Of a stretch of 64,000 nucleotides of DNA, positions 1 to 64,000 are shown one piece after another. This stretch comes from Gracilinema caldarium DSM 7334. GTDB taxonomy: Bacteria; Spirochaetota; Spirochaetia; Treponematales; Breznakiellaceae. The notes beneath the pieces are model-generated. The model was not told the DNA's origin, made no database searches, and was given only the letters and a program-made list of their open reading frames with translations. The stretch is taken from positions 1,116,001 to 1,180,000 of the forward strand of contig NC_015732.1 in NCBI RefSeq assembly GCF_000219725.1. The letters run 5' to 3'. The position numbers and the translations under genes were made by a program. Position 1 is the stretch's first letter. Every line of letters begins with the position of its first letter.

Positions 1-1336
1 GTTTACGTAGTCGTCGAAGGTCTTCATCCTGCGGGAAGGAGCCAATCGTGGTGGTAGGGAGGATCGGCAAAGAAAGCCGCTTTTGCTGGAGCCAGTATCG
101 TTCGTGGCGAGGAATCGGGCGCGGTGTAAGAGAAAAATCAACAAAAGTTGAAGGTGGTAGTGAACTGGAGGAATGTGCCTTCTCGGAAACTGAGAGATGG
201 CCCCGTGCTTCTCTGACAGCTGTTTTGAGATGCTCCAGTTCACCCACCTTTTCCCAGGCAAAAGCAAGACGACGTTTAAGTTCCGGGGGTAGCTTTCGTT
301 CCCCCTCGACCGTATATGGTACGTGAAGGAGAGAGCAGGAACTGGAAAGCCAGATTTCGTTTTTCATCTTGGATTGTAGATCCTGAATAAAGGGAATAAG
401 TTCTTCCAGATTGGCCCTCCAGATGTTCCGTCCATCAATACAGCCTGCTACAAGGATCGTATTTTTCGGGAATCCCTCCGTTTGTATTAGTTCTTTATTC
501 TTTGTTCCTGCAACAAAATCGAGGCCTACCGCATCAAAGGGTTGCTGACACACTTCAGACCAAACATCTCTGATATCGCCAAAATAGGTTTGGAGCAACA
601 CCTTAAGCGTTCCTTTTGTAAAAAGGATTGTTTTGTACAGATACTGAAACCTTTTCACATCTTCATGACACAGATCCGTAACCAGAATGGGTTCTTCAAG
701 CTGGACCCATTCCACCCCTTTTTGCTGAAGAAACCTAAAAAGCCTCTGGTACTGGATTACCAATGTATCGAGGTATTTATCCGGAGGTCCTTCTAGTATT
801 TTTGAAAGATAGAGGAAGGTGAGAGGGCCAATGAGATGTACCTTAAAGGGACAATGTAGTCTTCTAGCTCGTTCGATATGGGCTTCTAAGAAAGAAGTTT
901 CCAGTTCCCAGGAAAGCTCCAGGGATAGCTCCGGAACAAGATAGTGGTAATTAGTGGTAAACCACTTTTTCATCTCAAGGGGATAGATGGCTTTTCCCTG
1001 TACTTCACTTCCCCGAGCCATGGCAAAATAGAGCCCAAGCCGTGTTTCAAGATCCCTATGAGCGAGGGACCCTGCATATTGGGGAATATCCTTAAAACGG
1101 GGTGGAATACAACCGAAAAGGTAGAGCATATCGAGCATTCCATCATATAATGAAAAATCTGCACAGGGAATCACATCGAGCTGTTGCGATAGGGCCTGGA
1201 GTTGGACCTCTTCCAGGGCCGCGGCTTCCTGGATAAGCCGTGTTCCGTCGATCCGATTTTTAAAATAGCTATCAAGCAGGGTCTTTAGTTCCCGGTTTTT
1301 CCCAATCCGGGGGAACCCCACAAGTGTTGTTTTCAT
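1..1336 (-). CDS. metE: Cobalamin-independent methionine synthase, 5' part (cut by window edge)
   Basis: Would transfer a methyl group from 5-methyltetrahydropteroyltri-glutamate to homocysteine, the last step of methionine synthesis, in the cytoplasm. Reading from the ATG at 1336, the protein begins MKTTLVGFPRIGKNRELK, the N-terminal MetE signature, and continues open for about 445 residues. Near position 30 it reaches LPTTTIGSFPQ, the known start of the C-terminal catalytic barrel. The zinc-binding and catalytic residues lie beyond the window, so completeness cannot be judged. An AAGGAG ribosome site sits just upstream of the ATG. A cobalamin riboswitch lies about 180 bases upstream on the same strand, the classic arrangement in which the B12-independent enzyme is shut off when B12 is plentiful. 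That context strongly supports the call. Confidence 0.95.
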   Translation of the reverse strand, partial: MKTTLVGFPRIGKNRELKTLLDSYFKNRIDGTRLIQEAAALEEVQLQALSQQLDVIPCADFSLYDGMLDMLYLFGCIPPRFKDIPQYAGSLAHRDLETRLGLYFAMARGSEVQGKAIYPLEMKKWFTTNYHYLVPELSLELSWELETSFLEAHIERARRLHCPFKVHLIGPLTFLYLSKILEGPPDKYLDTLVIQYQRLFRFLQQKGVEWVQLEEPILVTDLCHEDVKRFQYLYKTILFTKGTLKVLLQTYFGDIRDVWSEVCQQPFDAVGLDFVAGTKNKELIQTEGFPKNTILVAGCIDGRNIWRANLEELIPFIQDLQSKMKNEIWLSSSCSLLHVPYTVEGERKLPPELKRRLAFAWEKVGELEHLKTAVREARGHLSVSEKAHSSSSLPPSTFVDFSLTPRPIPRHERYWLQQKRLSLPILPTTTIGSFPQDEDLRRLRK

Positions 1337-1374
1337 GGGAACTCCTTGATTACAAGATATGTTTAGAGAAACAC

Positions 1375-1411
1375 TAAACCCTACCTCCTGCACTCAGAGG
1401 ATGGGTTTTTC
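1375..1411 (-). terminator. Hairpin between riboswitch and metE, possible expression platform
   Basis: On the minus strand AAACCC and CCTC pair with a later GAGG and GGGTTT, enclosing a short loop. The stem lies between the cobalamin riboswitch and the metE ribosome site. The tail is TTTAGTGTTTC rather than a clean run of T, so it could be an imperfect terminator or simply part of the leader. Its role as the switch that reads out B12 binding is inferred from its place. Confidence 0.4.
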
Positions 1412-1517
1412 TGTAGCGGTTGTACAGTGATGGTTGTACAAGAGATTTTTTAGGTATCTATTACAGGTCACTGGAGATTATGGAACTGGTAACATGATTG
1501 AACCCTCCGTTCAGAGA

Positions 1518-1715
1518 CTCCTCTGGCAAATATCCTGGCTTGGTTTCTTCCTACTGCCCGCCTTCCCGGTTTCCCAGTGGCTATGGGGTTCGTCCACCTT
1601 ACAGTAGCGGGGGCTGCGCCGGTTTTTCACCGGACTTCCTTGCCGCTGTCGACAAGTTCGGTATGCTGGTACCACCCTTATCGATGGGGGCCTTCAAGGG
1701 ACCCACCAGAGGGAG
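1518..1715 (-). promoter_or_regulatory. Cobalamin (B12) riboswitch upstream of metE
   Basis: On the minus strand the segment holds the conserved core of the cobalamin aptamer: a CCGGTG...CCGG hairpin, GCAGCCCCCGCTACTGTAAG, GCCACTGGG and the B12 box AAGCCAGGATATTTGCC. The closing P1 stem can be drawn from CTCCCTCTGG at the 5' end (1706-1715) and CCAGAGGAG at the 3' end (1518-1526), which sets the limits given. It reads toward metE. In known cases B12 binding lowers expression of the downstream gene, so that methionine is made by the B12-dependent enzyme instead. Confidence 0.93.
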
Positions 1716-1833
1716 CCTTATCATAACAATTTTTATACCTCCCCTCAAGAGTAGGAAAGGTTTTCAAGGAAACAAAACGGCTCTTCGCTAAAACATGTGG
1801 GTAGGCTATAATAAGGGCTATAAAAGATTATGA

Positions 1834-2019
1834 ATTATTTCAGGCGGCCCTTGGCCTAGGAAACGAATGGTTTGTAGTAAAGAGCGATTTCAATCATGTA
1901 AGGAACATCTCATCAAATATGGAGGCAATCCAGATGCCATTACCGACTTTTCCTGTGACATATCCCCTGTTTTTATAAACGGTATGGAAACATTATCGCC
2001 CAAAGTAAATTTAAAGTGA
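1834..2019 (+). pseudogene. Fragment of an ISL3-family-like transposase
   Basis: A 61-codon open stretch, with a stop just before it and no start codon of its own, reads ...KEHLIKYGGNPDAITDFSCD followed by ISPVFINGMETLSPK. ISL3-type DDE transposases carry a matching block: a G-G-D/N-P-x-x-I segment, a catalytic aspartate in S-x-D-M-S-x-A/V-F-I, then G-V/M and L-P. The fragment stops at 2019 before the DKFH block expected next. No terminal inverted repeats were seen. It fills most of the gap between the riboswitch and the GH3 gene, a 690-base stretch (1337-2026) without an intact gene. Family assignment is by motif memory only. Confidence 0.6.
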
Positions 2020-2026
2020 GAAATTT

Positions 2027-3583
2027 ATGATATACAAAACGAATAATAACACTTCAATATACTTGTGTATCATTGTAGTTTTAGAAACACTTTATTTCAT
2101 TTCTTGTAATATAGGGACTTTAAGCTTCCAAGGAGATAGTTCGCAGAATAAACGTGTATTGTTTAGCGAACGGGAGCATGCTTTCCGTGCCCAACTTGCT
2201 CGAGAATCACGGTACCGTGAAATGGCTCAGCAGATTGTAACAAGAATGCACACAGAAGCCTTGGTAGCCCAGGTCCTGATGACCGGAGTAGCCGGACGGG
2301 ATTCACTAAGCCCGGAAATGAAAAAGCTTCTGTCAGAAATCCCGGTGGGAGCCATCATGCTTTTTAAGTACAACATTGCTGATTCTCCTCGAGGGGTCTA
2401 TACCTTTATAGCTGAATGTACCACTACCGCTGCGCAGCCGCTCCCTGAACAAGTGGACACATCTACACCCAGCACTGCAGGCACGTCTACCGTAGCGGAA
2501 ATCAACAGGCTTTTACCCTTTGTGGCTATCGATCATGAAGGAGGAGATGTTTACCGTCTTGGTCAGGTGGCTACCCATATGCCACCAGCCTCACGGTACC
2601 TTTCAGTTTCCCTCGAGATTGCAGGCCGTGGAACTACCAGAGGTCCCTCGCAGCAAAATACCGCTGGGCGCCCTCGAAGCGCCGGATCTATCGCCTCTAC
2701 AGCTCATCTTGGGAGCACCACAGATTCCAGACTGGCAATCCATGATGATACCTGGTTTACTATTCGACAGGCGGCATATCTCTCGGGCCGGGAACTGAGA
2801 TCCTTAGGTATTACGATGAACTTGGCCCCGGTGGCGGAACCCCTTGCTCCAGAAAACCGTGATTTTTTACAAAATCGCAGTTTTGCCGCCGATCCCACTG
2901 CGGTTGCCGCGGCGGCGGCGGCCTTTATCCAGGGCATGGGGGAAGCCGGTGTTACCTGTGTGGTAAAGCATTTTCCCTTAAGCGCCGCCGCCGACCCCCA
3001 TCACGGCACATCGGTCCTTACCATAGACAAGCAAGGGCTTTCCAATCTCGTTGCCCCCTTCGAAGCTTTGCTGAAAAACCGGAAACATATCATTGACCTG
3101 GAAACCTTGTATCCAAAGTCACTTATAACCCTTCCTATTCAGCCTGGAGGAGTTATGGTTGCCCACACAATCGTAACTCCCATCGATGAAAAATTTCCAG
3201 CCAGCCTCTCGAATAGAGTTCTGCATAGTTGGATCAGGGAGTCTCTCGGCTTTTCAGGAATTGTTCTCACCGATGATTTTGCTATGAAGGCTATAACCGA
3301 TGCGGGATACACCGTTGAGGGTGCAATTATACACGCTTTAAAGGCCGGTTCGGATATGGTGATGGTCTGGCCCCGGGATTTGCGCCGTATTCACCGGATC
3401 TTGGTAGAACAGGCAAAGTCGGATACACTCTTTAGAGAAAGACTTGTTGATGCAGCGAGTCGTATTATTACGCTAAAACTGCTTCAGGGTCTCATGGAAA
3501 GTCCGACAGCATTTAATGATGAAGGTTATGACTGTATGAGAAAAGCGACAGAACAGTTTTTACGGGAAAGGAATTTGCGATGA
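2027..3583 (+). CDS. Glycoside hydrolase family 3 lipoprotein (NagZ-like)
   Basis: A 518-residue secreted or membrane-anchored protein, probably removing beta-linked N-acetylglucosamine or a similar sugar. A hydrophobic leader ends in FISC, placing a likely lipid-bearing Cys at residue 27. GH3 marks follow: VAIDHEGGDVYRL near residue 167, VVKHFP with DPHH near 312-325 (the Asp-His pair typical of NagZ enzymes), and VLTDDFAM with the candidate nucleophile Asp at 416 or 417. Two Ser/Thr/Pro/Gly-rich stretches (about residues 130-160 and 205-240) are not part of the usual fold and look like surface insertions. The start has only a weak ribosome site. The stop overlaps the next gene by ATGA, so the two are probably co-translated. 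Substrate is not provable from sequence. Confidence 0.85.
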   Translation: MIYKTNNNTSIYLCIIVVLETLYFISCNIGTLSFQGDSSQNKRVLFSEREHAFRAQLARESRYREMAQQIVTRMHTEALVAQVLMTGVAGRDSLSPEMKKLLSEIPVGAIMLFKYNIADSPRGVYTFIAECTTTAAQPLPEQVDTSTPSTAGTSTVAEINRLLPFVAIDHEGGDVYRLGQVATHMPPASRYLSVSLEIAGRGTTRGPSQQNTAGRPRSAGSIASTAHLGSTTDSRLAIHDDTWFTIRQAAYLSGRELRSLGITMNLAPVAEPLAPENRDFLQNRSFAADPTAVAAAAAAFIQGMGEAGVTCVVKHFPLSAAADPHHGTSVLTIDKQGLSNLVAPFEALLKNRKHIIDLETLYPKSLITLPIQPGGVMVAHTIVTPIDEKFPASLSNRVLHSWIRESLGFSGIVLTDDFAMKAITDAGYTVEGAIIHALKAGSDMVMVWPRDLRRIHRILVEQAKSDTLFRERLVDAASRIITLKLLQGLMESPTAFNDEGYDCMRKATEQFLRERNLR

Positions 3584-4434
3584 ACATATCAAACAACAAG
3601 CTGAATGTTTCCACGATCCCCAGTGCACTACCGGTCCCTACCATGCCTCCGGTACTGTATGAAAGTCCTTCTTGTATTGTGCTTAACAAAAGCTGTGGCC
3701 AGGCTGTGGAAGGTGCCTCTGGATCAGTGCTGGATCTGCCAGCTTTACTGAAAGACACCTATGGTACGGTTGTAAATAGGGAAGGCAACCCCTTTTCACC
3801 TACCGCGGTTCATCGGCTCGATGTGCCCGTTACAGGTTGCGCCCTTTTTGCCCGTACCCCTCAGGCTTTAGCCTTTCTGAATGATTGTTTTGCTCAGGCT
3901 TTAGCCCGGAAGACCTATTGGGCTATAGTAGAAAAACAGGGGGTATCAGTCCTTGCCCAGGAAGGGGAGTTGGTTCATTGGATCGCTGTAGATAACCGGC
4001 ATAATAAAAGTTATGCCCATGCAGAAGAAGGCCCACAGCGAAAACAGGCCAAACTTCGGTACCGGATAGTAGGCGAGGGCGACCATTATATCTTCCTTGA
4101 GATTGAACTCATTACCGGAAGACACCATCAAATTCGCGCTCAGCTTGCGGCTATAGGTCTTCATATTAAGGGTGACCTGAAATACGGAAGCCGTCGCAGT
4201 GAAAAAAATGGTGGAATTCGGCTTCATGCCCGGTCCCTTGCTTTTCCGGATCCTGACCACCTCGACAACCTTGATAGCAGTTCCGATGCTGTCAGGACTC
4301 ATGATGCCAGAGCCTTGAATCCCAGCACCGTACATGCCACCGAACTCCCAAGGCCTTATATTCAGGTTGTTGCTCCAATTATCGAACCCGATAGGCTTTG
4401 GCTTGCTTTTAAGCAGGCTGTAGGACAAAATTAA
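3580..4434 (+). CDS. RluA-family pseudouridine synthase
   Basis: A 284-residue cytoplasmic enzyme that would turn a uridine in rRNA or tRNA into pseudouridine. The family signature HRLD is at residues 78-81 (in VHRLDVPVTGCALFAR), with Asp81 the catalytic residue. ITGRHHQIRAQLA and GDLKYG further on match the later conserved blocks. There is no S4 RNA-binding domain at the N-terminus, unlike RluC or RluD, so it resembles the shorter RluA/TruC group. The target nucleotide cannot be read from sequence. It overlaps the GH3 gene by four bases and ends one base before the stop of the converging U32 gene. Confidence 0.88.
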   Translation: MNISNNKLNVSTIPSALPVPTMPPVLYESPSCIVLNKSCGQAVEGASGSVLDLPALLKDTYGTVVNREGNPFSPTAVHRLDVPVTGCALFARTPQALAFLNDCFAQALARKTYWAIVEKQGVSVLAQEGELVHWIAVDNRHNKSYAHAEEGPQRKQAKLRYRIVGEGDHYIFLEIELITGRHHQIRAQLAAIGLHIKGDLKYGSRRSEKNGGIRLHARSLAFPDPDHLDNLDSSSDAVRTHDARALNPSTVHATELPRPYIQVVAPIIEPDRLWLAFKQAVGQN

Positions 4435-5670
4435 TCAGGGACGCATCTTTCTGATATACACCTTATCTCCCTCTCGCACCCGTTCAGGGCATGGCAAGGT
4501 ACAGCGGGCACCCTTGAGTGCATGTTGTTCTGACACTTCATCCACCCGTAGTTCCGAGACCTCGAGATAGACCACGCCGGTCGTTGGTCCGGAGATGAGC
4601 AGCTGATCTCCAACTTGTATATCTCCCGCTTTTAGTTCAATTTCAGCAATTTGAGCCCGGGGGTAATAATTGACACAATTTCCCACATACTCCTTGGTCA
4701 GGCTTGCCTTGGATCCATAGGCATCAGTCCAGACCGCCATTTTTTGGCCCAGGTAATGGCCATCCCAGAAGCCTCTGTTAAAAACCGTCGCCAGGCGGCG
4801 GTCCCAGTCGGCGACCCGTTCCTGCTTAAAGGAGCCATCGGCAACCGCGTCTACCGCTTCCCGATAACAGCGGACTACCGTATCCACATATTCCGCCGAC
4901 CGGGCCCGCCCCTCGATTTTCAGTACCTCTATGCCTGCATTAAGGATCTTATCTAAAAAACCAATGGTTTTCAGGTCCGCCGCAGACATGAGGTACCCAT
5001 GATCAACCTCTATTTCCTGGTCTGTCTCTCTGTCCTTGAGAATATAGGTTCGGCGGCAGCTCTGCAGACAGGCACCCCGGTTTGCAGAGGATCCCATAAG
5101 GTGTAGGCTCAGATAACATTTCCCTGAGTAGGCCATACAGATCGCCCCATGAACAAAAGCTTCAAGCCGTACCAGGGATCCGGAAGGACCGCGGATATCC
5201 CGCAATACAATCTCATTCCGGATATGCCGTATCTGGTCCAGGCTCAATTCTCTGGCAAGCACCATCACATCGGCAAAGGTACTGTAAAACTGCACTGCTT
5301 CGATATTGGAGATATTCGCCTGGGTAGAAAGGTGTACCGGTATTCCCAGTTTTCTGGCTCCGTTGATGACTGCCATATCACTGGCGATAACGCCATCTAT
5401 ACCTGCTTTTTGGGCTGACTCCAGGATCTTATACAGTTCCTCCAATTCAGAATCAAAGATAACGGCGTTTAAGGTGATGTATGCCTTAGCCCCATACTTT
5501 TTTACGAGGCTCCCAATTTCTGGCAAATTTTCAGGGGTAAAGGCTGTACTGGTAAGGGATCGCATATCTAGCTTGCCCACGCCAAAATAAACCGAATCGG
5601 CTCCAGCTTTGAGGGCTGCAACAAGACTTTCCCGGGACCCCGCCGGTGCCATTATCTCAACAGATTTCAT
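4435..5670 (-). CDS. Peptidase U32 family protein, probable RNA hydroxylation factor
   Basis: A 411-residue protein of the U32 family. The start chosen, MKSVEIMAPAGS, matches the family N-terminus; an upstream in-frame ATG at 5724 would add 18 residues that do not look like the family. Seen motifs are ALKAGADSVYFG, ACLQSCRRTY with cysteines that in related proteins hold an iron-sulfur cluster, and MSAADLKTIGFLDKILNAGI followed by LKIEGRARSAEYV, the core U32 signature. Some family members were first called collagenases. E. coli relatives YegQ (TrhP) and YdcP (RlhA) are now known to support hydroxylation of tRNA or rRNA, and that is the more likely role here. It converges with the pseudouridine synthase gene. 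Confidence 0.85.
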   Translation of the reverse strand: MKSVEIMAPAGSRESLVAALKAGADSVYFGVGKLDMRSLTSTAFTPENLPEIGSLVKKYGAKAYITLNAVIFDSELEELYKILESAQKAGIDGVIASDMAVINGARKLGIPVHLSTQANISNIEAVQFYSTFADVMVLARELSLDQIRHIRNEIVLRDIRGPSGSLVRLEAFVHGAICMAYSGKCYLSLHLMGSSANRGACLQSCRRTYILKDRETDQEIEVDHGYLMSAADLKTIGFLDKILNAGIEVLKIEGRARSAEYVDTVVRCYREAVDAVADGSFKQERVADWDRRLATVFNRGFWDGHYLGQKMAVWTDAYGSKASLTKEYVGNCVNYYPRAQIAEIELKAGDIQVGDQLLISGPTTGVVYLEVSELRVDEVSEQHALKGARCTLPCPERVREGDKVYIRKMRP

Positions 5671-5798
5671 AGCAGGTACTATGCACGAAAACAAGCGGTT
5701 TAGACCAGTGCCTGATCGAGACATTCTGCCTCACACGTGCTAGCCCATTGCGCTAGACCATCTCCGACGCTCATCAGCCATCCTTGGCTGTGTTTAGA

Positions 5799-5832
5799 TA
5801 AAAAAAGGCTGTCCAAAGTCATGGACAGCCTT
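5799..5832 (-). terminator. Rho-independent terminator of ssrA
   Basis: On the minus strand AAGGCTGTCC and GGACAGCCTT form a perfect 10-base stem around an eight-base loop (5805-5832), followed at once by a run of seven T. It starts five bases beyond the 3' end of tmRNA and so ends that transcript. Confidence 0.9.
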
Positions 5833-5836
5833 GATA

Positions 5837-6184
5837 TGGAGGTGGCGGGAATCGAACCCGCGTCCTAGTACGCGTTGCGTAAACATCTACAGGTTTAGCC
5901 GTGTATTGGTATTGTCGGGACTCGCTTAGCTACACGGCGTGCGGCGGATCCGTAGCCCGGTTAATCTCGTCTTCCCCCGTTCGGGCCCAGGGGTCAACCA
6001 GCCTTGATTGCGACGGAATGCCAGCCCCTCAAGGCGGCGGGACTGGGTTCCGCGTTCCGCTGTTTATGCAGCGAGAGCGTAACTGTCGTTGTCGGCAGTT
6101 AATGTTTCGCCGAAGAGTAGGAGTACGGCGCCTCCACCTGCAGCCTACGCCCCGAATCGCACCAGTCGAAACCGGTGCACCCCC
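5837..6184 (-). ncRNA. ssrA: tmRNA (10Sa RNA)
   Basis: Rescues stalled ribosomes: acts first as an alanyl-tRNA and then as a short message for a degradation tag. The 3' end on the minus strand is GACGCGGGTTCGATTCCCGC then CACCTCCA, a T-arm and acceptor; the 5' end GGGGGTG pairs with CACCTCC, giving a 348-base one-piece molecule. The CCA end is not encoded. The tag frame starts at GCC (6094-6096) and reads ADNDSYALAA followed by TAA (6064-6066). The ALAA ending is the usual protease signal. GTTTCGACTGG near the 5' end is also typical. It has its own promoter and terminator. Confidence 0.97.
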
Positions 6185-6203
6185 GAAACGTTTACTATTC
6201 TTA

Positions 6204-6232
6204 AATGTACACTAATTAACTGGTAAGGTCAA
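6204..6232 (-). promoter_or_regulatory. Promoter of ssrA
   Basis: On the minus strand TTGACC (6227-6232) and TACATT (6204-6209) are 17 bases apart, close to the sigma-70 consensus. The mature tmRNA begins 19 bases past the -10 box, leaving a short leader for RNase P to remove. Confidence 0.7.
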
Positions 6233-6288
6233 TTCAATTTGTTATGCTATCATTGACCGAATGAGAAAGCTGGGGTAGTCTAGTATAC

Positions 6289-7299
6289 ATGATTTCTGAA
6301 CAAAAAGAGGAATATATTGATAACATTGTTACCTCCGCACTGACATTGGAAACAGATGAGCAAGCGTTAGTACAAGAAACTTTACAATACCTTAAGACTG
6401 AGCATCCGGAGGATGCCGAGCTGGCGATCCGGCGTTTTCAAGATTTGGACTTACTTGGTAAGGCAATTTCTCGTTTCCCTTCAGTAATGGAATCTCAGAT
6501 TATCCGTGGCGTAGAACGGAATGGAAAAACACTCGTTGCTTCACTCACGCAGTTTTCAAGATCAAGCAGAATATTACATACTCCTAGCCGTGTTGTGGCT
6601 TCTCGTAGTTATTTAGTTGCAAAATCTCATGCTTTTTCATTGCTCTGTATTTTATTAGATCACACACATCCTTTGCAGAGTAGATTAAAGGATGTGATTT
6701 TTAAGATCGCCTGTGCCTTAATGGCAGAAGATGTATATCTTGCCTGTTTAGAAAATCCAGTATTTCCCATAGAAAAAAAGACAAAACTTGCAAGTGATCT
6801 GGTTCATCTTTGGGAACATGGAATTGATCCCCGTTCAGTTCAGCATGTCCCATCTTTGCAAGCTCTCTGGTCTGCCAGGGAATCGAGTCCTCCAACCTTT
6901 GGAACCCTGGATGGATCTTCTGAACTCATTCGCCTTTCAATGGATTTGGATGATGAATGGCAGGAATTTCTTTTACATAACTTGCATAATGAAGAAACAA
7001 AAGCTGCTTTGGAAGAGTTTCTTTTTGGGCTCTCTTATGAAGAAATACAACAACTTCGTAATAGATTAGCTAAATACGGAATATGTGCCATTGATTATTC
7101 CGATGTTCATGCATATCTTGGGACTGAACCTGCTTATGGAGATTATGCAGGATTTATACACAAGGGGGATCCCAGGGCAATCTACGATTTTTATGCAGAA
7201 CGGCGGGATTCTGCGCAGTATCGTCAACGAGCAAAAGTACCAGGACCTCATAAAACACTGGAAGAACTCTACTTGATATATAGAATGTTTCAGGATTAA
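6289..7299 (+). CDS. Conserved-looking protein of unknown function
   Basis: A 336-residue cytoplasmic protein that I do not recognise. No signal peptide or membrane segment is visible. It is mostly helical in character, with a long acidic and Leu-rich N-terminal half and a C-terminal part containing LSYEEIQQLRNRLAKYGI and a Tyr-rich segment (residues about 275-305). Codon use resembles its neighbours. Upstream, TTGACC (6253-6258) and TAGTCT (6276-6281) are 17 bases apart and the ATG follows seven bases later; GGGG at 6272 is the only possible ribosome site, about 13 bases upstream. It stands alone between ssrA and a converging operon. Confidence 0.75.
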   Translation: MISEQKEEYIDNIVTSALTLETDEQALVQETLQYLKTEHPEDAELAIRRFQDLDLLGKAISRFPSVMESQIIRGVERNGKTLVASLTQFSRSSRILHTPSRVVASRSYLVAKSHAFSLLCILLDHTHPLQSRLKDVIFKIACALMAEDVYLACLENPVFPIEKKTKLASDLVHLWEHGIDPRSVQHVPSLQALWSARESSPPTFGTLDGSSELIRLSMDLDDEWQEFLLHNLHNEETKAALEEFLFGLSYEEIQQLRNRLAKYGICAIDYSDVHAYLGTEPAYGDYAGFIHKGDPRAIYDFYAERRDSAQYRQRAKVPGPHKTLEELYLIYRMFQD

Positions 7300-7305
7300 G
7301 ATGTA

Positions 7306-7833
7306 TTACATTGCTGGTCTTAAGCGTAAATCAAGATTATAATTCAGCTCCAATTCCTCCAACTCTTTTCGCAAGGATATTATGGACACATCTGTAGGAA
7401 TCAGTAGTTGGGCCTTAATGATAAAAAGAGGAGCCCCCGTCATTGGTGCACTTTCTGTGTTTGTTTCTAAATCGGTAATATTGATTCCATATCTCCTTAA
7501 GACTGTAGAAACACTGTGAACAATGCCTGGTGTATCAAGCGAAGATGATTCCAATATATAGGGTATAGCATTGATGGTGTTCGGTGATGCAGCGGTATAG
7601 CCCATTTGAATTGTAAGCTGAAGTCGATTTTCGAGAAGATTTTTATCTTTTATAAGTCTAGCAAGACGATCTGCAGGCCCGGAAATGAGCAGCAGAATTG
7701 CAAAATCACCACCAAGTAAGGCCATACGGCTTTCTTCGATATTGCAGGATCGATCGAGGATTTCTTTAGATAAGTCGTCCACAATGCCAATTCGATCTTT
7801 TCCTACGGCAGTTACTAAAACCTGCTGCTTCAT
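7306..7833 (-). CDS. Double-ACT-domain protein, GcvR-like
   Basis: A 175-residue cytoplasmic protein made of two ACT domains. The first begins VLVTAVGKDRIGIVDDLSKE and the second spans residues about 92-165 (SLDTPGIVHSVSTVLRRYGI). Paired ACT domains without an enzyme are the pattern of GcvR, which senses glycine in E. coli, and of related amino-acid sensors. No DNA-binding domain is present, so it would act through a partner. It is the last gene of a probable minus-strand operon, nine bases after the chemoreceptor gene, with AGGAG before the ATG. What it binds is unknown. Confidence 0.8.
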   Translation of the reverse strand: MKQQVLVTAVGKDRIGIVDDLSKEILDRSCNIEESRMALLGGDFAILLLISGPADRLARLIKDKNLLENRLQLTIQMGYTAASPNTINAIPYILESSSLDTPGIVHSVSTVLRRYGINITDLETNTESAPMTGAPLFIIKAQLLIPTDVSIISLRKELEELELNYNLDLRLRPAM

Positions 7834-7842
7834 AGTCTTCTC

Positions 7843-9777
7843 CTAGAGGGTTATAGGGGCTTTTTTTATCTCTACACCCCGTTCATCAATATTAGTTTCG
7901 TGATTATCAGCACATTGTACTGACTCACTTGTTTTAAATTCAGCCAGAGCTTTCTCCAGTTCAGCGGCTCCTTCTCGGCTCTGCTGGCTAAGATCTTCAA
8001 GGTTGACGATACTCTCCAGAATTTCTCGGGACCCCTGATCAATTTCTGTAATACCTGCAAGGGTCTGATCTGAAATACTTTTTATATTTTCCATAGCATC
8101 CAGGATTGCATGGTGCTGTTGGTACATCTTTTGGGTACCTTCATTGTAGCCTTTTATGGCTGTTATAGAGTCCTGGATTGCTTGTCCTACCTGAATACTC
8201 CGACGGTTCGTTTCATCAGAGGTAGCAACCAAAATGTCGAGCTGTTTCACAAAAGTGGTGGCATTGGTGCTAATGCTTTCAAGGGATTGGGCCGAATTAC
8301 TGCTTGCTTCCAAAGCCTGGTTAATTTTAGCCAAAATATCTGAAAGGGCATCTTCAATACGCTGAGCATTATCCTGGGTAGATTCGGCTAGTTTTCGAAT
8401 TTCGTCTGCCACAACTGCAAAACCTGCTCCCGCAGCACCTGCATGGGCACTTTCAATGGCTGCATTCATAGAGAGTATATTTGTTTGTTCAGAAATCTGG
8501 TCAATTAATTCAATTATTTCAGAAATGTTTTCCACATCCCGGCTCACTGATTTTATAATTTCATTGGTTGATTGAACTCTATCCGCTCCTTCGATTACGA
8601 GTTGCCTTAAATAATCTGCATCCTGGGATTGTTTTGAAAGATCCTGAGATACCTGGCTCACCTGATTGATTGCGAGCTGAAGATCTTCCCCTGCTTTTTC
8701 CATTGCGTGGGTTTGATATTGGGTTTGTTCTTTAAAGTTTTCGAGATATTTCCCAATATCCGCAAGCGCTTCTGATGCCTGATCGATAGCAGAATCTAAA
8801 ACAACGAATTGGTTTTTAATATTTTCTATATTTTTATTTATTTGATTTATGGCGGCTGCAGATTCAGCACTACCTGCAGAAAGAGCTTCTTTAAGGCCAG
8901 TTACCCGACTAGCAGCATGTTTAATAGTTGTAAAAAGTCCACCTACAGACTCGATCACATCTTTTAGATGGACAGAAATCATACCAATTTCATCTTTTCC
9001 AAGATGAGGCGGTGTAGTAGAAAAGTCTCGTTGAGCCACCTGGCGGAGAGATGCTTCGATTGTTTGGGTCCTATAGGCAATGCGGCGGGCAAAGGATATG
9101 GTGTATATAATGGCTACCATTACAGAAACTAGAAATAAAAATACAGTAAATATAATGGTCCATTGAATCGATCTTGAAACACTCCCATTAATGGTTTTTT
9201 CGAGTTTGTTTAAAATATTTTTAAAGCCCTCATTGGCTAGGGCAATAGATTTCAGGTTGCGTTTAAAATTATCAAAATAATAGTTTGCCTGATAATCAAA
9301 TTGTCCGGCTTTTATGAGTCGATCCACCTCAGCTTGAATCCCATCATTACCACTTCGCCCAATGATGGGATACTTCTCTAAAGTATATTTTCTTAAATCT
9401 TCCAAGGCAACTCGAACCCCTTCTAGATTAGACAGGGTAAAATTCCAGAGGCTTACGGTGTTTTCTCGCTGTTCAATAGCATCTTTCCCAAGTTTTTTAA
9501 CTCGTTTGTCTTTAACAAAGGTATCTAATTTTTGAGAAAAGAGATCTATATTTTTAAAGAGCCGCTCTTCTTGTTTGTCTAATGTTTCCGGTGTTGTTAA
9601 GAATTGATACGAAGCTACTAGCACCTGGTCCCATTGGTAAATTAAATTGGTAGTCTGTTTCGATACTTGTAAGTAACCATAAATTGTATAGGCCTGATAC
9701 CCTACAAAGGTTACTACTGCGGTCATTAGAACAAGCACGAGACCAATTCCAGAAAGCAATTTAGCAAAGATCTTCAT
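7843..9777 (-). CDS. Methyl-accepting chemotaxis protein
   Basis: A 644-residue transmembrane chemoreceptor that would signal through CheA/CheW to the periplasmic flagella. It has a first membrane segment at about residues 7-30, a mostly helical periplasmic sensor (31-200), a second membrane segment (about 203-227), a HAMP linker, and a long cytoplasmic coiled coil. The hairpin tip is unmistakable: ISEQTNILSMNAAIESAHAG then GFAVVADEIRKLAEST near residues 425-460. No C-terminal pentapeptide for CheR tethering is seen. The sensor looks like a helical-bundle type and gives no clue to its ligand. It lies between dCMP deaminase (20 bases) and the ACT protein (9 bases) with AGGAAAGGA before the start. 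Confidence 0.95.
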   Translation of the reverse strand: MKIFAKLLSGIGLVLVLMTAVVTFVGYQAYTIYGYLQVSKQTTNLIYQWDQVLVASYQFLTTPETLDKQEERLFKNIDLFSQKLDTFVKDKRVKKLGKDAIEQRENTVSLWNFTLSNLEGVRVALEDLRKYTLEKYPIIGRSGNDGIQAEVDRLIKAGQFDYQANYYFDNFKRNLKSIALANEGFKNILNKLEKTINGSVSRSIQWTIIFTVFLFLVSVMVAIIYTISFARRIAYRTQTIEASLRQVAQRDFSTTPPHLGKDEIGMISVHLKDVIESVGGLFTTIKHAASRVTGLKEALSAGSAESAAAINQINKNIENIKNQFVVLDSAIDQASEALADIGKYLENFKEQTQYQTHAMEKAGEDLQLAINQVSQVSQDLSKQSQDADYLRQLVIEGADRVQSTNEIIKSVSRDVENISEIIELIDQISEQTNILSMNAAIESAHAGAAGAGFAVVADEIRKLAESTQDNAQRIEDALSDILAKINQALEASSNSAQSLESISTNATTFVKQLDILVATSDETNRRSIQVGQAIQDSITAIKGYNEGTQKMYQQHHAILDAMENIKSISDQTLAGITEIDQGSREILESIVNLEDLSQQSREGAAELEKALAEFKTSESVQCADNHETNIDERGVEIKKAPITL

Positions 9778-9797
9778 CGGCTATCCTTTCCTGTTAT

Positions 9798-10289
9798 CTA
9801 CATGTTTTCATATGTTTCAATTTCTGTGTTGATGTATTCTAAATTAATACCCGCCTTTGCAAACATTTCTTCCGAATCCTTTGCATCATGATATTTTTTT
9901 TCACAGACCACCCGGGTAATGCCACAATTGATAATCAGCATGGTACAGGTCCTGCAGGGAGTCATTTTACAATATAAGGTAGCTCCTTCTATGGCAATAC
10001 CCCGTTTTGCGGCCTGGCAGATTGCATTTTGTTCTGCATGAACCGTTCTGACACAGTGTGTTGTGACACTTCCATCTTCATGGACCATTTTTTTTAATTG
10101 ATGGCCTACTTCATCGCAATGAGGTAGGCCTGCAGGAGATCCAACATAACCAGTGACTAAAATCTGGTTGTTTTTCGCAATAACACAGCCCGAGCGTCCC
10201 CGATCACAGGTTGCCCGTTTTGCAATGGCGTTGCAGACTTCCATGAAATACTCATCCCAGCTTGGTCGCTTATAATTAACTTCTGCCAT
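9798..10289 (-). CDS. Deoxycytidylate (dCMP) deaminase
   Basis: A 163-residue cytoplasmic zinc enzyme converting dCMP to dUMP, the precursor for thymidylate. The zinc-binding HAEQNAI (near residue 82) and PCRTC (near 111) motifs are present, with the glutamate of HAE as proton shuttle. The N-terminal PSWDEYFMEVCNAIAKRATC and the segment GYVGSPAGLPHC match the ComEB/dCMP deaminase family rather than cytidine or tRNA deaminases. It is first in a minus-strand operon with a chemoreceptor and an ACT protein, with GAAGGA before the ATG. A separate cytidine deaminase and a thymidine kinase elsewhere in the window serve the same pyrimidine salvage network. Confidence 0.9.
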   Translation of the reverse strand: MAEVNYKRPSWDEYFMEVCNAIAKRATCDRGRSGCVIAKNNQILVTGYVGSPAGLPHCDEVGHQLKKMVHEDGSVTTHCVRTVHAEQNAICQAAKRGIAIEGATLYCKMTPCRTCTMLIINCGITRVVCEKKYHDAKDSEEMFAKAGINLEYINTEIETYENM

Positions 10290-10360
10290 GTGTCATCCTT
10301 CTCTATCTTCATTGTATCATGTTTGTTTTTTATGTAAAGTATTTGTTGAGGAGCGAAGTT

Positions 10361-11317
10361 ATGAATGGGCCACATTTTCTCAGTGTTTGTTTAAATCCGA
10401 CCCTACAAAAAACGTTGCTATTCTCATCCTGGCAACGGGACCAGGTAAATCGTACGGGCTGTCATAGACTGGATGCTTCAGGGAAAGGGGTGAATGTGAC
10501 GCGGGTTTTAACGCAGCTTGGGAAAAGTGTGCTTCATCTAACTCAACTTGGCGGAAACTTCCGGGATTTGTTCATCAACCTATGTGAAAAAGATGATCTA
10601 TCTTTGGTTTGGGTAGAGAGTTCCAGTGAAATCCGGTTCTGTTATACCTTGATCGATAGGAACGATAATAGTATGACCGAATTGGTAGAAGAATCGGAAC
10701 CGGTACATCCTGGAACAGAACAGGCTTTGCGAGAGCTTTTTGACAGGGAAAGTCAGAAAATTGCAAGGACTTCAGTTAAACAACCAACCCTTATCATTTC
10801 CGGAACTAAGGCCGCTGGTTTTTCTGATGCAATGATTCCCCATATGGTGTCCCGAGCAAAGGAACTTGGTTTTCGAATTATTTTAGATATAAAGGGAAAG
10901 GATTTACAAAACAGTCTGGTATATGGCCCCGATATTATTAAACCGAATCTGCTTGAATTCTGTACTACCTATCTTCCGGAAATAGATGAAAGTAAAATCC
11001 AGGTTGATGAATCCTATCAAAGAATTGTACAACATGAGGTGGTTTCTCAAGCCCAATCCCTTGTTCGACAGTTTGGTAGTTCGATCATCATAACCCGTGG
11101 CCCCCTGCCTGTTTGGGTTATTGAGGGTACGGCTTTTTATGATGTTCCACTAAAATCGGTTGTTCCGATTAACGCTACTGGTAGTGGGGATGCCTTTACC
11201 GCAGGTCTCGCAGCAGCTTTAGATGATCAGTGTTCCTTAGTGGACGCTGTGACTGAGGGTATTCGATGTGGGAGCCTCAATGCGGGTTTGCTAAAACCTG
11301 GTGTAATTCATGTATAA
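10361..11317 (+). CDS. PfkB-family sugar kinase, probably 1-phosphofructokinase-like
   Basis: A 318-residue cytoplasmic kinase of the ribokinase fold. The start is set at MNGPHFLSVCLNPTLQKTLL because GAGGAG lies just upstream and the family begins this way; an earlier ATG at 10319 adds an unlikely leader. Marks are the N-terminal LNPTLQ, the substrate block DASGKGVNVTRVL, and near the end INATGSGDAFTAG, where the last Asp (near 277) is the catalytic base. The GKGVNVTR block is that of 1-phosphofructokinase (FruK) and tagatose-6-phosphate kinase (LacC). No PTS or sugar transport genes adjoin it, so the substrate stays open. Confidence 0.85.
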   Translation: MNGPHFLSVCLNPTLQKTLLFSSWQRDQVNRTGCHRLDASGKGVNVTRVLTQLGKSVLHLTQLGGNFRDLFINLCEKDDLSLVWVESSSEIRFCYTLIDRNDNSMTELVEESEPVHPGTEQALRELFDRESQKIARTSVKQPTLIISGTKAAGFSDAMIPHMVSRAKELGFRIILDIKGKDLQNSLVYGPDIIKPNLLEFCTTYLPEIDESKIQVDESYQRIVQHEVVSQAQSLVRQFGSSIIITRGPLPVWVIEGTAFYDVPLKSVVPINATGSGDAFTAGLAAALDDQCSLVDAVTEGIRCGSLNAGLLKPGVIHV

Positions 11318-11357
11318 TTGACAGAAAAAATCGTTTTATGATAAAAACATTTTACTT

Positions 11358-12725
11358 ATGAAAGATCTGACTCAGGGTAATGAAACTACCCAAATCATCC
11401 TTTTTGCTCTCCCCATGTTGGTAGGCAATGTATTTCAGCAATTTTACAATATGGTAGACAGCTGGGTAGTCGGTCAATTTGTTGGAACTACTGCTCTCGC
11501 TGCGGTTGGTGCATCCTTTCCCATTCTTTTCCTAATGATTGCCCTTGTTATGGGCTTTGGTATGGGCGCTAATGTTCTTATTGCCCAGTACTATGGGGCT
11601 AAGGATTTGCAACGGGTTCGATCTGTAATTGATACTACCTATGTCGTCCTTTTCTGGATGGGGATCGTACTGACTGCTGTTGGTTTATTGTTTGCCCGAT
11701 CAATTCTCGTTCTTCTAAGAGTTCCTACAGATGTAATGCCTCAGGCTTTGACCTATCTTAGAATCATCTTTTCAGGAATGTTCTTTACCTTCGGTTATAA
11801 TGGAGTAGGAGCCATATTACGGGGATTGGGAGATTCCATGACTCCCCTCTATATGCTTATTGTTGCTACACTGCTCAATATAGTCCTCGATTTGGTGTCG
11901 GTGCTAGTGCTTCATATGGGTGTTGCCGGTGTAGCTTGGGCAACAATTATAGCTCAGGGCCTATCTTTTATTGGATCAATCATATATCTTAATAAAACCC
12001 ATGAATTTTTAAAGACTGATTTTTGTCACCTTCATTTTGATAGAGAACTCTTTTTTATTAGTCTGAAAATAGGTCTTCCATCAGGTATTCAGCAAGCATT
12101 AGTCGCCATGGGAATGATGTTCATGAATGCGGTGGTTAACGGGTTTGGGGCTATCGTAATGGCGGGTTTTTCTGCCGCCAGCCGGATTGATTCCTTTGTA
12201 GGCATGCCCTCTATGAACATAAGCATGGCCCTGTCTACGTTTGTTGGGCAAAACCTGGGAGCTGGTAAACCGGAACGGGTTAAAAAGGGCTATCGTTCAG
12301 CCTTATGTATTGCGATGAGTATTACCTTCGTGCTGATGGTGGTTCTTCTTGTTTTTGGAAAGTCTCTGGTTTCTATTTTTACATCCGATCTGGAGGTTAT
12401 AGCTGTAGGATCCCGATACCTTCATGTCATCGCTCCCTTTTATGTAGCCTTTACGATGATGTTTATTACGAATGGGGTCATCCGTGGAGCTGGTGAAACA
12501 ATCGTCCCAATGGTATCGACTCTCTTTGCTATGTGGCTTATCCGGGTGCCAAGTGCGGTGCTCTTTTCTTCTCTTTGGGGCGAAATCGGCATCTGGTGGG
12601 CCATGCCAACAGGTTGGGTTATCGGTATGATTATTGCATATTCATACTATAAGACTGATCGTTGGAAAAACAAGGTTGTTGTTAAAACTAAATCTGTTCA
12701 AAACCTGCAGATAGTCGGGGAATAA
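11358..12725 (+). CDS. MATE-family multidrug exporter
   Basis: A 455-residue inner-membrane protein with about twelve hydrophobic segments, expected to export drugs or organic cations in exchange for sodium or protons. The N-terminal PMLVGNVFQQFYNMVDSWVV and the mid-protein GMPSMNISMALSTFVGQNLG are typical of the NorM/DinF-like branch. A MarR regulator starts six bases downstream and probably controls it. There is no clear ribosome site before the ATG. TTGACA at 11318-11323 and TAAAAA at 11342-11347 are 18 bases apart and lie only ten bases before the start, so the transcript may have almost no leader. Confidence 0.93.
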   Translation: MKDLTQGNETTQIILFALPMLVGNVFQQFYNMVDSWVVGQFVGTTALAAVGASFPILFLMIALVMGFGMGANVLIAQYYGAKDLQRVRSVIDTTYVVLFWMGIVLTAVGLLFARSILVLLRVPTDVMPQALTYLRIIFSGMFFTFGYNGVGAILRGLGDSMTPLYMLIVATLLNIVLDLVSVLVLHMGVAGVAWATIIAQGLSFIGSIIYLNKTHEFLKTDFCHLHFDRELFFISLKIGLPSGIQQALVAMGMMFMNAVVNGFGAIVMAGFSAASRIDSFVGMPSMNISMALSTFVGQNLGAGKPERVKKGYRSALCIAMSITFVLMVVLLVFGKSLVSIFTSDLEVIAVGSRYLHVIAPFYVAFTMMFITNGVIRGAGETIVPMVSTLFAMWLIRVPSAVLFSSLWGEIGIWWAMPTGWVIGMIIAYSYYKTDRWKNKVVVKTKSVQNLQIVGE

Positions 12726-12730
12726 AAATA

Positions 12731-13183
12731 ATGCCAGGGGAACAAGAACTTGCCCGCCGTTTTATTGAGTTTACTATTACTTTAAAACGAATGTTTCGCC
12801 ATGTAGCTCTTCAGACAGATCAACACCTTACGGAAGAGCGGTATCGTTCCCTGCTTTATCTGCTTAAAATGGAGGAAGCAGGTCTCTCAGAACTTAGTGA
12901 GCGGCTGTCTATTTCTGCGTCGAGTCTTTGCATTATGTTAGGTAAATTGGAAGAGGAGGGCCTTGTAGAGCGGCATCGCAGCAAAGAAGACCGCCGGCAG
13001 GTTCGCTATAGTTGTACACCCAAAGGACGAGAACGCCTACTTGCCGCCCAAACCTCATTGTTGAACCTACTGACAGATCGCTTTTATAACATATCTTCAG
13101 AAAAGCGGGACCAGCTTATGAAGGCCTTCGATGAAATAGAATCAATCTTCTCGATGATTGCTATTGATCCTTTCGAGAAGTAA
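12731..13183 (+). CDS. MarR-family transcriptional regulator
   Basis: A 150-residue winged-helix DNA-binding protein. The recognition region LSISASSLCIMLGKLEEEGL and the wing RHRSKEDRRQVRYSCTPKGR are standard MarR features, flanked by N- and C-terminal dimer helices. It follows the MATE exporter by five bases and probably represses that operon until an exported compound binds. Its last 42 bases overlap the 3' end of the converging CYTH gene. Confidence 0.92.
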   Translation: MPGEQELARRFIEFTITLKRMFRHVALQTDQHLTEERYRSLLYLLKMEEAGLSELSERLSISASSLCIMLGKLEEEGLVERHRSKEDRRQVRYSCTPKGRERLLAAQTSLLNLLTDRFYNISSEKRDQLMKAFDEIESIFSMIAIDPFEK

Positions 13184-13726
13184 TTCTGTATAGTAACGGG
13201 TTTCAATGTTAGATTCAGGGATACCGATTTTATGCAGGCAAGCATACAGTTCTTTTCGAGCCAATTCAATCTGTTCTGGTTCATAAGTATCGGTAAGAAT
13301 CTCGAGCTCCACAAACCAACCCAAGTGCTTAACCTGGGACAGTTCTATGGTGATATTGTTCCATCGCCAGGCTTGTCCTTCCTTGTGTTTGCGAATCCAG
13401 GGAACAAAACCGAGGTTGTGCAAAAAATCTTCAAAGGCTGTTGCCCTGGAAACAGAAAACTCAAGCTCATCATTAATCTCCATCCCTTCGCGGACTTCCT
13501 TTTTTTTAAGGGTGACGAAGACAGATCCGTTCTCCTGTCGTATCCGTATACCGGATCCTAGTGGTCCCCGTTTTTGAGTATTTTGTATGGTTTCAATCTC
13601 TGTTGTGGGAAGCCAGTAGGCATCATCCTTCTCATAGGTTTTTATAAAGGTTGCAAAAGATCCTATCCTGTTTTGTACTTGTATAGGGTCATCCACCCAT
13701 GCTTTTATTTCAATTTCTATGGCCAT
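13142..13726 (-). CDS. CYTH-domain protein (class IV adenylate cyclase / triphosphatase type)
   Basis: A 194-residue cytoplasmic protein with the CYTH fold, a barrel that binds triphosphates with metal. The N-terminal EIEIKAW is the ExExK signature. GIRIRQENGSVFVTLKKKEV and ELEFSVS supply further charged strands, and VELEILTD near residue 140 is a typical later strand. The family includes class IV adenylate cyclase, thiamine triphosphatase and tripolyphosphatase, and sequence alone does not tell which; the length fits the CyaB type. It converges with and overlaps the MarR gene, and lies nine bases downstream of the RNA methylase gene on the same strand. Confidence 0.85.
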   Translation of the reverse strand: MAIEIEIKAWVDDPIQVQNRIGSFATFIKTYEKDDAYWLPTTEIETIQNTQKRGPLGSGIRIRQENGSVFVTLKKKEVREGMEINDELEFSVSRATAFEDFLHNLGFVPWIRKHKEGQAWRWNNITIELSQVKHLGWFVELEILTDTYEPEQIELARKELYACLHKIGIPESNIETRYYTELLLERINSNHRED

Positions 13727-13735
13727 ACGGTAAAG

Positions 13736-14764
13736 CTACTCCGGAATGATGACATAGACAAGGGCCTTTTGACCTGAAACAAGTACTTGTATACCTTGTT
13801 TAATAACTAATGGTACCTCTGCCGCTTTGAGTAGATCTGCCAGGGGAATAGTTGCGCTGACCAGGAGTACCATTCTTCCTTTTGGTGCTAGAATACGGGC
13901 TGATTCTTTGAGAAATCTGATATACAAAGTTCGTATTTTATTTGCTTCAAGGGCTTCATAGAGCCCCCATGGGGGGTCTGTTACAATACGTGTAATAAAT
14001 CCCTGTTGAAATTGGCCCAGTGTTGTGGCATCTAGTACCTTGGGAAAGATGGTTTTTCTCCGTTTTTCCCATTCCTTATGCTTCAGGATTATTTTAAAGT
14101 GCTGCACCTTCTCAGGATCTATATCTCCTGTAAAAATCATATGATAAGGAGCCATCCGGGCGCGTTCTAAAGGGATTGCACCGGAACCCATAAAGGGGTC
14201 AAGGAATATATCTTCCCTTTGCGGGTCTGATAATTCTAGGAGAAGCCTACAGAAATAAGGAGGCAGAGCCCCTGGCAGGAGTCTTTCATCAATATATTTC
14301 GGATATTTCTGTTGTTGCAAAATCAAATAACAATGATGATTTTTTCTGACATGGAGCTGAAATTCAAGTTCAGGCTGCTCTGAGTTCGGCCGACCGTGAA
14401 TACTTTGAGCCAGCTTTTTTTCCAGCATTCCATGTAAGTCCCTGATTATTGGAGCTGGTTTCCCTTCAATAAACACTCGAATGGTAAAAGTACAATGCGC
14501 TTTTAGTTTTACAAGAGGAGTAAGTTTTTTTATGAATGGTTTCTGTAACATCAGCTGGTATGCCGAAAAAATATTTTCTGCCTGTCCCCATTCAAGCAGT
14601 GGATAGAGGTTTTTAAGATAAGGTAATGTAGAAAGATGCTTTTCCGAATAAAAAGCAATGATACTCTCATCATAAAAGATAACTTGCTCAAGAATAGAAT
14701 CTCGTAACATAAGATGCTGTACCAGTGTAGAAAATCCTGCAGGAAAGGTCCCTAAATATTCCAT
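13736..14764 (-). CDS. Putative RNA (guanine-N2) methyltransferase, UPF0020 type
   Basis: A 342-residue protein ending in a Rossmann-fold methyltransferase. DPFMGSGAIPLERAR (near residue 190) binds S-adenosylmethionine and TDPPWG (near 260) is the D-P-P-W catalytic motif of enzymes that methylate exocyclic amino groups of nucleic-acid bases. The arrangement fits UPF0020/TrmN-like RNA methylases. The N-terminal 170 residues would supply RNA binding, but I see no clear THUMP signature. It is divergent from the LysM gene and precedes the CYTH gene on the same strand. The RNA target is unknown. Confidence 0.8.
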   Translation of the reverse strand: MEYLGTFPAGFSTLVQHLMLRDSILEQVIFYDESIIAFYSEKHLSTLPYLKNLYPLLEWGQAENIFSAYQLMLQKPFIKKLTPLVKLKAHCTFTIRVFIEGKPAPIIRDLHGMLEKKLAQSIHGRPNSEQPELEFQLHVRKNHHCYLILQQQKYPKYIDERLLPGALPPYFCRLLLELSDPQREDIFLDPFMGSGAIPLERARMAPYHMIFTGDIDPEKVQHFKIILKHKEWEKRRKTIFPKVLDATTLGQFQQGFITRIVTDPPWGLYEALEANKIRTLYIRFLKESARILAPKGRMVLLVSATIPLADLLKAAEVPLVIKQGIQVLVSGQKALVYVIIPE

Positions 14765-14819
14765 AGATTCCTCGATGAATAGTGTAGAAATTCATAGCTA
14801 TGACCGATATTCTAAGGGC

Positions 14820-15620
14820 ATGAACATCCAAAGAATGGTTATACTTCAGTTAGCTTTTTTTGTCTCCTGGTTTTTCCCCCTTTGTTCTCTTGGGGCAGAG
14901 ACTATACATGTTGTACAAAAAGGTGAAACCCTTTATTCAATTGCAAAACAATACAATTGTACATACAAGGAATTATTAGAATACAATAACATAACAAATG
15001 CTTCTAAAATCTTTGTAGGGCAAAAGATTAAAATTCCTGAGAGTTCTGATACGCAGATGTATATAGTAAAACGGGGAGATACCCTGTTTAGTATAGCCAG
15101 AACTTTTTCTGTATCAATCGATGGGATTCGAAAAATAAATGGCTTAACAGAAAAATCTATAATCAAAGAAGGTATGTCATTAAAAATACCCAATGGTGTA
15201 AAGCCTGTTGAAATGAAACAGGATACAATCCAAGTTCGATCGATGAGTGAAACTCCGATTCACACAAACACTGAATGGCCTGTGCAAGCAAAAAGTATAT
15301 CCTATTTAACAGGAAAACTCTACGGAGTTGTTATTCTTACAGAAGCCGATAATATAGTGCGTAGTCTTACTTCTGGTACGGTGGTATCAGCAGGGCCCTA
15401 TCGTGGTTTTGGAAAAGTGGCTATTGTACAAGGTGCGAACGGTTATCTCTATGTCTATGGAGGATGTGAAATACTGAATGTTCGAGAAGGGGATAGTATT
15501 ACAAGTGGCACCATATTAGGTCGTATTGGGATCGATTCCATTTCAAAACAGCCGCAGCTCTATTTCCTAGTTTATAAGGATAATAAACCAATAGATCCAG
15601 TTTTAGCTCCCCGTGGATAA
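14820..15620 (+). CDS. Secreted LysM protein with a degenerate M23 (LytM) domain
   Basis: A 266-residue envelope protein with a signal peptide (MNIQRMVILQLAFFVSWFF...SLGAETIH). Two LysM peptidoglycan-binding repeats follow, HVVQKGETLYSIAKQYN and YIVKRGDTLFSIARTFS. The C-terminal half has the strand pattern of M23 endopeptidases (GTVVSAGPYRGFGKVAIVQG, then DSITSGTILGRIG) but the usual zinc histidines are absent: YVYGGCE stands where Y-x-H-L is expected and LYFLVY where H-L-H-F-E is expected. Such inactive LytM proteins, for example EnvC and NlpD, activate amidases during cell division. An in-frame ATG at 14775 is an alternative start, but it would put 15 polar residues ahead of the signal peptide. 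Confidence 0.85.
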   Translation: MNIQRMVILQLAFFVSWFFPLCSLGAETIHVVQKGETLYSIAKQYNCTYKELLEYNNITNASKIFVGQKIKIPESSDTQMYIVKRGDTLFSIARTFSVSIDGIRKINGLTEKSIIKEGMSLKIPNGVKPVEMKQDTIQVRSMSETPIHTNTEWPVQAKSISYLTGKLYGVVILTEADNIVRSLTSGTVVSAGPYRGFGKVAIVQGANGYLYVYGGCEILNVREGDSITSGTILGRIGIDSISKQPQLYFLVYKDNKPIDPVLAPRG

Positions 15621-15734
15621 ATTAAAAAATAATATAATTTTAATACATAAATTAGGAATCTGTTCTTTTTTTGGATATATTTATTGATGTATGACGTGTA
15701 AGGTCAGGAAAAACAACTGAAGGGGTGGTCTACT

Positions 15735-16784
15735 GTGTTTGAAATGTATGCTGAGATGGAATCTGTAAAAGGTCAACCTATGAACCAAGTTCGCCCTGAA
15801 CCAGCAAAAAAGAAATCAAAGAAAAAAGCCCTTAATCAGTTTTCCAAACCTAAAAAGACGAGTAAGACATTAAAAGAAGCGGATCCTCTGGCGATGTATC
15901 TTAAGCAGATTTCCCGATTTCCTTTACTCAGTGGAGATGAAGAGCAGGCAATTGGTGAAAAAATAGTTCACCTTCGGGAAGAAATCGCTCATCTTGATGA
16001 ACGGTATCATGAAAATTTACAGGATCCAGAGTATAAAAAAGAACGGGTTCAATTAGATAATGCTCTTATGTATTATAAAAACAAGATGATTAACTCAAAT
16101 CTCAGACTAGTTGTATCTATTGCAAAAAACTATCAGCATAGAGGACTTTCGCTGCTTGATCTAATTGATGAAGGAAACATCGGTCTTATTGAGGCCGTGG
16201 AACGTTTTGATTATACCCGCAAATGCCGATTCTCTACTTATGGTACCTGGTGGATTAGGCAGGCCATCATAAAAAGCCTTGCTGATAAGGGGCGAGTCAT
16301 TCGTATCCCTATCCACATGCTCAATACAATTAAAAAGTGTTATTTTATTGCAAAACAACTAACCCAAGATCTTGGGCGTGACCCTAGTGATGAGGAGCTT
16401 TCAGAATATCTGGGCGTTCCGGTATCTAAGGTTAAAGAAATTGTCAAACTCTCCCAAGAGACAACCAGCCTTGATACCACGGTTGATGATGATAATGTAA
16501 CCCGTCTTTCAGATCTTATAAAGGATGAGACCCTGGAAGATCCCTTTGATATGGTGTTTGCTATGACCTTACAGGATACGCTCGATAGTGTTCTATCTCA
16601 TCTTTCTGAACGGGAAGTTAAAATTATCCAACTTCGTTTTGGCTTAACCGGAGAAGGACCTCTGACTTTGGAAGAAACGGGAAAGCTGTTGGGTATTACC
16701 CGTGAACGGGTCCGCCAAATTCAAGAAAAGGCTATTTTTAAATTGAGGAATCTGAAACAGCTCAATGATTTTACTGCTGAGTAG
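15735..16784 (+). CDS. Group 2 sigma-70 factor (RpoD/RpoS-like)
   Basis: A 349-residue RNA polymerase sigma factor. Region 1.2 is DPLAMYLKQISRFPLLSGDE; region 2 spans about residues 118-190 with NLRLVVSIAKNY, DLIDEGNIGLIEAVERFDY and STYGTWWIRQAI; region 4 near the C-terminus has LTLEETGKLLGITRERVRQI for -35 recognition. It has no long region 1.1 or non-conserved insert, so it is shorter than a primary RpoD and fits an alternative, stress or stationary-phase type factor. A Lys-rich N-terminal tail (residues 25-50) is unusual. The start is GTG, placed by GGGG nine bases upstream. Its last 14 bases overlap the converging exonuclease gene. Confidence 0.9.
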   Translation: MFEMYAEMESVKGQPMNQVRPEPAKKKSKKKALNQFSKPKKTSKTLKEADPLAMYLKQISRFPLLSGDEEQAIGEKIVHLREEIAHLDERYHENLQDPEYKKERVQLDNALMYYKNKMINSNLRLVVSIAKNYQHRGLSLLDLIDEGNIGLIEAVERFDYTRKCRFSTYGTWWIRQAIIKSLADKGRVIRIPIHMLNTIKKCYFIAKQLTQDLGRDPSDEELSEYLGVPVSKVKEIVKLSQETTSLDTTVDDDNVTRLSDLIKDETLEDPFDMVFAMTLQDTLDSVLSHLSEREVKIIQLRFGLTGEGPLTLEETGKLLGITRERVRQIQEKAIFKLRNLKQLNDFTAE

Positions 16785-17463
16785 CAGGAATTAATCGGGT
16801 GCATTGTACAAAGACTTCCATACATACCCGGGCGTCATCCTCTGCCCGATGGGCTTCCAGAGCCTTAATTTTTAAATACTCGGCCAGGTCCTGCAATTTG
16901 TAGGAGTAGCGGCCGGGAATAAGTTCCTTGGCTAAAATCCGTGTATCCACAATTTTGTGTGGCAAAGCAGGGAAGGGGGGCTTCCACAGCACCTTGTGTT
17001 CATCAACCTGAATTTTCGGTTCTGATATAACTGGGTCTAGCAGGGAGGGCTGGTTCGTATCCCTTTTTTCCCGTTCCTCATCTTTTTTCCAAAAGTATCC
17101 CAGGGCTGCATTGATAAAAGACACATCAAAGGGGGCATTGTGGGCCACGAGGATGCCCTTTCCTATGAAACGCAGAAAATCAGGTAAGACTTCTTCTATG
17201 GGAGGCTGTTTCCGGAGCATCTCATCGGTAATACCGTTTACTCTGGCTGCTTCTGCTGGCATGGGTATTCCAGGGTTTATCAGTACTGAAAAGCGGCCAA
17301 TAATACCGAGGCGGTCAAATTTTACCGCCCCGATTTCTACAATTTTATCGGTTTTTGGTTCAAGGCCCGTGGTTTCCGTATCAAAGGCGATAAATACCGG
17401 CCCTTCGGTCCCCTCCTGGGTTTCCCCGAAGAGGAGCGGCCGAACCCAATCGTAGGTGCCCAT
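16771..17463 (-). CDS. DnaQ-like 3'-5' exonuclease (DEDDh family)
   Basis: A 230-residue nuclease of the DNA polymerase III epsilon type. Exo I is FIAFDTETTGLEP with Asp28 and Glu30; Exo II is LVAHNAPFDVSFI; Exo III is HRAEDDARVC near residue 208, whose His makes it a DEDDh enzyme. An insert of about 50 residues rich in charged residues (about 130-180) separates Exo II and III and is not seen in the shortest family members. It may be the proofreading subunit or a stand-alone exonuclease. Its ATG overlaps the stop of the phosphohexomutase gene (TAATG), so the two are probably co-translated. Confidence 0.88.
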   Translation of the reverse strand: MGTYDWVRPLLFGETQEGTEGPVFIAFDTETTGLEPKTDKIVEIGAVKFDRLGIIGRFSVLINPGIPMPAEAARVNGITDEMLRKQPPIEEVLPDFLRFIGKGILVAHNAPFDVSFINAALGYFWKKDEEREKRDTNQPSLLDPVISEPKIQVDEHKVLWKPPFPALPHKIVDTRILAKELIPGRYSYKLQDLAEYLKIKALEAHRAEDDARVCMEVFVQCTRLIPATQQ

Positions 17464-19232
17464 TAGTCACCAATGACCGAGCGGAGATCCTTTTCTATGG
17501 CGGCAAGTTTGGTGCTGACGACCTTTTTGGCTGCTTCCAAGCCTTCCGGTCCAACTTCGGCACAGCAGGTTGCATAGAATTTGATCTTTGGTTCGGTCCC
17601 GCTGGGCCGGGCACTGACGATGGTGCCATCTTCCAGGAAGAACTGGAGTACATTGCTTTTAGGCAGGTCCACAGGTTCGGTTTTCCCCGGCTGGCCCGGA
17701 TATTTCCAGACCGACTCCTGAACATCCCGGACCCGGCTTACCGTAATGCCACCCAAGGTTTTGGGGGGATTTTTCCGGTATTCAGCCATGATGCCTGCCA
17801 TGATGGCCGGTCCCTGGGGACCCTGGAAGTATTTGGAAATACCGATTTCCTGCCAGTAGCCATGCTGGAGGTATAGGTCATTGAGCCGGTCCAGGAGGCT
17901 CTTCCCTTTACTGCGCCAGTACAGGGTCATTTCGGCGGTCAGAGCTGCTGCGGAGACTCCGTCCTTGTCCCGGACTTCCGGTTCAATCAGGAAGCCGTAG
18001 CTTTCTTCGGTACCAAATAGGACCGTGTAGCCCCGGCCGTCGGTTTCGGTTTTCCGCCATACATCGGCGATCCATTTAAAGCCCGTAAGGCATTCAAAAC
18101 ATTCGGCTCCATAGCTGTTTGCCACCCGTTTCTGCATACCGGTGGTCACAATGGAGTTGATCATGGCGGGCTTTGCAGGCAGTTTTCCCTGTTCTTGTAA
18201 AGATAGGAATATGTAATCCGCAAGGAGCGTCCCGAGCTGGTTTCCTGTTACCAGCACAAAATTCCCTGTCTTATCGGGAACTGCAATACCCAGCCGGTCT
18301 GCATCGGGGTCGGTGGCCATGACCACATCGGCCTTTACCTTGGTGCCCAGTTCCAGAGCCATTTTAAGAGCCGCTGCTTCTTCGGGGTTGGGGTAGGATA
18401 CGGTGGGGAAGTTCCCGTCTGGTTTCCGCTGTTCCGGAACCGTGATTACCTCAAGGCCCAGACTTCCCAGAACCCCTTCTACATGCAGGGCTCCGGTTCC
18501 GTGCAGGGGGGTATATACAATTTTAACTTCCTTTGCTTTCTCTTTAATCAGTTCAGGCCGGAAGAGATGGCTTTTTACCATGGCTGCATAGGGTTCATCA
18601 ATTTCCTTATCAATGATTTTTAATAGACCCTTTGTAAGGGCTTCTTCCCTGCTTATTTCCATGATACTGGTTACCTGGTTTACTTCCTTAATAATTCCCA
18701 CATCATGGGGTTCGATTACCTGGGAACCATCATTCCAATAGGCTTTGTAACCATTGTATTGGGGCGGGTTGTGGCTTGCGGTGACTACCACGCCTGTGTC
18801 GCATTTAAGGGTGCGAATTGCGAAAGAGAGTTCCGGTGTTGGCCGCAGGGACGAAAAGAGATAGGTTGTAATTCCATTAGCTGCAAGAATAAGAGCGGTG
18901 GCTTCGGCAAATTCCGGTGAATATCGGCGGCTGTCATAGGCAATAACCGCTGAAAGCTTTCCTGCCTTCGCTTTTTCACTCAGGGCCTTTTTCAGGTAGT
19001 TGGCTAAACCCTGGGTAGCCCGTTTTATCACCAGGGTGTTCATCCGGTTATAACCACCACCAATGACACCCCGCAAGCCTCCGGTACCAAATTCGAGGTC
19101 CCGGTAAAAACGGTCTTCCAGTTCTTTCCAGTCTTCTGCTTTCAGAAGCTGTTCTACCTCAGCTCTGAAGTGGGCATCCTGTTCATGTTCTATATAATCT
19201 TTCGCTCTGCGGATAATTTCCTGTTGTTCCAT
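17463..19232 (-). CDS. Phosphoglucomutase / phosphomannomutase (alpha-D-phosphohexomutase)
   Basis: A 589-residue cytoplasmic enzyme interconverting hexose 1- and 6-phosphates. The start is MEQQEIIRRAKDYI, preceded by GAGGAGAAG; the reading frame runs open further upstream, but that stretch is non-coding in character. The four family blocks are present: VVTASHNPPQYNGYKAYW with the phospho-serine, ATDPDADRLG binding metal, GTEESYGFL for sugar recognition, and RPSGTEPKIKFY binding phosphate. Length and motifs match the PGM2/PgcA group. A second, divergent phosphohexomutase is at 30213-32156. It is coupled to the downstream exonuclease gene. Confidence 0.93.
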   Translation of the reverse strand: MEQQEIIRRAKDYIEHEQDAHFRAEVEQLLKAEDWKELEDRFYRDLEFGTGGLRGVIGGGYNRMNTLVIKRATQGLANYLKKALSEKAKAGKLSAVIAYDSRRYSPEFAEATALILAANGITTYLFSSLRPTPELSFAIRTLKCDTGVVVTASHNPPQYNGYKAYWNDGSQVIEPHDVGIIKEVNQVTSIMEISREEALTKGLLKIIDKEIDEPYAAMVKSHLFRPELIKEKAKEVKIVYTPLHGTGALHVEGVLGSLGLEVITVPEQRKPDGNFPTVSYPNPEEAAALKMALELGTKVKADVVMATDPDADRLGIAVPDKTGNFVLVTGNQLGTLLADYIFLSLQEQGKLPAKPAMINSIVTTGMQKRVANSYGAECFECLTGFKWIADVWRKTETDGRGYTVLFGTEESYGFLIEPEVRDKDGVSAAALTAEMTLYWRSKGKSLLDRLNDLYLQHGYWQEIGISKYFQGPQGPAIMAGIMAEYRKNPPKTLGGITVSRVRDVQESVWKYPGQPGKTEPVDLPKSNVLQFFLEDGTIVSARPSGTEPKIKFYATCCAEVGPEGLEAAKKVVSTKLAAIEKDLRSVIGD

Positions 19233-19339
19233 GGTTTTCTTCTCCTCTACAGCCAGTATAAAAGGATTTAAACCTGCACTGCAAGCCCTGCCATTTACAA
19301 AAAAAGAGGCTGTAATGACACTAAAATACAATCTGTCTA

Positions 19340-19369
19340 TTGAATAAGAACCGATATTTTTGGTACGAT
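19340..19369 (+). promoter_or_regulatory. Probable promoter of oadGAB
   Basis: TTGAAT (19340-19345) and TACGAT (19364-19369) are 18 bases apart and lead to the oadG start 32 bases further on. It sits in the 169-base divergent gap between the phosphohexomutase gene and oadG. Confidence 0.5.
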
Positions 19370-19401
19370 AGCGCTGAATATTCAATCAATTTGGAGGCCC
19401 T

Positions 19402-19659
19402 ATGACAATAGCAGAGATGTTCGGGCAGAGTGGTGTATTAACCCTGCTCGGCATGGGTATAGTCTTCGGCTTTCTGATAATTCTAGTCCTATTTATGACC
19501 CTAGTAGCTAAGGTTATTCATGCACTCGGGTGGGATATAGATGCTCAGGAAGGGCAAGGTTCGGCGGCAGGTTCTGCCACTGCAGCAGCAGGCAGTAATT
19601 CTGCTGTGGTTGCGGCAATTACTGCCGCAGTGAATGAATATCGTAAAACGAATCACTAA
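19402..19659 (+). CDS. oadG: Oxaloacetate decarboxylase sodium pump, gamma subunit
   Basis: An 85-residue membrane subunit. One hydrophobic segment (about residues 11-38, TLLGMGIVFGFLIILVLFMT) is followed by an Ala/Gly/Ser-rich linker and a short charged tail. In the known complex gamma anchors the alpha subunit to beta and helps assembly. Small size, topology and position directly before alpha and beta make the call; the sequence itself is poorly conserved in the family. GGAGG lies before the ATG, and the alpha gene starts 17 bases after the stop. Confidence 0.9.
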   Translation: MTIAEMFGQSGVLTLLGMGIVFGFLIILVLFMTLVAKVIHALGWDIDAQEGQGSAAGSATAAAGSNSAVVAAITAAVNEYRKTNH

Positions 19660-19676
19660 TTAAGGAAGGAGTTTTT

Positions 19677-21452
19677 ATGGCTAAAGTACAACTTACTGAC
19701 CTCGTGCTCCGGGATGCTCACCAATCCCTGTTGGCTACCCGAATGACCACTGCAGATATGCTTCCCATTTGTCCCCAGCTCGATAAGGTTGGCTATTTTG
19801 CCCTGGAAGCCTGGGGTGGGGCTACCTTTGATTCCTGTATCCGCTTTTTAAATGAAGATCCTTGGGAACGCCTGCGGCAGTTAAAGAAGGCCCTTCCTAA
19901 TACCAAAATCATGATGCTCCTCCGGGGCCAGAACCTTCTGGGCTATCGGCACTATGCCGATGATGTGGTGACCAAATTTGTCGAAGCCGCCGCGAAAAAT
20001 GGTGTGGATGTCTTCCGGATTTTTGATGCTGTCAATGATCCTCGGAACTTTAAAGCTGCTACTGAAGCTGCAAAAAAAACTGGCAAGCATGTACAGCTGA
20101 CGATTTCCTATGCCACGACTCCGTTCCACACTATTCAATCCTATGTGGATCTAGCAAAAGAGCTGGCCGCAGAAGGAGCGGATTCGCTCTGTATTAAGGA
20201 TATGGCTGGTCTTCTCAAGCCTTACGATGCGTATGAACTGGTAAAGGCACTGAAAAAAGCGGTTGATCTACCCATCGAAATTCACTCTCACGCTACAACT
20301 GGTATGTCGGTAGCTACCCTTACTAAGGCTGCCGAAGCGGGAGCTGAAATTCTGGATACGGTCATTTCTTCCCTCGCTATGGGAACCAGCCACAGTCCTA
20401 CCGAAACAATGGTAGAGATCTTCAAGGGTACCCAGTTCGACACAGGTCTGGATACCAATCTTCTCCTTGATATCGCTGCTTATTTCCGGGAAGTTCGAAA
20501 GAACTATAAGAAGTTCGAGTCCAGCTTCCTCGGTGCAGACACCAGAATCCTGGTTTCTCAGGTTCCCGGTGGCATGCTCTCCAATCTGGAAAGCCAGCTT
20601 AAGGAACAGGGTGCATCTGACAAGATTGATGAGGTGCTCAAGGAAATTGCGGTGGTCCAGAAGGACTTTGGCTATCCGCCCCTCGTAACTCCCACGAGCC
20701 AGATTGTAGGAACCCAAGCGGTCTTTAATGTCCTCTTCGGCCGCTATAATAAGCTTACTGGAGAATCCATGGATCTTTTGGTTGGTAAATACGGCAAGTG
20801 TCCTGCACCAAAGAATCCCGAAGTTGTTAAGAAGGCCTTGGAAGCCCTTAAGATGGAAAAAGAAATTACCCATCGGCCTGCGGATGACATTCCCAATGAA
20901 TTCTCCAAACTGGAAGAAGAAACCAAGAAGATCCTCGGTACCGATAAGGTTGCGGTGGAAGATGTGCTTACCTACGCTATGTTCCCCAAGGTAGCCCCCG
21001 ACTTCTTTAAGAAACGGGACCAGGGACCGGTCAAATTCACCGCTGAACCGGAAGCCCCCAAGGCTGCCGCTCCTGCTGCAGCTCCTGCTGCTGGTCAGGC
21101 TGCTAAGTATGTAGTGAATGTAAACGGTTCTGATTATACCGTTGTGGTTCGCCCCGAAGGAACTATGGCCATTGCCCCTGCCGCTGGTGCTGCTCCTGCC
21201 GCACCTGCAGCCGCCCCTGCAGCTCCTGCCCCATCCGCCGGTAGTCATGTGGTAGAAGCTCCGGTGGCTGGTACTATTATTAAGTACGCTGTAAGCGAAG
21301 GTGCTTCCGTATCCACAGGCCAGACTATTATGATTATTGAGTCCATGAAGATGGAACTGGAAATTAAGGCAACCGGATCCGGTACTGTGCATTTCCTTGT
21401 GTCTACTGGAACTCAGGTTGCGGCACATCAGCCTGTGGCTGAACTGAAATAG
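19677..21452 (+). CDS. oadA: Oxaloacetate decarboxylase alpha subunit with biotin carrier domain
   Basis: A 591-residue cytoplasmic subunit that takes the carboxyl group from oxaloacetate onto biotin, forming pyruvate. The N-terminal carboxyltransferase barrel opens with [17 protein letters not shown], the family signature; DIAGMLKP-like KDMAGLLKP and the metal site HSHATTGMS follow. The PYC/OadA linker covers about residues 300-455. Ala/Pro-rich segments (about 462-475 and 498-521) flank a short strand region and lead to the biotinyl domain, whose ESMKMELE places the biotin lysine near residue 557. The carboxyl-biotin then moves to the beta subunit. Methylmalonyl-CoA or glutaconyl-CoA decarboxylases use a different alpha subunit, so oxaloacetate is the likely substrate. 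Confidence 0.95.
21055..21240 (+). repeat. Ala/Pro-coding low-complexity linkers within oadA
   Basis: Two runs of irregular GCT-CCT-GCT-GCA type codons (about 21055-21104 and 21174-21240) encode mobile Ala-Pro linkers on either side of a short conserved strand segment. They let the biotin arm swing between subunits. The near-repeats at DNA level could favour slippage. Confidence 0.7.
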
Positions 21453-21465
21453 GGGATTTATCCAT

Positions 21466-22854
21466 ATGTTGAATATGAATAAGAACCCGAAGCGGGTAAC
21501 TATGATTGTGCTTGCCATGATCACCGTTGCCTTTGCCTTCTCCTTTATGGGGACCGTGCTGGCTCAATCTGAAAGTACTACGGTTCCGTCACAGGGATAT
21601 GCTTCATGGAGTAATCCCGATGGAATTATTAAGGGCAGCGAAAATATTCCGAGAATTTCCATCGCTTCCTTTGCCAGGAATATTCTAGAAACCACCGGTA
21701 TTTCTGCTTTTATCAATGATGCCCGGGAAATGGTGACCCCTGCGGGTGAAAAGACCACCGTCTTTGGCTGGCAGGAACTGCTAATGGTTATTGTGGGCTT
21801 TGTGATCATCTACCTGGGGGCTGCGAAGGGCTTTGAACCGCTCCTCCTTATTCCCATCGGGTTTGGGACAGTCTTTGTAAATATTCCCTTCGGTGGTATG
21901 GGGGATGCTCCCCACGGTTTCTTAAATATTATTTATGAAGCTGGTGTAGGAAACGAATTTTTCCCCCTGATCATCTTTATGGGTATCGGTGCCCTCACTG
22001 ACTTTGGGCCCCTTATTGCAAACCCCAAAACCGCATTGCTTGGAGCTGCAGCACAGTTTGGTGTATTTGGTACCCTCTTCGGTATTACGGCCTTCAATCT
22101 TATTCCCGGCTTTAACTTTACCATGAAGGAAGCCTGTTCTGTAGCCATTATTGGTGGTGCCGATGGCCCTACAACGATTTATATTGCAGCCAAACTAGCC
22201 CCGCACCTTCTGGCAACCGTCGCGGTTGCCGCTTACTCCTATATGGCCCTGGTACCGGTTATCCAGCCGCCCATCATGCGGGCCCTGACCACTCCGGCGG
22301 AACGGAAAATTCGGATGAAACAGCTCCGGCATGTATCAAAGGTGGAAAAGATGCTCTTCCCCCTTTCGGTATTTATCCTTTCCATTCTGCTCATCCCGTC
22401 TGCTTCTCCGCTCATTGGCTGTCTCATGTTTGGTAACTTTATCCGCGAGATTGGGGTGGTGGAACGGCTTTCCAAGACTCTTCAAAATGAGCTTTTGAAC
22501 ATCGTTTCCATCTTCCTCTCCCTGGGTGTTGGTAGCCAAATGACCCCTGAGAAATTCCTGAACCCCGCATCCCTTTCTATCGTGTTTATGGGACTTATGG
22601 CCTTCGCGATTGCTACTGCTTCCGGTATCCTTGTGGCTAAGTTTATGAATCTTTTCCTTAAAGAGAAGATTAATCCCCTCATCGGTTCGGCTGGTGTATC
22701 TGCCGTTCCTATGGCTGCCCGGGTTTCCAACAGGGTTGGTCTTGAAGAAGATCCGGGGAACTTCCTTATTATGCATGCCATGGGCCCCAATGTGGCCGGT
22801 GTTATCGGTACTGCAATTGCTGCGGGTGTTATGATTGCTGTCTATGGCGGCTGA
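21466..22854 (+). CDS. oadB: Oxaloacetate decarboxylase sodium pump, beta subunit
   Basis: A 462-residue inner-membrane protein that decarboxylates carboxyl-biotin and drives sodium out of the cell. It has about nine to ten hydrophobic segments and the hallmark [17 protein letters not shown] (near residue 225-240), whose Asp takes part in sodium and carboxyl-biotin handling; [20 protein letters not shown] near the C-terminus is also conserved. It carries an extra N-terminal stretch of about 90 residues, with its own hydrophobic segment, before the usual start of the family near [11 protein letters not shown]. The gene follows oadA by 13 bases and is closed by a strong terminator. The resulting sodium gradient could power sodium-coupled transporters. 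Confidence 0.94.
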
Positions 22855-22884
22855 TAGGTTAGTTTTTGGTTAATTGGTGAAGCC

Positions 22885-22924
22885 AGGGGCTGTTTCGCAT
22901 CATCGGAACAGCCCCTTTCTTTTA
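22885..22924 (+). terminator. Rho-independent terminator of the oad operon
   Basis: GGGGCTGTTTC and GGAACAGCCCC form a stem (22886-22915) around an eight-base loop, with one G-T pair, followed by TTTCTTTTAT. It begins 31 bases after the oadB stop. Confidence 0.9.
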
Positions 22925-22979
22925 TAGCTTCCCTTTTATACAGCTTCCACAATCTTGCATTTTGCATTACATTTACGGT

Positions 22980-23582
22980 ATGAAGAAGGAATTTTTACCC
23001 TATGATATGGTGCGTAATAATGCACTCAAGTTAGCCCATCGCATTCATGAAGATGGTTTTATCCCCGATGTGATTTATGTTTCCCTCCGTGGTGGAGCAT
23101 ATCTTGGAAATGTTATCAGTGAATATTTTAAGATTGTACGCTCTGAGGCGCGGCCTGTGTATTATGCCGCAGTGGTCGCCCGTTCATATACGGATATCCG
23201 CAAACAGGAACGGGTCATGGTTGATGGCTGGACCTATGCGCCGGAGCATCTTCGTACAGGGGATAAGGTGCTTCTGGTGGATGATATTTTCGATTCCGGT
23301 AGGACTATTAACCGGCTTGCAGAAATTATTCTGGAAAAGGGAATACCGCGGAAGGATCTCAAAGTTGCTGTGCACGATTACAAGTATTTTCATGACAAGG
23401 AAGATCAGCTTCCTATCCAACCTGATTATTGGTGCAGAAAACATGAGCTCAGCATCCATGATGAGGATCGTTGGATCCACTATATGAGCCATGAACTGGT
23501 AGGGCTTACAAGGGAAGAACTGGAAGAACATTACTACAAACAAGATCCAGAACTTAGGAAAGTACTGGACGCAATTAAATAG
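22980..23582 (+). CDS. Phosphoribosyltransferase (purine type I family)
   Basis: A 200-residue cytoplasmic enzyme. KVLLVDDIFDSGRTINRLAE is the PRPP-binding motif of type I phosphoribosyltransferases, and YVSLRGGAYLGNVISEYF fits the first substrate loop. The C-terminal YWCRKHELSIHDEDRWIHYM resembles hypoxanthine/xanthine-type enzymes more than uracil or orotate ones, but the base is not certain. The start is taken as ATG at 22980 (MKKEFLPYD); TTG at 22962 is an alternative. Neither has a ribosome site. TACATT ends six bases before the ATG, hinting at a leaderless message. The next gene begins nine bases after the stop. Confidence 0.85.
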   Translation: MKKEFLPYDMVRNNALKLAHRIHEDGFIPDVIYVSLRGGAYLGNVISEYFKIVRSEARPVYYAAVVARSYTDIRKQERVMVDGWTYAPEHLRTGDKVLLVDDIFDSGRTINRLAEIILEKGIPRKDLKVAVHDYKYFHDKEDQLPIQPDYWCRKHELSIHDEDRWIHYMSHELVGLTREELEEHYYKQDPELRKVLDAIK

Positions 23583-23590
23583 GTACTTGT

Positions 23591-26407
23591 ATGAGGCAGA
23601 GACATATACCCTATGGAATAATTGGGTTGGGCTGTATCCTGATACTGCTACCACTAACGTTGTATGCTCAGACTGGAACATCGCAGTCTGGATTACAAAC
23701 CAACGCGCACAGTGGTGCTTTCAATAAGGATCAGCGGTTCTGGTTCTCTGCCCCACTTCAGGAACGAATTGTGTTAAATCTGGATGGAAAAGAACTTTTC
23801 AGGGGGATTGGTTCAACTTCGGTCCTCCTTTCTGTACCTGTAGGTGCCGAAAAGGACTATACTATACAGGTTCAGCGTCGGTCAGCGCCTCCAGATAATA
23901 CGCTGCTGGAAGAACAAAACTATTTCATTCACCTTGATAAACAACCACCTCAAAAACCGGTACTTACTCAGTCCACAGAAGACGGCCTCATCTATACCAT
24001 ACGTATCAGCTGTGAACTGGACACAGTCCTCGAAGGTGTATATTACGCATCCGGTGTGATCATCCCATTCGATCGGAACGAAGAAGTGACTTCTTTTGTT
24101 AAAACATTAAAAGCTCCTCTAAGCCTTATTGTCTGGGCAGTGGATGCAGCGGGAAACTGTTCAGAACCAGTCTCTTTTTCTGCAGAAAAAGCGGATTTTT
24201 CTATCATAAGTCCGGCCCCAGGGGTCTGGCAAAATATGCAACGTCTGGTTATAGAGAATCGTGGACCAGGAACCCTGTATTGGACCGATGATGGCTCTGA
24301 CCCCTTTAGTGCAACAGGTCAATTATATGAGAAACCGGTTCTGATACAAAAAACTGGTATAATACTGCTACGTATTGGGATAAAACTCCCCAATGGACTA
24401 GGCTATGAAAAAAAAATAACCTATCGGGTCGAAAGTCCTGGGGATGATCCTTATAGCATCCCCGAACAGATCCATACAGCTAGCATATTGAATGTGGATG
24501 GAGAATATCAGTGGGCTATTGAGCCTGGTCCATGGCTTGATAAACGGATTCCCATCCAACTGGTGCCTGTAGAATCCTACAGGCGTTTTATAAACCTCGT
24601 ACTGAAAAACTCCCGAGGAATATATCGTTATCCAATACTGTTGGATGGTACAGGTAATGAAAAATCCGATGCTTTTGAACTTGCGGGTACAACCATAACA
24701 AACGAAGCTGGATTGTTCACTCAGAATTCTGAAAAAACTGAACAACAGAACGATGCGGTCAAAGGGACAGCGGTTGATCTGGATCCCATACTGGTATCTG
24801 AGGGCCCATTACGGGTGCTTTTTTGGAAAAACATCGAGATCGGTGTTATCCGGTATCATATTACACCAGAAACGTCCTGGAAGGATTACGTTGGACCAAT
24901 TCTTGTACCCCCAGAGCCATGTACTTTTGAATGGATTGTGGATAACGGCCTTGCCCAGGAGGGGCCGGTTCAACGTGTATTTAAAGCTTTAGAGTATCAG
25001 TTTCCTTTTCTCCAAGGGGTCATTCAATATCGTTCACTCTATCCAGAACCCGGCGAAATACATACCCTTGCGGCTTTTAATGGTAATGATGTTCCTACCT
25101 TTGTAGCTTGCACCGGGGAAGATCTGGAATGGAGTATCCTTACTGCGGAAGGGAAGCAACTAGTACTACGAAGGACCGATTCCTTGCCACCGCCAGAACC
25201 AAACCTCACAGCTCCTGCAGAGGCAGCCTGGGTAAGTGGAGCTGTACGTATAGAAAGTTCTTTACCTGAGGCAGAGGAAGAGCTAAAGACCATTATACAG
25301 GCAACTTTTTCCTATCCTTCTGGTAAAGTTGAAAAAAGGCAAGCCGAAGGTGTGCTTTTTATTGATGTACCTCTAGAAAGTCCTGTAGCTATATCAATTA
25401 TGTCCTATGCTATGGATGGGACAGGAAATAAGGGGCCGGTAGTCTCACGTAATTTTACGATTGATGCCAATTCTGTGTATGTCAGTAATCAGGGAAGTCC
25501 CAATGGTGATGGAAGTCGAAATAGACCGGTCAATTCGTTGGAACAAGCCCTGGAAATAGCAAAACAGCTTGGACGTTCATCAATACGTATACAGGATTTG
25601 GTTTTCATAGATAAGCCTCTTACATTGGTACCGGGTTTTACAATAGAAAGTTCTATGAATGAACAGAGAGGTGAGATTCGTCTTAGTAAAGATGGGATGC
25701 TCCTTGTAGAGTCAGGGACTATCAGGATTGGCAGACTAACGATACGGTCCGATGCCGAAGACTACCCAGCCATAGAAGTTCATGGGGGAAATTTGGAACT
25801 GAGTAATACCACTATTTTCATGAAAGGTCGTGATGTACGTGCTATTGTGAGTACTAGTGGGGAAATAATGATGAGTAATTCATCCATTAATCTGGATGCA
25901 GCTCAAAGTGCCATAGCCCTGTATGCTGGAGATTGCAAGATAGTATTGCATGCAACGACTCTTTCAGTAAAAGCGGGCAAATATGCGGTTGGGGTGGAAC
26001 AGAGAAGGGGAACTTTTTTACAAAAGGACGGCTCTCTTACAGTAACAGCCCAGGATGGTACTATTTGGTTGTTTTCAAATCTCGAGTGGGCTCAGGTACA
26101 TCAGGTTCAGGCTGCCTTGGTGAGCAATTTTGTTGCCCAAGCGTGTATTGCTGGGGGCTTCATACCTCAGGTTGAAAATTCTACCTTCTACTTTAAGGGT
26201 AGTGCAAGACAAGCCTCTGTGTTTAACTTTCTTGTTAGCGAGATGGTTAAATCGCATCAGTTACAGACAGGTGGTACTATTAAAGGAAACTATTTTATTG
26301 GCTTTAATTCTCTGGTACATGCTTCGGATTTTCCTATGGATCTTAAAACCTTTAATCGAACCTTTGCAACTCCGGATGCTCCTAATTTTGTTAATGAGGA
26401 TCCTTAA
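23591..26407 (+). CDS. Secreted multidomain protein with chitobiase-C-like and beta-helix regions
   Basis: A 938-residue exported protein of unknown function. The signal peptide is MRQRHIPYGIIGLGCILILL...YAQ. Residues about 25-200 resemble immunoglobulin-like strands. Near 224-285, GPGTLYWTDDGSDPF and KTGIILLRIGIKL match the CHB_HEX_C type domain found at the ends of chitinases and other surface proteins. From about 628, VYVSNQGSPNGDGSRNRPVN followed by SLEQALEIAK is the usual entry to a right-handed beta-helix (DUF1565-like), and repeating short strands run to about 870. No catalytic residues stand out. It is first of three genes for secreted unknowns and overlaps the next by TAATG. Binding of a polysaccharide or cell-wall component is a guess. 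Confidence 0.75.
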   Translation: MRQRHIPYGIIGLGCILILLPLTLYAQTGTSQSGLQTNAHSGAFNKDQRFWFSAPLQERIVLNLDGKELFRGIGSTSVLLSVPVGAEKDYTIQVQRRSAPPDNTLLEEQNYFIHLDKQPPQKPVLTQSTEDGLIYTIRISCELDTVLEGVYYASGVIIPFDRNEEVTSFVKTLKAPLSLIVWAVDAAGNCSEPVSFSAEKADFSIISPAPGVWQNMQRLVIENRGPGTLYWTDDGSDPFSATGQLYEKPVLIQKTGIILLRIGIKLPNGLGYEKKITYRVESPGDDPYSIPEQIHTASILNVDGEYQWAIEPGPWLDKRIPIQLVPVESYRRFINLVLKNSRGIYRYPILLDGTGNEKSDAFELAGTTITNEAGLFTQNSEKTEQQNDAVKGTAVDLDPILVSEGPLRVLFWKNIEIGVIRYHITPETSWKDYVGPILVPPEPCTFEWIVDNGLAQEGPVQRVFKALEYQFPFLQGVIQYRSLYPEPGEIHTLAAFNGNDVPTFVACTGEDLEWSILTAEGKQLVLRRTDSLPPPEPNLTAPAEAAWVSGAVRIESSLPEAEEELKTIIQATFSYPSGKVEKRQAEGVLFIDVPLESPVAISIMSYAMDGTGNKGPVVSRNFTIDANSVYVSNQGSPNGDGSRNRPVNSLEQALEIAKQLGRSSIRIQDLVFIDKPLTLVPGFTIESSMNEQRGEIRLSKDGMLLVESGTIRIGRLTIRSDAEDYPAIEVHGGNLELSNTTIFMKGRDVRAIVSTSGEIMMSNSSINLDAAQSAIALYAGDCKIVLHATTLSVKAGKYAVGVEQRRGTFLQKDGSLTVTAQDGTIWLFSNLEWAQVHQVQAALVSNFVAQACIAGGFIPQVENSTFYFKGSARQASVFNFLVSEMVKSHQLQTGGTIKGNYFIGFNSLVHASDFPMDLKTFNRTFATPDAPNFVNEDP

Positions 26408-28083
26408 TGATAGTTACTAAATCTAAAACGCTTTTTCTCTTTCTTTATAGTTTTTTGCTTTTTGTTATTGTTTCTCCTGTGTGGATCAAGGCGGATGCCC
26501 TATTATCACCAAATCTGGCGAAAAGTACCAGTTGGGTGAGTCTATTTGCAAAGAAAGATCAAGAACGTCTCCGATCTCTTATAGTAGCTCTGGATAAAAC
26601 CAGAGCTGCCATGATTCAGGATACACAAAATGCACTGGATGCGCTCTCTGTATATGGGGACAAGATTATACTGCTTGAGTCTCTCCTGGACCAGTATCGG
26701 AGCGATGAAGCCACCTTTGTAAAGGCTGAGCAGTGGCTTGAATTACCTCCCCTTTCTCCGCTCGAGGCTCAAAAAGAACTGGCACGTCTCAAGTTATTAT
26801 ACCTTACAGAGGCAAAGACCTTTGCGGACTATCAGTATGGACACCGAACTGCAGGAGCATTACTTTCCTACAGCAAACAGGAAGAAATGCTTTTAAAACA
26901 TGGTAAAGATTTAGCTGATTTTTTAAGTTCCCGTATCAGTAGTCTTGGGAAATCAGCTCTCAAACCTCTCGCAGTCTCTCTGGCGAGCAGGCTTCAAAGC
27001 CATCCTGATTGTCCTCAAGCAATTTCTGAACTTGCTGCCTTAGCTGAGAAATTACCAACTACACTCTATAGGCAATGGATTGTAATGGTAGCTCGAGGAA
27101 GTCCTGCCATTATACTTCCTACCGCTTTTAAAGGACTCAAGGATACTTTGGAAGGACGGGAGTTTGAAAAGTCACTGCTGTTATATAACTCGTTTTATGT
27201 ACAGAAAAAACAGGTCCGTGCATTGCTTCCTCTTGCAATGAACCTGGGAATGTATACAGATCGTTTAGCCCAATTCTCTGGTAGAGAAGATCCCATGCCA
27301 TCTTTAAACCAGGATTTTCTGGGACAATTCTTTTCGAAAGAGATTGTTCAGTATGGAAGATTGTGCAGTACTGATACCATGTTTCGCCGGGCTCTGCTCG
27401 AGGTTCTTTCCTTGAGCTGGGTCTATGTAAGCAGGCCTGAACTATGGCAGGAAGACCGCTGGCCCTTTGGTTCATTGAGTCCGGAGACAATTCGTAATGC
27501 CCTCTTGCAGGTACGGGATAAAACCGGTTTGGAACATACTGGGAAAGATTCCGATACGATGTTGTCTCAAGTTCCCTGGAATGCGGTTCTGGAAGCTGAA
27601 ACCTTCGCATCGAAACTACAGAAACCCCAAGAACTTTCCCATCTTTTGCGATTAGTTTCCGAATTTGTTTTGCAAAACGAGGCATGCAGTTTGTTTTTGG
27701 AAAGCCATCGATATGACGCTGATCGGAATCTGTTATTTCAAAAATTTAAAACCGCATTGTACCAGGCGCCGTCAGTGTCTTCTCTCGTCCCATTATCTTT
27801 TAATCAGGCCTTTTTGCTGATGCAATGGCAGTCTAAAGATTTATTGCCTCCCGAAATACTTGGGCTTTTGTTGCAGGCTCATAAGAATGTGGTCACCAAG
27901 GAACTGCAACCATGGCTTAAAACATATATGCTTACAGTAGGTCGCAGCAGGGGTATTCCTGCGGATTTTCTTATTAATCAGAATCTTTATGGCACTGAAA
28001 CAAATTACAATCTCTTTCTCCTAGCAAATAAAAGTGGTTTTCGTTTAGTGCATTATATAAACAGATTAGGGCTTAAGGACTAG
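26407..28083 (+). CDS. Exported helical protein of unknown function
   Basis: A 558-residue protein I do not recognise. A signal peptide or anchor (residues about 5-28, KTLFLFLYSFLLFVIVSPVW) is followed by a long, mostly helical, Leu-rich chain without cysteine motifs or obvious catalytic residues. Residues 50-130 have coiled-coil character. It starts inside the stop of the preceding beta-helix gene and is three bases from the following lipoprotein gene, so the three are surely one transcript and possibly one envelope complex. Codon use matches its neighbours. Confidence 0.75.
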   Translation: MIVTKSKTLFLFLYSFLLFVIVSPVWIKADALLSPNLAKSTSWVSLFAKKDQERLRSLIVALDKTRAAMIQDTQNALDALSVYGDKIILLESLLDQYRSDEATFVKAEQWLELPPLSPLEAQKELARLKLLYLTEAKTFADYQYGHRTAGALLSYSKQEEMLLKHGKDLADFLSSRISSLGKSALKPLAVSLASRLQSHPDCPQAISELAALAEKLPTTLYRQWIVMVARGSPAIILPTAFKGLKDTLEGREFEKSLLLYNSFYVQKKQVRALLPLAMNLGMYTDRLAQFSGREDPMPSLNQDFLGQFFSKEIVQYGRLCSTDTMFRRALLEVLSLSWVYVSRPELWQEDRWPFGSLSPETIRNALLQVRDKTGLEHTGKDSDTMLSQVPWNAVLEAETFASKLQKPQELSHLLRLVSEFVLQNEACSLFLESHRYDADRNLLFQKFKTALYQAPSVSSLVPLSFNQAFLLMQWQSKDLLPPEILGLLLQAHKNVVTKELQPWLKTYMLTVGRSRGIPADFLINQNLYGTETNYNLFLLANKSGFRLVHYINRLGLKD

Positions 28084-28086
28084 GGA

Positions 28087-29187
28087 ATGAAAAAAATAGT
28101 ACGTTGTGGACCTTCATCTATCCTATTTGTCGTTCTCATTACCATACTATTTGGCAGTTGTGATAAATTGGGATTTTCACCAAAGAGAAGCTCTGGAACG
28201 AATACTCAGCTGATAAAGGATGAATCTGTGACAAAACCAAGTCTTATAGGACAAACTGATCCAGCATGGAATTCCTTTGGAATACAGCTTCCCACCAAAG
28301 CCCTGCAGGTTATTGAAGTTATTGATGACGTTGCAGTTGGGAATCGTGCAAAAGACCACGTTGCCTCTCTGAGGCCTATAGTGGGGAACAGGTCCTATAT
28401 GTCAACGAACCGCTATGAAGTAGAAGCTCCAAACCAGCTTAGTCTGCGATATCTCGACGAATCTACATTTGCAGGTGATGCTCTTCCTGATCCAGCCCAA
28501 CTTCCATGTGGAAATGTTCAAGCTGTCTGGAAGAACCCCCTGGTTATTACTGCAGGTCCACTCGCCTGTACCAATGCGGTCGTGTTAGCAGACGCTGAAC
28601 CTTCCCTGGTACTGTTGGATCCAAACAATTTACAGCTCATACAACGGTTTCCCGTCGATGGGTTAATTATAGCGTTTACTGGTTTTAATGCTGAAACTGC
28701 TGAACTTACAGTCTTAGAAGGAGATTTGCGTACCGTTACCTACCGATTCCTGAATGAAACACCGGAGTTGCTCGATCCGATTAATCAATATATCGGACCA
28801 AGCTCTGAAGCGCTTCGTAAGATACAAGAAAAAACCAAACAGCTTTTAGCAAGTTCAGATACCGTGCTTTTTGAAAGAATAGCCATTTTCCCCATAGTTT
28901 CTGAAATCGATGTTACTAAGCCGGTCTTGTTCCGCCTTTCTGTCGATACCGATGGAATCTACCGGATATATCTTGATGGTATTGGTGATATACCCGTTCT
29001 CTTGATACTATTTAACGAAGCAGGGGAAGGAATCTTTTCCAATGTTGAATACGCCGTAGAAAAGGTATTGGAACAAAATCTTGAAAAGGGAAAAACCTAT
29101 TACCTTGGGGTGTCTCTATTTTCCGGAAATCATGTTGAGCAATTTCAGCAGAGGCAGATTCCAAAGCTGGTTGTAAGGCCAAAATGA
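28087..29187 (+). CDS. Lipoprotein of unknown function
   Basis: A 366-residue protein with a lipoprotein signal ending in LFGSC (lipid Cys at residue 25). The mature part begins with a polar tether (SPKRSSGTNTQ) and then has mixed strands; the last 110 residues (FRLSVDTDGIYRIYLDGIGD and GKTYYLGVSLFSGN) look like a beta-sandwich of the type found in carbohydrate-binding or pre-peptidase domains. It is the third of three secreted unknowns and its stop overlaps the ATG of rnhB (ATGATG). Function not recognised. Confidence 0.75.
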   Translation: MKKIVRCGPSSILFVVLITILFGSCDKLGFSPKRSSGTNTQLIKDESVTKPSLIGQTDPAWNSFGIQLPTKALQVIEVIDDVAVGNRAKDHVASLRPIVGNRSYMSTNRYEVEAPNQLSLRYLDESTFAGDALPDPAQLPCGNVQAVWKNPLVITAGPLACTNAVVLADAEPSLVLLDPNNLQLIQRFPVDGLIIAFTGFNAETAELTVLEGDLRTVTYRFLNETPELLDPINQYIGPSSEALRKIQEKTKQLLASSDTVLFERIAIFPIVSEIDVTKPVLFRLSVDTDGIYRIYLDGIGDIPVLLILFNEAGEGIFSNVEYAVEKVLEQNLEKGKTYYLGVSLFSGNHVEQFQQRQIPKLVVRPK

Positions 29188-29783
29188 TGCGTTGTGGTTT
29201 GGATGAAGCTGGTCGGGGACCCCTGGCCGGCCCGGTCTGTGCAGCTGCTGTAATTCTCAATGAAGATTTTCCTTTTGAGGTCCTCAATGACAGCAAGAAA
29301 CTTTCGGAAAAAAAGCGGGAAGAGGCCAGGAAGCTGATCGTTACCCAAGCATTAGCTTGGGGCATTGGTTGGGCTTCTGCGGCTGAAATTGATACAATAA
29401 ATATATTACAGGCCAGTCTGCTTGCAATGGAGCGGGCCTATGATGTAATGATCAGCACACTTAAAAAATCTGATAGGGCGATTCTCTGTTCTGAAGCTGT
29501 TGTGGATGGGCTCTATGCACCACATCTGCCAGTACCCTGCAAAGCCATAGTAAAAGCCGATGCATTGGTTCCTGAAGTTATGGCTGCATCAATTCTTGCA
29601 AAAACCGCCCGAGACCGCATGATGGAACGGTATGGCTGGATTTATCCGGAGTACGGATATGAACAGCATAAGGGTTATCCCACTAAATTACACCGGGCAA
29701 GGATTGTACTGTACGGGCCGTCGCCCATACAGCGGATGAGTTTTTCTATCGGTCCTGAACAGAGTCTTTTTTTATTGTCCTGA
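29184..29783 (+). CDS. rnhB: Ribonuclease HII
   Basis: A 199-residue cytoplasmic nuclease that cuts RNA in RNA-DNA hybrids and removes misplaced ribonucleotides. CGLDEAGRGPLAGPV at the start holds the first catalytic Asp and Glu (residues 7 and 8). AVVDGLY and VKADALVPEVMAASILAKTARD supply the later Asp residues and the conserved helix. Length is normal. Its start overlaps the stop of a secreted lipoprotein gene, so its translation depends on an unrelated upstream operon. The last 38 bases overlap the converging PUR-domain gene. Confidence 0.95.
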   Translation: MMRCGLDEAGRGPLAGPVCAAAVILNEDFPFEVLNDSKKLSEKKREEARKLIVTQALAWGIGWASAAEIDTINILQASLLAMERAYDVMISTLKKSDRAILCSEAVVDGLYAPHLPVPCKAIVKADALVPEVMAASILAKTARDRMMERYGWIYPEYGYEQHKGYPTKLHRARIVLYGPSPIQRMSFSIGPEQSLFLLS

Positions 29784-30189
29784 TTACAGGTTTTTTATTA
29801 CCTTTGACTGTTTTTATTTCTTTATGAGAATACACTTGGTCTTTCTTTTTATCTGAGGTTTCAGTTTTTTTTAGATACCGTTTTTTAGAAGCGCCTTGTT
29901 CAGGTGCATTTAGTTTATTAGCCGTATCTTTTTTTTCAAATTCAGCCCGTTTCTTTTCTTTATAGGCTTTTTCTAAAACTTTAAGGGAACCATCGAAACC
30001 CTTAAGGAATTCCTGTAAGTCTTCAGCAAAGAGTACGATGGACTGACGATCAAATCCACCGGTTTCTTTGTTTTTACTTTCCACTATATTAAGGTATAGG
30101 TCGCCCATCCGATTTTCTTTTACATTAAAGAAATAGGTTCGGTTTTGCAGATTTACTTTAGTGGAGAAAAGCTCCCCTCTCATTCCCAT
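29746..30189 (-). CDS. PUR-domain nucleic-acid-binding protein (DUF3276, BpuR-like)
   Basis: A 147-residue protein. Residues 1-75 (RGELFSTKVNLQNRTYFFNV, then GDLYLNIVESK and RQSIVLFAEDLQEFLKGF) match the single PUR domain of bacterial PUR-alpha-like proteins such as BpuR of Borrelia, which binds DNA and RNA and adjusts gene expression. The last 60 residues are a very Lys-rich, low-complexity tail, likely disordered and able to bind nucleic acid. AAGGAG lies before the ATG. Its 3' end overlaps rnhB by 38 bases, so tail codons are shared antisense with the RNase HII C-terminus. Confidence 0.85.
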   Translation of the reverse strand: MGMRGELFSTKVNLQNRTYFFNVKENRMGDLYLNIVESKNKETGGFDRQSIVLFAEDLQEFLKGFDGSLKVLEKAYKEKKRAEFEKKDTANKLNAPEQGASKKRYLKKTETSDKKKDQVYSHKEIKTVKGNKKPVIRTIKKDSVQDR

Positions 30190-30212
30190 ATAAAATCTCC
30201 TTGTAATAAGTA

Positions 30213-32156
30213 TTATACGTTGTCAGCTTTTTCAATCATCTGCCTGAGCCAGGTGAGTAAATCCCGCTCTATCCGATAGTCTTTCCCTGCTACGTCAGCC
30301 ATGATCCGGAAGACTGGCTCTGTTCCAGAACCGCGCATCCATATATAAGCAATTTCTACATTATGAAAGTTTCGAAATAATATTTTTAACCCTCCCTTAC
30401 CTGCTTCACGGAAATTAAGAATATTCCGACGTTCATCCATACCATTGTAAGCGAGAGCCTCCCATTCAATAATACCATAACGACTAGCCAGCTCTTCTTT
30501 ACGTAATTCCCATTCATGTAAGAATATATACTGAAACCGTTCTTTTAAAAGCGCATGGTCGGTCGTTTTAATTTTTAATATTGCCTCAGGAGCATAGGCA
30601 CTGGTAGAAATAAAACTTGGTAGAGTATTGATAATAGTAGAAAGGGTAAAGTCATTACGGTACGCTTCTGCCTGCCCAGATAGTTCACACCAGATCTCAA
30701 ATAAACCCATAGTATCCTGATGACTACGGATTGTAAGCAGTTTGAGTATGGCTCCAATAGTATCAATAGGATCTCGGACAGAAGACGGATGAGTAATATT
30801 TCCTCCTGCGGCTCCTTCTCCAAGGATACGCACCTTGTAACCTTGTTCTCGTAATCGGCGTGCGAGACCAACTACATTCGCTTCTCCCACTTCTGCCCGG
30901 AATACAGACACATCAAAGGCCTGTGCAATTCGGTCAATTCTCATGGATGTGGGGTCATTAATAGCAACCGCTACCTTATCTATTGCATTACCCTTCTTGT
31001 CGTATCGCAATTCACCGGTGAAGACCATATGAGCCAGTTCTGCTACACAGCAGAGCGCAAAGACTTCCTGAGCTTCCAGGCTTCTGCTTGTTTTAATAAA
31101 TTCATCCCATATAACCAGGTTGCCCCGATCACCATCACAATCAGGTACATAACCAAGGACAAAGGCTGGATTTTGTTCATGCAAAGCTTCAAGGTTTTGT
31201 CTACAGGGTTCAAGAGATTCCCCTTCGGGGACAATGCGATGGGCAATTTCTCGGGGCTTATCGTTTATAGAAGCTACAGTACATCCTAATGATTCAAGAA
31301 AATAACGATCGATGCTGGTAGTGCGGGCGGATCCATTAAAATCAATAAGAATACCCATTCCCTGTTGTTTTGTGGTTTCTTCTATGTATGAAAACACCCT
31401 TTGTTGTATTTCCTGATTCTGACTGCCTGTAATGACCTCGTTGGTAAAATGGAGGTATGCTGAATAAGCTTCTTGCTTTATCACGTCAATCTTTTCATAT
31501 AATGATGTAATAGTATCGCTATGAACAGTTGTAAGTAACTGTTGCAGTCTGGCTAGATGGTCTGAGGCTTGTATGGTTTTTTGAAATGTTTCAATAAGTA
31601 TCTTGGCTTCTGAGGCTGATAAAACACCACCATCATTCAGTCCAAACTTAATGCCGTTATGTCCAATCGGATTATGACTTGCAGAAATATAGACAAAGCC
31701 ATCCAGATGTCTCTGGTGTCCAATTTTATAAAAGCTGCCCTCTCTAACATAGGCCATTATTTCTGGGGCTGCAATAATAAATGTGTAGCGGACTTCGCAC
31801 CCTGTGGCGATCAGGGTCCTAATAATTATATCTGCAATGGCAGTCCCCGTCGGACGTGAATCCTGACCTACAATAATAACAGGTTTTGGGGTACCGATTT
31901 TTTGTTTTAGATAATCAGAAAAAACCAGGGCGGCGGTAGCCACGATACAAGAATGGGCATCGCCAATTTGATTAGCAGGATCCTCTTCATAACCACTCAG
32001 GGTAAATACGGTTCGCCATCCCGATGCAGATAGGATAAGGTTTTGCAATGCACATTCTAATTCTGTATGTATGGTAGATTCATTGATAGACTGGAGGGGG
32101 ATAACGTCAGGATCACCTAAAAAGAGGCCCGTTCCCGGGTGTCGAATGGGTGCCAT
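30213..32156 (-). CDS. Phosphohexomutase, divergent second copy
   Basis: A 647-residue cytoplasmic enzyme of the alpha-D-phosphohexomutase superfamily. VYISASHNPIGHNGIKFGLN near residue 160 has the phospho-serine; GYVPDCDGDRGNLV is the metal loop; ILGEGAAGGNI stands where the sugar loop is expected; MRGSGTEPVFRIM near the C-terminus binds phosphate. Spacing between blocks is much larger than in the copy at 17463-19232, and the metal loop has Cys between the aspartates (D-C-D-G-D). The N-terminus has about 90 extra residues. GGAAGGAG precedes the ATG. Whether it prefers glucose, mannose or amino-sugar phosphate is unclear. Confidence 0.88.
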   Translation of the reverse strand: MAPIRHPGTGLFLGDPDVIPLQSINESTIHTELECALQNLILSASGWRTVFTLSGYEEDPANQIGDAHSCIVATAALVFSDYLKQKIGTPKPVIIVGQDSRPTGTAIADIIIRTLIATGCEVRYTFIIAAPEIMAYVREGSFYKIGHQRHLDGFVYISASHNPIGHNGIKFGLNDGGVLSASEAKILIETFQKTIQASDHLARLQQLLTTVHSDTITSLYEKIDVIKQEAYSAYLHFTNEVITGSQNQEIQQRVFSYIEETTKQQGMGILIDFNGSARTTSIDRYFLESLGCTVASINDKPREIAHRIVPEGESLEPCRQNLEALHEQNPAFVLGYVPDCDGDRGNLVIWDEFIKTSRSLEAQEVFALCCVAELAHMVFTGELRYDKKGNAIDKVAVAINDPTSMRIDRIAQAFDVSVFRAEVGEANVVGLARRLREQGYKVRILGEGAAGGNITHPSSVRDPIDTIGAILKLLTIRSHQDTMGLFEIWCELSGQAEAYRNDFTLSTIINTLPSFISTSAYAPEAILKIKTTDHALLKERFQYIFLHEWELRKEELASRYGIIEWEALAYNGMDERRNILNFREAGKGGLKILFRNFHNVEIAYIWMRGSGTEPVFRIMADVAGKDYRIERDLLTWLRQMIEKADNV

Positions 32157-32340
32157 GCAATACTGCTCCTTCCCTAAGAAATAGGAAAAATAGTATACAC
32201 AAAAGAAAATGTTACGTCTATGACATAACTATATGAGCTTGTCTCTGGACTGAGGTATTATGCAACACATTACTCCCAATCTGGAAGCTTCAGAAATAGC
32301 CCAGATATCTATCAACCCTAAGAATCTATTATCAAGTTGC

Positions 32341-32370
32341 TTGGCAAAAGAAAAAAAATATGAATATAAT
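32341..32370 (+). promoter_or_regulatory. Strong promoter of mnmA
   Basis: TTGGCA (32341-32346) and a perfect TATAAT (32365-32370) are 18 bases apart. The ATG of mnmA begins only eight bases after the -10 box, at or beside the expected start point, so the message is probably leaderless. The rest of the 222-base gap (32157-32340) shows nothing I can name. Confidence 0.75.
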
Positions 32371-32378
32371 AGTCAACT

Positions 32379-33608
32379 ATGTTGAGCTATGATATTCTAA
32401 ATACTCTCGAAGAACTTTCTCTTCCGCCTGCTGGTTCTGTAGTAGCTGTGGCCATGTCTGGTGGTGTCGATTCATCTCTGGTAGCCTATCTTATGGCCGA
32501 GCGGGGCTGTAAGGTCATCGGAGTTACTATGAAGGTCTATGATGGATCCATACAATTTCCTGAAGGGGCTGGAAATGGCTGTTATGGTCCCGATGAAGTA
32601 GAGGATGAAGCTGCCTGTAGACGCCTCTGCGATACACTGAAGGCTGAATATGTGGTAGTCGATCTTTCTAAGTCCTATGGTAAAGAAGTTCTCGACTATT
32701 TCAGAACCGAATACAAATTGGGACGTACACCGAACCCCTGTTTACGCTGTAATCCTCTTATTAAATTTGGACTTCTTCCTCAGGCCCTTAACCAGCTTGG
32801 TTATGCTTTTGATTATTATGTTACTGGCCATTATGCCAGGCTTTTTGCTCCCCATGGCAATTCTGAATTGGGTGTATATCTTGCCCCAGGACTCGACCCT
32901 TTTAAGGATCAGAGTTATTTTCTTCAGCGCCTTGGGCAGGATATTCTCGTAAAAACTCGATTTCCCCTGGGGGTACTCAGGAAAGATGAGGTCCGCCAAT
33001 TAGCCCGGGAGCGAGGACTTGAAGTAGCAGAAAAAAAGGACAGTCAGGACTTTGTTGCCAAGGAAGATTATGAAACCCTTTTTGAAAAAGATGCCCTTAA
33101 ACGGGGTAATATAATCGATACTAAGGGCAGAGTATTAGGGGAACACCAGGGAATTGTCCGCTATACAATTGGACAACGTCGCGGGGTAGGGGTCAGCACC
33201 GGTACGGAGCCCCTTTATGTGGTGGCCCTTAATGCTGAAAAAAATCAGGTTGTTGTAGGCCATGAACAGGAGCTCTTTTCACATGGGCTTGAAGCTTCCC
33301 AGAGTGTTTGGGCGCCAGGTTTTGGCTATGAACCCTTTCGTGCTCTTGCGAAAATACGGCTTGCTTCAAAACCTGCCTGGGCTCTTGTAGAACCCCATAA
33401 GGACGGTACTGTGAAGGTTTCCTTTGACGAAGCACAGCGGGCGATAGCTCCAGGACAATCGGTAGCTTTTTATGTACCTTTGCCTGATCAGACTGCCAGT
33501 GAAGACCAGATCCCTGTCAGTGGTCCAACGGTTGGGAATCGGGTGCCGGCACATGCCATTTTAGCCGGCGGCGCTGTTATTGAGCGGAAGCTTTCCGACA
33601 TCGCATAA
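32379..33608 (+). CDS. mnmA: tRNA-specific 2-thiouridylase, variant lacking the second catalytic Cys
   Basis: A 409-residue cytoplasmic enzyme that puts sulfur on U34 of Lys, Glu and Gln tRNAs. The PP-loop AMSGGVDSSLVAYLM binds ATP. TPNPCLRCNPLIKFG carries Cys121 and Cys124 as a CxxC pair, Cys121 or 124 being the first catalytic residue. KDQSYFLQRL and YTIGQRRGVGVSTG are conserved. Where the E. coli enzyme has its second Cys (STGICFI), this protein has SQDFVAK, with Val226 at the Cys position. GNGCYGPDEVEDEAACRRLC near residue 66 adds more cysteines. This fits a separate MnmA class that may hold an iron-sulfur cluster, an inference. Translation seems to start without a leader. The 3' end overlaps a converging methyltransferase gene by 32 bases. 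Confidence 0.9.
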   Translation: MLSYDILNTLEELSLPPAGSVVAVAMSGGVDSSLVAYLMAERGCKVIGVTMKVYDGSIQFPEGAGNGCYGPDEVEDEAACRRLCDTLKAEYVVVDLSKSYGKEVLDYFRTEYKLGRTPNPCLRCNPLIKFGLLPQALNQLGYAFDYYVTGHYARLFAPHGNSELGVYLAPGLDPFKDQSYFLQRLGQDILVKTRFPLGVLRKDEVRQLARERGLEVAEKKDSQDFVAKEDYETLFEKDALKRGNIIDTKGRVLGEHQGIVRYTIGQRRGVGVSTGTEPLYVVALNAEKNQVVVGHEQELFSHGLEASQSVWAPGFGYEPFRALAKIRLASKPAWALVEPHKDGTVKVSFDEAQRAIAPGQSVAFYVPLPDQTASEDQIPVSGPTVGNRVPAHAILAGGAVIERKLSDIA

Positions 33609-34458
33609 GAACTACATCACCCCAATTGAACCGTTTAGCGAGCCGGTCTGCTAGGTTTTTAATTGGCCCGGGGGCGGTCCCCTGAGCTAGTCCCCCCCAG
33701 CTGATGATTTTTTCTACCGTAAATCCCGCTTCTTCCAGGAGTACCCTGAGGGTCTTTTTAGAAAACAGATATAGGTGATCAAAAATAGCAGATCTCCACC
33801 GACTTCCAAAGAGCCGAGCCTGGATTCCATCGATGCTCGGGGTGGTGATAAAGCAATATCCCCCAGGCTTAAGACTTCTATAGAGTTCGGTTACAAAGGA
33901 TTTTGGGTTAGTAACATGCTCAATGACATGGGATGCCAGGACTACATTCACCGAGGCCGCGGGCACCCCAGCGCTTTCTATGGTTCCTGAAATAATAGAA
34001 AGTTTCCGGGTGTTTCTCGCATAATCTGCTGCGGGTCTACAGAGTTCTATACCCAAACTATCCCAGCCTCTATCTCTGAGCCAAGATAACAGTGCCCCAG
34101 TGGCACAACCTACATCGAGAACCTTGGGATGCCGTCCTTCCTGCTCAAGCAATGTGGCTTCTATATTAAAAAATCCAATATCCTGAAGTCCCATCTGCTG
34201 AAGTTTAAGAAAAGCCGTTTCATTTGCCAGTTCATACTGCAGATAGGCCTGACTTGAATGGTCTTCATAACGGGCATGTATAGCCATCGTATCGGGTTGA
34301 GGATTTTGCTGCACAAGTCCACAGTTGGTGCAGCGAACATAGGAAAAACCCTCGCAGTGAAAATGTTGGGCAAAACTGGTAGAACCACAGAGATTACAGG
34401 GAATGAAATGTTTTTGTTCTTGAACAACAGGAGTTGACCATGTTTTTATTGATTTCAT
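33577..34458 (-). CDS. Class I SAM-dependent methyltransferase with zinc ribbon
   Basis: A 293-residue cytoplasmic protein. CNLCG and CTNCG near residues 20-45 form a small zinc ribbon. A Rossmann-fold methyltransferase follows, with LDVGCATGALLSWLRDRGWD binding S-adenosylmethionine and a VLASHVIEHVTNP block typical of the Methyltransf_11/23 group, then LKPGGYCFITTPS. Such proteins often modify sugars or lipids in surface polysaccharide pathways; the substrate here is unknown. It follows the M23-like gene on the same strand with a three-base gap, so it is last of a three-gene operon, and its 3' end overlaps mnmA. Confidence 0.85.
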   Translation of the reverse strand: MKSIKTWSTPVVQEQKHFIPCNLCGSTSFAQHFHCEGFSYVRCTNCGLVQQNPQPDTMAIHARYEDHSSQAYLQYELANETAFLKLQQMGLQDIGFFNIEATLLEQEGRHPKVLDVGCATGALLSWLRDRGWDSLGIELCRPAADYARNTRKLSIISGTIESAGVPAASVNVVLASHVIEHVTNPKSFVTELYRSLKPGGYCFITTPSIDGIQARLFGSRWRSAIFDHLYLFSKKTLRVLLEEAGFTVEKIISWGGLAQGTAPGPIKNLADRLAKRFNWGDVVLMRCRKASAQ

Positions 34459-34461
34459 AAG

Positions 34462-35340
34462 CTATTCTGCTATTATCTGAGATATCTGGCTTTTTTCATT
34501 ACCCATAGTATCGGCTACAATTATTTCACATAAAATCTTTCCTCGGTTAAGCTGTATTTCTCCTATCATATATGTTCCATCAAGCTGATATATCTGTTTT
34601 ATCTCATACCCTTTACGAAGACCTATCTGAAGTTTTCCATTCCTTGCTGAAAGTAAGTCCAGTTCTAATTCCGATTGAAGAGTCCCATTTATAAAGAGCT
34701 TGAATAAATAGGGTGCAACCTGATTATTACCAAATATGTCTGCTACATCATAGGCTTCTACATAAACTTTGTAGGTCCCTTGTTTAACCACCGTTGATCT
34801 ACCCAGTGGTATTTTTTGACCATCCCGTCCTACTAATAAGGTCTGCTTAATATAAGGCGGTCGAGCATCGGTCATATTGATGAGTAATTGGGGATTGACA
34901 TAACCAATTGTTTTTCTATCAAAAACATAAAAATGTAATTGTTGACTATTTGCCCAGCCAGAATGTCCTGTTTGTCCCAGAGATATCGATTTATCTGTTA
35001 ATGTAGTAATAGAATTCTGGTCAAATTCAGACAAATGACTATAAATACTAATCAGTGAATCCTGATGTTGTAGAGCTATCCAATTTCCAAGGGGGTGAAA
35101 AAAAGTACTTCGCTGGTTATTTGAGCTTACAAATAACAGTTCTCCCGCATCGGAAGGAAATACACTTGTTTCGCCTAAGAATAAAACTCCCCGTTCTGCA
35201 GTACCTTTTTCATTATAACCAAAATTGATATAAGCCTGACCGTTTGGTATTGGCCAATCAAAGCCAAAGAGATTTATATTCGTAAAACAAAGCAAAAAAA
35301 ACTGATAGAGAAGTATTGGTACATATAATTTATTTTTCAT
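34462..35340 (-). CDS. Secreted M23-like protein with incomplete zinc site
   Basis: A 292-residue exported protein. The start is taken at MKNKLYVPILLYQFFLLCFT, a signal peptide. Residues about 30-150 follow the M23 (lysostaphin-type) pattern: ISIYSHLSEF keeps the His of the YxHL motif and SLGQTGHSGWANSQQLHFYVFD keeps one His of the HxH motif. The first metal-binding His and the Asp are missing (RGVLFLG at their place), so peptidase activity is unlikely. The C-terminal half is a beta-rich domain. It follows the beta-propeller gene by seven bases. An amidase-activating or wall-binding role is inferred. Confidence 0.8.
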   Translation of the reverse strand: MKNKLYVPILLYQFFLLCFTNINLFGFDWPIPNGQAYINFGYNEKGTAERGVLFLGETSVFPSDAGELLFVSSNNQRSTFFHPLGNWIALQHQDSLISIYSHLSEFDQNSITTLTDKSISLGQTGHSGWANSQQLHFYVFDRKTIGYVNPQLLINMTDARPPYIKQTLLVGRDGQKIPLGRSTVVKQGTYKVYVEAYDVADIFGNNQVAPYLFKLFINGTLQSELELDLLSARNGKLQIGLRKGYEIKQIYQLDGTYMIGEIQLNRGKILCEIIVADTMGNEKSQISQIIAE

Positions 35341-35347
35341 TTTATTT

Positions 35348-36427
35348 CTATCTCCTAGCGGAATAACTTGCAATAATACCATCACTTCCTAAAATGACTT
35401 GATCTCCAGAAACACGCAAAAAGCTTTCTTTAGAAATAAAAGGTGCACTGATAAGTTTACGATCTGGCAATTCAAGTACAATTAGATTCTTTTGTAAGTC
35501 CTTTCCGGTCATCACAAAGATCTTATTATACTGAGGCAACGTTTCTAGAGCGAGTATCGGTGTTTCTATAGGAATTGTATAATTTTTTTTTGAATTGATA
35601 TTAAAAACGAGTAATTGAGTTTTTCCTTCAAAAAGCACATACTGGTCGTTTTGTGCAAAGGTAATAAGTACGGGTCTTCTGAAATCAGAATCTAGGAATT
35701 GATGATATAAAACCTTGTATGTGTGAGCTGTTTTTTCAAGTAAAACAAATCTTTGTCTATCAATTCCAGAAATTATTGCAATATATCTGCCATCTGATGA
35801 AAGTGCTGCTCCAAGAATAACCGAGAGCCGAGAACCACCAGGCTGAAAGGAAAACAGGCTATCACCATGTTTGGAAAGCAGCTGAATTGTCCCATCCAAA
35901 GATCCTATTACTATTTTCTCTGCTTTAAGATCAAGAGTAGTAATTGGCGAAGTTGTATTGTAACTCCATTCTATAGCCCCTGTGTTATTAACCAAAGAAA
36001 TAGAGTCCTGATCTTTTCCGATGATCAAAATGGTATCATCAACTATAAAAGGATAGCCTTGAGGGTTTTTAACGATAATGGTATTGGTTGCTGTTATTGA
36101 TTCAATAGTAAGAGTTTCTGGAATGGGGTTGCAGACAGATACAAATTTTGACGAAATGGAAACAAACTGATTGGGTTGAAAGGTTCTTTTTACCAGTATA
36201 CTCCCATTGGGTGCAATATATCCATAATTGTTGCCGATAACGAAGGGAATTATGGTTTCTTTGACCGTTGCGGCATCATAGTCAATCGGTGTGGCATTAT
36301 CTATTTTGATGACCCATTGGGGTTTTAAGGAGAATTCCGGTGAAATTGGTTTTGCAACAATACTCAAGTATAAAATGCTTACGGTCAATGCAGAGCCGAA
36401 AAAAAACAGTATCTTTTTTTTTGCCAT
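35348..36427 (-). CDS. Membrane-anchored or secreted beta-propeller protein
   Basis: A 359-residue protein. Start chosen at MAKKKILFFFGSALTVSILY, after AAGGGGAGAA; the frame is open further upstream but that part overlaps cytidine deaminase antisense. A signal peptide or single anchor is followed by repeats of four short strands resembling WD40/PQQ blades, for example GAIEWSYNTTSPITTLDLKA, SLDGTIQLLSKHGDSLFSF and AALSSDGRYIAIISG. Such propellers usually bind other proteins. It is the first gene of an operon with the degenerate M23 protein and the zinc-ribbon methyltransferase. Confidence 0.78.
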   Translation of the reverse strand: MAKKKILFFFGSALTVSILYLSIVAKPISPEFSLKPQWVIKIDNATPIDYDAATVKETIIPFVIGNNYGYIAPNGSILVKRTFQPNQFVSISSKFVSVCNPIPETLTIESITATNTIIVKNPQGYPFIVDDTILIIGKDQDSISLVNNTGAIEWSYNTTSPITTLDLKAEKIVIGSLDGTIQLLSKHGDSLFSFQPGGSRLSVILGAALSSDGRYIAIISGIDRQRFVLLEKTAHTYKVLYHQFLDSDFRRPVLITFAQNDQYVLFEGKTQLLVFNINSKKNYTIPIETPILALETLPQYNKIFVMTGKDLQKNLIVLELPDRKLISAPFISKESFLRVSGDQVILGSDGIIASYSARR

Positions 36428-36446
36428 TTTCTCCCCTTTAAAGTTT

Positions 36447-36475
36447 ATGGTATATAGTATTATAGTATCTGTCAA
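36447..36475 (-). promoter_or_regulatory. Promoter of the beta-propeller/M23 operon
   Basis: On the minus strand TTGACA (36470-36475) and TACCAT (36447-36452) are 17 bases apart, 20 bases before the propeller start. It lies in the 66-base divergent gap shared with cytidine deaminase; TATAGT copies at 36453-36466 may serve the other direction. Confidence 0.5.
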
Positions 36476-36493
36476 CGATAGGAGTGTTAGATT

Positions 36494-36895
36494 ATGGATA
36501 TGGAACAGCTTTTTGAAACTGCAAGAAAAGCCGCAGAGGCATCCTATTCTCCCTATTCTCATTTTAAAGTAGGAGCAGCTCTACTTTGTGAAGATGGGAG
36601 CATCTTTACCGGTACTAATGTGGAAAATAGGTCTTTTGGCTTAACCATTTGTGCTGAACGTAGTGCTGTTGTTGCTGCTGTAAGTGCAGGTAAACGTCGA
36701 TTTGTTGCTCTGGCAATAGCAACTCCCGATTCGATAGACCCCGTCGGTCCCTGTGGGGCTTGTAGACAAGTATTAAGCGAATTTATGGATAAAGATGCTC
36801 CTGTTCGTTGTGGTGGTTCAAATCAGGAGCGGCTTGATACTACCATAGGCGCCTTAGTTCCCTTTGATTCACTTCATGATTTGGCTCAAAAATAA
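36494..36895 (+). CDS. cdd: Cytidine deaminase
   Basis: A 133-residue cytoplasmic zinc enzyme turning cytidine or deoxycytidine into uridine or deoxyuridine. TICAERSAVVAA holds the zinc Cys and catalytic Glu, and GPCGACRQVLSEF the other two zinc Cys; SPYSHFKVGAALL and NVENRSFG bind the nucleoside. Length is that of the homotetrameric class. AGGAG lies nine bases before the ATG. It diverges from the beta-propeller gene. Together with the thymidine kinase at 37672 it suggests pyrimidine nucleoside salvage. Confidence 0.94.
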   Translation: MDMEQLFETARKAAEASYSPYSHFKVGAALLCEDGSIFTGTNVENRSFGLTICAERSAVVAAVSAGKRRFVALAIATPDSIDPVGPCGACRQVLSEFMDKDAPVRCGGSNQERLDTTIGALVPFDSLHDLAQK

Positions 36896-36988
36896 TAGAA
36901 CTAGAAATTAGTACATTTACTTGACATATCCTGCGGTGTATTGCAATATAGTATTAGTTATACGGTCTATATTAGATAAGGAGTGAAT

Positions 36989-37642
36989 ATGATTGATGAT
37001 GATATATTAACAATAGAAGAAGTTGCAAAATACCTGAGAGTTTCCGAACGGACCGTGTATGATTGGGCTCAAAAAGGTGAAATACCCGCAGGCAAAATTG
37101 GAACCGTATGGCGGTTTAAAAAATCTGAGATAGAAAAGTGGGTTAATGACAGGCTTTCTATGAACCGCATGTCCCCTCAGTTTTCTTCGGTGCAAGTAGA
37201 AAATATTCTATCTCCAGATCGAATTATGTTTATAAACTTTGCGACAAAGCGGGATGCCCTATTGGCACTGGCAGACAATCTCGCTAATGCTCCTCAGGTA
37301 AAGAACCGGCAAGAACTGGCTTCAGAGATTTTAAAACGAGAAGAATTGATGAGTACTGCCATAGGTCGCGGTATTGCAATTCCCCACGTTCGGCTTTCTT
37401 CGGTAACAGACCTCGTTGTTTCAGTAGGTATCAGCCAATGTGATATTATCGATTTTCAGACCCTCGATGATCAGCCAGTACGTCTGCTTTTTATGATTGC
37501 CGCCGCATACAATCAACATGCTTATTATTTGCAAACCCTTTCATATTTTAGCGCAAAGTTGAAAAACAAGGAGCTTCGTACAGCACTTCTTTCGACTAAG
37601 ACACCTCAGGAAGCCTATAATCTACTTGTTCAGGATCGTTAA
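36989..37642 (+). CDS. Excisionase-type DNA-binding domain fused to PTS EIIA (nitrogen/fructose type)
   Basis: A 217-residue regulator. Residues 1-55 are a MerR/excisionase-like helix-turn-helix (LTIEEVAKYLRVSERTVYDW, then GKIGTVWRFKKSEIEKW). Residues about 72-215 are a PTS EIIA-2 domain; the phosphorylated histidine is His133 in GIAIPHVRLS. The expected function is DNA or partner binding controlled by phosphate from the PTS. The start is ATG at 36989 behind AAGGAG; a GTG six bases earlier is less likely. TTGACA at 36921-36926 may be part of its promoter, but no good -10 box sits at 17 bases. No sugar PTS permease is nearby, which fits a regulatory rather than transport PTS. Confidence 0.88.
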   Translation: MIDDDILTIEEVAKYLRVSERTVYDWAQKGEIPAGKIGTVWRFKKSEIEKWVNDRLSMNRMSPQFSSVQVENILSPDRIMFINFATKRDALLALADNLANAPQVKNRQELASEILKREELMSTAIGRGIAIPHVRLSSVTDLVVSVGISQCDIIDFQTLDDQPVRLLFMIAAAYNQHAYYLQTLSYFSAKLKNKELRTALLSTKTPQEAYNLLVQDR

Positions 37643-37671
37643 AATGTTGCGGAACTCCTATTGATGATGCT

Positions 37672-38838
37672 ATGGCTGTCAATTCAGAACGAGAAACTGC
37701 TGGATTTTTGAAAAGTCTTGGCTTTCCTGCGTTGGAGGTCCATGAGGCCTTCCAACATTTTAATTTTCGTGCTGCCGGCCGCCGTATATTAGTGATTGGT
37801 CCCATGGGATCCGGAAAAACTGAATATTCAGCCCGGCTATGGCGGGATGGAGAGGTTGCTCGCAAAAAGGGGCCCAGGGTAGCGGCAGAGACAACCAATT
37901 GGGACACACAAAAAAACCTTTTCAACAGTGAATCTGGGCAGGGGGATGCGGATCGAAGGCATATCTTTTTTGTACGTTCCCGTCTCGACATAGGCCGTTT
38001 CCCTGATTACCCTACTGATGCTTTGGCTTATCGTGGTGGTTTTGAACGTTGCGGAGACCGAATTGCCTTTGTCCAGGATTCCTTCGGCCTGGAAACCCTT
38101 ATTAAAACTCATCCGGAGATTGGCACCTGGATTGTAGATGAGGCCGCTTTCTATGATGAGCGCATTGCCTACCTTATGAAAAATGAATCAGAACAGCGGG
38201 GGCTCGTTTTTGTCTGCCCAACATTAATTCTTAATTTTAGGCGGGAAATATTTAATGCTACTGCACGACTCCTTGTCGAACATGCAACCGATGTCTATCC
38301 CCTTACAGCCTATTGCGAACATCCGGATTGTCTTGAAGATTCGTTTTATACCTATCGATACTACAAGGTTGATGATAAAGAATGTCCAGCCCTCTATTTT
38401 GATCCACTGATTATTGTTGGGGGGGACAGAGAAAAGAATGATCCCCGGGAACCAAATTACTGTACCCGATGTGATAAGCACCATTTCTTACCTGGGAAGG
38501 AATATACCTATTTTATACTAAAACCCCTCGGTGAAGCCGCAGCCCGTGGTGATATTTCGGCCCTTGAGCAAGAACTCTTTACAATGAATTATGATATTGA
38601 GAAGTCAGAACTGTACAAGAACTTTGTGCAGCGTTATATCCATCAGGAATCTGCCAAGATCGAAAATATGAATGCCCTTCTTGTACCTTGTATTGCTGAG
38701 CGAGCACTCTGTTATCTCTATGCAGAACAGAATCTTCTGTCTTTAGATCAACTACTACTACTAGTAAACAAGCTTAAGTTGGACAGGGATTATCTTTCTC
38801 AGCGTCTTATGGATAATCGGCGGCCTGTAAAGCTCTAA
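37672..38838 (+). CDS. Enlarged thymidine kinase (TK1 type)
   Basis: A 388-residue cytoplasmic protein aligning by eye with type II thymidine kinase: the P-loop GPMGSGKTEYS (residues 43-53), WIVDEAAFYD in place of VIDEAQF, FVCPTLILNFRREIF in place of the lasso-side VxYGLxTDFRGEPF, and two zinc-binding pairs, TAYCEHPDC and YCTRCDKHH. The usual enzyme is about 190-230 residues; here there is an extra N-terminal helix region, inserted segments (about 65-95) and a helical tail of about 110 residues. Activity is probable but the substitutions leave room for a related role. The start lacks a clear ribosome site; codons upstream are open back to the previous gene. It follows the EIIA regulator by 29 bases. 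Confidence 0.8.
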   Translation: MAVNSERETAGFLKSLGFPALEVHEAFQHFNFRAAGRRILVIGPMGSGKTEYSARLWRDGEVARKKGPRVAAETTNWDTQKNLFNSESGQGDADRRHIFFVRSRLDIGRFPDYPTDALAYRGGFERCGDRIAFVQDSFGLETLIKTHPEIGTWIVDEAAFYDERIAYLMKNESEQRGLVFVCPTLILNFRREIFNATARLLVEHATDVYPLTAYCEHPDCLEDSFYTYRYYKVDDKECPALYFDPLIIVGGDREKNDPREPNYCTRCDKHHFLPGKEYTYFILKPLGEAAARGDISALEQELFTMNYDIEKSELYKNFVQRYIHQESAKIENMNALLVPCIAERALCYLYAEQNLLSLDQLLLLVNKLKLDRDYLSQRLMDNRRPVKL

Positions 38839-38871
38839 GATGTAACAAAAAGTCCCGGTTTAGTTATCTCC

Positions 38872-40077
38872 TCATTCAAAGAGAACAGGAATCCATTTTA
38901 AAGGATCAGCCACAGATTTCCCAATAAGTCCAAGTGGTACCTGGGCTGTGGTTTCAGCTACAATCCAGGTTTGTTCTGAATCTCCTGAACCTGTTGAAAA
39001 CCGTGCCCCGGGGCCTTCGAGTTGAGCAAGCCCCATGGCGTGACTATAATCCCGGGAAACCATGATAGCACTTGGAATATTGTTGTGCCGCAGGATAATT
39101 GCCCACAGCATCGCCCGGCTATCACAGTCTCCACGTCCTTCAGTAGCAGCGCTTACCAAATCGACAAAGTCAGAACCTAAGAGGTCTCGTTCGTAGGTAA
39201 ATTGCTGCACCCAGGCAAGGGTCCGTTCTGCAAATAGCCTGTCCCGCTGTGATGTTGTCCTGGTTTCTGCATCAAGCGACTTACTGATATCTCGTTCAAC
39301 GGCAAAGGCTATATCAGAAAGCCTGCTGTAGGAATCCCGGTATATGATTTGGTAAAAACGGATCCAGGCTTCTTTCCACAAACTGTCCTTGCCATAAGCG
39401 CTCAGTATTGAGAATTCCCGGTCTACCGTTGCCTTGCATGCCTGGGCTGCCTCAGGATCAATCATGGCGCTTGCCGAAAGCCCTGCAAGCTGTGTTGCTA
39501 CCGATTCCTGTCCAGGAAAGGCATAGACAGAGACTGGACCTGGTGCAAGTTCATCTCCCTTAGTAGGAACTATTGAATCCAGCGCTGAGAGGTTAAAATT
39601 ATCCAGTTCTTTTATTGTTGCATCGCCATAGGCCAGAGCTGCCAAGATCGGTCGCTGTGAGCTCCCCCGATCTTCTAATTCGACACAGAGACCCCATCCG
39701 TGCATTTGTTTACCGTTTAAAGAAAAGTGTAGCTCCATCAGGAGTGCTTGACGTTCTTGATAAGTAAAGCCACTTATTTCTCCAGTCGAAGCAATCCGTT
39801 TCTGGATTTCTTTTCCCAGGGTTTCTATGGATGTATAGTGATTGTCTTCATAGATCCGAAGATCAAGGTATGCGGGTGCTCGATTCTCAAAATTGAATGA
39901 AAAGCGGTATTTTCCATCACCTCCTGAGTAGGTATAACCCGCTGGGGGGGATATTTTAAATCCCCAGGTTGGGGAATAGAAGGTTTCACTAAAAAGCAGA
40001 TTTTTCTCAAACAAGGCTATTACTATAATAAACATGATACCCTTCAGGGGCTTATATATACTGGACGAGACGCTCAT
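38872..40077 (-). CDS. Exported transglutaminase-like protein
   Basis: A 401-residue protein with an N-terminal export signal (KPLKGIMFIIVIALFEKNLLF). The C-terminal third carries a transglutaminase-like cysteine-protease core: ATEGRGDCDSRAMLWAIIL with the nucleophile Cys, DYSHAMGLAQ with His, and TWIVAETTAQVPLG with an acid residue. The N-terminal part is beta-rich. Such domains in bacteria cut or link peptides in the envelope. An internal ATG at 40035, behind GAAGGG, is an alternative start but gives a poorer signal peptide. It diverges from the pseudouridine synthase gene with only 21 bases between. Confidence 0.78.
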   Translation of the reverse strand: MSVSSSIYKPLKGIMFIIVIALFEKNLLFSETFYSPTWGFKISPPAGYTYSGGDGKYRFSFNFENRAPAYLDLRIYEDNHYTSIETLGKEIQKRIASTGEISGFTYQERQALLMELHFSLNGKQMHGWGLCVELEDRGSSQRPILAALAYGDATIKELDNFNLSALDSIVPTKGDELAPGPVSVYAFPGQESVATQLAGLSASAMIDPEAAQACKATVDREFSILSAYGKDSLWKEAWIRFYQIIYRDSYSRLSDIAFAVERDISKSLDAETRTTSQRDRLFAERTLAWVQQFTYERDLLGSDFVDLVSAATEGRGDCDSRAMLWAIILRHNNIPSAIMVSRDYSHAMGLAQLEGPGARFSTGSGDSEQTWIVAETTAQVPLGLIGKSVADPLKWIPVLFE

Positions 40078-40091
40078 ACTCTTACTATACT
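40062..40091 (+). promoter_or_regulatory. Promoter of the second RluA-type gene
   Basis: TGGACG (40062-40067) and TATACT (40086-40091) are 18 bases apart, and the ATG begins eight bases after the -10 box. The promoter overlaps the coding start of the divergent transglutaminase-like gene. No ribosome site is present, so the transcript may be leaderless. Confidence 0.5.
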
Positions 40092-40098
40092 CCCTATA

Positions 40099-40773
40099 AT
40101 GAAGAATATCGACATTCTCTATGAAGATGCTGACTGTGTTGTGCTTAATAAGCCTGCGGGGCTTGCTGTACAGGGGGGAGACCGTATTACAACAAGTCTT
40201 GACAACCTTTTAGCAGAAATATGGCATCAGCGTCCGTTTCTTGTACACCGCCTCGATAAGGATACATCTGGAGTTATGTTGGTAGCAAAATCAAAGGAAG
40301 CTGCACGTTACTATAGTATGGTCATTAGCAGTAAAAGAGTAAAAAAAAAGTATCTCGCTCTCTGCAATGGTATCATACACCCCAGCAAGGGTAAAATTGA
40401 TGAGCCTTTAGAGATCCATGGTACTAAAAAGGCTTCGCTTACGTTGTATAAACAGATCATCCATTCAGAACAGATTTCATTGGTTGAACTCCAATTAGGG
40501 AGCGGCAGGATGCATCAAATCAGGAGACATCTTGCCTTAATTGGAAATCCGATACTCGGTGATGATAAATATGGTGATTTTGCTCTTAACAAGTTACTAA
40601 AAAAAGAGCGGGGCATAAAGCGGCTTATGCTTCATGCATGGGAACTGACCATTCCAATTTTAGTATTGCAAAAAACTATAGCTATAACCGCTCCTATGCC
40701 AGATTATTTTATTTCATTTCTAGAGTGTGAATTTGGTAGTCAGATATTCCCAACCCTTGGCTCTTGTGAATAG
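40099..40773 (+). CDS. RluA-family pseudouridine synthase, second copy
   Basis: A 224-residue cytoplasmic enzyme. VHRLDKDTSGVMLVAKSKEA carries the HRLD signature at residues 50-53 with catalytic Asp53. SGRMHQIRRHLALIGNPILG and DDKYGD complete the active-site blocks. No S4 domain is present. It begins directly at ILYEDADCVVLNKPAGLAVQ, the core strand of the family, and is the short type resembling RluA or TruC. It differs from the copy at 3580-4434, which has an insertion and less regular motifs. Target unknown. Confidence 0.9.
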   Translation: MKNIDILYEDADCVVLNKPAGLAVQGGDRITTSLDNLLAEIWHQRPFLVHRLDKDTSGVMLVAKSKEAARYYSMVISSKRVKKKYLALCNGIIHPSKGKIDEPLEIHGTKKASLTLYKQIIHSEQISLVELQLGSGRMHQIRRHLALIGNPILGDDKYGDFALNKLLKKERGIKRLMLHAWELTIPILVLQKTIAITAPMPDYFISFLECEFGSQIFPTLGSCE

Positions 40774-40829
40774 GGGGCTTTTGAAAATTTGAAATCTGAA
40801 GACAGTATTCTCTGATTTGATCCTAGTGC

Positions 40830-40858
40830 TTGACACTGGCCTTTCTTTTTCTCATCAT
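40830..40858 (+). promoter_or_regulatory. Possible promoter of the DUF4912-GH57 operon
   Basis: TTGACA (40830-40835) and CATCAT (40853-40858) are 17 bases apart. The ATG follows ten bases after the -10 box and no ribosome site is visible, again suggesting little or no leader. Confidence 0.4.
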
Positions 40859-40868
40859 AGCATACTAT

Positions 40869-41528
40869 ATGAATGAAAGACAGCTAAAGAAGAGTTATTT
40901 GGAATCATTGCCCACCGATGAGTTAAATGCCCTTGCAGAAGAACTCGGGCTAGATCTTCCGCCAGATTTAAATAGAATATTTGTAATACAGGAAATATTG
41001 GAAGCTAGTCAACAAGATGATGAAACAAGTGAAGATATAGAGGATGTTTCTTCTGTTAAAGTTGAAAAACCTCCTTTTTTTTATAATAAAACCTATATAG
41101 AAGTATTACTTCGAGATCCTGTATGGGCCTTTGTATTTTGGGAAATAAAAACTGCTGATCGGGAGTTACATGAAGCAACCCCTGGCTTTAATGGGTATCA
41201 ACTTAGGGTTGTAGCGCTGCATCCTGGCAAAAATCCCGATGACGAATCGTTTTCTATCGATGTAGACATGATGGATCGGGCGTGGTATGTATGTTTTCCC
41301 AGTAGCGAGGGATGGTTCAAGGTTGAGCTGCGAATGAAAAAGGCCAAAGATTTTATATTGCTTGCTGAAACACCCCCATTTAAAATCCCGGAGAGTATCA
41401 ATATGCTTCGTAGTACAATAGATACTAATCCTTTAGCTCCTATACTGCTCTTATCCGGCTTGGATGAATTAGAAATTATCCATAGCGGTGATTTTCAGTC
41501 TCACATCCTCCAACAATGTGATTTTTGA
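40869..41528 (+). CDS. DUF4912 protein
   Basis: A 219-residue protein. Residues 1-45 form a small helical module (LKKSYLESLPTDELNALAEE, then LPPDLNRIFVIQEIL) resembling a Rho N-terminal/SAP-like fold. Residues about 70-190 match DUF4912: LLRDPVWAFVFWEIK, YQLRVVALHPG and WYVCFPSSEGWFKVELRM. The domain resembles a carbohydrate-binding sandwich and is often found beside GH57 branching enzymes, as here: the next gene starts 12 bases later. A glycogen-related role is inferred. The ATG at 40869 is favoured over a TTG at 40830, which overlaps a perfect TTGACA. Confidence 0.82.
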   Translation: MNERQLKKSYLESLPTDELNALAEELGLDLPPDLNRIFVIQEILEASQQDDETSEDIEDVSSVKVEKPPFFYNKTYIEVLLRDPVWAFVFWEIKTADRELHEATPGFNGYQLRVVALHPGKNPDDESFSIDVDMMDRAWYVCFPSSEGWFKVELRMKKAKDFILLAETPPFKIPESINMLRSTIDTNPLAPILLLSGLDELEIIHSGDFQSHILQQCDF

Positions 41529-41539
41529 GGTGCCCTTTG

Positions 41540-43138
41540 ATGAATGATCAATATTGCTTATCTCTTGTTCTACATGCCCATGTACCCTTTGTGCGCGAGC
41601 CCGATTACCCCCGTTTTTTAGAAGAACGATGGTTGTTTGATACACTTCTGGAAACTTATATTCCATTAGTTACTATATTCGAACGTCTCGATGCAGAGCG
41701 GATCCCCTTTCATCTGGGTCTTGTTATTTCACCAACCTTAAGCCATATGGTACAGGATCCTTTATTGCTCGAGCGTTTTTTAGAATATCTAGACCAACGG
41801 ATTGTGTTTGGATTGTCCGAGGTTGATAGAACAAAGCATGATAGTAATCTTAATCGGCTTGCAAGAATGTATTATGATCGGGTCGTCGAAGCAAAGGCTC
41901 TTTTTTCAGGTCGCTATGAACATAATATTTTAAAAGCACTGGATTTCTACCAAAAAAAAGGTAAAATTGAGCTACTTACAACCGCTGCTACCCATGCTTT
42001 TCTGCCGTTTTATACATCCTATCCAGAGTCAATCCAAGCTCAAATAGAAGTGGCAATTTCCTCTCACAGGTCATTGTTTGGCCGCTTACCCCATGGTTTT
42101 TGGCTGCCAGAAGCTGGCTGGCATCCTGCATTGGATGAATATTTACGTTCATATAATTTTAGCTACACTATTGTTGATACCCATGGTTTATTGCTTGGTA
42201 AACCAACACCCATAAAGGGTACCTTTGCGCCCATCCGCACCCCCAATGGATTGATGGTATTTGCTCGAGATTTACATGCGTCCCGTGCAATTTGGGATCC
42301 AGATATTGGTTATCCTGCGGACCCTGTTTATCGGGATTTTTATAAAGACATTGGGTATGAACTCGAACAGAGCCTTATTGATCCTTTCCTTGAACCGAAT
42401 GGAGAACGAACCCCAACAGGATATAAATACTGGGCTATTACACAAAGGGGACAGCAGTCTAAAGATTTGTATAATCCTGATATTGCAACAGAACGAATAC
42501 AGTTCCATGTAAAGTCATTCCTAAAAGATCGTATTCAAAGATTACAGGATGCAGAACACATCACAGGAGAAAAGGGGATCTCTGTGTGTGCCTATAATGC
42601 AGATCTTTTTGGGCATCGTTGGTTCGAAGGTCCCCAATTTCTAGAGGTTCTTTTTAGAGAAGCTGCAAAAATGGACAACCTGAGTTTCGTTAATCCTGGA
42701 ACCTATGCACATAAAATTAACCAGGAAGAGCTCCAGAAGGAAATGCCAGAGTTTTCTTCCTGGGGGATGAATGGGTATGCCGAAACGTGGCTCGATGCTT
42801 CGAATGACTGGATGTATCCCCATCTTATGCGTGCAATTGAGAGAATGATTGAGCTGGCTGAACGATTCCCCAATGATGGAGGACTTAAAGAGCGTACTTT
42901 GAACCAAGCTGCAAGGGAAGTGTTACTCGCCCAGTCAGCGGATTGGGCTGCAATTCAGCATGGCGGATTATCAAGTGCGTATGCTCGGTCAATTGTGGAG
43001 GAATGTATACAGAATTTTACAACCATCTATGATTCTTTGGGAAGTAATTATATTAGTACTGAATGGCTTACTCAGCTTGAACGAAAGCATAATATTTTTC
43101 CTGACATTAATTATCGGGTATTTAGAAAAAAAAGATAG
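41540..43138 (+). CDS. GH57 1,4-alpha-glucan branching enzyme
   Basis: A 532-residue cytoplasmic enzyme that adds alpha-1,6 branches to glycogen. The start is MNDQYCLSLVLHAHVPFV, matching the family N-terminus with its first metal-like HAH motif. The nucleophile is Glu191 in HGFWLPEAGWHPALDEYL and the acid is Asp355 in AYNADLFGHRWFEGP; these positions closely match those of the archaeal enzyme from Thermococcus. A C-terminal helical domain with AQSADWAAIQHGG is also typical. It is paired with DUF4912. No other glycogen genes are in the window, although phosphohexomutases supply glucose 1-phosphate. Confidence 0.92.
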   Translation: MNDQYCLSLVLHAHVPFVREPDYPRFLEERWLFDTLLETYIPLVTIFERLDAERIPFHLGLVISPTLSHMVQDPLLLERFLEYLDQRIVFGLSEVDRTKHDSNLNRLARMYYDRVVEAKALFSGRYEHNILKALDFYQKKGKIELLTTAATHAFLPFYTSYPESIQAQIEVAISSHRSLFGRLPHGFWLPEAGWHPALDEYLRSYNFSYTIVDTHGLLLGKPTPIKGTFAPIRTPNGLMVFARDLHASRAIWDPDIGYPADPVYRDFYKDIGYELEQSLIDPFLEPNGERTPTGYKYWAITQRGQQSKDLYNPDIATERIQFHVKSFLKDRIQRLQDAEHITGEKGISVCAYNADLFGHRWFEGPQFLEVLFREAAKMDNLSFVNPGTYAHKINQEELQKEMPEFSSWGMNGYAETWLDASNDWMYPHLMRAIERMIELAERFPNDGGLKERTLNQAAREVLLAQSADWAAIQHGGLSSAYARSIVEECIQNFTTIYDSLGSNYISTEWLTQLERKHNIFPDINYRVFRKKR

Positions 43139-43169
43139 AATAAAAGGGGTCGTTATTGGTCCCAAAAGG

Positions 43170-44441
43170 TTATTCAATTTTCTGAATTTCGATAATTCGT
43201 TTGGAAAGATTTTCTGCACCAATGAGAGCCTTTAGGCTTTCTTTTGCTGGATCATATCGAGAATCAATCCTTAGGGCGGCTTCCCAACTTTTTATTGCTA
43301 TATTGGTATCACCCTTCGCGTAGGCTTCAAGCCCTGCAAGATAGAGGGCTTCTACCTGTTTTGCCCTTTCTCCCCGTCCCTGGTCACCAAAGTTGAATTT
43401 TAATCCTACACTTACCCTATTGAGGGGTTGTAATTGGGTTAATAGGTCTAGGGTATAGTTAACATCTATCATGATTGTGGATACTGAAATAGCACTGCCG
43501 ATAGTAATACGAATATTTCCTGTTTTATACAAGAGACCAGTACGCATGCCGAGAAAGTCGGTTATTTGTGCGGATATTCCCGTTGCCCAATAGGGTTGTT
43601 CTGAAAGTTCCGGATTCATGAGATTAATAGGTACTGTTGTATCAAAGGACCATTGAATTGGTCGTATTGGTTTATAAGCGATAGCAAATACCGCTTCTGT
43701 GGGAAGCGGATCGCCCTGAGCTGGAAAACCAAGATTTTTAACTACAATTGCAAAGGAAGTGTTTTTTTCTCTGCTATAATAGAATTTAAGCAAATTAATT
43801 CGAGTTAAAGCGCCGATGTCAATCATGGGCGCAATAGTTGATTGCTCTGCACCGGATCCACTGCGAATAACCCCAGTGTCATCTGCATAGTCAGGGACTA
43901 ATCGAACCGCAGTCTTTACATTTGTCCCTAGAGATATGCCATAAAAATAATAACCGGCTAAAAAGTTATAGGAAGCATTCAATATCATGACTGCTTCAGA
44001 ATAAAATCCTTTCGAAGCCCGTTCTCCATAATCGTTATATTCAGTAAAGGGGAGATAGAGCCACTTCCCGCCAATTCCTAATCCTAAATTACCCATTCTT
44101 TGGGTATAAACCAATCCTTCTATTTTTGAATCTGCAATCCAGTTGTTATGATAGAATGAAAGTTCCGTATTGGCTAACATGGAAGATCCTGCGGGGTTCC
44201 ATTCGATATAAGAGGTATCGTCGGCAACAGCCGCAAAAGCTGTTGCTAGCCCTTCTGACCTGCCCCCCATCGGTATGGAGAGTATTGGAAGCGTTGTAAG
44301 TCCCTGGTTGGAATCAATACCGTTTATTGATAGTATATAATCGGTAATAGAACCATAAAATGTATTGTTTACATCGAGAGCATAAAGTGGAATTATGAGA
44401 ATCACTAATACTATACTAAAAAGTATCTGCAAATGTTTCAT
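43170..44441 (-). CDS. UPF0164/FadL-like outer-membrane protein
   Basis: A 423-residue protein with a signal peptide (KHLQILFSIVLVILIIPLYA). PMGGRSEGLATAFAAVADDT and SYIEWNPAGSSMLANTELSF are the N-terminal signature of PorV/FadL-related barrels and of the Treponema pallidum UPF0164 family, thought to be outer-membrane barrels that import lipids. Alternating strands continue to about residue 345, ending with LNRVSVGLKFNF. The last 60 residues are a single TPR-like helix pair (LYLAGLEAYAKGDTNIAIKS), an addition at the periplasmic end. It diverges from the large repeat-protein gene. Confidence 0.82.
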   Translation of the reverse strand: MKHLQILFSIVLVILIIPLYALDVNNTFYGSITDYILSINGIDSNQGLTTLPILSIPMGGRSEGLATAFAAVADDTSYIEWNPAGSSMLANTELSFYHNNWIADSKIEGLVYTQRMGNLGLGIGGKWLYLPFTEYNDYGERASKGFYSEAVMILNASYNFLAGYYFYGISLGTNVKTAVRLVPDYADDTGVIRSGSGAEQSTIAPMIDIGALTRINLLKFYYSREKNTSFAIVVKNLGFPAQGDPLPTEAVFAIAYKPIRPIQWSFDTTVPINLMNPELSEQPYWATGISAQITDFLGMRTGLLYKTGNIRITIGSAISVSTIMIDVNYTLDLLTQLQPLNRVSVGLKFNFGDQGRGERAKQVEALYLAGLEAYAKGDTNIAIKSWEAALRIDSRYDPAKESLKALIGAENLSKRIIEIQKIE

Positions 44442-44468
44442 ATGCTCTTAATATAAATATATATCGGT

Positions 44469-44498
44469 TTGAGATATATTTCTACTGTATAGTATAAA
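44469..44498 (+). promoter_or_regulatory. Promoter of the repeat-protein/SpoIIE operon
   Basis: TTGAGA (44469-44474) and TATAAA (44493-44498) are 18 bases apart, 41 bases before the ATG at 44540. A TATATT on the other strand (44450-44455) may be the -10 box of the divergent UPF0164 gene. Confidence 0.55.
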
Positions 44499-44539
44499 AG
44501 TGAGAACTCCGATAAGAAAGTAATGGGTAAACCTTGTTC

Positions 44540-47500
44540 ATGATACGGTGCTTTAAAGCCAGACAGTTCTTTTTTCTCTTTTTAGTTACTCTTATATGGT
44601 TTTTAATATCAGGGCTGGGCAAGGTCTATGCCGAAGGTAAAAAAGAAGATACCCTTTCTACCGCAGATACTCTTATTGCTGAACGGAGATATAATGAAGC
44701 AATTCTACTGTTAACCCAATATATTAAAAATAATCCCGATCGTTTTGATGATGCCCAGCGGAGACTTCAGCGTATTATAAAACTTCGAGAAGATTATAAT
44801 AAAATTGCCGGCGATTTATTAAATATCCTTGTTAGTGATCCTACCAATGATGAACGAAAACTTGCGATGATACGTCAACTGGAAGGTTTGGAAGCAGCCC
44901 CAAACCGAGCTGCACGGGAATTTATTTTAAAAACCAAAGAGACCGCACTTTTTACTTATAACCGTGCACAATTTGAAAAAATAATGGCCGATGGGCGTAC
45001 GCTTATCGATAAAGGCGATTACGGTAACGCTACGAAAAGATATACCGACGGTTTTTCTTTGTATCGGGAAGAATTTTACCAAGCTGGTTATGGTGACATT
45101 GTTGTCAATTCGGTTAATAAGGGTTTAAAAGATATTCAACAATATCTTATAACCTTTAATGCTTTACAACCAGAATTGCAAAAGCGGATCGATACGTTCA
45201 TCAACCTAACTACGACTATTTCCTTTTCGACCAATCTTGAACCAATATTAGAGTCCTATACTGAATTGGAAGCCCTTTTGTATCAATATGCTAATGTAAG
45301 GAATGCCCTTGCCAGCATAGGTAGAGGCTTTGAAAGCCAGTTTGCCCTTCTTCAGAGTGCTGATCCAACTTTAGGTGACAGCTCATTTCTTCCGTTTGCG
45401 TTTCGTTTTATTCTTGGCCGAAAAACTGAAATTCAGCCCGAAGGCATTGTGGGAGCACTGGATACTTTCTGGATTAAGGGGATGAATAGCCTGGAAAACG
45501 CTTTAATCCATTCTCTTAATGGGCTCTATGCTCGCTATTATGATGAATATCAAAATAATCCTCTTGTCCTGGAGGACCCGAAAATAGAAAAACTAAGCGC
45601 GTTAAGTAATTTTACTCTTCGGGTGTTTTCTGTCTGGTCATCGATTGCTGTAAAGGAATTCCAATATCAGGTAACTAATTATGGTAAGTCTATTGCTGTG
45701 AACAAAATACCAATCTATCTTTCAGTTCAGGCTTTGCTTGAAACTACTACTACCCTTAATGATTACTATAAAGTACTAAAGGATTACCTTGTTATTTCAG
45801 AACAACAGAAGATGCTCTTTGAATCATGGAAAGCAGGTCAAGCAAGTCAGGATGGAACGATTGCAGGGCTGCAACGTGGGCGAGAAAATCTCATCAACCT
45901 AAGGAATGCACTAAAAATCTATGAAGATATTGCTGCAAAACGATTGCAAAACTATAGTTTCTATCAGGAAAATGGTATAGATCTTGGATCCGGTATCACC
46001 CAACTTCAGAATGGGGTGAAAAGTCTTGTATTTTTAGAACAACATATAAATGATCAGGAATTGTCTCTGGTTTCTCAAAAATATACTGTTGAAAATGCAG
46101 GCATTACTACTATTCTTAATACCCGTACTACCGCGTATGATAAGGCTCTTAATCTTATACAAGGTATGCAGATATCAACCCAAAATGGGTCAACATATCT
46201 TGCTAAATATCCAAAGGAAAGTCTTCCTCTTTTCAATGAGCTGGATCGTCAGCTTTCAGGAGATATCCAAAAAGCAAGGTCCGTACTTTCTACGTATGCT
46301 GCTGAACCGCTTGTGATTACAAATGACGTAGCTCTTCAAATACTACGGAAGGAGACTTCCGACCTATTGCGAAGACTTGAAGTACTGCAATCTCAGGTAC
46401 GGACAAATAGTAGTATTGCTCAACAGCAGAGTGCTCTGGCAGATAGTCTTAAACTTGAGGGAGATCGTCGCTATCTTGAAGCTCAAACGGCCTTAAGAAA
46501 CCTCAATTTTGATCTTGCGCGACAGCGGCTCCAGCAATCAGGAGAACGTTATGATGCTTCGCTCGCAGTACAGGAATCATTTGAGCTTCGAAGCCTCCGA
46601 GATCAGCGGCTTCTTTCGCTGGCCACAGAAATTTCTAAAACAGAAAATGAAACCGTAGTCCGGGATGTCCGACGCCTTATTACAGAAGCCAAAAGAGCCT
46701 ACTTTACCGGTGATTTTATCAAAGCAGAAGACACCCTGCTACAGGCACAGAATCGCTGGAAAACTACCAATGTGGATGATGAACCGGAAGTCGCCTATTG
46801 GCTTACCCTGGCTCGTAGTGCTCTTTCAATTAAGACTGGCCGTACTATTCCAATTACAGCGCCGCTCTACCCCGAAATGAGCCAATTATTAAATGCTGCT
46901 CAGCAAGCCTTTGAGGCAGGAAGATCTCTTTTGGCAGCTAAAAAACGTACGGAGGCTCTTGAACAATTTGATATTGCCCGTAAGAAAATTCAAGAGGTGC
47001 GGATCCTTTTCCCCCTTAATCAGGAAGCGGGTTTATTGGAACTTCAGATTGATCAACTGATAGATCCGGCAGCCTTTGCAGCCAATTTCAGGGACCGGCT
47101 CAGTGCTGCTCAGGCAAAACTTGCTGCACAGCCCCAGGAAGGCTATGCTGAACTTCAGGATCTTTATACCATCAACCCAAACTATCCGGGGCTCAAAGCA
47201 ATCATAGAACGGGCTGAAATACAGTTAGGCCTCAGATTGCCGCCGCCGGATCCAAGGGCTATAGCCCGATCCAATGAGCTTGTGGCTGCGGCCAAACGAA
47301 TTATCGATACCAATACCCGCAGTCAATTCCCGGTTGCCCTGGCCCAGCTCAATGAGGCCCTTAAGTTAAATCCCAATAATGAACAGGCGGTGGCCCTCAA
47401 GGACCGGATACAGACCGATGTGGGTGGTCAGGCTACGGTGGTGCTGTCCAGTGCTGCGGAACGGGAATACCAGCGGGCAGTCCAGGAACTGCAGAATGGA

Positions 47501-47608
47501 AATACGATCGTGGCCCTTGCAATTGTGGAACAACTGTTGCAGGATCCAAAGAATAAAAACTCGACCAAACTGGTTGAACTGCAAAAGAGGATTCAGTCGA
47601 GGCTATGA
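44540..47608 (+). CDS. Large exported helical/TPR repeat protein
   Basis: A 1022-residue protein with an N-terminal signal or anchor (ARQFFFLFLVTLIWFLISGL). The rest is almost wholly helical. TPR-like pairs are seen at the start (TADTLIAERRYNEAILLLTQYIKNNPDRFDDA), around residue 700-800 (LRNLNFDLARQRLQQSGERY, AKRAYFTGDFIKAEDTLLQA) and at the end (EYQRAVQELQNGNTIVALAI). The long middle part has coiled-coil character. No enzyme motifs are visible. Its stop overlaps the start of the receptor-phosphatase gene by four bases, which suggests the two act together at the membrane, perhaps as scaffold and sensor. A TTG at 44534 is an alternative start. Confidence 0.8.
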   Translation: MIRCFKARQFFFLFLVTLIWFLISGLGKVYAEGKKEDTLSTADTLIAERRYNEAILLLTQYIKNNPDRFDDAQRRLQRIIKLREDYNKIAGDLLNILVSDPTNDERKLAMIRQLEGLEAAPNRAAREFILKTKETALFTYNRAQFEKIMADGRTLIDKGDYGNATKRYTDGFSLYREEFYQAGYGDIVVNSVNKGLKDIQQYLITFNALQPELQKRIDTFINLTTTISFSTNLEPILESYTELEALLYQYANVRNALASIGRGFESQFALLQSADPTLGDSSFLPFAFRFILGRKTEIQPEGIVGALDTFWIKGMNSLENALIHSLNGLYARYYDEYQNNPLVLEDPKIEKLSALSNFTLRVFSVWSSIAVKEFQYQVTNYGKSIAVNKIPIYLSVQALLETTTTLNDYYKVLKDYLVISEQQKMLFESWKAGQASQDGTIAGLQRGRENLINLRNALKIYEDIAAKRLQNYSFYQENGIDLGSGITQLQNGVKSLVFLEQHINDQELSLVSQKYTVENAGITTILNTRTTAYDKALNLIQGMQISTQNGSTYLAKYPKESLPLFNELDRQLSGDIQKARSVLSTYAAEPLVITNDVALQILRKETSDLLRRLEVLQSQVRTNSSIAQQQSALADSLKLEGDRRYLEAQTALRNLNFDLARQRLQQSGERYDASLAVQESFELRSLRDQRLLSLATEISKTENETVVRDVRRLITEAKRAYFTGDFIKAEDTLLQAQNRWKTTNVDDEPEVAYWLTLARSALSIKTGRTIPITAPLYPEMSQLLNAAQQAFEAGRSLLAAKKRTEALEQFDIARKKIQEVRILFPLNQEAGLLELQIDQLIDPAAFAANFRDRLSAAQAKLAAQPQEGYAELQDLYTINPNYPGLKAIIERAEIQLGLRLPPPDPRAIARSNELVAAAKRIIDTNTRSQFPVALAQLNEALKLNPNNEQAVALKDRIQTDVGGQATVVLSSAAEREYQRAVQELQNGNTIVALAIVEQLLQDPKNKNSTKLVELQKRIQSRL

Positions 47609-50600
47609 AAAAACTGGCGGCCCTTTATCAATGTTTACCCTCTTTACTGCTTCTCCTTTGCGGTATGCTGGTTGCTCCGGCTTTGTTTGGACAGGACGTA
47701 TTTTATTGGGAAAATCCGGTGCTGTTCAGCCCCGGTGCGGCACGGTTTCCCGTAAGCTCTACCAATGGCAAGCTTTCAGTTCTCCTGTGGCAAGAATCGA
47801 ATGCTTCAACCATAACCCTCTCACTGGCAGTAAAAACTCCTGACCAGGACTGGGTTATACGGCGATCCATTGCAGGTCCTTATCCTTACTCCGGTAGTGA
47901 ACCAGCTATTGCTTCGGTGGTAGTTGATGCGAGGGATAGAATCATTATTGCGGTAGGGCTTCCCTCGAACGAAACAGAAATTCTTATTTCTAACGATCAG
48001 GGTCTCAGTTTTTCTGCAATGCGACTTAAGGGAGATATTAATTCAACTATTTCCCCTCGGATCGTAACGAGGTCCGATGGGGGTTATTACCTTTTTGTAA
48101 CCCGTGGACAGGAGCAGAGCCTTTCTATTTTTTATTCCCGTTCTGAAGATGGCTTAACCTGGACCGATTTCACCCCCTTCGTTAGCGATTCCCGGCTTAA
48201 GCTGACCTTTCTGCCAAGCCATACCACCCTGGGTTCTACCGACTATGTGGTATTTCAAGCCCTTACCGGTGATGTACGGCCTACCTTTCAACTTTTTATG
48301 ACCACCAGTTCCGATGGGGGCCGTAACTGGACTTCTCCCCGCCAGGTTACCAATTTCCTGGATCCCTATGTGGCAAATCGACGGGAACCGGAATATTTCG
48401 ATAACCAGCGCCCTTTCATCTTAGGAGCAAAAAACACCCTGTTCCTTGTGTGGGAACGGAGACCCAGCAATGGAAATCCCCAAGTGTATGGAATGGAACT
48501 TAAGCCGGACGGCCAAATCCTCGGTACTGCTGAACAGATTAGTCCCCGGGGTGTTTATGCAAATAATCCTGTGGTCCTTCCTGTTAACGGCCGCTGGACC
48601 GTCTTTTGGTTCGATAACCGCCGTGGTCAAAACCGTATTTATATGGCTCAGAAAAAGGGGCTTGACTGGGAAGACACGGACCTGTCAGCCTCGAGCGGGG
48701 AAGCAACCTTTGCCCGGCCCATACTTGACCGCTCAGGCCTTTATGTTTTCTGGCAAACCCAGCGAGCATCTCAAAACCGGCTGGTCCTGCTTGCCCCCGA
48801 TACTACCGTAGCAAAGCCGCCTCTCCGGCCGCTTAATTTTAAAAATGGTGAACGGTTGCGGACGGATAAGGTGCAGATTGCCTGGTCCATGCCGGAAGAT
48901 TCTTCTGGTATTTTAGGGTACTCGTATATATGGACGAGGGATCCCGAAGAAGTTCCCCCTAAAACAATTAAGGTATATGCTACCACCACAAGGACCGAAC
49001 AGTTCGCCCAGGAAGACGGCCCCTGGTACTTTGCAATACGGGCCCAAGACTTTGCGGGCAACTGGTCTGATCCCAGCATCGTATATTTTATCCGCGACAC
49101 CACGCCGCCCCCTGCAGCCAGTATTATCGGTCCTGATATTGATGAGAATGGTTTCCTCATATCAAACACCTTTACCATTCAATGGAACCCTCCACCAGCT
49201 TCGGATGTGGGAGGGTATACCTGGAACCTGGAATACCTTGGTCCCGGTGACCTGTTCGGACAGCTTTCTTTAGCCGATTTTGAAACTAAGCTGAAAGCCA
49301 CCTATCCTTCTGTATCCAGCCCAGTGCGCTTTATGGGTAAGGACACCCAGGCATCTTTTACGAACCTTGATAACGGTATATGGCGTTTTACCCTGTCGGT
49401 GGTCGATACGGTGGGCAACATCAGCCAGCCGGCGGTTTATTATTTCAGAACCAATAAATACATTCCCTTTACCATCGTAAGGTATCTGGATGTTAAACAG
49501 GATGAGCAGGGTAAACTCATGGTTACCATTTTAGGGCGCGGATACCTGGAAGGGGGCAACATTACCTCCATATTCATCGACCGGGATGGGTTAGCGCCCT
49601 ATGACCGGGAATATTTCCTCGAACAAGGCCATTACCGCATCGTTTCTGATCGGGAAATAGGAGGAATCACCGTGGAGGACCTGGACGCAGGATCATACCA
49701 CATAGGGCTCGTCCATTCCGGACGGGGCCTTTACAGAACCGGTCCTCTACTTCAGGTTGATGAAATGGGCACGGTGAAGTTTGGTGACTTTACCCAGGTT
49801 TGGCAGCCCTCCTGGTCACGTGCACCAAAGCGAACATTCACCGTAGATGTGGCATTGTTCAGCGTCTTTGCCATCATCATGTTTGCATTATTGGGATTAT
49901 TCATAGCAGTCCGGGGCATTGGTAGTGTAGTAGCCGAAACAGCCATGCTCAGGATGGATGCGGTTGCCCTCATTACAGGAGAGCCTATGACAGTAGAAAA
50001 ACAAAAAGCAGTCACCCGTATTAAGCGCCGGGGTATGGGCCTTGGTATTAAATTGGCGATATTTACCATCATCCTCGTCAGTATGGTGGTTCTCATGGTA
50101 TCGGTGCCCCTCACCCTTATGATGACCCGCACACAGGAACGGACCCTGCTTCAGGGTCTCCGAGACCGTTCCAGGGTATTGCTGGAAAGTCTCGCCTCCG
50201 GTGCCCGGGCTTACCTGCCTGCTCAGAATGTTCTTGAATTGGGCTTCCTTCCGGCCCAAACTTCAGCGGTTCCGGAAGCAATCTATGCGACTATTACTGG
50301 CTTTGGTGCCAGGGTAACCATTTTCTCAGACCATGTATGGGCTACTAATGACCCGGACATCCTCACCAAGATTGATACTCCCGAATTCCAGCCCGGCCTT
50401 TCCCGGCTAAAGGATCCGATCAGTCCCAGGATTGCTTCTATTGCTCAAGAACTGGATGAACAGGCTCGTTCTGAAGTTGGCGATATATCAAAAACCATTG
50501 CAGATCTTACCCGGGAAGCCTTAACCCTTGCCCTAAAAACCGATGCTGAAAGTGTGCGCCGGCGGGATGATATCCAGACAACTACCCGGAATCTGGAAGC

Positions 50601-52176
50601 TCGTCTCAACGAAAAATTAACCCAGCTGGCCTCAAATATTGGCTCCGAACCAGAGTTTCCCACAGATAAACTGCCCCCTAAAGGTCAGTCACGGTACATA
50701 TTCTTTAAGCCAGTACTCTACCGGCAGGGTGCTGATGATCTGTATTTCCGCGGTCTCGTCCGTCTCGAAGTTACCATCGATTCCATCTATGCCCAGGTCG
50801 ATTCGGGTCGTCGATCTCTTGTACAGGTGACCGCCCTCATCGCCCTCATCGCCCTTGTTATCGGTGTCATTGGAGCAATCCTTGTATCAGTGTATATTGT
50901 CAGCCCCATTCTCAAACTGGTAGAACATGTAAAAAAAATAAAAGATACGGAAGATAAATCAGAACTTGAGGGTCATGAAATTTCGATAAAATCGAGGGAT
51001 GAAATAGCAGTTCTGGGAGATACCATCAATGAAATGACCCATGGTCTGGTAAAGGCTGCATTGGCCTCTAAAGACCTAACCATCGGTAAAGAGGTCCAGA
51101 AGAAATTTATCCCCCTGGAAACCGATGCCCAGGGAAACAAACTGACCACAGGGCATCTCGATGCCAAATATGCAGAATTCTTTGGTTATTATGAAGGCGC
51201 AAAGGGTGTCTCTGGTGACTACTTTGATTACATCAACCTGGATGACCGCTATTTTGCCGTTATTAAGTGCGACGTGGCTGGTAAGGGGGTCCCGGCAGCC
51301 CTCATCATGGTCCAGGTTGCCACCCTGTTCCTGAACAGTTTCCGTAACTGGAAACCCACCCCAGAGGGGCTTAACATTTCTCGGGTGGTCTATGAAATTA
51401 ATGACCTATTGGAAAAACTAAAATTCAAAGGCCGTTTTGCTGCCTTTACCCTCTGTCTTTTCGATTCCCAAACCGGACTGGTTCGGTTCTGTAACGCCGG
51501 AGACAATATCGTTCATTGGTTCGATGCTTCTTCCGGCAGTCTTCAGACCCTGACGTTGCCCCCATCCCCTGCGGCAGGGGTCCTTGATAATGACCTCATC
51601 GATATGAAAGGGGGATATCAGATTCAAACCCTTCAGCTCGATCCGGGGGATGTACTGTTCCTCTACACTGACGGTATCGAAGAAGCAAAGCGGAACTTCA
51701 GAAACAGTACTTATGAGGTTATTACCTGTACCGAAGGAGAAAACGGTACAGCCCATGGCAATCATGTAGCTGGACAGAGCGACGAGGAACTTGGATACGA
51801 CCGGGTTTCGGCCATTATTGATGCGGTCTTTAACCGCAGACTGTTTATCCTAGAAAAGTACCATAATCCTGATAGTGAACAGAAACTGGTTTTTGATTTT
51901 ACCACCTGTCAAGGTACCATCACTGAGGCTGTCATGGCCCTCGTGTCGGTGGAGAAAATATTCCGGCTCTATAAGGACCCTGCTTGTCGGCCTGATGAAC
52001 GTATTCTCGTAGACAAAAAGATTGATGAATTCCTGAAGGCTCATTTTAAGCAATATGGATTTTATATTCAGGAAAAGATGGAAAATGCACAACAAAAAGA
52101 GTACCTTTATTACATGGGCCTTCGAGAGGATGAACAGTATGACGATTTAACAATCCTTGGAATTCGAAGGAAATAG
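47605..52176 (+). CDS. Membrane receptor with beta-propeller/Fn3 ectodomain and SpoIIE (PP2C) phosphatase
   Basis: A 1523-residue sensor phosphatase. Order: signal peptide (1-29); sialidase/BNR-like propeller (about 35-390; FSRSEDGLTW-like FYSRSEDGLTWTDF and TTSSDGGRNW blades); two Fn3-like modules (about 400-650); membrane segment 1 (about 746-770); cytoplasmic stretch; membrane segment 2 (about 817-840); a second extracytoplasmic domain (about 845-1070); membrane segment 3 (about 1073-1100); HAMP; PP2C domain. Phosphatase motifs are GVSGDYFDY, KCDVAGKGVPAALIM, FCNAGDNIVHW, LYTDGIEEAKR and the terminal YDDLTILGI, so all metal Asp are present. It would remove phosphate from Ser/Thr of a partner, often an anti-sigma antagonist, in response to an outside signal. 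No kinase or antagonist gene adjoins it. Confidence 0.9.
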   Translation: MKKLAALYQCLPSLLLLLCGMLVAPALFGQDVFYWENPVLFSPGAARFPVSSTNGKLSVLLWQESNASTITLSLAVKTPDQDWVIRRSIAGPYPYSGSEPAIASVVVDARDRIIIAVGLPSNETEILISNDQGLSFSAMRLKGDINSTISPRIVTRSDGGYYLFVTRGQEQSLSIFYSRSEDGLTWTDFTPFVSDSRLKLTFLPSHTTLGSTDYVVFQALTGDVRPTFQLFMTTSSDGGRNWTSPRQVTNFLDPYVANRREPEYFDNQRPFILGAKNTLFLVWERRPSNGNPQVYGMELKPDGQILGTAEQISPRGVYANNPVVLPVNGRWTVFWFDNRRGQNRIYMAQKKGLDWEDTDLSASSGEATFARPILDRSGLYVFWQTQRASQNRLVLLAPDTTVAKPPLRPLNFKNGERLRTDKVQIAWSMPEDSSGILGYSYIWTRDPEEVPPKTIKVYATTTRTEQFAQEDGPWYFAIRAQDFAGNWSDPSIVYFIRDTTPPPAASIIGPDIDENGFLISNTFTIQWNPPPASDVGGYTWNLEYLGPGDLFGQLSLADFETKLKATYPSVSSPVRFMGKDTQASFTNLDNGIWRFTLSVVDTVGNISQPAVYYFRTNKYIPFTIVRYLDVKQDEQGKLMVTILGRGYLEGGNITSIFIDRDGLAPYDREYFLEQGHYRIVSDREIGGITVEDLDAGSYHIGLVHSGRGLYRTGPLLQVDEMGTVKFGDFTQVWQPSWSRAPKRTFTVDVALFSVFAIIMFALLGLFIAVRGIGSVVAETAMLRMDAVALITGEPMTVEKQKAVTRIKRRGMGLGIKLAIFTIILVSMVVLMVSVPLTLMMTRTQERTLLQGLRDRSRVLLESLASGARAYLPAQNVLELGFLPAQTSAVPEAIYATITGFGARVTIFSDHVWATNDPDILTKIDTPEFQPGLSRLKDPISPRIASIAQELDEQARSEVGDISKTIADLTREALTLALKTDAESVRRRDDIQTTTRNLEARLNEKLTQLASNIGSEPEFPTDKLPPKGQSRYIFFKPVLYRQGADDLYFRGLVRLEVTIDSIYAQVDSGRRSLVQVTALIALIALVIGVIGAILVSVYIVSPILKLVEHVKKIKDTEDKSELEGHEISIKSRDEIAVLGDTINEMTHGLVKAALASKDLTIGKEVQKKFIPLETDAQGNKLTTGHLDAKYAEFFGYYEGAKGVSGDYFDYINLDDRYFAVIKCDVAGKGVPAALIMVQVATLFLNSFRNWKPTPEGLNISRVVYEINDLLEKLKFKGRFAAFTLCLFDSQTGLVRFCNAGDNIVHWFDASSGSLQTLTLPPSPAAGVLDNDLIDMKGGYQIQTLQLDPGDVLFLYTDGIEEAKRNFRNSTYEVITCTEGENGTAHGNHVAGQSDEELGYDRVSAIIDAVFNRRLFILEKYHNPDSEQKLVFDFTTCQGTITEAVMALVSVEKIFRLYKDPACRPDERILVDKKIDEFLKAHFKQYGFYIQEKMENAQQKEYLYYMGLREDEQYDDLTILGIRRK

Positions 52177-52188
52177 GAGATATTTGCT

Positions 52189-52497
52189 ATGTCATTTGGT
52201 GATAAACTGAAAGGGTATTTTGGAAAAGGAATGGAAACAACCCGGGATCTCATGGCAAAGGCTGGAGCAAAGGCACAGGATTTAGGAGAGAAGGGTGTTT
52301 TAAAGCTGGAAATAGCTCAGCTACAGGGACAGGTGCAGAAATTACTTGGTCGTCTTGGTTCTGAGGTATATACTGCCTTTGTCGATAAAGGTATCGATAC
52401 AATTTCTTTTTCAGATCCAGAAATTAAAGCTCTTATTGATCAGATAGCAGACTTAAAAAAATCGATTGAAAAACGAGAAAATGAGTTAAGAAATTAA
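52189..52497 (+). CDS. Small coiled-coil protein of unknown function
   Basis: A 102-residue cytoplasmic protein. The N-terminal 35 residues are Gly/Lys/Ala-rich and amphipathic (GDKLKGYFGKGMETTRDLMA); two heptad-like segments follow (LEIAQLQGQVQKLLGRLGSE and IADLKKSIEKRENELRN). No STAS or anti-sigma signature is visible. It begins 12 bases after the phosphatase gene with AGGAGA before the ATG, so it belongs to the same operon and may be a substrate or adaptor; that is inference. Confidence 0.8.
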   Translation: MSFGDKLKGYFGKGMETTRDLMAKAGAKAQDLGEKGVLKLEIAQLQGQVQKLLGRLGSEVYTAFVDKGIDTISFSDPEIKALIDQIADLKKSIEKRENELRN

Positions 52498-52609
52498 AGA
52501 TACTATCATCCATCATGGTACACCGCTTTTAGTTTATCCACATCCATTGGTCTATGACAGGTTTCGTGGTGGTCCTCTCTCGTTTCATGCTAAAAAGTGA
52601 TAAAAATAT

Positions 52610-52638
52610 TTGACAAGATACAAGAATCGTACTAGTAT
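52610..52638 (+). promoter_or_regulatory. Promoter of the sugar ABC importer
   Basis: A perfect TTGACA (52610-52615) and TAGTAT (52633-52638) are 17 bases apart. The LacI-type palindrome begins five bases after the -10 box, over the expected transcript start. The rest of the gap from 52498 holds nothing I can name. Confidence 0.85.
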
Positions 52639-52643
52639 ATCTG

Positions 52644-52665
52644 AAAGCGCAATCGATTGCGCTTT
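52644..52665 (+). promoter_or_regulatory. LacI-family operator
   Basis: A perfect 22-base palindrome with half-site AAAGCGCAATC. The A-rich arm, central CG and overall form are those of operators bound by LacI/GalR-family repressors. Its place over the start point predicts repression until a sugar signal is bound. The matching repressor gene is not in the window. Confidence 0.85.
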
Positions 52666-52699
52666 AGTGTTCATATTAAGAAACTTGTAGGAGGATAAC

Positions 52700-53968
52700 A
52701 TGAAAAAGCTGGTACTAGCTTTTGTAGCGGTTTCGCTCCTGGTTCTCGGGTGTGCGAAAGGTCAAAAGGCTGCTCAAAATGAGCCAAAGTCGCTTGTTGT
52801 ATGGTCCTTTACTGATGAAGTAAAGAACATGATTGACAAGTATTATAGCCCTGCAAATCCTGATGTAAAACTAGAATACTCTCTTACTCCCACGGATCAG
52901 TTCCCGAATAAGCTCGATCCAGTACTTGCCTCCGGCCAAGGCGCGCCTGATGTATTTGCCCTTGAAGCAGCTTTCGTGAGGAAGTATATTGAATCGGGCC
53001 TTCTCCTGGATATTACCGATGTCGCCAATGAGGTTAAATCCAAGATGTTCGGCTATCCGATCGAAGTTGGTACCTATAACGGCAAAGTTTATGGTCTTTC
53101 TTGGCAGGTAACTCCCGGTGCTATGTTCTATCGCCGAAGCCTTGCAAAAAAATACCTTGGAACTGATGATCCTGCAGAAGTTCAAAAATATTTTACCGAT
53201 CTAAATAAGTTTCTTGAAACTGCAGCACTTCTTAAAAATAAATCTAAGGGAAGTTGTGTAGTTGTATCCTCTACCGGTGATATGTTCATGCCCTATAAGG
53301 GTGCCCGGAAACAGCCCTGGGTTGTAGATGGCAAATTGGTCATCGATCCTGCGATGATTTCTTATATGGAAATGGCAAAGACTCTTAAAGATAAGGGCTA
53401 TGAGGGCCGGGTTAGTCAGTGGTCTGAAGGCTGGTTTGCTGGTATGAAGGGTGATCTGAAAAATGAAAAGGGGCAGTCTATTGAAGTATTCTCTTACTTC
53501 CTTCCTACCTGGGGCCTCCACTATGTATTAAAGACTAACGCTCCTGCTACTTCCGGTGACTGGGCTATGATTCAGGGACCCGCTGGCTATTTCTGGGGCG
53601 GTACCTGGCTTGCAGCTTACAAAGGTACCAAATCACCTAACCTTGCGAAGGAATTTATTAAATACCTTGCAACAAGCGATGAATTCCTGACCAAGTGGGC
53701 AAAGGATACCGGTGACATGGTTTCCAACAAGAACGTCGTTAATGCAATAAAAGATACCTATTCTGAGCCCTTCCTCGGTGGCCAGAACCACTATGCTGAA
53801 TTCGCCAAGATGGCTGTTAATATCGATGGTAAGCTGATCCAGGGTACTGATCAGGCTATCGAAGGTCTCTTTAACGAAGCAGTTACAGCCTATGTGAATG
53901 GTGAAAAGACTAAAGAACAGGCACTTGAAGCATTCAAAGAACAGGTAAAATCAACCTTAGGATTCTAA
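52700..53968 (+). CDS. ABC sugar importer, substrate-binding lipoprotein
   Basis: A 422-residue family 1 solute-binding protein, held to the membrane by lipid on Cys18 (lipobox VLGC). VWSFTDEVKNMIDKYY and ASGQGAPDVFALEAAFVRKY at the N-terminal lobe, and IQGPAGYFWGGTWLAAYKGT in the second lobe, are typical of MalE/UgpB-like proteins for oligosaccharides. Aromatic residues (Trp118-type SWQVTPGAMFYRRS) line the expected cleft. TAGGAGG precedes the ATG. It is the first gene of a LacI-type regulated operon with two permeases. The exact sugar is not evident. Confidence 0.92.
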   Translation: MKKLVLAFVAVSLLVLGCAKGQKAAQNEPKSLVVWSFTDEVKNMIDKYYSPANPDVKLEYSLTPTDQFPNKLDPVLASGQGAPDVFALEAAFVRKYIESGLLLDITDVANEVKSKMFGYPIEVGTYNGKVYGLSWQVTPGAMFYRRSLAKKYLGTDDPAEVQKYFTDLNKFLETAALLKNKSKGSCVVVSSTGDMFMPYKGARKQPWVVDGKLVIDPAMISYMEMAKTLKDKGYEGRVSQWSEGWFAGMKGDLKNEKGQSIEVFSYFLPTWGLHYVLKTNAPATSGDWAMIQGPAGYFWGGTWLAAYKGTKSPNLAKEFIKYLATSDEFLTKWAKDTGDMVSNKNVVNAIKDTYSEPFLGGQNHYAEFAKMAVNIDGKLIQGTDQAIEGLFNEAVTAYVNGEKTKEQALEAFKEQVKSTLGF

Positions 53969-53984
53969 TTAAGTAGTCTTATAA

Positions 53985-54016
53985 TGGGATGTCTGGAACG
54001 TACGCTAGACATCCCA
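53985..54016 (+). terminator. Intercistronic hairpin between binding protein and permease genes
   Basis: TGGGATGTCT and AGACATCCCA form a perfect 10-base stem around a 12-base loop. No T run follows. In many binding-protein operons such a stem protects or ends part of the message so that the binding protein is made in excess over the permeases. Confidence 0.8.
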
Positions 54017-54046
54017 TGTTTGTAGTGCAATATCGAGGGGGTTGGT

Positions 54047-55000
54047 GTGAAGGGTCCGTCTGGTATCGAGCGACGTTTAAGTAAATATGGTTATATATTT
54101 GTTTTACCATTTTTAATTACCTATGTATTATTTCAGTTATGGCCAATAATTTACACGATATTACTAAGTTTTAGTGATCTTAAGGGGCTGCGTGCCGATT
54201 TTATGTTAATTGGTTTTGAAAATTATAAAAAATTATTTGGTGATAAATATTTTTGGGAAGCAATTCAGAATACCGCGATTGTATGGTTCTTTAATTTTGT
54301 TCCACAGTTGGGAATTGCCCTGCTCTTTGCTCTTTGGTTTACCGATGATACTTTGAGACTTAAGTATAAGGGTATTTTTAGAACAATCTTTTATCTTCCC
54401 AACCTGTTAAGTGCTGCTTCGGTGGCTATGTTGTACAGAAGCCTCTTTGCATATCCTGTTGGACCGGTGAACTCATTTCTAACAGGTTTAGGCTTTTGGT
54501 CTACCAGAATTGGTGAAAACGGACAGGTAATACAGGAAGCATTTAATTTCTTTAGAAGTGTACCGATGACGAGAGCCATCGTTTCTTATATTCAATGGTG
54601 GTTATGGACTGGATCCACACTGATCCTTTTGATTGCCGGAATTGTCGGTATCAGCCCATCAATTTTTGAATCCGCTGTGATTGATGGAGCCAATAAACGG
54701 CAACGGGCATGGTATATAACAATTCCTCTTTTACGGCCGATGATGTTGTATCTCTTAATCACTTCTATGATTGGTGGTATGCAGATGTTTGAGATACCCT
54801 TCTTGCTCACCGACATGCGAGGTGGCCCTGACTATAAAATTCGCACCATGATGGTCTATTTTTATAATACAGCTTTCCAGGGTGGCAATAATTATGCCTA
54901 TGGGGCTGCCATCTCTGTGGGTATTTTTATAATAACAGTAATACTGGCCATCATCATTTTTTCTATGATGAAGGAACGGCAGCCAAAGTCGGTGGGGTGA
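54047..55000 (+). CDS. ABC sugar importer, permease 1 (MalF/UgpA type)
   Basis: A 317-residue inner-membrane protein with about six hydrophobic segments. The EAA loop that docks the ATPase reads ESAVIDGANKRQRAWYITIP. The start is GTG, with GAGGGGG upstream. The stop is separated from the next gene by a single base. Together with the second permease it forms the channel; no ATPase gene is in the operon, so a shared MsmK/UgpC-type ATPase encoded elsewhere is likely. Confidence 0.92.
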   Translation: MKGPSGIERRLSKYGYIFVLPFLITYVLFQLWPIIYTILLSFSDLKGLRADFMLIGFENYKKLFGDKYFWEAIQNTAIVWFFNFVPQLGIALLFALWFTDDTLRLKYKGIFRTIFYLPNLLSAASVAMLYRSLFAYPVGPVNSFLTGLGFWSTRIGENGQVIQEAFNFFRSVPMTRAIVSYIQWWLWTGSTLILLIAGIVGISPSIFESAVIDGANKRQRAWYITIPLLRPMMLYLLITSMIGGMQMFEIPFLLTDMRGGPDYKIRTMMVYFYNTAFQGGNNYAYGAAISVGIFIITVILAIIIFSMMKERQPKSVG

Positions 55001-55001
55001 C

Positions 55002-55853
55002 ATGATGAAGAATACTAATTATAGGTTGTCTGCCAGCTTGAGCAGATTTGGTATTTACCTTTTTATGCTTATTATTACCTTGCTGGTAGTAATTCCCATA
55101 TACCTTATGTTAATCAATGCTACAAGAACAAATGCGCAGATTAACGAAGGAATTTCTTTTATTCCCGGTTCAAATACCATAAATAACTGGAAAAACCTGA
55201 CAAACAGAAATTTTCAGATTTCTCAAGGCTTTGGGAACAGTCTTTTTATTGCCCTTTCAAGCACCATCATTGTAGTTTATTTTTCTGCACTAACCGCCTA
55301 TGCTTTACATGTATACAAATTTAAATTAAAAAACTTTGTATGGGTACTCATACTTTTTACCATGATGTTGCCGGGGGCTCTTTCGTTTATAGGTTTTTAC
55401 CAATTCGTTGCCCGTCTCAAGCTTTTAAATAGTTATATTCCTCTTATTATACCGGGTATTGCAGCTCCTGCGGTTGTATTTTTCATTAAGCAATATTTTT
55501 CTTCAACCTTATCTTTCGAACTCATTGATGCAGCCCGCATTGACGGGGCAGGGGAGTTCTACATCTTTAATCTAGTCATTCTCCCGGTGATCCAGCCAGC
55601 CCTGGCTACCCAAGCAATCTTCAGCTTTATTGGCTCCTGGAATAACTTTATGACCCCCTTTATTCTTATTTCAGATCCAAAGAAATATACCTTGCCCATG
55701 TTGGTACAGATGCTCCGGGGTGACATTTACCGCACTGAGTATGGTTCGATATATCTTGGTATCGCCATTTCTTTGGTACCTATTATTGTCTTTTACTCCT
55801 TTGCATCCCAATTCATTATTGCCGGTATTGCAATGGGTAGTTTAAAAGAATAG
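55002..55853 (+). CDS. ABC sugar importer, permease 2 (MalG/UgpE type)
   Basis: A 283-residue inner-membrane protein with six hydrophobic segments. The EAA loop is ELIDAARIDGAGEFYIFNLV followed by ILPVIQP. The N-terminal VVIPIYLMLINATRTNAQIN and the SWNNFMTPFIL block are typical of the second permease of oligosaccharide importers. Two adjacent ATG codons (55002 and 55005) could both serve. A strong terminator follows. Confidence 0.93.
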   Translation: MMKNTNYRLSASLSRFGIYLFMLIITLLVVIPIYLMLINATRTNAQINEGISFIPGSNTINNWKNLTNRNFQISQGFGNSLFIALSSTIIVVYFSALTAYALHVYKFKLKNFVWVLILFTMMLPGALSFIGFYQFVARLKLLNSYIPLIIPGIAAPAVVFFIKQYFSSTLSFELIDAARIDGAGEFYIFNLVILPVIQPALATQAIFSFIGSWNNFMTPFILISDPKKYTLPMLVQMLRGDIYRTEYGSIYLGIAISLVPIIVFYSFASQFIIAGIAMGSLKE

Positions 55854-55896
55854 TTGCAGGTTTTTCTGAACCTAACATTATAAAACGAGTTACGTG

Positions 55897-55945
55897 AGCC
55901 AGCTGTAATAACCTTTTTTGGGTTTATGGCTGGCTTTTTTATTTT
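55897..55945 (+). terminator. Rho-independent terminator of the sugar importer operon
   Basis: AGCCAGC (55897-55903) pairs with GCTGGCT (55929-55935); an inner AACC/GGTT stem closes around a T6 loop. A T-rich tail follows (TTTTTTATTTTATT). Confidence 0.85.
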
Positions 55946-56014
55946 ATTAAAGCAAAAAGCCGTTTCTTTTCGTACTGTCCCTTGAAAGGTTTATAAAAAC
56001 CTAGGGGGTGACAG

Positions 56015-57028
56015 TTGAAACATATTGTAACAAAATGGTTTGTTTTTGCCGGTCTGGTGGGTGCTATTTTGGGTATCCTGAGCTTTCTCGTGATTCCAGT
56101 TTTCGGTAGTGAAGAAAAAAAATCTGTTGACCAGAAAAACCAGACCTATAACGGTGACGGGACGATTGAAAATGAACCGGATGATGCTAATAAAAAAGCA
56201 ATATATCAGCTTGCGGAAGGAGAACGCAGCAAGGGCTTCAGTCCCGGTATGGGGCTTTCTGAATCGACCCTGTATGAAAAATCGGGGGATCTGGCTGGAG
56301 CAGTCCTGAGTGCCTTTAAGGAGATATTTTTTGCCTATCAATATGGCTACCTAACAACAAAGGACCTGGAAGGTCGGCTTAAGGCGGTAGAACAGCAATT
56401 CCCTGAAAACCAACAGGTGATTACTTCGCTTAATGTTTGTCGGGCCTTTTTATCCGGATCTGGCAAAAAGGGTCTGGAAGCTCTTACGCACATCAACCTG
56501 AATAAATATGAGATTGATGCATTCCCGCGATGGCTGGAACGGGTTTTTCTCCTTTCTACAGGTAAGAATGAACAAAAGGTGTTCGAAGCATACCTGGCGC
56601 TTCGATCCCGTTATAGTAACTATCCCTATTATTGGCTGGTAGCAGCCCGTTACTCCCTCGGGACTCAACAGATTGATGCGGCAGAGCGATGTGTATCCCT
56701 AGCTCCTCAGGGGCCCTTTGCAGAAGAAGGTCGTTCACTTTTGGCTCAAGCAGTGGGGCTTACTAAAAAGGATGCTCCCGCCCTGAGAACCCGTATGGAA
56801 ATTGAAACCCTCATTACAACAACCATACAGACAGGAAGGATTGAAGGGCTTAAAGACCTGTTTCCCCTGTTAGCATTGCCCGACAATCCCTACACACTCT
56901 ATGCACTTGGGGCATGCCGCGGGCTGGCTGAAAATAAGGATATTGTAACATTTTTTGAACAGGAACAGAAAAGGGCTTCCGGGCGCCTTGCGGAGCGGCT
57001 TCGCTATATTTCCGGAGGCAGATCATGA
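56015..57028 (+). CDS. Membrane-anchored TPR-like protein
   Basis: A 337-residue protein starting with TTG behind AGGGGGTG. One N-terminal hydrophobic segment (WFVFAGLVGAILGILSFLVI) probably anchors it, followed by an acidic linker and a helical-repeat domain (about 70-335; for example YYWLVAARYSLGTQQIDAAE). No enzyme motif is seen. It is the first of seven genes that overlap by four to twenty bases, which ties it to a TolC/membrane-fusion export system. A scaffold role in the periplasm is inferred. Confidence 0.8.
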   Translation: MKHIVTKWFVFAGLVGAILGILSFLVIPVFGSEEKKSVDQKNQTYNGDGTIENEPDDANKKAIYQLAEGERSKGFSPGMGLSESTLYEKSGDLAGAVLSAFKEIFFAYQYGYLTTKDLEGRLKAVEQQFPENQQVITSLNVCRAFLSGSGKKGLEALTHINLNKYEIDAFPRWLERVFLLSTGKNEQKVFEAYLALRSRYSNYPYYWLVAARYSLGTQQIDAAERCVSLAPQGPFAEEGRSLLAQAVGLTKKDAPALRTRMEIETLITTTIQTGRIEGLKDLFPLLALPDNPYTLYALGACRGLAENKDIVTFFEQEQKRASGRLAERLRYISGGRS

Positions 57029-57741
57029 AAGGTGATACTCAGGAACAAAAGTCCGCTGGACTCGATCCTGCACTGGCCCTCTTTACGATAATTCTGCAGA
57101 TTGTACTGAGCCTTATCGGTATTGCGGCTTTCATTATGTTTCACTCTTGCAGTATGGGAGAAAAAAAACTTTCGGGTCATACCCTGGAACAGTATCAACA
57201 GGCCTTAGAATTGTACAACCAGGGACGCTTTCAGGATGTGGTACAGATAACAGCAGCATCAAAACCTTCCTATCCTACCGTAATGTTGCAGGGAAAGGCT
57301 TTGTTTTTTACCGGTAACTATAAAGAGGCAGAGCGTGCTCTGACAAAGGCTCTAGAACTCCGTCCTGCTTCAGTAGAGGCACGGCTTTATCTTGCCTATG
57401 TGGAGCGTTCCTTTGGCAATGATGAAAAAGCCCGCACCATAGCAGAGGATATTCTTACTGATGATCCAGATAATTATAAAGCTTATAGGGTTTTAGCAGA
57501 ACTATCAGAACATGGTGCGATAAAACAGCGTTATCTGAATCAGGCTCTTGCTGCTATGGGAGAAGGGGCTTTGCTGTTTGTAGAACGGGCTCGCATCAGG
57601 TGGATTGCCGGGGACGGGTCTAGGGCACTGGAAGATCTTGTTGCCGCATTAACCCTTATTCCAGAGGATTCTACACTGCGCTCCCCGGTACTTGCACTCC
57701 AGAAAACAATTACTTCCCAGGTACAGGAGCTTGTACGATGA
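57025..57741 (+). CDS. Membrane-anchored TPR protein
   Basis: A 238-residue protein. A transmembrane segment (about residues 16-40, LALFTIILQIVLSLIGIAAF) follows a short charged N-terminus. TPR units then follow: EQYQQALELYNQGRFQDVVQ, GKALFFTGNYKEAERALTKA and YLAYVERSFGNDEKARTIAE. It overlaps both neighbours by ATGA. Likely a protein-protein adaptor facing the periplasm; partner unknown. Confidence 0.83.
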   Translation: MKGDTQEQKSAGLDPALALFTIILQIVLSLIGIAAFIMFHSCSMGEKKLSGHTLEQYQQALELYNQGRFQDVVQITAASKPSYPTVMLQGKALFFTGNYKEAERALTKALELRPASVEARLYLAYVERSFGNDEKARTIAEDILTDDPDNYKAYRVLAELSEHGAIKQRYLNQALAAMGEGALLFVERARIRWIAGDGSRALEDLVAALTLIPEDSTLRSPVLALQKTITSQVQELVR

Positions 57742-58253
57742 AGCGGTGGGCCAAAAAGTTCTTGGTTTTTTCCTCCCTGATCTCCCTCCCCCTGCTCTGT
57801 ACCAATTGTGTTTCTATACCCTGGTCAGGCAGTACAGCTTGGGATCGGGATAAGGTCCAGTATAACAGGTCTGGGGTTAGCATCGAAATTGGAAACATCT
57901 CTGTAGACAAAGCTCTGGGAGCAGGTTCAGTACAGGCAGAATTAGAACGTATCGCTAAGCTGATTATCCTGGAATACGGTTACCAGGTTGCTGGAGAAGG
58001 ACAGCCTGCCCAGTATCGCCTGGAACTGCAGGCTGTTGAACGGGAGTATTTGGATGGATGGCAAAGTCGGCGATCTATCGCCATTGATGGGTGGCTTTGG
58101 GAACGTAAAGATAGCACCGTGCTTTCTCAGAGGCCCCTGGCAGTGGGGAGAGCCCTCTCGGTAAGCGGTAAAAGCCTTTCCTCCTCTCGAGATCTTGAGA
58201 TGCTGCTTCGTAAAGCCCTTACTCCTCTTTTCAACAGAGACCTGGGCTTATGA
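57738..58253 (+). CDS. Small lipoprotein of unknown function
   Basis: A 171-residue protein with a lipoprotein-like leader ending in LCTNC (lipid Cys probably at 24; the lipobox is loose, as is common in spirochaetes). The mature part has a strand-helix-strand pattern: VQAELERIAKLIILEYGYQV followed by YRLELQAVERE and RSIAIDGWLWERKD. This resembles small outer-membrane assembly lipoproteins in general layout, but I cannot place it in a family. It overlaps the TPR gene before it and the TolC gene after it by four bases each. Confidence 0.75.
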   Translation: MKRWAKKFLVFSSLISLPLLCTNCVSIPWSGSTAWDRDKVQYNRSGVSIEIGNISVDKALGAGSVQAELERIAKLIILEYGYQVAGEGQPAQYRLELQAVEREYLDGWQSRRSIAIDGWLWERKDSTVLSQRPLAVGRALSVSGKSLSSSRDLEMLLRKALTPLFNRDLGL

Positions 58254-59686
58254 TGAGAGCCAAGACCGGTCAGGTTGCCCCGGTACTGCTGCTCACTGCA
58301 GGGCTTGTTTCGGTAGCAAGTCTGTGGTCCCAGGCTGAACCTGCTCTGGCAAAGACCCTTACGATGAAGGCCGCGGCAGAACAGGCTATCGCAGTTTCCC
58401 CGGACCTGAGGGGATCCGAAGCCCAGCAGGTTTTAAAAGAGGGATCTTGGGTCCTGGGCTTTCGGGCCTTTCTTCCAAAACTGAACCTTTCTGCTTCTGA
58501 AAATGACCGGCTTTCTACCATAGGGGCCGATTCCTTTACCAAGACCTACACCATAGGCCTCCAGCAAATGCTCTGGGATGGAGGCCGGCTGCAGGCGAGC
58601 CGGAACCTGGAAAAGGCAGAACTTACTATAAGCCGAATGGATCTGCGGCGGAAAGCAGCAGAAATAGGAGAATCGGCTATCAATCTCTATAGAACCATAA
58701 TCTATAAAGAAGCCCTTTTGGAGATAAAGAACGCAAATCTTACAGCCCTTGAACTACAGATTGCAATTTTAGAAGAAGAAGTTCGTCGTGGTTTAGCTCT
58801 GCAAACCGATTTGGATGAAGCTGCACTGAGTCTTGAAGATGCACGGCTCAGTGAACAGTCCCTGAGGCTCGAACTGGAGCTTGCCCGGCTTAATCTGGCT
58901 TTACTTTTAGGTCTCCAAAGTTTGCCTGCCTTAACTGAACGAATTGATACAAACCGAGCTACGGTAATACCTCGGACTAGTGATACCAGTCTGGAAACTC
59001 AATTATGTCAGCTCGTTGCAGCGGTGCATCCGGATCTGGTCCGTGCCCGTTCTGAAATACAAAAATTGCAGGTACAGCTCCAGCATGCCGAGCGAGACTG
59101 GTGGCCAACCTTGAAACTTTCAGGAGATTTCTCTCTCTCGGGGGACCGATATCCCTTAAGCCGTTATTCCTATTCATTGGGGTTATCGCTTGAGTTTGCA
59201 GGACCCTTACTCTCCGGGTCTGTAGGCGGAAAAACCGGCTGGGAAGGAACTACTGATCGTACGGCCCTTGTACAAAGTTCAGCTGAACCGGTTCCTGATC
59301 CTGGATCAGCCCTTACGAAGGCGTCGCTCCAGGCCATGTTAATGATGGAACAGGAACGGTATGCCCTGCTCTTAAAACAAACAGAACAGCAGGTAACCCG
59401 TCTCCTTAAGGCCTGTGGTATGGCTGAAGATCGACGGCTCCTCACCCAAAAACAGTCGGAGCTGTTCTGGAAAAAACTCGCCCTGACGGAAGTAAAACAT
59501 TCCCTGGGACAGGCTACCACTCTGGAAGTTATGAAGGCCCGTATCGACTATTCCAGCCAGGAAATTGCGGTTGTAGAGGCTGCTGTAAGCCTCTTACAGG
59601 CAGAACGGGAACTGGAAAAATTTCTGGATTTGGCCCCCGGCGAGCTGGGGCCCTATATAAAACAGTTACAGGGGAGTCATTCATGA
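58250..59686 (+). CDS. TolC-family outer-membrane channel
   Basis: A 478-residue exported protein that would form the outer-membrane duct of a tripartite exporter. After a leader, KTLTMKAAAEQAIAVSPDLR is the usual helix at the start of OEP repeats. Two long helical halves are seen, each with a beta section: SYTIGLQQMLWDGG-like TYTIGLQQMLWDGGRL in the first and YSYSLGLSLEFAGPLLSG in the second. The segment near 345-365 is shortened compared with E. coli TolC. It overlaps the membrane-fusion protein gene by four bases. Confidence 0.9.
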   Translation: MMRAKTGQVAPVLLLTAGLVSVASLWSQAEPALAKTLTMKAAAEQAIAVSPDLRGSEAQQVLKEGSWVLGFRAFLPKLNLSASENDRLSTIGADSFTKTYTIGLQQMLWDGGRLQASRNLEKAELTISRMDLRRKAAEIGESAINLYRTIIYKEALLEIKNANLTALELQIAILEEEVRRGLALQTDLDEAALSLEDARLSEQSLRLELELARLNLALLLGLQSLPALTERIDTNRATVIPRTSDTSLETQLCQLVAAVHPDLVRARSEIQKLQVQLQHAERDWWPTLKLSGDFSLSGDRYPLSRYSYSLGLSLEFAGPLLSGSVGGKTGWEGTTDRTALVQSSAEPVPDPGSALTKASLQAMLMMEQERYALLLKQTEQQVTRLLKACGMAEDRRLLTQKQSELFWKKLALTEVKHSLGQATTLEVMKARIDYSSQEIAVVEAAVSLLQAERELEKFLDLAPGELGPYIKQLQGSHS

Positions 59687-61062
59687 AACACCGGGGAGTT
59701 ATCATTTTTACTGTACTAGGGTTACACGCTTTTTTTATTTCGAGCTGTGCTAAAGCCAGGGGGGAAATGACTGCGTATAGTACAGTAAAGGGAAAGGATT
59801 CCCGCAGTCAAGTTCGTACCTGCTTCGCCAAGGAAATAACCATTCCCGATGAAGTAAACGGTTTTGGCTCCCTTTCTTTCCTGAAAAAGGTAGATATTAC
59901 CAGCCCCCAGGAAGGAAAAATCGTGACAATGTTGAGACAGGAAGGGACCCCTGTCAGTCAGGGAACTGTGGTGGCAGTGCTTGAGAATCCACAGATCAAC
60001 CTTGGGGTAAACAGGGCAAAAAATGCCCGGGACCAGGCACTGGCCGCATGGGAACTAGCCCGTGCCAGATTATTGGAGGGGAAATTCCAGGCTGAGGCTC
60101 GCATCCTGGACCTTGCTAAAACAGAAGCGGAGCTGGCTCAAGCCAGAAAAGAGTACCAGGAACAGGCAAGAAAGCTAGAGGATCAGGAAGCCCTGTATAA
60201 GGCTGGAGGTATTACCGAAGAAACCATTCGCAGCGCCCGGTTTGCCCTGGAATCGATGGCGGAACGGCTCAGGCTACAGGAACAGGACCTGGCGATTCGA
60301 TGGATCGGTTTACGCACCCAGGACCTCCGGGCCGCTGGAATAGATATTCCAAAAAATGAAGCAGAGCTCTTGGCGGCACGGATCAGGCTTGCCACCACAA
60401 CCCTGCAGGCCGAAGTCCAGGCCGCTGAGGCCCAGCTGGGAGCAGCAAGCCGGGAGCTGGAATCGGCCATGCTTGCAGAACAGGAATTAACCCTTACAAG
60501 TCCCCTGTCGGGAATTCTGGCAGCCCGTTATGTAGAACCCGGCGAACGGGTGAAGCGGGATGATAAGCTGCTTACGATTATCGACACCCGTTCTCTGTAT
60601 GCGGTTATTCCAGTCCGAGAACAGGATGCGCAGCGTATCGCAGGGGGTATGGAGGCCCAAGTGGTTATCGACGGTCTTCCCAACCCTGTCCCTGCCCGGG
60701 TAGAACTTGTATCTCCTACCGCAGATAACCAGTCCTTTACTTTTATGGTACGGCTGCTTTTAGACAGCAGGGCCGTACAGAAAGGTAAACTTAAGCCTGG
60801 TATGTTTGCCCGGGCGACAATTCACCTTGGAAATGACCGAAAAGCCCTGGTGATTCCCGAATCGGCTCTGGTAGAAAAACAGGCTGATACTGGCAGGGTT
60901 TTCATCATCCAACAAAACAGATTGCTGGAAAAAACAATACGGCTTGGACAAACTATCGGGACAAACAGGGAAGTGCTGGATGGCCTTACAAACCAGATGG
61001 TTCTGGTTGATAAACCTGAAACAGGGTTGCAGGAGGGAGACTATGTGGAAATCCTCCAGTAA
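59683..61062 (+). CDS. Membrane-fusion (periplasmic adaptor) lipoprotein
   Basis: A 459-residue adaptor joining an inner-membrane pump to TolC. The lipid Cys is residue 22 (FISSC). A split lipoyl-like domain reads VDITSPQEGKIVTMLRQEGT at its first half and LTLTSPLSGILAARYVEPGE at its second, with a long coiled-coil hairpin between (about 105-265). A beta-barrel and membrane-proximal domain follow (VVIDGLPNPVPARVEL, KLKPGMFARATIHLG). The pattern fits RND- or ABC-linked adaptors; the pump itself is not within the window. Confidence 0.92.
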   Translation: MKHRGVIIFTVLGLHAFFISSCAKARGEMTAYSTVKGKDSRSQVRTCFAKEITIPDEVNGFGSLSFLKKVDITSPQEGKIVTMLRQEGTPVSQGTVVAVLENPQINLGVNRAKNARDQALAAWELARARLLEGKFQAEARILDLAKTEAELAQARKEYQEQARKLEDQEALYKAGGITEETIRSARFALESMAERLRLQEQDLAIRWIGLRTQDLRAAGIDIPKNEAELLAARIRLATTTLQAEVQAAEAQLGAASRELESAMLAEQELTLTSPLSGILAARYVEPGERVKRDDKLLTIIDTRSLYAVIPVREQDAQRIAGGMEAQVVIDGLPNPVPARVELVSPTADNQSFTFMVRLLLDSRAVQKGKLKPGMFARATIHLGNDRKALVIPESALVEKQADTGRVFIIQQNRLLEKTIRLGQTIGTNREVLDGLTNQMVLVDKPETGLQEGDYVEILQ

Positions 61063-62536
61063 CCTGTTGGTTTGGCTCAGTCTCTGTACACTGGGTAGCA
61101 TCCTAATTTCCTGTAATATCATAGACCTCAGGCCTATTGGATATAGCCTATACCCAGCGGAAGCGGATGGAATTCTACCGGAACCCTTTTCTGCTCTAAA
61201 GATTAGCTTTGATACAGAAATGGACGAGCGGGAGGTGGAAAAGGCTTTGACCGTTACCTCCAGAGCAGGCTCGATTGAAGGGGACCTCCACTGGCATGGT
61301 ACCACCCTGGTATTTGTTCCCCTTTCTCCCTGGAAGGCGGGTATCCGGTATAACCTGGCACTAAAAGGATTGGTTCATGCGAAGGATGGCCGGGAACTGC
61401 GGCTTTCTCTAGATCATCCCTTTTATGGACTTCTTAAGGGCGTCGCTCCGATCCTGCTCAGTGTCGATCCCCCTTCTGGCGCCACAGTGGCGGTGCAGGT
61501 TACCGATACTGACCTGTCAGCCCCCCATGGACCGCCACTCCAGTTCCGATTTTCCCGATCTATGGACCGTAAGACCGTTCAGGATGCCCTGACCATAGAA
61601 GGCATAGACCGGATCGAATGGTTGTGGTCCGATGAAGACCAGGTGCTCCAGGTTACTCCTCAAAAGCCTCTCAATCCCTGGACTGTATACCGGTGGAACC
61701 TTAAAACCAGCGCCACGAGCAGAGAAGGGATACCCCTTGGCAAAGAAGCTCAGGGAACCTTTTCCACCAACCTTGATGCGGAACGACCCCGAATAGAAGC
61801 TACCCTTTGCTTTGGCAGGACCGGTACGGATTGGGTGGAACTGGGTTCCACGCTGAATGATCTCGATATCGGCCAGGCTCTGGGGGTTCGCTTTTCTGAG
61901 CCGATGAACCGGGAAAGTCTCCTGCAGGCTTTGCGAATAGAGCCAACCCTGTCTGGATATACGGTACAGATTGATGAACGGACAGTAGGTTATATTCCTG
62001 ACCGTCCTCCTGAACCGGGAATCACCTATGTGCTTATAGTGTCGGCAGATACGAAGGATCTCTCAGCCCTGAGCCTGGAGCAGGAGTACCGGGAAGTCTT
62101 TACTCCGTCTATTCCCTACCTGGAACTTCGCTCAGTTCAGGCTGATGGAGCGCTGATCTTTTCTGGCCCCTTCTCTGAAAGACCCCAGGGGGTCTACACC
62201 GCGCCCCTGCAAGCTCCTGAGGGGAAGCTGGCCATCAATCTGCAGTTTTCTCATCCCTTTACTGCTGAGGCACAAATTGCCCTTTTAAAACAGGTGAACC
62301 TTGCACCCTATTTTCCGGGGAGTCTTGCACCGGTTGCCTTACAGCGGGGCTCTTGGCTTTCCGACAGCACCGTAAGGCTTGTCTGGGTAGGTCTAGAAGG
62401 TGGGAGTGTTGATGTACCCCATTATTACCGGCTCTCCCTGGCAGGAGGGAGGTCGGGAATTACTACATCTCTTCAGGAAGGACTGGGCTACTGGCTTAAG
62501 GAACCTATTGTACTCATGCTGGAGGCCCAGCAATGA
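61043..62536 (+). CDS. Lipoprotein with Ig-like (Big_5/SbsA-type) repeats
   Basis: A 497-residue lipoprotein. The start is MWKSSSNLLVWLSLCTLGSI, behind GGAGG, inside the end of the adaptor gene; the lipid Cys is residue 24 (LISC). At least three repeats of the kind PFSALKISFDTEMDEREVEK, GPPLQFRFSRSMDRKTVQDA and LGVRFSEPMNRESLLQALRI, each followed by YRWNL- or YVLIVS-type strands, are Big_5 bacterial Ig-like domains, usually found on surface proteins. It ends by overlapping the next, related gene by four bases. Confidence 0.85.
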   Translation: MWKSSSNLLVWLSLCTLGSILISCNIIDLRPIGYSLYPAEADGILPEPFSALKISFDTEMDEREVEKALTVTSRAGSIEGDLHWHGTTLVFVPLSPWKAGIRYNLALKGLVHAKDGRELRLSLDHPFYGLLKGVAPILLSVDPPSGATVAVQVTDTDLSAPHGPPLQFRFSRSMDRKTVQDALTIEGIDRIEWLWSDEDQVLQVTPQKPLNPWTVYRWNLKTSATSREGIPLGKEAQGTFSTNLDAERPRIEATLCFGRTGTDWVELGSTLNDLDIGQALGVRFSEPMNRESLLQALRIEPTLSGYTVQIDERTVGYIPDRPPEPGITYVLIVSADTKDLSALSLEQEYREVFTPSIPYLELRSVQADGALIFSGPFSERPQGVYTAPLQAPEGKLAINLQFSHPFTAEAQIALLKQVNLAPYFPGSLAPVALQRGSWLSDSTVRLVWVGLEGGSVDVPHYYRLSLAGGRSGITTSLQEGLGYWLKEPIVLMLEAQQ

Positions 62537-64000
62537 AAATCAATAATAAAATCCTTCTATTATATACGCTCTTTGCTGCGCTTATAGGGGGCTGTGATAT
62601 TCTGCGGGACGCTCCGTTTATCGTCCGAAGCTGGAGTCCTGGAGAGGGAGCCCACCCTGACTTTTCTGGCCCTGCCATAACACTGGAGTTTTCCCATGAC
62701 CCAGACCGGTATAGTGTGGAACGCAGTTTTTCCTGTACCGAAGATGGCCTTGCCTTATCGGGAACCTTCGTCTGGCAGGGCAGGCAGCTTACCTTTTATC
62801 CTGCTGGCGGAATACTACCAAACCGGGATTATCGTATTGGGATAGCTACCGATGCCCAGGATACAAGGGGGCTATCGTTAGATTCGGCCTTTGAAGGGCG
62901 ATTCTCGACTCGACCTAATGGTACCCGAATGGTACTGCTTGGAACCATTCCCGCCGAAGGGGGCCTGTTGGGTGCCGATGCTGAAGGCCCCTGTATGGAA
63001 CCGGTTATCCTTACCTTTTCCCGGGCAGTAAACCTGGAAAATCTGTATCAATATAGTTCCTTTTCCCCCAGTATTCAGGGGCTCTGGAGTCTGGAATCGG
63101 ACGGGACTGTGGCACGCTTTACTCCTTCCCAGCCATGGTCAAACGGAAGGAGCTATGTATGTACTTTGGGAAAAGACTTACCTGACTGCTACGGCCGTCC
63201 CATGGGTCAATCCTATCGCCTGCATTTTTCTGTTGGAGATGATACGGAGCCCCCCAGGCTTGTGAGTATAAGGGCCCTGGACAGGGAGGGCAATCTCCGG
63301 CAGGACCTTGTTTTTACTGAGTTTTATGGAGATTCAGGACCAGGATCCTCCGTACCGGTTAATGAAAACTTTGAAAGAACCTATCGTATCGCCTTAGAAT
63401 TTTCTGAGCCCGTGGATCCCAGTTCGGTTAAGAACAGGCTCTCTTTTCAGAGCAGTCTCGGGTTTACCCTTTCGCCGCCCTATCCGGCATCGACGACCAT
63501 AGAGCTAACCTTTACCGATTCACCGGTTTATGGAAAGCAGTATACCCTGAGTTTAGGCCGGGGTATTACGGATATCCATGGGAATACCAGTACCCAGCAG
63601 GTTCTCTGTAGGGTTCTGAATAACGGACCTGCCAGCAAACCTCCACGGTTCATCGGTCTACGGCTGCCCCTTGCCCCCGGTGGTGGAGCGGGTAATGAAG
63701 AACCTGTTCGTTATGCAATGTCGGATTCCTTCAGCGATCTACCAATCAGTAGTGGAACCGATCGCTACCCCTATGATGTGCCCACCGATACCTGGTTTGA
63801 ACTTTATTTTGATATGGCCCAGGATGCTCACCTAGATCTGTTTTCTTTGATGAACAGCCTTAATGTCAATGCTACCAACAGTGCCCTTAGTTTCGCTCCC
63901 CGGAGCATCAAGAACAGCGGTTTTACCTGGGCAGATCCGGTCCCTGAATGGGCTGACTATGAACGGGTAGAAGTCCGGGGGCTCATTACCAATGGGACCA
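62533..64000 (+). CDS. Second Ig-like (Big_5) repeat lipoprotein, 3' end beyond window
   Basis: Starts at ATG 62533 overlapping the stop of the previous gene (ATGA). The leader ends in LIGGC, with lipid Cys at residue 21. About 489 codons are open to the window edge. Repeats such as AITLEFSHDPDRYSVERSFS, EPVILTFSRAVNLENLYQYS and YRIALEFSEPVDPSSVKNRL, each followed by an N-x-x-Y-R/T strand, are Big_5 Ig-like domains like those of its neighbour. The two are probably tandem duplicates. Their link to an export channel suggests surface or outer-membrane display. Confidence 0.88.
   Translation, partial: MKINNKILLLYTLFAALIGGCDILRDAPFIVRSWSPGEGAHPDFSGPAITLEFSHDPDRYSVERSFSCTEDGLALSGTFVWQGRQLTFYPAGGILPNRDYRIGIATDAQDTRGLSLDSAFEGRFSTRPNGTRMVLLGTIPAEGGLLGADAEGPCMEPVILTFSRAVNLENLYQYSSFSPSIQGLWSLESDGTVARFTPSQPWSNGRSYVCTLGKDLPDCYGRPMGQSYRLHFSVGDDTEPPRLVSIRALDREGNLRQDLVFTEFYGDSGPGSSVPVNENFERTYRIALEFSEPVDPSSVKNRLSFQSSLGFTLSPPYPASTTIELTFTDSPVYGKQYTLSLGRGITDIHGNTSTQQVLCRVLNNGPASKPPRFIGLRLPLAPGGGAGNEEPVRYAMSDSFSDLPISSGTDRYPYDVPTDTWFELYFDMAQDAHLDLFSLMNSLNVNATNSALSFAPRSIKNSGFTWADPVPEWADYERVEVRGLITNGT

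Follow-up and report, generated by a model that had tools for sequence, protein, structure and literature searches.

What does a membrane phosphatase with a lectin-like outer part sense, and on which protein could it act? This is the question raised by a locus of Gracilinema caldarium DSM 7334, found in a window (the whole stretch of DNA that was analysed) of 64,000 nucleotides. The genome around the locus is a single contig of 3,239,340 bases. The original prediction described three open reading frames of 1022, 1523 and 102 residues, here called P0001, P0002 and P0003. All three are present (44534/44540-47608, 47605-52176 and 52189-52497), but the set of three as first described overlooked a conserved divergent gene, which is the first of the features of the locus:

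43170..44441, minus strand: UPF0164 (PF03687) gene for a FadL/PorV-like outer-membrane beta-barrel with C-terminal TPR, 423 aa (Pfam, position, co-occurrence)
44442..44539, no strand: short intergenic stretch separating the divergent UPF0164 gene from the P0001-P0002 pair
44540..47608, plus strand: P0001, exported 1022-aa all-alpha TPR/long coiled-coil protein in the TP0855 position (signal peptide, AlphaFold2, TPR matches)
47605..52176, plus strand: P0002, 1523-aa receptor phosphatase in the TP0854 position of Treponema pallidum
52189..52497, plus strand: P0003, 102-aa coiled-coil protein, a neighbour judged to lie outside the core system by distribution and linkage

The N-terminus of P0002 is a signal peptide and is followed by a propeller, Fn3/Ig domains, TM1, TM2, a Cache-like loop, TM3, HAMP and PP2C. 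The three membrane segments appear as hydropathy peaks, and the stretch between the first two is a cytoplasmic loop. The domains are placed as follows:

47707..48804, plus strand: beta-propeller, aa 35-400 (VIA-align Z 28-30; Foldseek; sialidase sequence profile match at 1.4e-7)
48817..49764, plus strand: two Fn3/Ig-like domains and a further beta domain, aa 405-720 (AlphaFold2 strands; weak matches of chitinase Fn3 and Big_13 type)
49849..49905, plus strand: TM1, aa 749-767 (hydropathy)
50053..50109, plus strand: TM2, aa 817-835 (hydropathy)
50122..50814, plus strand: extracytoplasmic Cache-like domain with helical insertion, aa 840-1070 (AlphaFold2 alpha/beta; sCache_3_2 in a remote homologue)
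50836..50892, plus strand: TM3, aa 1078-1096 (hydropathy)
50893..51048, plus strand: HAMP, aa 1097-1148 (PF00672)
51187..52173, plus strand: PP2C/SpoIIE domain, aa 1195-1523 (PF07228; invariant Asp/Gly; alignment with 3ke6)

The AlphaFold2 model of residues 28-1160, built with 38 sequences (pLDDT 83.7), contains the propeller and the beta-sandwich domains, and gives the loop that joins TM2 to TM3 an alpha/beta fold. Pfam matches to the outer part are weak (Big_13) or under the cut-off (BNR_2, 4e-5), and HAMP reaches 24.8 bits, just short of the cut-off of 25. In a remote homologue (locus L136) HAMP is matched at 39.5 bits and sCache_3_2 at 5.3e-9, together with a weak Y_Y_Y match. The SpoIIE/PP2C match covers residues 1214-1371 with 91.6 bits. 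This domain aligns with the PP2C of Rv1364c (3ke6) and, as in SpoIIE/RsbU-type phosphatases, combines the PP2C fold with conserved metal-binding aspartates; D1205, D1223, G1226, D1356-G1357 and D1513-D1514 are invariant in the alignment of 33 orthologues. An insertion of ~95 residues precedes the final DD motif; it is absent from the remote homologue, in which PF07228 aligns at full length. No HisKA or REC domain was found on P0002 in the Pfam search, the C-terminal domain being PP2C. Histidine-kinase identities proposed by NCBIfam (WalK and others) were rejected, since they match the TM/HAMP region only and fall under their cut-offs. The architecture that had been read from the sequence was thus borne out by Pfam, hydropathy, AlphaFold2 and the invariant aspartates, and this domain anatomy (signal peptide, membrane segments, HAMP and PP2C) supports the proposed outside-to-inside membrane receptor phosphatase, with a predicted phosphatase activity.

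The propeller gives its best structural matches with seven-bladed PLL/PHL lectins, at a Z of about 29 over 300 residues, with CylK and with propellers of sialidases and other GH enzymes, in a fold comparison dominated by the propeller and barely covering the Fn3, Cache-like and PP2C parts. GH33 sialidases have a six-bladed propeller with an arginine triad and Asp/Tyr-Glu catalytic residues. The propeller fold and three Asp-box motifs are common to P0002, these sialidases and the PLL-PHL lectins; P0002 differs from them in its membrane-receptor setting and in that no propeller arginine is invariant across 33 or 38 orthologues. Because of the latter, catalytic residues being judged by alignment columns, an active sialidase is unlikely. 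A broader reading would make the propeller a sialidase/glycosidase or lectin acting on host or own glycans, the locus serving in nutrient scavenging or host interaction with a FadL-like porin and the phosphatase being secondary. The sialidase/GH/PLL lectin fold is in favour of this, the T. pallidum orthologue was earlier modelled on sialidases (PMC5956850), and the neighbouring UPF0164 protein is FadL-like (PMC8407342). However, besides the lack of an invariant arginine, the PP2C residues are invariant and propeller-less versions retain the phosphatase, and we consider this reading improbable.

The gene of P0001 overlaps that of P0002 by ATGA (CTATGA context), in line with the translational coupling that had been proposed. 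Its reading frame opens at 44534/44540, and the ATG at 44540 gives the 1022 residues. The description as an exported repeat protein agrees with the signal peptide, the TPR matches and the AlphaFold2 model (pLDDT 86.7), which consists of helices save two 4-residue strands, with TPR-like ends and mid-protein helices of up to about 57 residues. Against the PDB this model gives generic helical-repeat matches only. The T. pallidum counterpart, TP0855, appears in PMC5015957 as a putative outer-membrane protein. No beta-barrel is present in the P0001 model, which argues against a beta-barrel reading of TP0855. P0001 adjoins P0002 in the genomes of 36 relatives and is unlinked in two (G014 and G016), one further genome giving no verdict; in G016 P0001 has moved off from P0002 and UPF0164 still stands beside it. 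Recognisable P0001-P0002 pairs are also found in remote families. Gene order and sequence similarity therefore support P0001 as a conserved partner of P0002.

As judged by sequence comparison, the conserved third gene of the locus is the divergent upstream UPF0164 gene. PF03687 scores 173.6 bits against a cut-off of 21.4, which places its product in the UPF0164 family, and TPR_2/TPR_11 matches lie at residues 364-396. A PorV/PorQ (type IX secretion) identity was discarded, the NCBIfam score of 68.8 bits being below the cut-off of 90. The gene is divergent from P0001 in nearly all loci read, even in families with different outer flanks, and in a T. pallidum-type genome (G045) TP0856 is found, by position, beside TP0855-TP0854. 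Several UPF0164 FadL-like outer-membrane proteins have been described in T. pallidum, namely TP0856, TP0858, TP0859, TP0865 and TP0548 (PMC8407342, PMC9426418); the gene at 43170-44441 belongs to the same family and occupies the same place. There is one UPF0164 copy in the G. caldarium genome as opposed to five in T. pallidum. A link between UPF0164 and the phosphatase is absent from the papers that were found.

A conserved order of all three genes had been expected. This held for P0001-P0002 but not for P0003, whose linkage is found mainly in family f1. P0003 had been put forward as target or adaptor of the phosphatase, a role in keeping with its position directly 3' of P0002 in the window and in many f1 members. 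However, although P0003 is present in 48 of the 59 relatives, in families f4 and f5 it is found away from the locus, it was not detected in G037, G040 and G045, and is also carried by genomes without P0002. Because of this linkage and distribution P0003 was ruled out as a core member, and an adaptor or target role is very improbable.

Of the 59 relatives, 50 have P0002 matches, and in families f1-f5 the orthologues are nearly full-length; a contig scan with P0002 recovered only three close relatives. Since full-length orthologues occur across the class, the architecture is not a product of chance. The locus spans most families of the class Spirochaetia, including T. pallidum (TP0856 / TP0855-TP0854), and a T. 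pallidum-type 1.1-Mb genome with only three SpoIIE phosphatases keeps the gene set. In a phylum profile of 247 genomes (presence of P0002 defined as E <= 1e-60) P0002 was found in 38 class members, 36 of them with the propeller. P0001 accompanies it in 36/36 of these propeller-bearing genomes and UPF0164 in 34/36, and no class member of this profile has UPF0164 without P0002. Counts are given here without a probability because related species are not independent.

The exceptions are of two kinds. G263 and G283 keep the propeller and P0001 and are missing UPF0164, which is thus not strictly needed. In G257 and G251, P0002 is present only from residue 716/740 on, and both P0001 and UPF0164 are absent; the truncated gene remains in the same neighbourhood, the lost parts are gone, and PP2C and STAS are kept. 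One deletion per lineage could explain the loss, since the missing parts adjoin one another. The joint loss of propeller, P0001 and UPF0164 occurred twice, both times sparing the TM-Cache-HAMP-PP2C part.

Remote families point to a possible substrate. A TPR protein again precedes P0002 in families f15, f28 and f41, where P0002 has diverged and is about 1330-1440 aa long. In f17 and f35 the phosphatase is shorter (1141-1181 aa) and is followed by an STAS protein in eight genomes. The genes share a single contig in G074, G116, G122, G103 and G085 and are split between two in G110; the other two genomes are G061 and G095. A TPR protein comes first, then the propeller/TM/HAMP/PP2C phosphatase and STAS, with a HATPase_c_2 kinase and pyruvate:ferredoxin oxidoreductase (PFOR) further on. 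The TPR gene lies 5' of the phosphatase in 7/8 of these genomes, the contig of G074 ending at the phosphatase gene. An RsbW-like kinase gene is found 3' of STAS in most of the eight (where read), that of G095 having been placed by a separate search. These kinases are 140-144 aa long, match HATPase_c_2 at 1.8e-16 and have the N-box DEW-ANIIEH. The pyruvate:ferredoxin oxidoreductase was read in G122, and the gene in the others has the same length. RsbU-RsbV-RsbW modules have this gene order (compare PMC4552016). The earlier statement that the phosphatase has no neighbouring gene for a kinase, STAS or anti-sigma protein is therefore correct for this locus but not for these eight genomes, in which STAS and then, where read, an RsbW-type kinase adjoin it.

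The STAS orthologue of G. caldarium is a STAS/zinc-ribbon protein of the TP0233 type (G000:C1:262255-262803; Pfam STAS 1.8e-22). Its gene is unlinked to P0002 throughout the class Spirochaetia. Nevertheless, an orthologue with 62-100% identity is present in 38/38 P0002-bearing class members, G257 and G251 included, and both STAS/zinc-ribbon and P0002 are missing from family f13 and from the Borrelia-like f7. Since five class genomes (G054, G202, G206, G266 and G278) keep the STAS/zinc-ribbon protein (53-69%) without P0002, P0002 implies STAS and not the reverse. The motif SSTG[IVL]G, kept in the P0002-associated STAS orthologues read, is presumably a phosphoserine site by analogy with RsbV/SpoIIAA. 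The two marks of an STAS antagonist, a conserved phosphorylatable serine and a genetic tie to the phosphatase, are thus found in the SSTG motif, in the f17/f35 adjacency and in the 38/38 co-presence. The motif is changed in G233 and G102. The idea of a phosphosite decay where P0002 is missing was dropped because G054, G202, G206 and G278 keep SSTGIG. PspA adjoins the STAS/zinc-ribbon gene in nine genomes (G000, G257, G042, G248, G191, G225, G038, G146 and G180), often with a YbjN/CesT-like gene in between; among the genomes read, it is absent from this position in G039 and in those of the Treponema type (G037, G245, G171 and G054).

Another STAS protein or phosphoprotein could be the target of the P0002 receptor phosphatase, the link seen in the remote families having been rewired in Spirochaetia. 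This is consistent with the lack of P0002-STAS linkage in the class and with the presence of several other STAS proteins, some with their own adjoining PP2C. The G. caldarium genome carries 12 SpoIIE-type phosphatases and 8 STAS matches, so cross-talk is possible. An RsbV-type STAS of T. pallidum, at 583 kb, has no adjoining rsbU or rsbW and is therefore a second candidate substrate. A search for the remote-operon kinase gave no match at 1e-7 in either the G. caldarium genome or T. pallidum, though further HATPase_c_2 proteins do occur. However, P0002 and the STAS/zinc-ribbon protein are co-present in every P0002-bearing class genome, even where the sensor half has been lost, and a different target is unlikely.

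We consider it probable that the locus is the envelope-facing input arm of a partner-switching system of the RsbU/RsbV type, with P0002 as receptor and the STAS/zinc-ribbon protein as substrate. The domain anatomy, the intact PP2C motif, the gene pair, the STAS and kinase operon of relatives and the co-occurrence were computed; the direction and sign of signalling, the ligand, the physical contacts, the dephosphorylation of STAS by P0002 and the output are what we infer. An envelope-borne cue would be read jointly by P0001 and the propeller and Ig-like domains of P0002, with UPF0164 taking part in most species, and would be passed through the Cache-like domain and HAMP to PP2C. The latter would remove the phosphate from the STAS serine, here that of the unlinked STAS/zinc-ribbon protein, and the dephosphorylated STAS would release or engage a partner. 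In remote relatives this partner would be the RsbW-like kinase; in G. caldarium it may be the PspA membrane-stress neighbourhood. The unlinked STAS gene in the class, the unmatched operon kinase, the possible cross-talk, the occurrence of STAS without P0002 and the missing UPF0164 of G263 and G283 are points against the partner-switching reading.

A more detailed relay in three layers is conceivable but doubtful. The UPF0164 barrel would contact a periplasmic P0001 rod, which would bear on the P0002 propeller, and the state of the outer membrane or a lipid/glycan cargo would determine how active PP2C is towards a STAS/zinc-ribbon protein with ties to membrane defence of the PspA type. Such a spirochaete-specific envelope-stress pathway would take the role of Rse, Cpx or Rcs.

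Each of the three T. pallidum orthologues is known separately: TP0854 as a 'sialidase-like' protein, TP0855 both as an abundant antigen and as a putative outer-membrane protein, and TP0856 as a vaccine-candidate FadL. In the open-licence literature no paper joining the three and none on the function of the locus was found. If the partner-switching reading is true, it would give TP0854-TP0856 one function, name a testable phosphatase substrate (the TP0233-type STAS/zinc-ribbon protein) and suggest an envelope-sensing pathway of spirochaetes.

Two further groups of known systems resemble the locus. Hybrid two-component receptors with a Reg_prop propeller and Y_Y_Y have a propeller and beta-sandwich ectodomain before the membrane. 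P0002 shares this arrangement, but its propeller is of the sialidase/lectin type, not Reg_prop, and PP2C replaces the histidine kinase, so that the histidine kinase/receiver output of these receptors is lacking. Among the partner-switching phosphatases of the RsbU/SpoIIE family, the nearest known layout is that of the membrane RsbU of Chlamydia trachomatis (PMC4552016), which like P0002 has an extracytoplasmic sensor, HAMP and a cytosolic PP2C. Control of such PP2C phosphatases by helical linkers, HAMP included, has been proposed to be general (PMC12143880). The STAS antagonist is a further common point, and in the remote operons so is the RsbW-type kinase. In contrast to RsbU, P0002 has an additional membrane segment before the Cache-like sensor, which bears a large ectodomain made of the lectin-like propeller and Fn3/Ig domains, and the locus nearly always includes a TPR partner, mostly together with an outer-membrane barrel. 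Partner switches with membrane PP2C receptors are already known; the novelty seems to lie in the lectin-propeller ectodomain with its TPR partner and outer-membrane barrel, and in the breadth of this arrangement in spirochaetes.

Proteins of 630 residues in the spirochaete genomes G094 and G115 (loci L142 and L143), with a TM-HAMP-PP2C arrangement, resemble the C-terminal half of the receptor phosphatase P0002 without its propeller. UPF0164, a FadL-like outer-membrane barrel, has no match in either genome; their family also includes G073 and G127, where propeller and UPF0164 are both present.

In G024 (L053, 6393-6749), the exported TPR/coiled-coil protein P0001 is shrunk to about 134 codons, residues 18-102 being fused to 996-1024, and an intact P0002 lies downstream. 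This short form is either a natural mini-version or an assembly collapse.

Downstream of P0002-P0003, a promoter-like TTGACA-17-TAGTAT and then a palindrome lie at window positions 52610-52662:

52647-52662, perfect palindrome GCGCAATCGATTGCGC, 5' of the sugar ABC-transporter operon
52700 onward, sugar ABC-transporter operon, with both elements upstream

The palindrome resembles a LacI-type operator.

The window's own genome (G000) holds 12 SpoIIE-type phosphatases and eight STAS matches, several of which adjoin as pairs. The genes for the STAS/zinc-ribbon protein (the proposed P0002 substrate), a YbjN/CesT-like protein and PspA are consecutive (G000:C1:260500-265000, L129), and this STAS gene again lies near PspA in several families of spirochaetes. 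The T. pallidum-type genome G045 (C1:580500-587000, L124) retains an RsbV-like STAS gene but lacks the rsbU and rsbW that adjoin it in G037 and G000.
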